The notes: generated by a model not told the origin, from the sequence alone. A stretch of DNA of 32,071 bases from Archaeoglobales archaeon (GCA_003662995.1 QMZC01000022.1:1-32071); one strand, 5' to 3'; positions 1-32,071 are shown, numbered from the stretch's first letter. Translations and numbers: made by a program.

Positions 1-166
1 ACAACATGCCTTTTGAAGATTTTTATTATATATCCTTGAAAGTCTGGAAGAACACAGGCTGGTTGAAGCCAGCTATGATTGGGATGAAATCTATGAGGAT
101 TTTGGGAAGTGGGTTGAGGCTGCAAGGTTGCTGGGGAAGTTGAAGAAGGTTGATGAGGAGATGTAG
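1..166 (+). pseudogene. Truncated small helical 'YGM-domain' protein, frame-broken
   Basis: This is the 3' end of a small gene cut by the window edge. One frame reads M-P-F-E-D-F-Y-Y-I from base 6. The frame two bases off continues with L-E-S-L-E-E-H-R-L-V-E-A, then a W-rich stretch (YDWDEIYEDFGKWVEAARLL) and stops at 164-166. Joined at about base 30 in a TA-rich run, they give a plausible C-terminal half of the same small helical domain seen twice in the 168-residue protein at 296-802 (YGM, then F-x-x-F, then an acidic W-containing helix). The second frame has a stop at 14-16, so no single frame is open through the piece. From memory, domains of this shape occur beside toxin-like genes in archaea; no toxin is visible here. 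Function unknown. Confidence 0.4.
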
Positions 167-251
167 GAAAGGGTTTTTCCTTGACAGAAAAATTGGAAAA
201 TTAAAGGATGTTTGACCTACTTGATTACAATAACGTGTGTACAGACAAAAG

Positions 252-300
252 GGTAACGCTAACAACTAAGGGAAAAGGTCAATTTAAGTTTAGTGTTACC
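252..300. repeat. 11-bp inverted repeat with 27-nt loop
   Basis: GGTAACGCTAA at 252-262 faces TTAGTGTTACC at 290-300. In a plus-strand RNA this would form an 11-bp stem with one G-U pair. The right arm overlaps the stop codon of the minus-strand gene ending at 296. It could be a transcript end for the gene fragment at 1-166, or a relic of a mobile element. There is no other support. Confidence 0.3.
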
Positions 301-802
301 GGACCTTCAACTTCTTTAACTCCTCCTCTAAATCCTCCCATTCAGAAACATCTTCAAGGATTTCTTGAGGATCAAACCTTTCCATCAACTTTTCAAACTC
401 TCTCAAATCCTCAGTTGCATCGAAAAACTCATCAAAATCCATCCCATACTTCTGTCTAAGTTGATTAATTCTCTCTTCAATCTCCCTAATCCTTCTTTCT
501 CTTTCGCTTAAAACCTTCCTATTCGGGGACATCTTAACCCAATCCTTATCCATCTCAGCAAATAGATCAACTTCCTTTCCTAACTCCTTCAACAACTTTT
601 CCTTCTCATCAAGTAAGCTAACGAGCTTAGCTAGATCATCCATAACCTCATCAGCATCAAACTTCTCAAGCAAAACAGACATATCTCCCTCAACATGATT
701 ATAGAAGTCCTTATAACTCATTCCATACTTTTCCTCAAGCCTTCTAAGCTCTAAGTCAATTTCCTTTATTCTTACAATTGTATGCCTCTTCGTCTCCTTC
801 AT
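296..802 (-). CDS. Two-repeat 'YGM-domain' helical protein, antitoxin-like
   Basis: This is a 168-residue, highly charged, all-helical protein with no signal peptide. It is an internal duplication: residues 12-70 and 105-166 align at an offset of 93 residues, sharing I-(K/R)-E-I, then K-Y-G-M (residues 25-28 and 118-121), F-x-x-F or Y-x-x-F, and L-(E/M)-(K/E)-(K/R)-F-D. The gene lies 5 nt after the stop of the small ribbon-helix-helix gene at 808-981 on the same strand, so they are probably co-transcribed. A broken single-domain relative lies at the left window edge. The domain resembles small archaeal proteins often found in toxin-antitoxin neighbourhoods, but that is recollection and no toxin partner is evident. 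Function is not assigned. Confidence 0.7.
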   Translation of the reverse strand: MKETKRHTIVRIKEIDLELRRLEEKYGMSYKDFYNHVEGDMSVLLEKFDADEVMDDLAKLVSLLDEKEKLLKELGKEVDLFAEMDKDWVKMSPNRKVLSERERRIREIEERINQLRQKYGMDFDEFFDATEDLREFEKLMERFDPQEILEDVSEWEDLEEELKKLKVR

Positions 803-807
803 GTTCT

Positions 808-981
808 TTAATCTTCCTCAACAGCCTTCTTAATAAAAGATTTCTCAGATAGCCAAGCTATGACGATATTTCTCACAATTTCAGCATCTTTATCTCCCAT
901 CTTACCTTTGAGGTTTTTCTCTATAACTTCCCATGTTCCCCAAGGGATTGTTACGATTATTCTTTTTCCTTTATGAGTCAT
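808..981 (-). CDS. 57-aa ribbon-helix-helix-like DNA-binding protein
   Basis: This short gene encodes 57 residues starting MTHKGKRIIVTIPWG. A basic N terminus and one beta strand (RIIVTIP) are followed by two helices (TWEVIEKNLKG and AEIVRNIVIAWLSEK), the order expected for a MetJ/Arc/CopG ribbon-helix-helix repressor. It stops 5 nt before the start of the two-repeat helical protein, which fits an autoregulated operon. It is divergent from the gene at 1060, and the shared intergenic region holds a TATA-like box and a 15-bp direct repeat. The assignment rests on the strand-helix-helix pattern only. Confidence 0.65.
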   Translation of the reverse strand: MTHKGKRIIVTIPWGTWEVIEKNLKGKMGDKDAEIVRNIVIAWLSEKSFIKKAVEED

Positions 982-983
982 AA

Positions 984-1047
984 TGGAGTATAATCGGAAA
1001 ACTTTAAATAGTTTATCATCTATATTTCCAATTGGAGTTAAAACGGA
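984..1047. promoter_or_regulatory. Divergent promoter region with 15-bp direct repeat
   Basis: TGGAGTATAATCGGA at 984-998 and TGGAGTTAAAACGGA at 1033-1047 match at 12 of 15 positions and flank a TATA-like ACTTTAAATAG at 1001-1011. The first copy ends just upstream of the start of the minus-strand ribbon-helix-helix gene; the second lies just upstream of the ribosome-binding site (GGTGATAG) of the gene at 1060. The placement suits operator sites for one of the two ribbon-helix-helix proteins encoded alongside. This is inferred from position only. Confidence 0.4.
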
Positions 1048-1059
1048 GTAGGTGATAGA

Positions 1060-1404
1060 ATGGAAAGGTTGGTTGAGGAAAGAAGTGTAAGAGAGAGGAA
1101 TGTTAAAAAGACGTACAAACTGGAGAAGCTAAACATCGACATCAACGAGAATGGAGAGCCAGTAATGTCTCTACCATGGATGGGATTGGTAGTAGAGATT
1201 CCAAAAACACTACAAGTCAATTACTGCCTTGAAAATATTAGGAAGATAGAAATTAATTTCTCTGATCTCACAACACCAAACACACCAAATTTAACGCTGA
1301 AGTTCCAGGGGAATCAAGGTTTTGTTGAGGTATCATTTTCTTTGGATGTGGTCAGAAAACTAATCGAATTTGTCAAGGAGGTAGAGAATGAAGGAGGTTG
1401 TTGA
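1060..1404 (+). CDS. Hypothetical protein, 114 aa
   Basis: I do not recognise this family. The N terminus is charged (MERLVEERSVRERNVKKTYKL). The middle alternates hydrophobic and polar residues, suggesting beta strands (VMSLPWMGLVVEIPK, IRKIEINFSDL, LTLKFQG, FVEVSFSLD), and the end is a helix (VVRKLIEFVKEVENE). There is no signal peptide or membrane segment. A purine-rich ribosome-binding site (GGTGATAG) precedes the ATG. Its last 17 nt overlap the next gene, so the two are translationally linked. Since the partner looks like a ribbon-helix-helix protein, this could be the second half of a toxin-antitoxin-like pair, but nothing in the sequence shows an active site. Confidence 0.6.
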   Translation: MERLVEERSVRERNVKKTYKLEKLNIDINENGEPVMSLPWMGLVVEIPKTLQVNYCLENIRKIEINFSDLTTPNTPNLTLKFQGNQGFVEVSFSLDVVRKLIEFVKEVENEGGC

Positions 1405-1615
1405 GGTAAAGATAGATAGGGAATTCTATGAATTGTTGAGAGAATACTGTGAGTTCATAGGGTTCGACATCAACGAATACATTGTTAACAGCATTGTCTT
1501 TAACATGGGTGCACAGCTTGATAGTCTTTTAGGCACACCAGTAGAAAGAAGAGCAGAAAAGATTGCGAAGAGGTTTGTGGAGCTAACAAAACATCCTATA
1601 CCTAAGATTGAATAA
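1388..1615 (+). CDS. 75-aa ribbon-helix-helix-like protein
   Basis: This small protein starts MKEVVEVKIDREFYELLREYC. A strand (VVEVKID) followed by two helices (REFYELLREYCEFIG and INEYIVNSIVFNM) is the CopG-like ribbon-helix-helix layout, with an additional C-terminal helix (VERRAEKIAKRFVEL) that might bind a partner. It overlaps the preceding gene by 17 nt. A T-rich tract follows the stop (1616-1640), and the AbrB-like gene converges on it from the other side, so the tract may end transcription in both directions. A role as antitoxin or repressor is inference. Confidence 0.6.
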   Translation: MKEVVEVKIDREFYELLREYCEFIGFDINEYIVNSIVFNMGAQLDSLLGTPVERRAEKIAKRFVELTKHPIPKIE

Positions 1616-1637
1616 TTAAAAAATTTGTTTTATTTTT

Positions 1638-1787
1638 TTATCGTTTGCTAAGCTGGATTGTTCTAGGTCCTGTGATCACGATCTCTATTTGATCTCCCTC
1701 ACTCCAGTTTAAGGCTTCTGCAATGTCCTTAGGTATCGTAACCACCAATGAAGATGCGACCCTTCTAAGCTTAACTTTCTTACCCAT
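1638..1787 (-). CDS. 49-aa AbrB/SpoVT-type (swapped-hairpin) protein
   Basis: The gene encodes 49 residues and matches the AbrB fold: basic residues (KKVKLRRV), a strand (SSLVVTIPKDIAEAL) with the typical T-I-P-K-D turn, then W-S-E-G-D-Q-I-E-I-V, where G-D is the usual tight turn. Proteins of this size are archaeal transcription regulators or antitoxins of VapBC-type pairs. No PIN-domain toxin lies next to it. The ATG at 1785-1787 is preceded by GTGATACC. It converges on the gene ending at 1615. Confidence 0.75.
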   Translation of the reverse strand: MGKKVKLRRVASSLVVTIPKDIAEALNWSEGDQIEIVITGPRTIQLSKR

Positions 1788-1927
1788 GGTATCACATTCC
1801 AATTTTGATATGAATATCGTTGTTCAAATTGTTGTGTATGTTGTTAGATATGTTTTGGGATAGTTGGATATATATGATTTTTCATGAGTTGAAATATGAT
1901 TAAAATAAAAATGGAAAGACGACTACT

Positions 1928-1944
1928 TAATAAATAATATTAAG
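1928..1944 (+). promoter_or_regulatory. TATA-like box for the ferritin-like gene
   Basis: TTAATAAATAATATTAA is centred about 29 nt upstream of the ATG at 1965, the spacing expected for a leaderless archaeal mRNA. It supports 1965, rather than the GTG at 1991, as the original start of the next gene. Confidence 0.4.
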
Positions 1945-1964
1945 CTATCTAACAAAATAAAAGT

Positions 1965-2455
1965 ATGGGAGAGGCAAAAGTGATGCTAAGGTGCTTGTTT
2001 CATTACTTGGGAAAGCCTATGCTGGGGAATTCGCTATATCTGAGGAAATAGCAGAATGCCTTCTTTACACAAACGATGACGAGTGTTGGAATTCATTGTT
2101 TGTAATGATGCACGATTGCGAAGTGCACAGAATTATGATTGAGGACATTGTCAAATCGTTAGGTTTTGACATTGAAAATTTTAGAGAGTATTCATTTAAA
2201 ACCGTGAACATCAGAAGATACGAAGCTGAAGGGGAAAAAGACGTATCAAAACTCCTTTCCGAGATACACAGATGGGTTGAGGGGATCCGAAGATATTACG
2301 CACATCTCCTAAACTTTGATTTTTCAGAGGTAGCTAAAAAAGTTAGGGATGAAGCGATCATCAAATTAAAAGATACATTGAAGCAGCTGATGGAAATGAA
2401 AGAAAAGCATGTAAAAACAATTAAAAAGTTGCTATCAGACAAAAACTTTGAATGA
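1965..2455 (+). CDS. Ferritin-like four-helix protein, probable N-terminal frameshift
   Basis: The open frame from GTG at 1991 gives 154 residues. The ATG at 1965 begins M-G-E-A-K in another frame; adding one A to the four-A run at about 1976-1979 would join them as MGEAKSDAKVLVSLLGKAY. The protein is all-helical, with helices near AGEFAISEEIAECL, MMHDCEVHRIMIEDIVKSLG, SEIHRWVEGIRRYYAHLL and QLMEMKEKHVKTIKKLL. Acidic and His residues occur in each, as in ferritin-like di-iron proteins, although the usual E-x-x-H spacing is not met in helix B. Rubrerythrin-like activity is therefore only a suggestion. It is followed at 73 nt by the metallo-beta-lactamase gene on the same strand. Confidence 0.5.
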
Positions 2456-2527
2456 TTTACGTTTTTCATCCAAGTTTTGTTAAGAAACAATCGTAAAAAC
2501 TTAAAGCATCTAGGTTTTAAAAAATCC

Positions 2528-3151
2528 ATGAGAGTGATAGTTGTTTACGATAACGAAGCGTTAGAAGGGTACAAAGCGGGGTGGGGATTTTCCTGCTACA
2601 TCGAGACCGAAACAAGAATTTTATTTGATACGGGATGGGATGGTAATGTATTGCTCCATAACTTAAAAAAAGCAGAAATTGACAGTTTTGACTATATAAT
2701 GCTCTCCCACTCTCACTGGGACCACATAGGTGGATTAAATCATGTAATTGATAGAACAGATTGTGTTATCCTTCCAAAATCCTTTTCAGAAAATTTGAAG
2801 AGGGAGATAGCCAAAAAAGCTGAAGTGTTGGAAGTTAATAATGCCACAAAAATCACCGATAATTTTTACACTACTGGTGACTTGAACGGTGAGCAATCCG
2901 CCATTTTTAAATCCAGGAAAGGATTAATCGTGATAACAGGATGTGCTCACCCTGGCTTGGATAGAATAATATACAAAGCCAAGGAATTTGGAAAGATACA
3001 CGCAATATTGGGTGGTTTTCATAACTTCAGCAGAATAGACACTTTATCCAATTACTTGGCAATTCCATGTCACTGCACTTCAAAAAAGAGGGAAATTTTA
3101 AAATTCAAAAATTCAAGGGTTTGCGCTGTTGGAAGTGTTTTTGAGTTTTGA
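2528..3151 (+). CDS. Metallo-beta-lactamase-fold protein, MJ0301-like
   Basis: Starting at ATG 2528 (MRVIVVYDNEA) gives 207 residues; the longer frame back to 2477 adds a basic segment without family support. The metal-binding core is clear: S-H-S-H-W-D-H-I-G-G, then T-G-C-A-H-P-G, then G-G-F-H-N. A late C-H-C-T is also present. The T-G-C-A-H-P-G and G-G-F-H signatures fit the subgroup containing MJ0301, which joins a dihydropterin to ribofuranosylaminobenzene phosphate in methanopterin biosynthesis, but many members are unassigned hydrolases and this one is shorter than MJ0301. It ends 5 nt from the convergent RibBA-like gene. Fold call is firm, substrate uncertain. Confidence 0.8.
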   Translation: MRVIVVYDNEALEGYKAGWGFSCYIETETRILFDTGWDGNVLLHNLKKAEIDSFDYIMLSHSHWDHIGGLNHVIDRTDCVILPKSFSENLKREIAKKAEVLEVNNATKITDNFYTTGDLNGEQSAIFKSRKGLIVITGCAHPGLDRIIYKAKEFGKIHAILGGFHNFSRIDTLSNYLAIPCHCTSKKREILKFKNSRVCAVGSVFEF

Positions 3152-3156
3152 TATCA

Positions 3157-4299
3157 TCAATCGTTTATGCAAATTAGATGCCCCATCTTCTCTTTTTTAG
3201 CCTTCAGATACTCTAAGTTCTCCTCACTCGGCTCAACTTCAATCGGCTCCCTCTTCACCTTAAATCCATACTTTTCAAGCTCTTTAATCTTCAATGGATT
3301 GTTTGTCATGAGTCTTATATTCTTGACACCCAAATCCATCAAGATTTGTGCCGCTATGCCATAACTTCTCAAATCTGGTGGAAATCCAAGTTCTATGTTT
3401 GCCTCAACTGTGTCTTTCCCCTCCTCTTGCAACTTGTAAGCCATTAGCTTGTTAATCAATCCAATTCCTCTTCCTTCATGACCCCTCATGTAAATTGCAA
3501 CACCCTTGTCTTCCCTATCAATCTTTTTCAAAGCCTTCTCAAGCTGATCCCCACAATCACACCTCAAAGAGTGAAAAACATCTCCAGTCAAACATTCAGA
3601 GTGTATTCTAACCAGCACATCATCTTTGTCCACATTTCCTCTAACCAACGCTATAATTTCGCCAATTGGCGTCTCATATCCTACAGCCTTAAAAACGCCA
3701 TAAAATTTGGTTGGCAATGTTGCCTCAACAACTCTCTCAACCAATTTTTCATGTCTAAGTCTGTGCATAATAAGCTCATTTATACTGAAAAACTCCAAGT
3801 CGTTTTGTTTTGCAAAATTTGTTGCATAATCGGCATCAGCAATCTTGCCATCAGAGGTTATCAGTGTTGAGTATATGCCTGCTGCTTCAAATCCAGCCAT
3901 TTTAGAAACATCCAAACAAGCCTCACCAAATGAGGGTCTCTCCAAAACCCCACCTTCCTTAGCTTCTTCAACAAATATCCTTCCCGGATACCGAATTTCA
4001 TCGATCTCAATCTTTCCAAAAATCAGGTTTTTAATGAAATTAGCCCTTTCGTCTGCGGAAAGCCCATTTACCTTAAAGTCTATGGGTATCAGATTTCCGT
4101 TGTAAAACCTAAACCTGTTTAAGCCAAGCTTGGCAATCATCCTCCAAGGCAATGCGAGTCTTATCTCATCGCAATTTCGCATGATAAAAGTTATCGCCAC
4201 TCCAGAAACGATTTCGGCGGGAATGCAGACAACAGCTTTTTTGTCATCATAAATAATGACAGGTTTGCCTTTTTTAACAGCTTCAATGGCTTTTTGCAT
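3157..4299 (-). CDS. RibBA-like protein: GTP cyclohydrolase II with degenerate RibB domain
   Basis: 380 residues in RibB-RibA order. The C-terminal half (from about residue 200) is an intact GTP cyclohydrolase II: zinc cysteines in E-C-L-T-G-D-V-F-H-S-L-R-C-D-C-G, the G-H-E-G-R-G-I-G-L loop, and M-T-N-N-P-L-K. It should open GTP to the first riboflavin (or F420 chromophore) precursor. The N-terminal half keeps the RibB fold (AIEAVKKGKPVII at the start, GGVLERP and MAGFEAAGIYS near the end) but lacks its active site. The acidic D-D-E-D-R-E-N-E-G-D loop is reduced to Y-D-D-K-K-A-V-V, and the catalytic His of G-H-T-E-A is Phe (S-F-G-E-A). This domain is probably inactive as dihydroxybutanone phosphate synthase, so a separate RibB is expected elsewhere. 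A TATA box lies 26 nt before the start. Confidence 0.88.
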   Translation of the reverse strand: MQKAIEAVKKGKPVIIYDDKKAVVCIPAEIVSGVAITFIMRNCDEIRLALPWRMIAKLGLNRFRFYNGNLIPIDFKVNGLSADERANFIKNLIFGKIEIDEIRYPGRIFVEEAKEGGVLERPSFGEACLDVSKMAGFEAAGIYSTLITSDGKIADADYATNFAKQNDLEFFSINELIMHRLRHEKLVERVVEATLPTKFYGVFKAVGYETPIGEIIALVRGNVDKDDVLVRIHSECLTGDVFHSLRCDCGDQLEKALKKIDREDKGVAIYMRGHEGRGIGLINKLMAYKLQEEGKDTVEANIELGFPPDLRSYGIAAQILMDLGVKNIRLMTNNPLKIKELEKYGFKVKREPIEVEPSEENLEYLKAKKEKMGHLICIND

Positions 4300-4320
4300 G
4301 CTTTTCCAACTCCCAATAGC

Positions 4321-4330
4321 TATATATAAT
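4321..4330 (-). promoter_or_regulatory. TATA box of the RibBA-like gene
   Basis: Read on the minus strand, ATTATATATA is centred about 26 nt upstream of the ATG at 4299, placing the transcript start at or near the start codon. A GGGAG between the box and the ATG could act as a ribosome-binding site only if transcription starts further upstream. Confidence 0.55.
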
Positions 4331-4354
4331 TTTTGAGATGTTTCTCATTTATAG

Positions 4355-4546
4355 TTAATCCTTGTGTTCGAATTTCTTTTCTATTTCTCCTGATTCAAGT
4401 AACTCTTTGTATTCACCTTCTGTCATCTCCAAGATGAAGGACCCTACATAACCACAGTTTTTGCAGTAGTACTTTCCTGTATATCCCCCAGCATCGAGTT
4501 CTATTTCTGTTGATTTGCAAACTGGACAGACTAGGATTCTTCTCAT
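4355..4546 (-). CDS. 63-aa zinc-ribbon protein
   Basis: Two zinc knuckles are visible: C-P-V-C at residues 8-11 and C-K-N-C about 20 residues later, separated by a strand containing G-G-Y-T-G-K-Y-Y. A hydrophobic strand (GSFILEM) and an acidic helical tail (EGEYKELLESGEIEKKFEHKD) follow. This is the layout of small archaeal single zinc-ribbon proteins resembling the ribbons of TFIIS or TFB, which may bind nucleic acid or act as protein adaptors. It lies 58 nt downstream of purP on the same strand and upstream of the RibBA-like gene. Specific role unknown. Confidence 0.7.
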   Translation of the reverse strand: MRRILVCPVCKSTEIELDAGGYTGKYYCKNCGYVGSFILEMTEGEYKELLESGEIEKKFEHKD

Positions 4547-4604
4547 GAAGTTGGTATTTTTTTAAATGTATTAATGTCTTTGGTTTTCCTTTTTCGGATT
4601 CGAA

Positions 4605-5732
4605 TCAAGTTACTATTTCTTCAAGTCTCTTCAACTCCAAGGCTTTCTTTATTTCCATCATTGACAAGTCCAAGGGGTCTTCAATCTTTAATCCATATTT
4701 CAGGCTTAAATTCCTCATTTCGGGTGAAGTTGGACCAATAGCTGGATCCCCAGGCACCCTCATTGAGACGTCAAATATTACAAATTCCAATTTTTCTTCA
4801 GGTGAATAAGCTATTGCTCCTTGTAAACCGAATAAACCAATGATACCCGGGTTATACTCTTTTTCGCAGATTCTAATGAATTTTTCAGCAGATTCATAGG
4901 CTAAATCCTGTTTACTCTCTCTCATCGTAACTCCAAAGTGCCCGATTTCTTCATTCTTTACTGGAACGTTGATTTTTAGCTGTTCTTTGGCTGGTAAATT
5001 TAGAAATCCTTGCAGATTTACCTGTCTTCTGTCGCTAAATCCAACAAAGTCGAAGTCATCAAATTCTTCTTTTAGAGCATAGCTATGAAAGTTTGCATTA
5101 AATCTTGCCCCCAAAACGTACTCTTCAATTCTAGCCTTCTTTAAACCCTCCTCATCAATCACCCCATCCTTTATAAGTTCTTCAGCCTGTCTGTAGTAAT
5201 CTTCAGGCGAGATGGCGTAAAAAAACGCTCTCTCCAGAGGGTTCTTTGCCTGCTGGACCTTAACGACAACCAGCCTGTCTATCTCTTCAGGAGATCTAAA
5301 TTCCTTAGGATACCTCAACCCTGCTTTTTCTAAGAGGTAATACTGCCCCCTCTCAAAATCTCTCTCTTCAGCCCTCAATAAATAACGATTTCCGTAAATT
5401 GGAACTTCAAATTCGTTTTCTATACCATCATATCCGACGTAAACAGCGAAACTCCTGTTTGGTATTAAAATGGCGTTCAACTCAATTAACCTCTGCTGGA
5501 TTTCTTTGTTCAACAGATCCTTAAACGAATCAAGCATTATTACCTCATCGTATAGATGTCGGTTGTACCTTGTGTACAATTTATCCCTTCCCTTTTGCAC
5601 AATAACAACAGTTTTAAATCCCCAAGCCTTAGCCGACACACCAGCTTCTTTGGCAGAATGGGAGCCAAAAATTGCTATTGTCACGTTTTTGTAATCCTCA
5701 ACGATTTTTCTGGCTTTTGATATCATGTCCAT
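4605..5732 (-). CDS. purP: PurP, formate-dependent AICAR formyl ligase (or paralogue)
   Basis: 375 residues of the archaeal PurP family of ATP-grasp enzymes. PurP uses ATP and formate to convert AICAR to FAICAR, step 9 of purine synthesis, replacing the bacterial folate-dependent enzyme. The N terminus carries the family hallmark: T-I-A-I-F-G-S-H-S-A-K-E followed by G-F-K-T-V-V-I-V-Q-K-G-R and Y-T-R-Y. The C-terminal part has F-V-I-F-D-V-S-M-R-V-P-G-D-P and G-P-T-S-P-E, typical of the catalytic domain. Length matches the family. Many archaea have two PurP paralogues, only one of them clearly catalytic, so the exact activity is less certain than the family. It starts 48 nt downstream of the reconstructed metal ATPase, on the same strand. 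Confidence 0.88.
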   Translation of the reverse strand: MDMISKARKIVEDYKNVTIAIFGSHSAKEAGVSAKAWGFKTVVIVQKGRDKLYTRYNRHLYDEVIMLDSFKDLLNKEIQQRLIELNAILIPNRSFAVYVGYDGIENEFEVPIYGNRYLLRAEERDFERGQYYLLEKAGLRYPKEFRSPEEIDRLVVVKVQQAKNPLERAFFYAISPEDYYRQAEELIKDGVIDEEGLKKARIEEYVLGARFNANFHSYALKEEFDDFDFVGFSDRRQVNLQGFLNLPAKEQLKINVPVKNEEIGHFGVTMRESKQDLAYESAEKFIRICEKEYNPGIIGLFGLQGAIAYSPEEKLEFVIFDVSMRVPGDPAIGPTSPEMRNLSLKYGLKIEDPLDLSMMEIKKALELKRLEEIVT

Positions 5733-5780
5733 GATTAAAGTTTTGAGAGAGGTTAAAAAATTGTTGTTTTTAATCTTGAA

Positions 5781-7631
5781 TCATTTAGCCATCCTTAACC
5801 CGTTTGCCACCGCCAGCAATTCTGATGCTTCGTGAATTAAAACGGCAGTTGTTGCACTAAGCAATCCGAGTAGGGCAGAAGGAACCATAAATGCTAAAAT
5901 TAAAATGGAAAAAATGATGTTTTGAAGGCTGATGAACTTTGCCCTTCTCCCAAGTTAATTGCGTAGGGAACTTTAAGTAAATCATTACCCGTTAAAGCCA
6001 CGTCTGCAGCTTCAATTGCTACATCAGCACCAACACCCATTGCAATTCCAACAGTGGCAGTTGCTAAGGCAGGAGCATCGTTTATACCATCACCAACCAT
6101 CGCAATGTGAAACTCACGTTTTAAATTGTTGATGACCTCCACTTTATCCTCCGGTTTTAAATTTGCCCTAACGAAATCGATTCCCACCTCTTTAGCTATT
6201 GTTCTTGCAACTCTTTCGTTATCTCCCGTTAGCATTACAGCTTTGATTCCTAATTTATGCAATTCTTCAACTGTCTTCTTAGCTTCCTGCCTAACTTCAT
6301 CTTGAAATGCTATTATTCCTTCCACATCGCTTTCATCGCCAATAAGTATTGCTGTTTTACCCTCACTACTAAATTTTTCAATGTATTTGTATGCTTTTTC
6401 TCCAAAAAGTTCCGATTTGCCAGCATAGTACTCTTTACCATCAATTTTAGCCTTTACACCTACACCGGTGATAACTTTGAAGTCCTCAACTTCAAGTGGC
6501 TTTAAACCCATCTCTTCTGCTTTTTCAACTATCTGTTTAGCCAATGGATGTTCTGAAAATCTCTCAAGGGTGTAAGCAAGTCTTAAAAACTCTTCTTGGT
6601 TGCTGTTTAGTGGAACTACATCTGTTATAGTTGGTTTTCCTATGGTGAGTGTTCCTGTCTTATCAAAAGCCACTACATCAATCTTTCCAAGATTTTCAAG
6701 ATGTATTCCACCTTTAATCAGCACTCCACTTCTGCTTGCCCTTCCTATTCCTGCAGCAATTGCTATGGGTGTGGACATAACCAAAGCACACGGAGCGGCT
6801 GCGACCAACAGAACAACGCCCCTCCTCATAAGTTCTGAATCCAATCCAAATATTGGAGGACTGAAAATAGGAGAAGTGATACAAGCAAAACGAGAGGAGT
6901 ATATTTTTCCCCCAAACCTCTCAATAAACAACTGTGTTCTGCTTTTTTGTTCCTGAGCCTCTTCTACAAGCTTGATTAACTTTGACAGAGAACTATCCTT
7001 GAAGGTTGCAATAGCATTTACAACCAAAATACCGTCCAGATTTATTGTGCCTGCAAATACTTTCATTCCTACTTCTTTTTCAACAGGAATTGATTCTCCC
7101 GTGAGCGTGGATTCATCTATGCTTGCCTTTCCATCTACAATAATTCCGTCCGTTGGAATCAACTCCCCGGGTTTAACAATGAAGTAATCTCCAATTCTAA
7201 GCTCTTCAGCCGGAATTTCTTTTTCAATTTCATTTCTCAAAACTCTGGCTTTAGAGGGCATCATTTTAAGCAGTTCTCTTATTGAACTCCTCGTTCTTGT
7301 ATAAGCGTACTCTTCAATCCCTTCAGCGGTACCATACAGAAACACTAAAAAAGCTGCCTCATCCCACATATCGAGAAGTAGTGAACCCAATGTAGCAGCA
7401 ACCATCAACACTTCTATTCCTACTTTTTTTTCCAATCAACTTTCTTAAACCTTCCAGAACCCAGTGATATGCACCAATTGGGATTGCAACTAAATAAATC
7501 AAAATTTTGATGTTTAATGGGATAATGTTGAGTTGAAATAGTAAAAACACCAGTCCGATAAGCAAGCCTGCCAAAATTGCGTTGCGTAGTGGCGGATATC
7601 GATACCACACCCCATCATAAAATTCGCCCAT
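5781..7631 (-). pseudogene. P1B-type heavy-metal P-type ATPase, frame-damaged
   Basis: Joining frames gives about 616 residues without an N-terminal metal-binding domain, close to P1B-4 ATPase size. Core motifs are present: T-G-E-S, D-K-T-G-T-L-T (phosphorylated Asp), S-E-H-P-L-A, M-L-T-G-D and G-D-G-I-N-D-A-P. The membrane metal site reads A-P-C rather than C-P-C, and the final helix carries I-H-E-A-S-E, resembling the H-E-G-x-T of P1B-4 pumps. Four indels break it: one extra A in the eight-A run at 7424-7431; one extra G in the five-G run at 6909-6913, compensated near 6860 after about 17 wrong residues in a membrane helix; and a lost base near 5946-5952 that removes the final two helices. 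It begins 1 nt after the arsR stop, so it was a metal-export operon (Zn, Cd or Co likely). Sequencing error is possible at the homopolymers. Confidence 0.85.
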
Positions 7632-7632
7632 C

Positions 7633-7959
7633 TTAACCCCTCAATTCGTTGATGTGTCTCAATGCCATCTCGAGAATTTCAGCCACATGGTCATCATCAA
7701 GGCTGTAGTAAACGTTTCTCCCCTCACGTCTGTACTTTACAAGTCTCTTGTCCCTCAAAATTCTGAGTTGATGGGAGACTGCTGACACAGACAACTTCGT
7801 TATCGCTGCAATATCACACGTGCAAAGCTCCTTTTGTAACAACGCAAGGAGGATTTTTATTCTAGAAGAATCACTAAACGCCTCTAAAAATTCAGCCAAT
7901 TCCACTATTTTCTCATCTGAGGGTAATTTGGATGATATTTCATCAACATTTTTTACCAT
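7633..7959 (-). CDS. ArsR/SmtB-family metal-sensing repressor
   Basis: 108 residues from ATG 7959. It is a winged-helix repressor: F-S-D-S-S-R-I-K-I-L-L-A-L-L, then the recognition helix S-V-S-A-V-S-H-Q-L-R-I-L-R, then the wing R-R-E-G-R-N-V-Y-Y-S-L. The C-terminal helix reads D-D-D-H-V...R-H-I-N-E, with D-x-H, H at +11 and E at +14, exactly the alpha-5 zinc site of SmtB. E-L-C-T-C-D-I provides the C-x-C of the alpha-3 site of CadC. A TTG at 7977 would add six residues including a Cys, but those codons lie inside the operator palindrome and the TATA box would be too close, so ATG 7959 is preferred. It should sense Zn, Cd or Co and repress itself and the ATPase. Confidence 0.9.
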   Translation of the reverse strand: MVKNVDEISSKLPSDEKIVELAEFLEAFSDSSRIKILLALLQKELCTCDIAAITKLSVSAVSHQLRILRDKRLVKYRREGRNVYYSLDDDHVAEILEMALRHINELRG

Positions 7960-7979
7960 ATTTGAACAATTGTTCAAAT
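7960..7979. promoter_or_regulatory. ArsR/SmtB operator, perfect 20-bp palindrome
   Basis: ATTTGAACAATTGTTCAAAT is perfectly palindromic and contains TGAACA-AT-TGTTCA, the 6-2-6 form of known SmtB/CadC/CzrA sites. It fills the space between the TATA box and the arsR start codon, so a bound repressor would cover the transcription start. Confidence 0.85.
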
Positions 7980-7980
7980 G

Positions 7981-7990
7981 TTTAAATAAA
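7981..7990 (-). promoter_or_regulatory. TATA box of arsR, leaderless
   Basis: On the minus strand TTTATTTAAA is centred 26.5 nt upstream of ATG 7959, placing the transcript start at the first base of the start codon. This spacing decides the arsR start. Confidence 0.7.
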
Positions 7991-8083
7991 TTTTGGTAAA
8001 ATTACACTTATTTCAGTTAATTGAATGGGTATTTTAAAACTGATATAGCTCTACAAAATTGTTGGATAGGAATACAAGATACC

Positions 8084-8097
8084 ATAAAATTTTTTAT
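8084..8097 (+). promoter_or_regulatory. TATA-like box of coaD
   Basis: ATAAAATTTTTTAT is centred about 28 nt upstream of the GTG at 8119. It supports that GTG as the start of a leaderless mRNA. Confidence 0.45.
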
Positions 8098-8118
8098 TTG
8101 GGAAGAGTTCGAAGCATT

Positions 8119-8565
8119 GTGAAGGTTGCTTTGGGCGGAACGTTTGAGCCATTGCATGAAGGGCACAAAAAACTGATTGATGTGGCAATCAAGCTTGGTG
8201 GTAAAGATGTAATGATTGGAATAACAAGTGATGACATGGCGAGAATGAGAATTAGGTCAGTCTTACCGTTTGAAATTAGAGCTGAGAACGTTAGACAGTA
8301 CATTATGAAGAAGTACGGTTTTGAGCCAAAGATTGTTAAGATAACCAATCCCTACGGAAGAACTCTGGATATTGACTTTGAATACCTCGTTGTTTCTCCA
8401 GAGACTTACGAAATGGCTTTGAAGATTAATGAAAAAAGAAAGCAGATGGGTAAAAAGAAGATTAACATCGTAAAGGTTGATTTTGTTTTGGCTGAAAATG
8501 GCAAGCCCGTATCGTCAACCCGCATAAAGAAGGGGGAGGTTGATAGGTACGGTAAGTTGATTTAA
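8119..8565 (+). CDS. coaD: Archaeal phosphopantetheine adenylyltransferase
   Basis: 148 residues from GTG 8119 (first residues then K-V-A-L-G-G-T-F-E-P-L-H-E-G-H). The longer frame back to 8059 adds a segment that members of the family lack and that contains the TATA box. The enzyme adenylates 4'-phosphopantetheine to dephospho-CoA. The nucleotidyltransferase motifs are G-G-T-F-E-P-L-H-E-G-H (H-x-G-H) at the N terminus and V-S-S-T-R-I-K near the C terminus, with V-S-P-E-T in between. It is divergent from arsR and 27 nt upstream of the DUF84 NTPase, possibly in one transcript. Confidence 0.88.
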   Translation: MKVALGGTFEPLHEGHKKLIDVAIKLGGKDVMIGITSDDMARMRIRSVLPFEIRAENVRQYIMKKYGFEPKIVKITNPYGRTLDIDFEYLVVSPETYEMALKINEKRKQMGKKKINIVKVDFVLAENGKPVSSTRIKKGEVDRYGKLI

Positions 8566-8592
8566 ATTAATTAAAAATAAATTTGTAATGGT

Positions 8593-9120
8593 ATGAGGGT
8601 TGTTGTCGGTTCATTAAATCCAACAAAAATTGAAGGTGTGAGGAGAGCCTTCAACCAGTTTTTTGACGATGTTATTGTTAAGGGTGTTGAAGTCAATTCT
8701 GGGGTTGGAAATCAACCTTTCAACAACGATGTTGTTAAGGGGGCTATAAACAGGGCGATAAACAGCTTTCAGGACTGTGACTTCAGTGTAGGGATTGAAG
8801 CGGGACTGTTTAGCCTGAAAAAAACCCTGACAGGTTATATAGATTTTCAGGTTGCTGCTATCTACAACGGCAAAAGAATTACAATCGGATTTGGTCCGGG
8901 CTTTGAATATCCACCCGTTGTTGTTGATGAAGTTTTAAAGGGCAAAGAAGTGGGAGAGATAATGGATGAAATTACTGGAATTAAAAATTTGGGTGAGAAA
9001 ACGGGAGCAATTCATTTTCTGACAAAGGGTGTAATTCCAAGGAGTGAACTGGTAAGAATAGCCGTTACAATGGCTTTAATTCCTTGGATAAATGAGGAAA
9101 TGTACGGAATACGACTATAG
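8593..9120 (+). CDS. Inosine/xanthosine triphosphatase (DUF84/YjjX family)
   Basis: 175 residues of the DUF84/YjjX house-cleaning NTPase family, which hydrolyses ITP and XTP so that deaminated purines do not enter nucleic acids. The family pattern is visible: V-V-V-G-S-L-N-P-T-K-I-E-G-V at the start, G-V-G-N-Q-P-F near residue 38, F-S-V-G-I-E-A-G-L in the middle, the G-F-G-P-G-F-E-Y-P segment and G-E-K-T-G-A-I-H-F-L-T-K-G with R-S-E-L near the end. It lies 27 nt after coaD on the same strand. Confidence 0.87.
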   Translation: MRVVVGSLNPTKIEGVRRAFNQFFDDVIVKGVEVNSGVGNQPFNNDVVKGAINRAINSFQDCDFSVGIEAGLFSLKKTLTGYIDFQVAAIYNGKRITIGFGPGFEYPPVVVDEVLKGKEVGEIMDEITGIKNLGEKTGAIHFLTKGVIPRSELVRIAVTMALIPWINEEMYGIRL

Positions 9121-9132
9121 GAGCATTCAGGC

Positions 9133-9149
9133 AAAATTTTAATATTTTA
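9133..9149 (+). promoter_or_regulatory. TATA-like box of the SIS-domain gene
   Basis: AAAATTTTAATATTTTA is centred about 24 nt upstream of the ATG at 9165, consistent with a leaderless transcript. Confidence 0.4.
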
Positions 9150-9164
9150 TGACCAACTATAATT

Positions 9165-9779
9165 ATGGAATTTGGCGAAGTTGTTGTAAATCAAAGCAGA
9201 GAGGTTGTTAAATTTCTGAATATTTTACCCGACGTTTTAGAGAGACAGAAGGAAAAGTTAAATGAATTTTTGGAAGTGATAAAGAGTGGAAAAGCTATTC
9301 ACGTGTTTGGGGTTGGAAGAAGTGGAGCAGTTGCGTTGTGTTTTGCGATAAGGCTCAAGCATTTTGAGAAGACGTTTAAGCACAAGGTTTGGTGGGTTGG
9401 AGATGAGGTGAGGGAAAAGATTGAGGAGAATGATGTGCTAATTGTATTCTCAGGTTCTGGTGAGACGGCTGAAGTGCTTGTTGTTGCCGAAAGGGCTAAG
9501 GCAGCAAATGCCAAGATTGTGGCGATTACTTCTTTCGAAAATTCAAGTCTAGCAGGTTTAGCTGATTTGATAATATTGATTCCCGGTGGGCTGGAAAAGG
9601 GGAGAGGTTGGAGGTACCTAGAAGCCCAATTCACGCCAAAGGCATTTTACGGTGGCGGAGAGTTTGAATTGTTATCTTACGTCTTCCAAGAGATTCTGAT
9701 TGGCGCAATTGGTGAATACATGAGTATTCCAAAGGAAATTGTCATAAAAGAGCATGAGAGGGATAGTGCTGAACTTTGA
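9165..9779 (+). CDS. hxlB: SIS-domain protein, probable 6-phospho-3-hexuloisomerase
   Basis: 204 residues forming one SIS (sugar isomerase) domain: V-F-G-V-G-R-S-G-A-V-A, then L-I-V-F-S-G-S-G-E-T-A-E-V, then I-V-A-I-T-S-F. Size and order fit archaeal 6-phospho-3-hexuloisomerase, which interconverts hexulose 6-phosphate and fructose 6-phosphate. In archaea this runs with hexulose-phosphate synthase in reverse to make pentoses while releasing formaldehyde. The usual partner HxlA/Fae is not next door. The closing L-I-P-G-G...F-E-L-L-S-Y-V-F-Q-E fits the family. Another SIS-type isomerase is possible. Confidence 0.8.
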   Translation: MEFGEVVVNQSREVVKFLNILPDVLERQKEKLNEFLEVIKSGKAIHVFGVGRSGAVALCFAIRLKHFEKTFKHKVWWVGDEVREKIEENDVLIVFSGSGETAEVLVVAERAKAANAKIVAITSFENSSLAGLADLIILIPGGLEKGRGWRYLEAQFTPKAFYGGGEFELLSYVFQEILIGAIGEYMSIPKEIVIKEHERDSAEL

Positions 9780-9848
9780 AGCAAATTAAACATATCTGCA
9801 AAACAAAAAATTTAAGACTTAATATTTTAATTTTTTATCGGTGATACC

Positions 9849-10247
9849 ATGCCGAAATTCTTCAGTCAAGAGTGGATTGAAGAATACGTTAAAGCGATAA
9901 ACGAGAGTGAAGATTATGAAAGAGCTGCAAAGGATTGGGAAGGAGATTTTCTCTTTGTCGTTGAACCTGACGGTGAAGGGGAGCCATTGTACGCCTACAT
10001 TGATTTATACCATGGAAAAGCGAGAAAGGGCTTTGTTGTTGATGACCCCTCCAAGGTCAATGCAGCTTTTGAGTTTAGAGGAAAGTCATCAAACTGGAAG
10101 AAACTACTTAGCGGTGAGATAGATCCAATAAAGGGATTGATTACTGGAAAATTTAAGCTGAAGGGAAACATGGCGATGGTTATGAGGTATGCAAAGGCTG
10201 CAAAGGTTCTTGTTGATTTAACAAAGAGGGTTGAGACTGAGTGGTAG
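9849..10247 (+). CDS. SCP2-like sterol/lipid-binding domain protein
   Basis: 132 residues consisting of one SCP2-type domain: an N-terminal helix (SQEWIEEYVKAINES), strands through DFLFVVEPDG, YAYIDLYHGKA and NAAFEFRG, the helix W-K-K-L-L-S-G-E-I-D-P-I-K-G-L-I-T-G, then K-F-K-L-K-G-N-M-A-M-V-M-R-Y-A-K-A-A, the standard SCP2 ending. Such domains carry hydrophobic acyl or sterol-like ligands in a tunnel. The start follows GGTGATACC. The alcohol dehydrogenase begins 1 nt after its stop and the aldehyde oxidoreductase follows, suggesting that it presents a hydrophobic alcohol or aldehyde to them (inference). Confidence 0.85.
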   Translation: MPKFFSQEWIEEYVKAINESEDYERAAKDWEGDFLFVVEPDGEGEPLYAYIDLYHGKARKGFVVDDPSKVNAAFEFRGKSSNWKKLLSGEIDPIKGLITGKFKLKGNMAMVMRYAKAAKVLVDLTKRVETEW

Positions 10248-10248
10248 T

Positions 10249-11382
10249 ATGTGGTGGTTTTCATCTCCAAAGATAATCTTTGGTGAGGATTCCCTAGATT
10301 TCTTGGACAGGTTAGATGGTAAAGTTTTGATTATTACAGATGAAAACCTTATAAAGGCTTGTGTTTTGGATAAGGTGACGGCAAAGCTAAGCGAATATGA
10401 AATATTTGATGAAGTTAAGCCAGACCCATCCTTTGAAGTTGTTGTTAGAGCCGTTAAACACGCAAAACGTTACAAACCAGACCTTATATTTGGGGTTGGA
10501 GGCGGATCATCGCTTGACGTTGCTAAGGGTGTTAGGCTGATCTACGACAATCCCAACATCGAATTGGAAGAGGTTACACCTTGGACAGATTTAGAAGTAA
10601 AAACAAAGCTCATCTTAATCCCAACAGCTAGCGGAAGTGGGAGTGAGGCATCGAACGCAATAGTTCTAACAAAGGAGGATGAGAACAGAAAGATTGCATC
10701 AATCAATCCCGCTGTAATGGCGGACTACGCAATTGTGGATCCTGAAATGGTTAAAAGTTTGCCAAAGAAGGTTGCTGCCTTTACGGGCTTAGATGCTTTA
10801 TCCCATGCAATTGATGCATACGTCTCTGCTTGGAAGAATGATTTTGTAGATGGAATTTGTATTCAGGCTTGTAAGCTGTTGTTTGAATACTTGCCTAGGG
10901 CTTACAAAGATAGAGAAGATGCCGAGGCAGTTGAGAAAGTCCATAATGCCGCCACATTAGCTGGTTTAGCCATAGGCTCTTCACAAGCTGGATTGTCACA
11001 TGCAATAGGGCATTCGCTGGCCATTTTCCACATCCCCCATGGATTTGCCTGTGGTGTCGTTTTACCATACACGATCCAATACTATTCGAAGTATGCTAAG
11101 GAGTATTACGAGGAGTTAGCTTATCACGTTGGTTTGCACGATGTTGAGCAATTGGTGGAGAAAATTAAAGATTTAATGGTTGCGATTGACACGCCAACAA
11201 ACCTTAGGGAACTTTTGGAAGAGTATGGGGTAAGTAAAGAAGAGTTCTTGGAAAAACTTGACGTGCTTGTTAACAATGCAAGCATGGACAACACGATTGT
11301 TACGCTGCTGGAAATTCCAAGTGATGAAGATTTGAGGAAGATTTTCTTGTATGCGTATGAGGGTAGAGACGTTGATTTTTGA
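10249..11382 (+). CDS. Iron-containing (group III) alcohol dehydrogenase
   Basis: 377 residues from ATG 10249 (MWWFSSPKIIFGEDSLDFL); the frame extends upstream but only into the SCP2 gene. NAD(P) binding: F-G-V-G-G-G-S-S-L-D-V-A-K-G and P-T-A-S-G-S-G-S-E. The iron ligands are all present: Asp in T-G-L-D-A, His in L-S-H-A-I-D-A, His in S-H-A-I-G-H, and His in P-H-G-F-A-C. It oxidises an alcohol to an aldehyde or the reverse. The SCP2 protein lies directly upstream and the aldehyde oxidoreductase 20 nt downstream, so the aldehyde is probably passed on to the latter. The substrate cannot be read from the sequence. Confidence 0.92.
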   Translation: MWWFSSPKIIFGEDSLDFLDRLDGKVLIITDENLIKACVLDKVTAKLSEYEIFDEVKPDPSFEVVVRAVKHAKRYKPDLIFGVGGGSSLDVAKGVRLIYDNPNIELEEVTPWTDLEVKTKLILIPTASGSGSEASNAIVLTKEDENRKIASINPAVMADYAIVDPEMVKSLPKKVAAFTGLDALSHAIDAYVSAWKNDFVDGICIQACKLLFEYLPRAYKDREDAEAVEKVHNAATLAGLAIGSSQAGLSHAIGHSLAIFHIPHGFACGVVLPYTIQYYSKYAKEYYEELAYHVGLHDVEQLVEKIKDLMVAIDTPTNLRELLEEYGVSKEEFLEKLDVLVNNASMDNTIVTLLEIPSDEDLRKIFLYAYEGRDVDF

Positions 11383-11402
11383 TTTTATTGGGAGGTGCTA
11401 AA

Positions 11403-13183
11403 ATGAGCTATGCAGACAGAATATTAAAGATAGACCTAAATGGAGATACAAAGGAGACGGAGTTGGACAAAAAAATAGCAAAGCAGTTCGTTGGAGGTAG
11501 TGGTTTGGCTGCGTACTACCTCTACAAAATGGGGGTTTACGATTTTGAACCTCTTACAACTAACATCATTGCAATGTTTAATGGGCCTTTAACTGGTACA
11601 GCCCCCTCAACAAGCAGACTTAGTTTTTGTGCAAAGTCACCATTGACTGGAATTTGGGGAGAATCAAACGTTGGGGGGAAGATGGCAGCCTTTCTAAAAT
11701 TTGCTGGCTGGGATGGTGTTATCATACAGGGACAATCAGATAAACCAATCTACATCCACGTCGACGAGAATGGAGCAGAGATAAAGTCTGCTGAAGGTAT
11801 TTGGGGAATGGGTTGTTATGATGCACAAAAAGCGATAGAGAAGGAAGTTAGTGAAAAGAGGGTTTCAACTGCTGTAATTGGACAGGCTGGCGAGAATTTG
11901 GTGAGATATGCATGCATTCAGGTTGACAACTCAAGGCATGCTGGAAGAACAGGGATGGGGGCTGTTTTAGGGGCAAAGAAGATTAAAGGGATTGCTGTGA
12001 GCTACGATGCAAGATATGAGGTTGAATTGGCAGACGAAAAAAAGTTTGAAGAGGAGGTTAAAGCTCTTAATGAAAGAACAAAGAACAATTTTACATGTAA
12101 CATGTTTAAAGAGTTGGGCACGTCAGGCTATGTTGAATCTGCGGAGATGTTTGGAGATTTGCCAGTAAAGTATTTCATACAGGGAACTTTTGAAAAAGCT
12201 TCAGAAATCTCAGGCTCTAAAATGACTCAGACGTTTTTGAAGGGTAATGATGGCTGTTTTGGATGCAGTATTAGATGTGGAAGGGTTGTTGAAATTGATG
12301 GAAAAACTATTCATGGGCCAGAATACGAGACAGTAGCGAGCTTCGGTTCATTGCAATTAATAGATGATTTAAAGAGCTTGATAGAGATAAACTACCTATT
12401 AAACGACTATGGAATTGATTCAATAAGCACTGGGGTTGCAATAGCCTATACGATGTGGTTGAATGATAGGGCATTCACGATTTTGGCATTGAATGGGGAG
12501 ATGCTGGGAGGGTTAAAGAATTAATCAGAAAGATAGCCTTTAAGGAAGGGGAAGGAGCAATTTTGGCAGAAGGTGTAAAAAGGATAGGTGAAAGGTTTAA
12601 AGACGACAATGCAGCTCATGTTAAGGGTTTAGAGATCCCAATGCACGATCCAAGGGCATTTTCAAGCTTAGCCGTTGCTTATGCTGTGCATAACAGGGGA
12701 GCTTGTCATCTTCCACATCAAATGTACAATGTGGAGATGGGATTGAAGATCAGGGAGTATGGAATAATAAGCAAGGATAGATTTTCGTCTGAGAACAAAG
12801 GAATTATTACGGCAAGGATGCAAAACTATACGGAGATGTTCAATTGTGTAACGATGTGTGCATTTATACCAATAAAACCAACCCAGATGGCAAATCTGCT
12901 TGCTTATGCAACGGGCTTCGATTTTGATGTTGATAAGCTTTACTTGACAGGGGAAAGGATATACAACTTGAAAAGGATGTTTAACGTTAAATGTGGTGTT
13001 GATGCGAGAGATGACGTTTTGCCTAAGATAGTACTAAAACCTCTGGAGGGAGGAAGTGAGGGCAATGTGCCAGATTTGGAGTTGCAAAAGAGGGAATACT
13101 ACAAAGAGAGGGGATGGAGTGAAGATGGCATACCGACAAAGGAAAAACTTGAGGAGCTGGGAATCGGTTGGGCTGTTAAATAG
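11403..13183 (+). pseudogene. aor: Aldehyde ferredoxin oxidoreductase, single frameshift
   Basis: The ATG at 11403 follows a strong GGGAGGTG site and opens M-S-Y-A-D-R-I-L-K-I-D-L. The protein carries the tungstopterin-binding N-terminal domain (Q-F-V-G-G-S-G-L-A-A-Y-Y-L, F-N-G-P-L-T-G, S-R-L-S-F-C-A-K-S-P-L-T-G, N-V-G-G) and the cluster-binding C-F-G-C-S-I-R-C with a distal Cys in F-N-V-K-C-G-V. It oxidises aldehydes to acids with ferredoxin. At about 12466-12472 the frame breaks: one reading stops at 12522-12524 after A-F-T-I-L-A, while the -1 alternative continues as G-I-H-D-F-G-I-E-W-G-D-A-G-R-V-K-E-L-I-R-K to 13183. Restoring one base gives about 594 residues, the normal length. Either a recent mutation or a sequence error. 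Confidence 0.88.
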
Positions 13184-13264
13184 TTTTAGTTTTTTAATGG
13201 TGTTTTTAATAGTTTTATTTTTGTGAACACTGACATAGTTCAACAACAAACAACCAATAAAAAG

Positions 13265-13274
13265 AATTATATTG
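13265..13274 (+). promoter_or_regulatory. TATA box of the alaS operon
   Basis: AATTATATTG is centred 26.5 nt upstream of the ATG at 13296. The TTG at 13272 lies within this box and so cannot be the start. Confidence 0.55.
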
Positions 13275-13295
13275 TTTAATGCAATTCAAAACGCA

Positions 13296-16004
13296 ATGAT
13301 GGAAAAAGAGTATCTTGACATTAGCTATCTTTCTGATAACGGATTTGTAAGGAGAAGATGCAAAATTTGTGGAAAATACTTCTGGAGTATAAAGGAGACG
13401 GAGATTTGCGGCGACCCCCCATGTGTAAGCTACACGTTTATTGGCAATCCAGCATTCAAAAAACCGATGAAATTGGATGAGATGAGGGAACACTACCTAA
13501 GCTTTTTTGAGAAGAGAGATCATGCAAGGATTGAGAGGTATCCAGTTGTAGCAAGATGGAGGGATGACATATACTTAACAATAGCCTCCATAGCAGACTT
13601 CCAGCCTTTTGTTACTTCAGGTGTTGCCCCACCCCCAGCCAATCCATTAACAATTTCACAACCATGCATAAGAATGGATGATCTGGATTCCGTTGGCAGG
13701 ACTGGCAGACATCTCACATTATTTGAGATGATGGCTCACCATGCATTCAACAACCCTAAAAAGGAAATTTATTGGAAGAATGAGACCGTTGAATACTGCA
13801 CAGATTTGTTGGTTGAATTGGGTGTTAAAAAGGAGGATATAATTTACAAAGAGGAGCCATGGGCTGGCGGTGGGAATGCTGGTCCTTGCTTAGAGGCTTT
13901 GGTTGGAGGATTGGAATTAGCTACCTTAGTTTTCATGAACTTGGAAGTCCATCCTGATGGTGACATAGAAATAAAAGGTGAAAGATACAGGGAGATGGAC
14001 AACTACATTGTAGACACTGGTTATGGATTGGAAAGATTTGTTTGGGCTAGCCAAGGTACGCCGACTGTTTACGATGCAATATTTCCAGAAGTAATTGATG
14101 AAATTGTAAACAACAGCAACATTGGTTTTTCGAGAGAAGATGAGGAGGTTAAGAGAATAATTGGAGAAAGTTCCAAGCTTGCAGGAGTTATGGGAGAGCT
14201 TAGGGGAGAGAGATTGTTGGAATTGAGGCGTAATGTGGCTTCAAATCTCGGAATAGATGTAGAATTTTTGGAGAAAATTGTTAATCCGATGGAGAAGGTT
14301 TATGCTTTGGCTGATCACACAAGAGCAATTCTATTCATACTTGGAGATGGCTTAATACCTTCAAACGCTGGAGCGGGTTATTTAGCAAGGCTAATGATTA
14401 GAAGAAGCTTAAGATTGGCTGAAGAGCTTGAGTTCTCGTTAAAGCTAATTGATTTGTTAGAATTGCATAAGAAGATTCTCGGATTTGAATTTGAAGTGCC
14501 AATGGATACGATTTACGAAATCCTGGAGTTGGAGGAGAGCAGATACAAAACAACAATATCCAAGGGTTTGAAGATGGTTGAAAGAACGATTTCAAGGAAA
14601 AAGAAGATAGAAAAAGGTGATTTAATTGAGTTTTACGATTCTCACGGAATTCCTGCCGAACTCGTTTTAAAAATTGCTGAAGAAAAGAACGTTGAAGTGG
14701 AGATTCCTGAAGATTTCTATGCTGAATTGGCATCAAGACACACGAAAGCAGAGAAGAAGGAGAAAGAACCTCCAACTTTCGTTGAGAAGTATCCAAAAAC
14801 TGTAAAGTTGTATCATGACAATTCCAAACTCTTTGAATTCGAAGCCAAAGTTTTGGGAGTTGAGAATGACTATGTAATCCTTGACAAAACTGCATTCTAT
14901 CCTGAGAGTGGCGGGCAGGACAACGATACTGGCTACTTGATTTTAAACGGTTCAAAAATTGAGGTTGTTGATGTTGTTGAAGAGAACGGCGTGATTTTGC
15001 ATAAGGTGAACAAAGTTGATGGACTTGAAAACAAAGTTGTCAAGGGCATTATAGACAAAAACAGAAGGCTCAGACACATGAGACATCATTCAGCCACTCA
15101 CATACTACTCTACGCCTTGCAGAACGTTTTAGGTAAACACGTATGGCAGGCGGGAGCCAAAAAGGAGTGGGATAAGGCAAGGCTCGATGTTACCCACTTC
15201 AAAAAACCAAGTGATAGAGAAATAGAGAAAATTGAGAGGATTGCAAACAATGAAGTTATGGCTAACAAACCCATCAGATGGTTCTGGATGGACAGGATTG
15301 AGGCTGAAAAGAAATACGGTTTCAGACTCTATCAAGGCGGCGTGCCACCAGGCAAGGAAATCAGGATTGTTGAGGTTGGAGATGACGTACAAGCCTGTGG
15401 AGGTACGCATTGTAATTCGACAGGCGAAATTGGCATAATCAAGATTTTAAGGGTTGAATCCATCCAAGATGGAGTAATTAGGTTCGAGTTTGCCGCTGGT
15501 GATGCCGCATTAGAATACATGGATAAAGTTGAGGGATATCTAAAGGAGGCAAGTAAAACTTTGAGAGTTGAACCTTCAATGCTTCCAAAAACTGTAAACA
15601 GATTCTTCGAAGAGTGGAAGGAGCAAAAGAAGGAGATTGAGAAGCTAAAGGAAGAGATTGCGAGCTTAAAAGCTGAAATGCTGGAAGAGGAAGCTGAAGA
15701 GTACAACTCAATAAAGGTTGTTGCAGAAATAGTCGATGCAGACATGCAGGAAATGATTAAGCTTGGTAACGCTTTGGCTAAGCGTGGTTTAGTTGGATGC
15801 TTGATGAGTGCAAGTGGTAAGGTTAGCGTCGTTGTGTTTAGTGGTATCGATATAGATGCGAGGGATTTGATAAAGGAGATAGGAAGGCACATAAAGGGAA
15901 GTGGTGGTGGTAGAAAGGATTTGGCTCAAGGAGCGGGGCAAAAAAGACTAACGAAGGATGAACTCATGGATATAATCTTCGCTTATCTCTCAAGGCATGA
16001 TTAA
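13296..16004 (+). CDS. alaS: Alanyl-tRNA synthetase, archaeal type
   Basis: About 902 residues from ATG 13296. It charges tRNA-Ala and edits mischarged Ser and Gly. The N-terminal zinc-like segment R-R-C-K-I-C-G-K-Y-F-W-S and C-G-D-P-P-C are typical of the archaeal form. Class II motif 2 lies around P-C-I-R-M-D-D-L-D-S-V-G-R-T-G-R-H. The editing domain has both metal sets: H-H-S-A-T-H and C-G-G-T-H-C. A coiled coil (EEWKEQKKEIEKLKEEIASLKAEM) leads to the C-terminal domain with its glycine-rich G-S-G-G-G-R-K-D-L-A-Q-G-A-G. No frame damage over 2.7 kb. The last 8 nt overlap cofE. Confidence 0.97.
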   Translation: MMEKEYLDISYLSDNGFVRRRCKICGKYFWSIKETEICGDPPCVSYTFIGNPAFKKPMKLDEMREHYLSFFEKRDHARIERYPVVARWRDDIYLTIASIADFQPFVTSGVAPPPANPLTISQPCIRMDDLDSVGRTGRHLTLFEMMAHHAFNNPKKEIYWKNETVEYCTDLLVELGVKKEDIIYKEEPWAGGGNAGPCLEALVGGLELATLVFMNLEVHPDGDIEIKGERYREMDNYIVDTGYGLERFVWASQGTPTVYDAIFPEVIDEIVNNSNIGFSREDEEVKRIIGESSKLAGVMGELRGERLLELRRNVASNLGIDVEFLEKIVNPMEKVYALADHTRAILFILGDGLIPSNAGAGYLARLMIRRSLRLAEELEFSLKLIDLLELHKKILGFEFEVPMDTIYEILELEESRYKTTISKGLKMVERTISRKKKIEKGDLIEFYDSHGIPAELVLKIAEEKNVEVEIPEDFYAELASRHTKAEKKEKEPPTFVEKYPKTVKLYHDNSKLFEFEAKVLGVENDYVILDKTAFYPESGGQDNDTGYLILNGSKIEVVDVVEENGVILHKVNKVDGLENKVVKGIIDKNRRLRHMRHHSATHILLYALQNVLGKHVWQAGAKKEWDKARLDVTHFKKPSDREIEKIERIANNEVMANKPIRWFWMDRIEAEKKYGFRLYQGGVPPGKEIRIVEVGDDVQACGGTHCNSTGEIGIIKILRVESIQDGVIRFEFAAGDAALEYMDKVEGYLKEASKTLRVEPSMLPKTVNRFFEEWKEQKKEIEKLKEEIASLKAEMLEEEAEEYNSIKVVAEIVDADMQEMIKLGNALAKRGLVGCLMSASGKVSVVVFSGIDIDARDLIKEIGRHIKGSGGGRKDLAQGAGQKRLTKDELMDIIFAYLSRHD

Positions 16005-16767
16005 TACTGTTAAAGCTTTTGTAGTTGAGGGCATACCGCTGATAAGGGAAGGGGATGACTTAGCCTCCATTATTTCTTCAAGGTTCGAGCTTGAGGATAA
16101 AGACATCGTTGTCCTTTGCTCAACAATCGTTTCCAAAGCTGAGGGCAGAGTTAGAGACTTAGATTTTTATAAACCATCAAACAAGGCTATAAACATTGCA
16201 GAAAAGCTTGGAAAGGATGCTAGAATTGTTCAGGCAGTGTTGGAAGAGAGCGATGAAGTTCTAATTGATCATCCCATCTTACTCGTAAGGGCAAAGTTCG
16301 GAAACATCTGCATCAATGCTGGCATCGATGCATCAAACGTTGAAAGCGGTAAGATTTTACTACCACCAAAAAACCCTCAAAAGAGTGCTGAAGAAATTAA
16401 AAATAGAATTGAGGAGATTACTAGAAAAAAGGTTGGTGTAATAATAACTGATACAAACGGCAGGTGTTTCAGGAAAGGCGTAGTCGGTTTTGCTATTGGC
16501 GTTGCAGGAGTTAAAGCGATGAGAGATTGGGTGGGCAAGAAGGATTTGTACGGTAATGTGTTGGAAGTGACAGTGGAATGTGTGGCTGATGAAATCGCTG
16601 CTTTCGCAAACTTACTGATGGGTGAAGGTAGCGATGGAACGCCCGTCGTAATCATACGTGGCTTGGATTTGGTTGGAGAGGGCAGTATTAACGAAGTATA
16701 TAGAAGTGAGAAGGAAGACATAATCCGTAAAGCTATACGTGAATCGAAAACATGGAGAAAATCTTAG
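15997..16767 (+). CDS. cofE: Coenzyme F420-0:L-glutamate ligase
   Basis: 256 residues of the CofE family, which adds L-glutamate residues to F420-0 with GTP, making the F420 carried by Archaeoglobi and methanogens. The family pattern includes I-P-L-I-R-E-G-D-D-L near the N terminus, S-T-I-V-S-K-A-E-G-R, N-A-G-I-D-A-S-N-V, D-T-N-G-R-C-F-R-K-G-V-V-G-F-A-I-G and the late V-A-D-E-I-A-A-F-A-N-L-L-M-G-E-G. Length matches the structurally known archaeal enzyme. It overlaps alaS by 8 nt and the ATP-grasp gene by 16 nt, so the three are translationally coupled. Confidence 0.95.
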   Translation: MINTVKAFVVEGIPLIREGDDLASIISSRFELEDKDIVVLCSTIVSKAEGRVRDLDFYKPSNKAINIAEKLGKDARIVQAVLEESDEVLIDHPILLVRAKFGNICINAGIDASNVESGKILLPPKNPQKSAEEIKNRIEEITRKKVGVIITDTNGRCFRKGVVGFAIGVAGVKAMRDWVGKKDLYGNVLEVTVECVADEIAAFANLLMGEGSDGTPVVIIRGLDLVGEGSINEVYRSEKEDIIRKAIRESKTWRKS

Positions 16768-17819
16768 TTGTTGGTAATAACGTTAGAAATGTTGTACAGT
16801 CTGCAAGAAAAGCTGGATATAAGGTTTTAGCATTGACAAACCATTTTGATGCCGATTTATTTTTGTATGCTGAGAAGGCTGAGCAAATCAAGTCTGAGGA
16901 TAAAAATGAAGTGAGAGAACAAGCCATAAAATTGGCAGAAGAAGCGTGCATCGTTTTAGCCTCAGGCTTTGAAGATTTAAGGTTAGATGATGTGCTTGGA
17001 TCAGAACATAAAGTTGTTGAAAAAGTGGTGGACAAACTGAGGTTTTACAGAGCACTTGAGAAAGCTGGAATTCCATTTCCTGAGTTGGTTTCCAAGAATG
17101 AAGTCGAAAACAAAAAAACCATCGCTAAACCAAGAAAAGGAGGTGGTGGTGAGGATATACATTTTATTGAATCAGACAAACAAGAACGATCTTATCAAGA
17201 AGAATATCTCTATCAAAGATACATCGAAGGAGTTCCCTGTTCCGTTTCCTTAATAGCTTCAGAGAGATATGTTATGCCCATAGCCATAAATAAGATGTTT
17301 GTTGGATGGGAAGAGATGAATGCAGATGGATTTAGGTATTGTGGAAACCTAACACCCTTCATCGTTGATGCAGAAGTCAGAGACGAGCTTATCAAATTGG
17401 CGATAGAAACGGCATCACTGTTCGATTTAAGGGGTTCAGTAGGGGTTGATTTTATTCTGGCAGACAAACCTTACGTTTTAGAATTAAATCCCAGATTTCA
17501 GGGTTCCTTAGACAGTATAGAGTGGAGTTATGATATCAATTTGTTCAAACTGCATGTAAATGGGGTACTTGGTAGAAAAATTGAGAAACCAAAGCCTTTG
17601 AGATTTGGTGCGAGAGCTATTCTTTTTGCAGACAAAAGGGTTGAGATAAAAAGCTCACCCCTTGGCAATCCATTTTTTGCCGACATCCCTTTCGCCGAGA
17701 TAACTTACGAAGAAAACGACCCCGTTACATCCATTTTGTCTGCTGATATTGATGAGGGAAAGGTTGTTGAAAAGATTTTAGAGAGAAAGAAACTGTTTTA
17801 CAGCTTGCAAGGATGGTAA
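16752..17819 (+). CDS. ATP-grasp carboligase-like protein (COG2232-type)
   Basis: 355 residues. A Rossmann-like N terminus, K-I-L-V-V-G-N-N-V-R-N-V-V-Q-S-A-R-K-A-G-Y, is typical of the archaeal COG2232 group of predicted ATP-dependent carboxylate-amine ligases. The ATP-grasp core follows: T-I-A-K-P-R-K-G-G-G-G-E-D-I, the Y-Q-R-Y-I-E-G-V-P-C-S-V-S hinge, and the metal-binding V-L-E-L-N-P-R-F-Q-G-S. Substrate unknown. Its coupling to cofE, which adds glutamate to F420, suggests a cofactor-side ligation, but alaS also shares the transcript. Convergent with the DUF333 gene, with an AT-rich spacer at 17820-17862. Confidence 0.82.
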   Translation: MEKILVVGNNVRNVVQSARKAGYKVLALTNHFDADLFLYAEKAEQIKSEDKNEVREQAIKLAEEACIVLASGFEDLRLDDVLGSEHKVVEKVVDKLRFYRALEKAGIPFPELVSKNEVENKKTIAKPRKGGGGEDIHFIESDKQERSYQEEYLYQRYIEGVPCSVSLIASERYVMPIAINKMFVGWEEMNADGFRYCGNLTPFIVDAEVRDELIKLAIETASLFDLRGSVGVDFILADKPYVLELNPRFQGSLDSIEWSYDINLFKLHVNGVLGRKIEKPKPLRFGARAILFADKRVEIKSSPLGNPFFADIPFAEITYEENDPVTSILSADIDEGKVVEKILERKKLFYSLQGW

Positions 17820-17862
17820 GACGTTTTGCAATTTTTAAAAATATAAAATAAAAATAGAAAAA

Positions 17863-18540
17863 TTACCTCCTGCGCCACGCTATCAGTATTGATACCGCAA
17901 ACAAAACTTCGATTATTTCAAAACCCGGAGTTTCACTGGGTGTTTTGGATGTTGTGGGAACGTTTGTGGGACTTGCAGAAGTGGGGGTAGTGGTGGGGGC
18001 AGTAATGGTGGGAACAGCTTCGATTTCTGTTTCGTTAATGCAATCAACGTCTTCCCCGTTCAAACAATCAGGATCGCATATCTCATCTTTAACACCATCG
18101 CAGTATCCATCTTCCCCTCCAGATTTACAGTCCTGAGGACAAGATGAATGGTTTTCAGGAATTCCGCAAACCCCATCCCCGCATGTAGTCTCTTCAAAGC
18201 TCAAACCCATAAGCTCAGCTACTTCCACTTCTGTTCCATTCGGTAAAACGCAAACAAGACAGCTCTTGCAATCCTCCCTTTCCACGTGCTTTGCTTCATA
18301 ACCCATTTTAGCGCAATAACTGTAGTCTATGGCAACCTTGCCCTTATAGAAATCCCAAGCATCGACAGCCGTCCCGTTCGGCAAAAGGCATTTTCCCACC
18401 TCACCGTATGGCGATGAAAAGATCACAAATTCATAGCCGAGGGCTTCGCAGTAAACTGCCGAGGGGTTCTTTAAGGCTGAAGTCGTGTATGTGAACAGGA
18501 TCAGCAACAACAACACCAGAATAACCCTCATCAAACTCAT
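17863..18540 (-). CDS. DUF333 surface protein with PGF-CTERM anchor
   Basis: 225 residues from ATG 18540, which overlaps the peptidase stop as TGATG after an AGGAGGTGG site. The signal peptide is M-S-L-M-R-V-I-L-V-L-L-L-L-I-L-F. Two DUF333-type units follow: N-P-S-A-V-Y-C-E-A-L-G-Y-E...C-L-L-P-N-G-T-A-V-D-A-W, then C-A-K-M-G-Y-E...C-V-L-P-N-G-T-E-V. Next is a Cys-rich segment (CGDGVCGIPENHSSCPQDC) and an acidic D-x-x-C-D stretch. A Thr/Pro/Ser stalk leads to T-P-G-F-E-I-I-E, a hydrophobic helix and R-R-R. That ending is the PGF-CTERM signal cut by archaeosortase A, which lipid-anchors archaeal surface proteins. DUF333 proteins have been called hemolysin- or protease-inhibitor-like, and an inhibitor or partner of the coupled peptidase is plausible but unproven. 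Confidence 0.85.
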   Translation of the reverse strand: MSLMRVILVLLLLILFTYTTSALKNPSAVYCEALGYEFVIFSSPYGEVGKCLLPNGTAVDAWDFYKGKVAIDYSYCAKMGYEAKHVEREDCKSCLVCVLPNGTEVEVAELMGLSFEETTCGDGVCGIPENHSSCPQDCKSGGEDGYCDGVKDEICDPDCLNGEDVDCINETEIEAVPTITAPTTTPTSASPTNVPTTSKTPSETPGFEIIEVLFAVSILIAWRRR

Positions 18541-20160
18541 CAAATCCACCTCCTGTATCCTTTTATTATGTGGATTGAGTCTCCACGATCTCCATGCACG
18601 ATATCTGCTTTTTCATCCCCATCAACGTCTGCAACAGCAAATCCGTCTCCAAATTCAAAGTTAAAGCGCATGGACCTCATGAGAACACCATACATGCTGT
18701 AAACTCTGAGCCAGTCGTTTCTGTCAGCATGAATTATTTCCTCAACACCGTTCCCGTCAACATCTCCGCACTGCAACCCATCTCTACCCTCAAAGTCCAG
18801 ACGAAATTCTCTCAGCTTCGTTCCATGCATGTCGTAAATCCTGATCCAATTGTCTCTATCGCCATGCACTATTTCATCCTTTCCGTCTCCATTCACATCT
18901 CCAGCCTCAAGGTCATCTCCCGCCTCAAAGTCCACGTTGAAACTCCTTATTTTGTGGAAGCCTCCAACGTCGCTGTAAATGTCGATCCTGTCATCCCTAT
19001 CTCCATGAATGATCTCTCCAACTCCATCCCCATTCACATCTCCAACTGCTAACTCATCCCACTTTTCAAAGTCCAGATTTGCGCCACCAAAAAATCCATG
19101 AATCGTGTATATCTTGAGATAATCATCCCTGTCTCCCTGGATTATCTCAGCAAACCCATCTCCTTCCTCAAAATCAATATGCAAGGCATAATCAGCGGGA
19201 ACAACATAGTAGGCTCTATTCTTTATATCGCTATATTTGAAACCAGTGTAGGGAATGTAACCGTAACCATTTACATGCCAGACATCGCTGTCCCAGTCGG
19301 TAAAAACGCCCCAGCTATTACGGATTATCCAACATCCAGGTTTGTTGTACTTGTTCATGCAAACCGCACTGTTGTCGTCGTAACCAACAAGAACGATGGC
19401 ATGATGCCAGTTATTTGATCCAACCGATAACGGCCCGTGGCAGATCAAAGCTCTCTTAACATCTTCAATGCTGCTTCCAACTTTGGCTTTGTAAACTGCT
19501 CCTTCAACTCTGTACTTCCAATCACTGCACTTGTTGGAGCAGTCATCATCCCTACCAACATTTGGGAAACATGACTGATCTGGAATGCTGTTGTCAATTA
19601 TGTATGAAAGAGCCTCATGAGCCCATCCACCATCGCAACTGCCCGGACCGCAGCTTATTAAGTACTGCTCCGGGAGGTCTATATTGGGACTTGCATAGGT
19701 GTGAAGAATTAGGACTGCTTCTACAGTTCCAGCTGCCGAATTTGCCCAGCAAGAGCCACATTTCTGATGCCTTATGTGTGGGATGCTTATGTAATCCCTC
19801 CAGTCAAACTTTAATGGTAGAGATGCTAAATTGCATCTATCGCAAGGCAGGCAATGGGTCCTCCCGCAGTCTATGCCTTCTTCATCCCTGTCTTGCACAC
19901 CATCTCTGCACGACATGCCAAAGGTAAAAACTTTTTCTTTGCAATTGTTCCACTCCTTTGGAATCTCATCCACTTTTCTGAAAGATCTGCACATGCGCTA
20001 ACCCTGTTTGTCTCCCACTGGGGAGTCCAGTGGTAGTATCTTGCCGTGTAACTGCTCCCCGGATTCAGAGCGGGTATGTTGATGTCTCCGAGCTTGTGGT
20101 AATTCACGTACACCCCAACATCTGTTGGACTACTTGCTGCACTTCCGATGTTCTTCACAA

Positions 20161-20196
20161 CGATTTTGAGAGTGAGATCGATTTTGAGAGTGAGAT
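20161..20196. repeat. Exact 18-bp tandem duplication in the peptidase gene
   Basis: CGATTTTGAGAGTGAGAT occurs twice in direct succession. The duplication is in frame and gives L-T-L-K-I-D-L-T-L-K-I in the fourth CARDB repeat, lengthening one strand by six residues. Confidence 0.95.
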
Positions 20197-21496
20197 TTGA
20201 AACTCCGGTTCCCGCCTTGGTTATGCTCTCTACTATCAGATCGGGTTTCGGCGGAGGTGGAAATTCGATGCATGTGAATGTTGTCGTTAAATCGTTGTTG
20301 TCTTCGTTAACCTCTTCAACCTTTCCATCCACATCGGCTTTAACTCTTATCTCGTCCGCAGGCATGCTGCATTGCTTCCAGTTGTACTGCACCGCGAAAC
20401 TTTCAATCCTTTTCTCTCCTTGTGCAAGTGGACCGACCCAGTCTTTTGCAATAAGTACGCCATCCACGTACAGTCCGGTATGGGAACTGCATGCATATCC
20501 CTCACCGACGTTGGTAATCTCATAACTGATCCGTGATTTGAGGGGTAAAATTGTACCGTCAGGATACATGGTAAAATCTGTTACCGAGGAGGATATGTTT
20601 GTAATAACAAGGTCCCCACCCTCTGGCGTTACTATGCAACTGGTAGAAAACTGAAATTCATTGTCACCTTCGTTACTCTCTACAACGGTGTCTTGCGAAT
20701 CAACCACCACCCTAATAGCATCCTCATCTCCACTGCACGTGTATTGCAAAGCAACCTCAACAACTGCCGTATCGTTGGGTTGAAGTTCTGGAAGGTGGAA
20801 GGTGTAGCTCCATCGACCGTCTATGTAAATCCTTCCATCAGTTGATGGAGATGTCTGATTTCCCGAATTCCTAATTTCCACGATTATGGGATTGTTCTGA
20901 TAGTTTATGGGGTTGCAGTAATCCGAATAATTGACATAAGCATTTGTTATTTCTATGTTGGGAATTCCGGTCTCTCCCTTTGTGCATTCGTAAGCTCTCT
21001 CAAATTTATTGTTGTTCTCGTCACTTTCCTTTACAACATCTTCTGGATCCACAACGGCTGTGTAAACATTCTGATTTCCTTCGCAGGAATGCGGATATTT
21101 TATAGCTACTACGGTATTTTCTCCCGGACCCAAATCGTAACCGATTGCATTGCCTACGGGAGTTCCATCGACATAGAAAGCCACCTTAAAATTATCTGCA
21201 AAACCGTTGCCCTGATTGTATATCAACGCCCTGACTTCGGAGTAAACTCCGGGAGTGGATTCATAAGGCCATACATCGCTGATGCTCAAATCGGGTGTTC
21301 CCCGCTGATAACAGTACATGGGGATTTTTATCATTGCAGCCGTGTATCCCGAAATCTTGTAACCGCAAAGGTCATTCGAAAGTTTAACGTAATTCTCAAA
21401 ATTCTTAGAAGCATCCTCTTCCGTCAAGCAACTCCAGTTAGCAGGACATTCAACAAAAACATCAAAAGTACAGGATGTTTCGAAGTTATGGCATGT

Positions 21497-21532
21497 GTCC
21501 TTCAACGTGCCTTTCAACGTGCTCTTCAACGT
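21497..21532. repeat. Three 12-bp tandem units in the peptidase gene
   Basis: TTCAACGT recurs at 21501, 21513 and 21525 within near-identical 12-nt units. They encode S-T-L-K-S-T-L-K-G-T-L-K on the minus strand, in frame. Confidence 0.9.
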
Positions 21533-21686
21533 TGAAATGCATATCGCAGGATTGACCGTCCACTGTCCCGTGATACTTGGTTTAAACTTGGATTTTATGT
21601 ACACGTATTTGCCGGGATAAATCGTTATTCCGGTTTTAATTTCGTAATCTCCGTGATTGGTGTGCAGGTAAATCCCCTTCTTTTCC

Positions 21687-21702
21687 GACACCTTGACACC
21701 TT
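21687..21702. repeat. 8-bp tandem duplication causing a frameshift
   Basis: GACACCTT is present twice in direct succession. Removing one copy joins the upstream frame (K-E-S-I-K-V-S) to the downstream one (E-K-K-G-I-Y-L-H-T), so the duplication itself is the frameshift. Unlike a homopolymer change, it is an unlikely sequencing error. Confidence 0.9.
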
Positions 21703-22028
21703 AATCGATTCTTTACCCGAATTTTTGATGTAAAAGCTGTAATAAACCTCATCTCCCAATTTAACCGGTGGTTTGACATTAAACTTGAATTGCGAAAGGA
21801 TGATGTTTTCCCAGTCTTTCATCCTCCTCCTGCTCGCACATAGCTGTTGTTAATTGTATCGACGTTAATACTAACACGCCTAACACCAGCACTTTCAGTA
21901 TTTTCATCCAATCACCACTGAAAAAGGGCAGAAAATTCTACCCGAATACAAGAGTTCCTTATCATTTTTAAATTTTTCTTATGTTAAGTTTATAAATTAA
22001 GTTAAAACTAATAATTAAACTTTATTGC

Positions 22029-23039
22029 TCATTTCAAATATTTCGATTTCAACAGCCTAACATTAACGATAAATCCAACAATGAGGTTTGAGAAGTACGT
22101 TATTGCCCTCCAGATACCAATTAAAACACCCAGAATGTGCGAGGGCAAGAACATTGAATAGAGGTAAACCATCCCCGCCTCTACAATCCCGCTTGCTCCG
22201 GGAGTTATTGGAATGAGGGATACAATGATTAGGATAAGCTGGGATGTTATCGACAACAAAACAACGGGATCCTCATTTAAGGCAAGCAAAATGGCTGATG
22301 GGACAAGAAAGTCCGAAAACCAAATTAGTACTGTGGCAAAAAACAAAATAGCCAATCTTTGTATAGGATTTTTTACCAAATCGATTGCCGCTTGTCTGAA
22401 GGCGAGCAGTTCATCTTTGATAAAAATCAAAGCCTGATCAGCTCTTTTTTCTTTCATAAATCTCTTTAAAATCTTGTAGAGCTTATCTGCAATCTTATCT
22501 ACATTTTTTGGATCTTTAAATATAAAGTACAGGAACAGAATAAACAAGGCTAAAAAAACAAAGAACACGATTCCAACCTCAATCCCAAATTTTGTTGAAA
22601 ACCCTGAAATCACTATAAAAATAGGTAAAGCTGTTATGAAGAATATTGCATCCAAAAGCCTTTCAGCCAGAACGATTGCAGAGGCTGAGCCCACACTGAC
22701 ACCTCTATCTGTTAACATTTTTACTCTTAATGGCTCTCCACCTGCTGATGAGGGGGTTATAGCTGCAAGAAAGTTGCTTGCCAATGTCATTTCCAACGCA
22801 TACTTGTACTCAACCTTTGTGTTCAAAAAAGATGAAAGAATGACGATCCTAAGAGCCCAGAAAATCCAGAACAAAAGGTGTAGGAGTAAAGCAAGTGCTA
22901 TGTAGAAGTTGTTGGTTTTTAAAATTATTTTCCAAGTTATTTGAGTTTCAGTAAACTTGAAGATTATGAAAATAGCTAACAAACTTATTATCGTCCCTAT
23001 CAGTGCCGTTTTCAGGTTACTCTTTCTATTTGATCCCAT
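22029..23039 (-). CDS. Flippase-like / lysylphosphatidylglycerol synthase TM-type membrane protein
   Basis: 336 residues with about eight membrane helices. The PF03706-type pattern is visible: an early I-S-L-L-A-I-F-I-I-F-K-F-T helix, L-A-S-N-F-L-A-A-I-T-P-S-S-A-G-G-E-P-L-R-V in the middle, and I-P-I-T-P-G-A-S-G-I-V-E-A-G near the end. Archaeal members such as AglD-linked proteins act in glycolipid or glycan transfer and lack the catalytic domain of bacterial MprF. It overlaps the upstream glycosyltransferase by 28 nt and is the last gene of the gatB-GT2 transcript. Confidence 0.88.
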   Translation of the reverse strand: MGSNRKSNLKTALIGTIISLLAIFIIFKFTETQITWKIILKTNNFYIALALLLHLLFWIFWALRIVILSSFLNTKVEYKYALEMTLASNFLAAITPSSAGGEPLRVKMLTDRGVSVGSASAIVLAERLLDAIFFITALPIFIVISGFSTKFGIEVGIVFFVFLALFILFLYFIFKDPKNVDKIADKLYKILKRFMKEKRADQALIFIKDELLAFRQAAIDLVKNPIQRLAILFFATVLIWFSDFLVPSAILLALNEDPVVLLSITSQLILIIVSLIPITPGASGIVEAGMVYLYSMFLPSHILGVLIGIWRAITYFSNLIVGFIVNVRLLKSKYLK

Positions 23040-23965
23040 TCAACCCCCCGCTTTTTTATAAAGTTTATCAGTGCCGTTATTGCCGCAAATTGTAAGATTA
23101 ATGTGTGAATAAACAAACCAACCACTACAACTAACTTTTTAATTTTTCGGAATTTGTATAAAAGAAGTGGTGGGGCTAAAATTAGAAATGGGGCTATTAC
23201 CAAGATTACATAGGTCAGCGTTAATGCTGAGAACCAAGAAATTGCAAACTTGAAGTTTGATTTTCTCACATACTTCCAATACCTCCACAATTGTAGTCCG
23301 CCGTAGTACCACCTCTTTCTCTGATTGTACAAATCCTTCCACTTTATTGGAGCTTGCTCAAAAATCTTAGTGTTTTCAACTAAAATTGCTTTATAGCCCA
23401 TAAAGTGCATTCTTGTTGCGAAATCAGCATCCTCCGTAATTACATCTTCATTTAACCTGTATTTAATTAGCAGTTCAGCTCTTAAAACACCAATAAGTCC
23501 GTTGAATTGCTTGAAGGCGGATTTTTTGAGTAGAAAGTTGATAAAGTAGTATTCCGTCTCGATTGTTTCTGAGACCAAGTTGACAGGATTGGAGATGTAC
23601 CGCCTTGAAGATGCAATATAGGCATTTTTGTGTTTTTGCAAAGCTTCAACACACTTAACGATAAAATCCTTTTCTGGCCTAGAATCAACGTCGAATATTG
23701 CTATGTAATCAACCTTGCCCAACACATTGAGAGCATCGTTTATAGCTCCCCCCCTCTTCCCCCTTGTGGTATTTCTTTCTAAAACTCTTATATTTTCTCT
23801 TTTTAAAATTTCCACCCTTGAATCGTTGTTATGTCTCTTATCAACAACGTAAAGCAATTCATAATCAAAATTATCCCAATCCAAGGACTTTAAATGCTTA
23901 ACGGAATCCAAGATAATCTCAATTGGTTCGAAAGGTGAAACTGGAATTATAGCCACTACCTTCAT
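23012..23965 (-). CDS. GT2 family glycosyltransferase, membrane-anchored
   Basis: 317 residues. The N terminus [12 protein letters not shown] is the GT2 nucleotide-sugar fold. Catalytic elements are D-V-D-S (D-x-D), T-E-D-A-D and Q-R-K-R-W-Y-Y-G-G (Q-x-x-R-W), the set seen in processive or polyprenyl-linked family 2 enzymes. Two hydrophobic segments at the C terminus ([20 protein letters not shown] and [20 protein letters not shown]) anchor it. It overlaps the gatB stop by 4 nt and the flippase-like gene by 28 nt. A role in surface glycan or glycolipid assembly with the downstream membrane protein is likely; the sugar is unknown. Confidence 0.9.
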
Positions 23966-25383
23966 TCAGCCAACAATCTTTGTATGATCTTCACCGTCTC
24001 AGCAGGCTTAGCCTTACCCCTTGTTTTCTTCATCACTTGTCCAACTAAGAAGTTCAAAGCCTGTTTTTTGCCGTTTTTGTAATCCTCGACAGCTTTAGGA
24101 TTTTCTTTGATTACCTCCTTGCAAATCTCCTCAATTTCATCCTTAACAATTGCAAACAACCCCTTGTCTTCTATTATTTTGTCAACCTCTCCACCTTCAT
24201 CAAGCTTTGTCCTTATTACTTCTACAGCTCCCTTCTCAGTTATTCTTTCTTGCTGTAGATAATTTATCAGTTTGGCAAACTCTTGCGGATTGATCTTCTC
24301 ATATGCAACTTTAAAATCCCAGTCTCTGTAATTTAGCTCACCCCTTAAAATATCAACAACCCAGCTTGCAGCCAATTTCGGATTTGTTGACTTCGCTACT
24401 TCTTCAAAGTAATCCGCCATGTTAACGTCTAACACCAAAACCTTAGCGAAGTTGTCACCAATGTTGTACTGCTTAATTAAACGCTCCCTCTTTTCTTCAG
24501 GCATTTCTGGCAAGGTATCCTTAACTTCTTCAATTAGCTCTTCAGTATAGATCGGCACTAAATCCGGCTCTGGAAAGTAGCGATAATCCTGCTCCTCCTC
24601 CTTTCCCCTCAACGAAACCGTTATGTTGTTTGTCTCATCAAAGTGTCTCGTCTCCCTAACAACTTCTCTTCCACGCCTTAATAGATTCTTTTGCCTTGTA
24701 ATTTCATAAGTTAATGCCTTCTCAACTCCTTTAAACGAAGATATGTTCTTTATTTCAACCCTTCCTCCCCCCTTCAAAGAGATATTTGCATCAATCCTCA
24801 TCGCCCCCTCTAAATTCCCATCAAAGACATCCAAATACTCGAGAATTATTCTTAACTTGTTCAAAAACTGCCTCGCTTCCTTTGGAGAGTTCATCACTGG
24901 TTCGGTAACTATTTCTAATAGCGGAACACCGCTTCTATTGTAATCTATCAGACAGTATCTGGCTGTTGTAATAGACCCTTTGTACGTCAATTTTCCCGGA
25001 TCTTCTTCCATGTGAATTCTCTTTAAACGAATTTTTTTCTCTCCACTCTCAGTTTCAATTGTAACGTAACCCCCCCAAGCTAAGGGTCTATCGTATTGGC
25101 TAATCTGAAAACCTTTTGGTAAGTCGGGATAGAAGTAATTCTTTCTATCAAAGACTGTGAAGGGTTGTACTTCAGCATTCAAAGCCAATGCAACTTTTAT
25201 TGCAGCTTTTACAGCCTCTTTATTTATCACAGGCATTGCCCCCGGCATTCCGAGGCATACAGGACAGACATGAGTGTTTGGCTCGCTGTGATAGTAATCA
25301 ATTGAACAAGAACAAAACAGCTTGGTATTTAGCTTATTAAGCTGAACGTGAACTTCTAAACCTATGACCACATCGGATTCCAT
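23962..25383 (-). CDS. gatB: Asp/Glu-tRNA amidotransferase subunit B
   Basis: 473 residues of GatB, the subunit that phosphorylates the misacylated tRNA before amidation to Asn-tRNA (archaea normally use GatDE for Gln-tRNA). The N-terminal domain opens with [11 protein letters not shown] and carries the zinc cysteines C-S-C and C-P-V-C-L-G. Further family blocks are [36 protein letters not shown] and Y-R-Y-F-P-E-P-D. The C-terminal YqeY-like tail is complete. It overlaps the glycosyltransferase by 4 nt and is divergent from the aminopropyltransferase. GatA and GatC are not in this window. Confidence 0.96.
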
Positions 25384-25492
25384 GAGTTAAGTATGGTAGC
25401 AGATTAAAAAAGTTGCTAAGATTTTTGAGATGAGATGTCACACAACACAAACTTAAAACAACAAACTTTAATTCTGCATGCATATTCGAGCC

Positions 25493-26317
25493 ATGGGCTG
25501 GTTTACCGAACAACACGAACACTTCGGATTAAAAATCAGGGTTACAAAAAAATTGTTTGAATCCAAAAATTTGCAACACATTCAGATCTATGAAACATCT
25601 GGATTTGGTAAAATGCTGGTGTTGGATGGTGCAATTCAGCTAACTGAGGAGGATGAAACATTCTATCATGAGATGCTTGTTCACGTGCCAATGTTAACTC
25701 ATAAAAACCCTAAAAAGGTTTTGGTGATTGGAGGGGGAGATGGTGGGTGTGTTAGAGAGGTCTTAAAACACGAACCTGATGAAGTCGTAATGGTAGAGAT
25801 AGACAAAGATGTTATCAACGCTTGCAGAAAATTTATAGGAATTGATAAAGGTGCGTTGAACGACTCGAGGGTTTCAATAATAAATGAAGATGGAATTGCG
25901 TTTGTGAAAAATACGAGTGAGAGATTTGACGTTCTGATTGTTGATGGGACTGATCCAAATCCAGTGAGCAAATCGTTAGTTGAAAAATCGTTTTATGAGG
26001 CTTGTAGCAAGATCACGGAGGTGTTCAACACTCAAAGTCAATCTCCATTCATTCAAAAGGATTTTTTTAGAGATATATATCGTAACATGGTTGGATTTAG
26101 GGAAAAGAGGGTTTATTTGTCTTATGTCCCCACGTATCCATTAGGATTGTGGAGTTTCATAGTTGCTGCAAACAGCAAGCTAACACTCGATTTACACGCA
26201 ATCAAGCAGAGGTTTGGTGAGAGGAGAATTGAAACTAAACATTACACTCCAGAGTTACACATTGCATCTTTTACCGTACCTAGATGGGTTGAGAAAATAG
26301 TTAAAGAATTGGATTAA
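25493..26317 (+). CDS. speE: Spermidine synthase-like aminopropyltransferase
   Basis: About 274 residues from ATG 25493 (MGWFTEQHEHFGLKI); an in-frame ATG at 25478 adds five residues and is the alternative. The family motifs are present: Q-I-Y-E-T-S-G-F-G-K-M-L-V-L-D-G-A-I-Q-L-T-E-E-D-E, then V-L-V-I-G-G-G-D-G-G, M-V-E-I-D, and V-D-G-T-D-P-N-P in the catalytic loop, where many members have D-S-T/S-D-P. It moves an aminopropyl group from decarboxylated S-adenosylmethionine to a polyamine; archaeal enzymes often accept agmatine or longer acceptors. AcnX begins 9 nt after its stop. Confidence 0.9.
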   Translation: MGWFTEQHEHFGLKIRVTKKLFESKNLQHIQIYETSGFGKMLVLDGAIQLTEEDETFYHEMLVHVPMLTHKNPKKVLVIGGGDGGCVREVLKHEPDEVVMVEIDKDVINACRKFIGIDKGALNDSRVSIINEDGIAFVKNTSERFDVLIVDGTDPNPVSKSLVEKSFYEACSKITEVFNTQSQSPFIQKDFFRDIYRNMVGFREKRVYLSYVPTYPLGLWSFIVAANSKLTLDLHAIKQRFGERRIETKHYTPELHIASFTVPRWVEKIVKELD

Positions 26318-26326
26318 GGTGTTGGA

Positions 26327-27460
26327 ATGTATCTAACAAAGGAAGAGGAGAAATTGTTGGATTCGGACAATGAAACAATTTCAAAATCAATGGAGATTTT
26401 AGTTGCATTGGGAAGGATATACAAAGCTGAAAGACTGATACCTGTTTTTTCATCTCACATCTCGGGAATCTCCTACCAAAACATTGGTGATGCGGGATTG
26501 GAATGGTTGGAAGGCTTGAATGCCAAGGTTGTTGTTAAAACTACCGTAAATCCTGCGGGAATGGATTTGGTGAGATGGAAAGAAATGGGAATAGAAGACG
26601 AATTTTATGAAAAACAGATGAGAATAGTTAGAGCCTTAGAAAAAATTGGGGCTGAGATTAGTCTAACGTGTACACCCTACTACCTGTACGAAATAAAATT
26701 TGGAATGCATCTAGCTTGGGCAGAATCTTCGGCAATAGCCTATGCCAATTCAATTGTTGGAGCAAGGACAAACAGAGAGAGCGGGATAAGTGCAATAGCA
26801 TCAGCAATAATCGGAAAAACGCCATATTACGGATTACACATCAAAGCTAACAGAGCCCCCAACGTACTGGTTAAGGCAGGTGATGTAAATCCATCGGCGT
26901 TAGGATTTGAAATAGGTAACAAGCTTAAACACGATCAGATCCCCATTTTTAGGTTTAAAAAGAAGTTATCGAACGACGAATTAAAGCTTCTGGGGGCTGC
27001 TTTAGCTGCGACGGGAAATGTGGCAATATTCCATGTTGAGAATCAAACTCCCGAATGGAAGGATTTTGATGTGCCCAAAGAAAAACTTGAGGTTGACAAG
27101 GTTGAAATTGAATACGAATGTGAGCCGGACTTGATAGCAATTGGTTGCCCACACTTGTCGAAAGATGAGCTTTTACAAATCTTGAAGTTACTTGAAAAAG
27201 AGGGTAAGAAAGTTAAGAGGAGTTTGTGGTTATTCACGTCAAGAGGCGTTGCCAACAAAAACAAAGGGTTGATTGAAAAAATAGAGAGCTTCAACGCAAA
27301 GGTCTTCTGCGATACGTGTATGGTGGTCTCTCCTTCAACAGAGAAATACGAATGTGTTATGGTGAATTCTGGTAAAGCTTTGACGTATCTACCAAAATTG
27401 AGGAAGGTAAAAGTTAGGTTTGGTGATTTGAAGGAGTGTGTTAAAATTGCTTTTAAATGA
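26327..27460 (+). CDS. Aconitase X catalytic domain, phosphomevalonate dehydratase large subunit
   Basis: 377 residues of the AcnX family. In archaea it forms the large subunit of phosphomevalonate dehydratase, converting mevalonate 5-phosphate to trans-anhydromevalonate phosphate on the way to isoprenoid lipids. Visible family features: Y-L-T-K-E-E-E near the start, S-H-I-S-G-I-S-Y-Q-N-I-G, W-A-E-S-S-A-I-A-Y-A-N-S-I-V-G-A-R-T-N-R-E-S, and near the C terminus F-C-D-T-C-M-V-V with V-N-S-G-K-A. The small swivel subunit is not next to it. The ATG follows AAGGTGTTGGA. The upstream gene is speE at 9 nt and the downstream feature is tRNA-Asn. Confidence 0.9.
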   Translation: MYLTKEEEKLLDSDNETISKSMEILVALGRIYKAERLIPVFSSHISGISYQNIGDAGLEWLEGLNAKVVVKTTVNPAGMDLVRWKEMGIEDEFYEKQMRIVRALEKIGAEISLTCTPYYLYEIKFGMHLAWAESSAIAYANSIVGARTNRESGISAIASAIIGKTPYYGLHIKANRAPNVLVKAGDVNPSALGFEIGNKLKHDQIPIFRFKKKLSNDELKLLGAALAATGNVAIFHVENQTPEWKDFDVPKEKLEVDKVEIEYECEPDLIAIGCPHLSKDELLQILKLLEKEGKKVKRSLWLFTSRGVANKNKGLIEKIESFNAKVFCDTCMVVSPSTEKYECVMVNSGKALTYLPKLRKVKVRFGDLKECVKIAFK

Positions 27461-27500
27461 TGCAGATGGAATAAAAAAGAACGTATTGACAATTAGGACA

Positions 27501-27510
27501 AAGTTTAAAT
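27501..27510 (+). promoter_or_regulatory. TATA-like box of tRNA-Asn
   Basis: AAGTTTAAAT is centred 29 nt upstream of the first tRNA base. Confidence 0.5.
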
Positions 27511-27534
27511 TCTGTTCGTTTAACCATACTTCGA

Positions 27535-27607
27535 GCCGCCGTAGCTTAGCTGGTAGAGCGTCCGGCTGTTAACCGGACGGTCACAGGTTCGAATCCTGTC
27601 GGCGGCG
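27535..27607 (+). tRNA. tRNA-Asn (anticodon GTT)
   Basis: 73-nt cloverleaf. The acceptor GCCGCCG (27535-27541) pairs with CGGCGGC (27600-27606), followed by discriminator G at 27607. The anticodon stem TCCGG/CCGGA encloses loop CTGTTAA with GTT at 27668-27670 counted as 27568-27570 on the window scale. The T arm is ACAGG-TTCGAAT-CCTGT. There is no intron and no encoded CCA (TCC follows). It serves Asn codons; in archaea lacking AsnRS it is charged through Asp-tRNA and GatCAB, whose B subunit is encoded 2 kb away. Confidence 0.97.
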
Positions 27608-27788
27608 TCCGGAAAAGAGGTTCGGATTATCCCCCACCTTATATACTTTTTATTGCGAGTTTAATAATCGATAAGTGTTTCGCTAATTATAACTTTTTTC
27701 AATAAGTTCTCAATTTTGCATTCCTAAGACCTAATTTAAGCTACTTTAAAAAAGGTTCGAAACCTCCAAGAGACGTCTAACCTCTACC

Positions 27789-28120
27789 TCAGTTTGTAAC
27801 CAAATTTTGAAAAATAGAAAATTGCAAAGTTATAAAAAATATTAAACTTAAGTACATCAACAATCCAGTGTATTCATTGAGATCGGCGATTTTATTTACG
27901 TACGGTTTCACCTCTTCACAGTGCGGACAGTGAGGTGAATAGAAAAAGTAAACCCCAATATTCGAATTTGCAGAACCCGGTGCGTTGTTCGGAGCCGCTT
28001 TATTCACAACACCCGAGTTTAAATTGAGATATATGCTGCCACACCTATTGAGATTAATACTGCGGCTATAAACACGATGGTCGCCCTATTATCAAACATT
28101 CTCGTCACTTCTTTATCCAC
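27789..28120 (-). pseudogene. Membrane-anchored thioredoxin-like protein, decayed
   Basis: One frame starting around 28120-28099 reads M-F-D-N-R-A-T-I-V-F-I-A-A-V-L-I-S-I-G-V-A-A-Y and stops. The adjacent frame continues Y-L-N-L-N-S-G-V-V-N-K-A-A-P, then V-Y-F-F-Y-S-P-H-C-P-H-C-E-E-V-K-P-Y-V-N-K-I-A-D. The joined product would be an N-terminal membrane anchor plus a thioredoxin fold with a C-P-H-C redox site. After K-I-A-D-L-N the sequence turns into an AT-rich hydrophobic tail unlike thioredoxin, so the C-terminal two thirds are missing. Both a frameshift near 28025 and a 3' deletion are needed to explain it. Confidence 0.6.
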
Positions 28121-28180
28121 TTCCCTGAATTGTTTAATTTATTTGTTATTTATTATTTAATCAAATAATACTTTGATTAT

Positions 28181-28614
28181 TTAATTTTTCACAAATCCAT
28201 CAAACACGACGTAATCCTTGGCAACGAGGAGCACCTCGTAGATTCCCGGATACACAACACTTCCAGCTGGTCCAGGAGGAACGGTTTCCTTAAACCTCAG
28301 GAAATCGCCTGTAGAAAAGAAACCATCCATGTCATCGATACTTGCGTAGATTATCGTTCCCTTCAATTCGCCGTCACTACTACTGTACGTTGCGGTATCC
28401 ACAACATCTCCGGTTGTGGAGTTTATCAGAATGACCTCCAGTTCGTCGTACTTGACAGTTCCGGACATCATCATCACGTCAAAAAGGTGTCACGGGTGGA
28501 CAATGGTAAGAGCCAATATAGCAGCTGCCAGTAGCGAGCTGGCCGCACTTGTAGTAGGTACTGGTGCGACTTCACTGGTATCTCCACCGTTTCCTCGTTC
28601 ATACTCCTCTTCAT
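28181..28614 (-). pseudogene. Archaeal type IV pilin-like protein, broken
   Basis: The C-terminal open frame (28181-28477) reads V-K-Y-D-E-L-E-V-I-L-I-N-S-T-T-G-D-V-V and ends Y-E-V-L-L-V-A-K-D-Y-V-V-F-D-G, a beta-rich head like small archaeal pilins. Continuing upstream in the same frame through one TGA is E-V-A-P-V-P-T-T-S-A-A-S-S-L-L-A-A-A-I-L-A-L-T-I-V, a hydrophobic pilin-type helix with the usual Pro-Val start. The ATG at 28614 (M-K-R-S-M-N-E-E) is in another frame, and a TAG closes the helix frame upstream. A frameshift near 28595 and a nonsense codon therefore separate start, helix and head. Export by a pilin system is inferred from the helix only. Confidence 0.5.
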
Positions 28615-28732
28615 TCTAACTGCCCTGGCGATAGTTGCGAATAAGGGTGGTTGAATCTACTCATACCAGCTACTTGGAGTGGGTGAAAGGCAGATTTTGA
28701 CATACATGTATTTTTGAGCTATTATTCTAGCT

Positions 28733-28746
28733 AAAAATATATAAAC
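28733..28746 (+). promoter_or_regulatory. TATA box of the UPF0182 gene
   Basis: AAAAATATATAAAC is centred about 23 nt upstream of ATG 28763, so the mRNA probably starts at or very near the start codon. Confidence 0.55.
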
Positions 28747-28762
28747 GCAAGAAATAAATATT

Positions 28763-31414
28763 ATGGGGACAAGTCTTAAGATGAAAAAAGAATTCGAAAT
28801 ATTAACAAATGGGAAAATAATTCTGGCTACATTTATTGCACTTTTGGTTTCTCTAAGTATTGCCTTACATCTTTACACGGAGTTTCTCTGGTTTGAGTCT
28901 CTTAATCTTGGTTCTATCTTTATGGCCATGCTGTATTACAAGGTTATCTTATTCGTAATCTTTTTTGCCTTTGCTCTTGCTATACTTAGCCTCAACCACT
29001 TTGTTCTTAAAAAAGCGAGCTATGAGCTTGGTGAACACCTTAAACTACCATTGTGGGTAAATCTATTATTGTCTCTAGTAGTAGCTCTGCTTTTTTCTCG
29101 CATGTGGCTGCAGTACGTTTACTTCACAAATGCAGTAGACTTCAATCTTAAAGATCCGATTTTTGGGCTTGATGTCTCTTTCTATGTTTTTAAGCTCCCA
29201 TTCATCCAGACTATACTTGTCTTTTTCCTCACATTGCTTTTATTTACTATCTTAATTTCGGCAGCGTACTACGCTTTCACATTTAGATGGGTGAATAGTT
29301 TTGATGAACTCAAGGATAAATTCCCTCAAGCAGGATACGTTCATGTCTCCCTACTTCTGGCTGGTATCTTCATCTTTATAGCGGTGTACTTCTACTTTGC
29401 GAGGTTTGATCTGTTGACTTCTCCACGTGGGGTAGTGATGGGTGCTGGCTATACGGACGTACAAGTAAGGCTTCCTGCGATGGGTTTAGTTGCATTACTA
29501 TCACCTATTTTTGCTGTTGTAAGTATTTATCTTGGCTATAAACGAAACATCAAAGCGATGCCCATACTCTTCACCGTTCTGGCAGTTGTGATAATCTTTT
29601 CAATTGTCGTTGTGCCCGCTGTAGTTCAAAAGCTTAAAGTTGAGCCGAATGAAATTGTTAAGGAGGAGGAATACATACGATACGGTATAGACTTTACGAG
29701 ATTCGCCTATGGCTTGGATGTTAGGAAGATGTACTATTCTGCTGAAGATAATCTCAGCGTCGATACAATTAAGAGAAATCGTGGTACTATAGATAACATT
29801 AGAATCTGGGATCATCGCCCTTTACTTAGCGTTTACAGGCAGATGCAGCAGATAAGAACTTATTATTTTATAAATGATGTTGATGTAGACCGTTACTACA
29901 TTGATGGCAGGTACACACAGATCATGATCTCTGCAAGGGAACTTTCAATCGATTTGCTATCGCCGAGAGCAAAAACGTGGCTTAACGAGCATCTGATATT
30001 TACTCATGGTTATGGTGTTGTTGCCTCGCCGGTGAATTCAGTAACCAAGGTGGGGTTGCCGGATCTGATAATTGAGGATATCCCTCCAAAGGGAAAAATA
30101 GCTATTGAAAAGCCAGAGATATACTATGGTGAGCTGACAACAAATTATGTGATGGTTAAAACCAAACAGAAGGAATTTGACTACCCGCTGGGTGAAGGTA
30201 ACGTTCTAACGACTTACAATGGCTCGGGAGGAGTTAAACTCGATTCGTACTTTAAAAAGCTTATTTTCTCGATTAAATTTGGCGACATTAGTTTTCTGCT
30301 GAGCAATTACATCACAACGGAAAGCAGTTTGATGTTTCACAGAAATATAATAGATAGAATGTCTACGGTAGCACCCTTCCTCGTGTATGACAGAGATCCT
30401 TACATAGCCGTAATAGATGGAAAGCAGTACTGGATAATCGATTCATATACGACTCTCAACAAGTTCCCGTACTCTGCAAAATATCCAACATTCAACTACG
30501 TTCGAAATCCAGTTAAGGTTTTTGTAGATACATACAACGGAACAGCTAGATTCTACGTTATTCAGGAAGAACCAGTCATTAAGGTTTTGATGAAAGCGTT
30601 TCCAGATCTTTTTATTTCTGCGGATAAAATGAGTGAAGAAGAAAGAGCTCATATAAGGTACCCGGTTGATCTGTTTGAAATTCAGGCAAACATCTACGCA
30701 ACTTTCCACATGGATGATGCTAAAACATTCTACAACCGTGAGGATGTATGGGAAATTCCGCAGGAGATTTTAGAGGATGAAAGAATTCAAATGGAACCTT
30801 ACTATGTTATACTAACCCTGCCCGGAAACAGCAAGCCGGAATTCCTGTTAATGCTTCCATTTACTCCAAAGGGAAGAGATAACATCATTGCTTGGATGGC
30901 GGCAAGATGTGATGAGAGTTATGGTGAGTTAAGACTGTATGAATTTCCGAAAGGCCAGCTGATATATGGTCCCATGCAAATAGAGGCGAGGATTGATCAA
31001 AATGCTGAAATTTCCCAGTTATTCACACTCTGGGGACAGGTTGGATCGAAGGTAATAAGGGGCAACTTGCTCGTTATCCCCATAGAGAACTCAATACTGT
31101 ACATCGAACCCGTCTATCTAAGGGCTGTAAATGCTCAGATTCCAGAGCTTAGAGGTGTTATAGTTGTTTACAAAGATGTGCTGGCGATGAGACCAACGCT
31201 TGATGAGGCTTTAATAGCGGTATTTGGTGAGGAAGTTAAGCCTGAAATCATTGAGGAAGAAAGTGTGCAAGATCTTGTGAAGCTATTGGTTGAACTTTAT
31301 AACAGAGCGATGGAGGAAGCGAAAGTTGGTAACTGGAGCGGAGCTGGCGAATACATTGAAAAGCTTGGAGACACTATTAGCAAGTTAAACCAGACTGTAA
31401 AGAAAAAGGCATAA
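28763..31414 (+). CDS. UPF0182 family large membrane protein
   Basis: 883 residues. The N-terminal third holds about seven membrane helices (from I-I-L-A-T-F-I-A-L-L-V-S-L through I-L-F-T-V-L-A-V-V-I-I-F). The rest is a large outside or lumenal domain with UPF0182 signatures: N-L-K-D-P-I-F-G-L-D-V-S-F-Y-V-F-K-L-P-F, I-R-I-W-D-H-R-P-L-L, T-H-G-Y-G-V-V-A-S-P-V-N, Y-Y-G-E-L, R-D-P-Y-I-A-V-I-D-G and Y-P-V-D-L-F-E-I-Q-A. These proteins are widespread in actinobacteria, cyanobacteria and archaea, with no established function. The gene is intact and follows its own TATA box. No obvious partner flanks it, only decayed genes upstream and an unrelated gene start downstream. Confidence 0.9.
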   Translation: MGTSLKMKKEFEILTNGKIILATFIALLVSLSIALHLYTEFLWFESLNLGSIFMAMLYYKVILFVIFFAFALAILSLNHFVLKKASYELGEHLKLPLWVNLLLSLVVALLFSRMWLQYVYFTNAVDFNLKDPIFGLDVSFYVFKLPFIQTILVFFLTLLLFTILISAAYYAFTFRWVNSFDELKDKFPQAGYVHVSLLLAGIFIFIAVYFYFARFDLLTSPRGVVMGAGYTDVQVRLPAMGLVALLSPIFAVVSIYLGYKRNIKAMPILFTVLAVVIIFSIVVVPAVVQKLKVEPNEIVKEEEYIRYGIDFTRFAYGLDVRKMYYSAEDNLSVDTIKRNRGTIDNIRIWDHRPLLSVYRQMQQIRTYYFINDVDVDRYYIDGRYTQIMISARELSIDLLSPRAKTWLNEHLIFTHGYGVVASPVNSVTKVGLPDLIIEDIPPKGKIAIEKPEIYYGELTTNYVMVKTKQKEFDYPLGEGNVLTTYNGSGGVKLDSYFKKLIFSIKFGDISFLLSNYITTESSLMFHRNIIDRMSTVAPFLVYDRDPYIAVIDGKQYWIIDSYTTLNKFPYSAKYPTFNYVRNPVKVFVDTYNGTARFYVIQEEPVIKVLMKAFPDLFISADKMSEEERAHIRYPVDLFEIQANIYATFHMDDAKTFYNREDVWEIPQEILEDERIQMEPYYVILTLPGNSKPEFLLMLPFTPKGRDNIIAWMAARCDESYGELRLYEFPKGQLIYGPMQIEARIDQNAEISQLFTLWGQVGSKVIRGNLLVIPIENSILYIEPVYLRAVNAQIPELRGVIVVYKDVLAMRPTLDEALIAVFGEEVKPEIIEEESVQDLVKLLVELYNRAMEEAKVGNWSGAGEYIEKLGDTISKLNQTVKKKA

Positions 31415-31835
31415 TACCTTGAATAGAGGTGGAAGAGGCATTCTAAAGTTACTTCTGGGGAAGATTTGACTTAAACGAAATTGCAAATTCTTAAAATATT
31501 TAGAGACTGAAGAATACAAAAGATTCTGCTTCTATTCTATAGATTGTTTCAGTTAGTTACCACAATTTTTGGACTATTTTTTTGTCAGTGTGTGGGTTAT
31601 GAATTACACCTCAGATTCAGGAATAGCTGGATAAATAAAATGTCTTCATTAATCATTTTTTTCTAAATTTTAAGAGATAATCAAATTATTATAAATTATA
31701 TTAAATCAGCATACAAGTAAAACATATTAAGAATAATTTATAAAACTTTACGATTTTGTTTGAAAAGTTTCGAACGTTTTCGAGGGATTTATATTTAATT
31801 TATACGGTAAATTAAAGGATTAAAAGGTGGATTAA
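31415..31835. other. AT-rich intergenic region
   Basis: No gene is visible. The stretch is very AT-rich, with T-runs after the UPF0182 stop that may end transcription. At 31770-31783 TCGAACGTTTTCGA contains a 5-bp inverted repeat directly upstream of a TATA-like TTTATATTTAATTT (31788-31801). The latter is about 42 nt before the ATG at 31836, which leaves room for a short leader carrying the GGTGG ribosome-binding site. Confidence 0.5.
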
Positions 31836-32071
31836 ATGAGAGTTAGATCGGGTTGGTTTTATTGTTAGTATTGGTGACGGTAGGAGGTATAGTAAGTCTA
31901 GTGATAGCTACAAACACAAACACAATGAAAAAACTAAAACTCCCAGAAGAGCTTACAGATAAAGAATTACAACATCTCTACAAAAAGTACGGCATAATGG
32001 AGAATGACATAAAGTTTGCTAAAGGTGAACTGCCACACTATTTAGAGGGAACGATCTTGTATGATAAAGAA
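31836..32071 (+). CDS. Exported or membrane-anchored protein, partial, probable early frameshift
   Basis: The ATG at 31836 follows AAGGTGG but its frame stops after ten codons. The frame one base away is open from TTG 31853 to the window end: L-V-L-L-L-V-L-V-T-V-G-G-I-V-S-L-V-I-A-T-N-T-N-T, a signal or anchor helix, then a charged region (KKLKLPEELTDKELQHLYKKYG) and D-I-K-F-A-K-G-E-L-P-H-Y-L-E-G. A single added base in G-G-T-T-G-G-T-T-T-T (31851-31860) would join them as M-R-V-R-S-G plus the hydrophobic stretch. Family not recognised; the rest lies outside the window. Confidence 0.45.

Follow-up and report, generated by a model that had tools for sequence, protein, structure and literature searches.

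The window, a 32,071-nucleotide stretch of DNA that forms contig 22 of a 2.6-Mb, 187-contig Archaeoglobaceae genome, carries three closely spaced genes on one strand. These encode an SCP2-like protein, an iron-type alcohol dehydrogenase (ADH), and a tungsten-type aldehyde oxidoreductase (AOR). Only 1 nt separates the SCP2 stop from the ADH start, and 20 nt lie between the ADH stop and the AOR start. An earlier note on this DNA had described a tight three-gene set with gaps of this size, and the coordinates, strand, and profile matches all agree with that description. The strong ribosome-binding site that it placed before AOR is also present, as GGGAGGTG at 11390. The features of the locus are collected in Table 1.

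Table 1. Features of the SCP2-ADH-AOR locus, numbered from the first nucleotide of the window.
Feature	Position	Strand	Basis
A+T-rich gap, 69 nt, between SIS-domain gene and SCP2	9780..9848	+	Sequence read; GGTGAT precedes ATG
SCP2-like protein, 132 aa, TT1886 (Thermus) type	9849..10247	+	PF02036, E 1.7e-11
Iron-type (group III) alcohol dehydrogenase (ADH), 377 aa	10249..11382	+	PF00465, PF25137
GGGAGGTG, ribosome-binding-site-like (Shine-Dalgarno-like), 5 nt 5' of AOR ATG	11390..11397	+	Sequence read
AOR first part: pterin-binding N-terminal domain, 4Fe-4S motif CX2CX3C	11403..12470	+	PF02730, PF01314; alignment to 1aor
AOR frame break, one base short of the same-genus copy	12470..12473	+	Alignment; G021 frame intact
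AOR second part, other frame: active-site His, fourth 4Fe-4S Cys	12474..13183	+	PF01314 (AFOR_C), positions 157-385

The A+T-rich gap upstream of SCP2 is probably the region in which transcription starts. A promoter scan of this gap, of the bacterial type and so not covering archaeal promoters, returned nothing above chance. We also considered whether the three genes belong to a wider operon and rejected this on both sides: coaD and the genes for an NTPase and a SIS-domain protein share their place upstream only with the same-genus locus L003, and the position of alaS downstream is not conserved. One group returned by automatic neighbour grouping (cluster 3) consisted of spurious antisense ORFs and was disregarded.

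The frame break in the AOR gene

While AOR had initially been read as a single intact gene, its frame from 11403 ends at 12524 and the remainder lies in another frame that extends to 13183. Alignment to L003, an intact copy from the same genus, shows that one base is missing from the window at approximately 12470 to 12473, inside a G run, and frame 1 continues past this point to a false stop at 12524. Both the N- and C-terminal AFOR domains are present, split across the two frames. In a genome of the same genus (G021), AOR is uninterrupted over 619 codons, and the second part of the window AOR is 81% identical to this intact protein.

Other genes in the window appear to be broken in a similar manner. 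The gene for a P-type metal ATPase (5733-7631, minus strand), which has an ArsR-type regulator gene upstream (7633-7977), contains two apparent frame breaks, near 5950 and, beside an A run, near 7425. Further along, at 18540-21691 on the minus strand, the frame for a papain-family protease with FG-GAP repeats overlaps an ORF that encodes four CARDB domains; together the two look like a single large surface protein interrupted by a frame break near 19930. Because the P-type ATPase (twice) and the CARDB/papain-protease frames are broken likewise, the AOR break most likely stems from an error in sequencing or assembly, and real decay is less likely. We rejected a programmed frameshift on account of the intact relatives together with the further frame breaks in the window.

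Conservation of the gene order

To place the locus in its class, we surveyed 59 Archaeoglobi genomes, 18 of which carry the short SCP2 type found in the window. SCP2, ADH, and AOR occur on the same strand and in the same order in 17 of these 18; in the lone exception (G032), SCP2 and ADH-AOR lie on separate contigs. The earlier note had held that an order unique to this genome would count against its reading, an objection that the recurrence in other Archaeoglobi removes.

A collection-wide scan extended this comparison to 80 public SCP2 loci, which were seeded by exact SCP2 peptides and are thus biased toward close relatives. Such seeding makes the seeded motifs look more conserved than they are; seeding alone should not bias the linkage itself. 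ADH lies directly 3' of SCP2 at 57 of the 80 loci. The full trio, with the ADH-AOR linkage, is seen at 29 of the 80 and in both domains: 10 of these loci are from Archaeoglobi, 14 are from Chloroflexota, and one each is from Bathyarchaeota, another Thermoproteota lineage, Baldrarchaeota, Heimdallarchaeota, and Bipolaricaulota. The median gaps are 44 nt (SCP2-ADH) and 55 nt (ADH-AOR). At a further eight loci, the contig ends after or inside ADH.

In these comparisons SCP2-ADH is the constant pair and the third enzyme is variable. In Lokiarchaeota (L061, L077), the order is AOR-x-ADH-SCP2. More distant SCP2 homologues elsewhere in the phylum (30-42% identity) have neither ADH nor AOR adjoining, which makes the linkage specific to one SCP2 branch.

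Might the three genes be neighbors only by accident of descent? On this reading they would be housekeeping genes kept together by shared ancestry, and the window AOR would be a decaying pseudogene. The varying third position and the frame break both fit this explanation. However, the gene order is retained where SCP2 identity falls to 42-55% and across domains, a phylogenetic spread that largely refutes incidental association, and an error in the sequence accounts for the window AOR better than decay does, given the intact same-genus AOR and the several breaks in other frames of the window. We therefore regard this explanation as very improbable. The view of carrier, ADH, and AOR as a functional unit, put forward in the earlier note, has good support from the conservation of the order across phyla and domains, and the three genes probably work together.

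Enzyme chemistry and its direction

The window ADH has the metal site D-x3-H...H...H typical of its family (D182, H186, H251, and H264), and D182, H251, and H264 are conserved in 68 of 68 ADHs. The closest solved chains are the alcohol dehydrogenase domains of AdhE and archaeal Fe-ADHs. In eight relatives from Bathyarchaeota, Nitrososphaerota, Thermoproteota, and Baldrarchaeota (L023, L025, L029, L030, L038, L044, L052, and L055), though not in the window, the first metal-site His is replaced by N or Q, which suggests a changed metal site in those proteins.

For AOR, we used the intact same-genus copy as a query. The nearest solved structure is the Pyrococcus furiosus AOR (1AOR), which matches over the whole length with an E value of 1.6e-109. 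The four 4Fe-4S cysteines (CX2CX3C plus a distal one), the GPEYE Glu, and the active-site His (CH motif) are present in 49 of 49 AORs. The P. furiosus enzyme shares all of these residues but is distinct in sequence from the cassette AORs, and we know of no SCP2 partner for it.

Phylogenetic analysis places the cassette AORs and their close relatives apart from unlinked paralogues, such as the two in the window's own genome (L121 and L122). AORs of the Archaeoglobi cassettes fall into a single starred clade, together with the unlinked copies of the A. fulgidus type and of G032. SCP2-linked ADHs likewise cluster in their own tree, where several deep branches are weak. Since ADH in Ferroglobus/Geoglobus-type genomes is only ~34-41% identical to that of the window, against 70-79% for SCP2, the ADH slot has either diverged quickly or been replaced in place.

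The third slot offers a further view of the chemistry. At six Thermoplasmata loci (L014, L015, L017, L022, L042, and L043), AOR is replaced by an unrelated PF00171 aldehyde dehydrogenase, an assignment for which two of the six loci were Pfam-scanned or used as a query. Because two unrelated aldehyde-oxidising enzymes fill the same slot, there is strong evidence that the step predicted to follow ADH is the conversion of aldehyde to acid. Enzymes of the PF00171 family that make free acids run oxidatively, and oxidation is favored over reduction for this reason. The alcohol-to-aldehyde-to-acid chemistry proposed in the earlier note has good support from the conserved catalytic residues and from the non-homologous replacement of AOR in Thermoplasmata, and the direction in the cell would be oxidative.

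The same enzymes could in principle be used in reverse. AOR would then reduce acids with reduced ferredoxin and ADH would carry the product on to alcohols, as a redox valve or for lipid-alcohol synthesis, with SCP2 carrying the acid or alcohol product. Many carriers of the cassette (Anaerolineae and Bathyarchaeota) are thought to be fermentative. Acid reduction by AOR and ADH is, moreover, established in fermenters (PMC10816221). We nevertheless consider reverse use unlikely: the NAD(P)-type aldehyde dehydrogenase in the AOR slot of Thermoplasmata would not permit acid reduction, Archaeoglobi are respiratory, and this type of SCP2 is found next to genes for acyl-CoA dehydrogenase and beta-oxidation.

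The SCP2 protein, its likely substrate, and known systems

The window SCP2 matches PF02036 with 44.8 bits (curated cut-off, 21.3), and phmmer relates it to 2cx7/1wfr with an E value of ~1e-18. Its AlphaFold2 model (pLDDT 97.2) has the SCP2 alpha/beta fold, and the top Foldseek match is again 2cx7, with a TM score of 0.88, compared with 0.54 for rabbit SCP2. The nearest solved SCP2 by both sequence and fold is thus Thermus thermophilus TT1886 (2CX7, 1WFR), with which the window protein has the WEG and WHG motifs in common. The model resembles ligand-bound SCP2s only at TM scores of ~0.5-0.6, and we found no ligand for the TT1886-type branch. The AF_1534 SCP2 of A. fulgidus (3CNU, 3BN8) shares the fold but represents a different branch that is not linked to ADH-AOR. 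A shorter gene of the AF_1534 type in the window's genome (G000:C130) adjoins an acyl-CoA dehydrogenase gene, and its product is 24% identical to the window SCP2.

Within the TT1886-type branch, W30-E31-G32-D33-F34 and H55-G56 are invariant among 56 SCP2 sequences. The WEG and HG parts are also found in the Thermus protein, and WEGD/WHG recur in long SCP2 forms that came from a whole-genome search independent of the seed peptides. The charged residues of this set (E31, D33, and H55) could serve for docking instead of lipid binding. This raises the question as to whether the cassette is a general utilisation or detoxification unit for short soluble alcohols and aldehydes, in which the SCP2-fold protein would be a docking or activating partner of ADH and not a lipid carrier. 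The constancy of SCP2-ADH while the third enzyme varies would fit such a unit, as would the invariance of W30, E31, G32, H55, and G56 through the long forms and the Thermus protein. Because known ADH-AOR pairs, those of sulfate reducers, use ethanol and methanol, the ADH-AOR chemistry alone does not require a lipid substrate.

The Lokiarchaeota loci bear on the same question. Beyond their cassettes (L061:6481-9763 and L077) come a gene resembling sugar kinases and a 2-hydroxyacid dehydrogenase/aldolase-like fusion. These neighbors, identified by sequence impression, count against a lipid substrate, and the possible aldolase would suit a short-substrate unit. On the other side, every ligand-bound SCP2 fold known to us binds lipid, and SCP2s of the same type lie beside acyl-CoA dehydrogenase without any ADH (L114, L117, L126, and L128), so a role specific to ADH is inadequate. 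A short-substrate unit with a docking partner is, in our estimate, rather doubtful.

The long SCP2 form (~205 aa, with the WEGD/WHG motifs and a ~70-aa insert after the first strand) provides most of the acyl-CoA context. It is encoded directly upstream of acyl-CoA dehydrogenase at L114:4307-4930, L117:4375-4989, L126:3034-3657, and L128:3203-3805. In G001, which we take to be A. fulgidus, and its relatives, the long SCP2 gene is followed by genes for an acyl-CoA dehydrogenase, an acetoacetate-decarboxylase-family protein, and a 3-hydroxyacyl-CoA dehydrogenase. One genome (G053) has two copies: the first SCP2 lies 5' of acyl-CoA dehydrogenase and acyl-CoA synthetase, and the second, of the long form, lies between acyl-CoA dehydrogenase and ADH-AOR. 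An acyl-CoA synthetase gene is also found upstream of the cassette and divergent from it in Ferroglobus-type genomes (L009, L125), and downstream of ADH on the opposite strand in Bathyarchaeota (L038, L059). Against a lipid substrate, the 6 kb around most cassettes hold no acyl-CoA gene. At five loci from Bathyarchaeota and Nitrososphaerota (L029, L030, L044, L052, and L055), a gene for a thiamine-diphosphate enzyme lies convergently right after SCP2-ADH; its product is a possible 2-oxoacid decarboxylase and could be a source of aldehyde.

The SCP2 fold and the occurrence of same-type SCP2s beside acyl-CoA genes lend indirect support to a hydrophobic substrate, and from these contexts our best guess would be a fatty or other acyl-chain compound. 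Long-chain fatty acid degradation has been reported for A. fulgidus (PMC11948995), and nonanal and decanal are substrates of one AOR (PMC10816221). An orthologous cassette in A. fulgidus was sought and rejected. This species has only the ADH-AOR pair, its long SCP2 lying at another site next to acyl-CoA dehydrogenase, and the lack of an adjacent SCP2 counts against a carrier-assisted lipid pathway.

We propose that the locus encodes a conserved, carrier-assisted variant of the ADH-AOR route, by which a poorly water-soluble primary alcohol would be converted to an acid that enters acyl-CoA metabolism; we would give this proposal an even chance of being correct, with reverse use and the short-substrate unit as its chief rivals. 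The cassette would be co-transcribed, and the alcohol would most likely be a linear or isoprenoid long-chain compound. SCP2 would extract or hold this alcohol, and perhaps the aldehyde and acid as well, in a hydrophobic tunnel and deliver it to the enzymes in the cytosol. The iron-type ADH would then oxidise the alcohol to the aldehyde with NAD(P)+, and the W-pterin/4Fe-4S AOR would convert the aldehyde to the acid with reduction of ferredoxin. Activation of the acid to acyl-CoA would allow its entry into beta-oxidation. A more specific version, which we offer tentatively as the less probable of the two, is that SCP2 is a dedicated soluble carrier that hands the lipid alcohol to ADH and the fatty or prenyl aldehyde, a reactive compound, to the tungsten enzyme. 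Archaea and Chloroflexota would in that case share an undescribed and widespread route by which alcohols from membrane lipids or waxes are recycled anaerobically, and Thermoplasmata would have a version of it that uses an aldehyde dehydrogenase.

Anoxic sediments are rich in lipid alcohols (phytol, archaeal prenols, and those of waxes and ether lipids) and, to our knowledge, the handling of insoluble alcohols and toxic aldehydes by anaerobic archaea has been little studied. The cassette is a defined, testable candidate for such handling in culturable organisms, presumably Ferroglobus, Geoglobus, and A. sulfaticallidus. It also suggests what an SCP2 branch that has gone unstudied is likely to do and, if the proposal is true, would tie tungsten enzymes to lipid metabolism.

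Alcohol oxidation by ADH and AOR has been proposed in sulfate reducers from mutants and proteomics, with ethanol and methanol as substrates (PMC10084766, PMC10907483). The ADH and AOR genes are consecutively numbered in D. kuznetsovii (PMC10907483), whereas adh3929 and aor2487 of S. fructosivorans are unlinked (PMC10084766); SCP2 was not found in the passages of either paper that deal with these genes. A paper on tungsten in archaea makes no mention of SCP2, and a literature search, with subscription papers outside its scope, found no description of the cassette and no paper that connects AOR with SCP2 or sterol carrier protein. The SCP2-containing cassette is a variant that we did not find described, built on enzymes and an ADH-AOR route that are already known. 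The AOR-ADH pathway of sulfate reducers and acid-reducing fermenters employs the same two enzyme families and shares the chemistry from alcohol through aldehyde to acid, with NAD(P)H and ferredoxin, and its known substrates are short alcohols.
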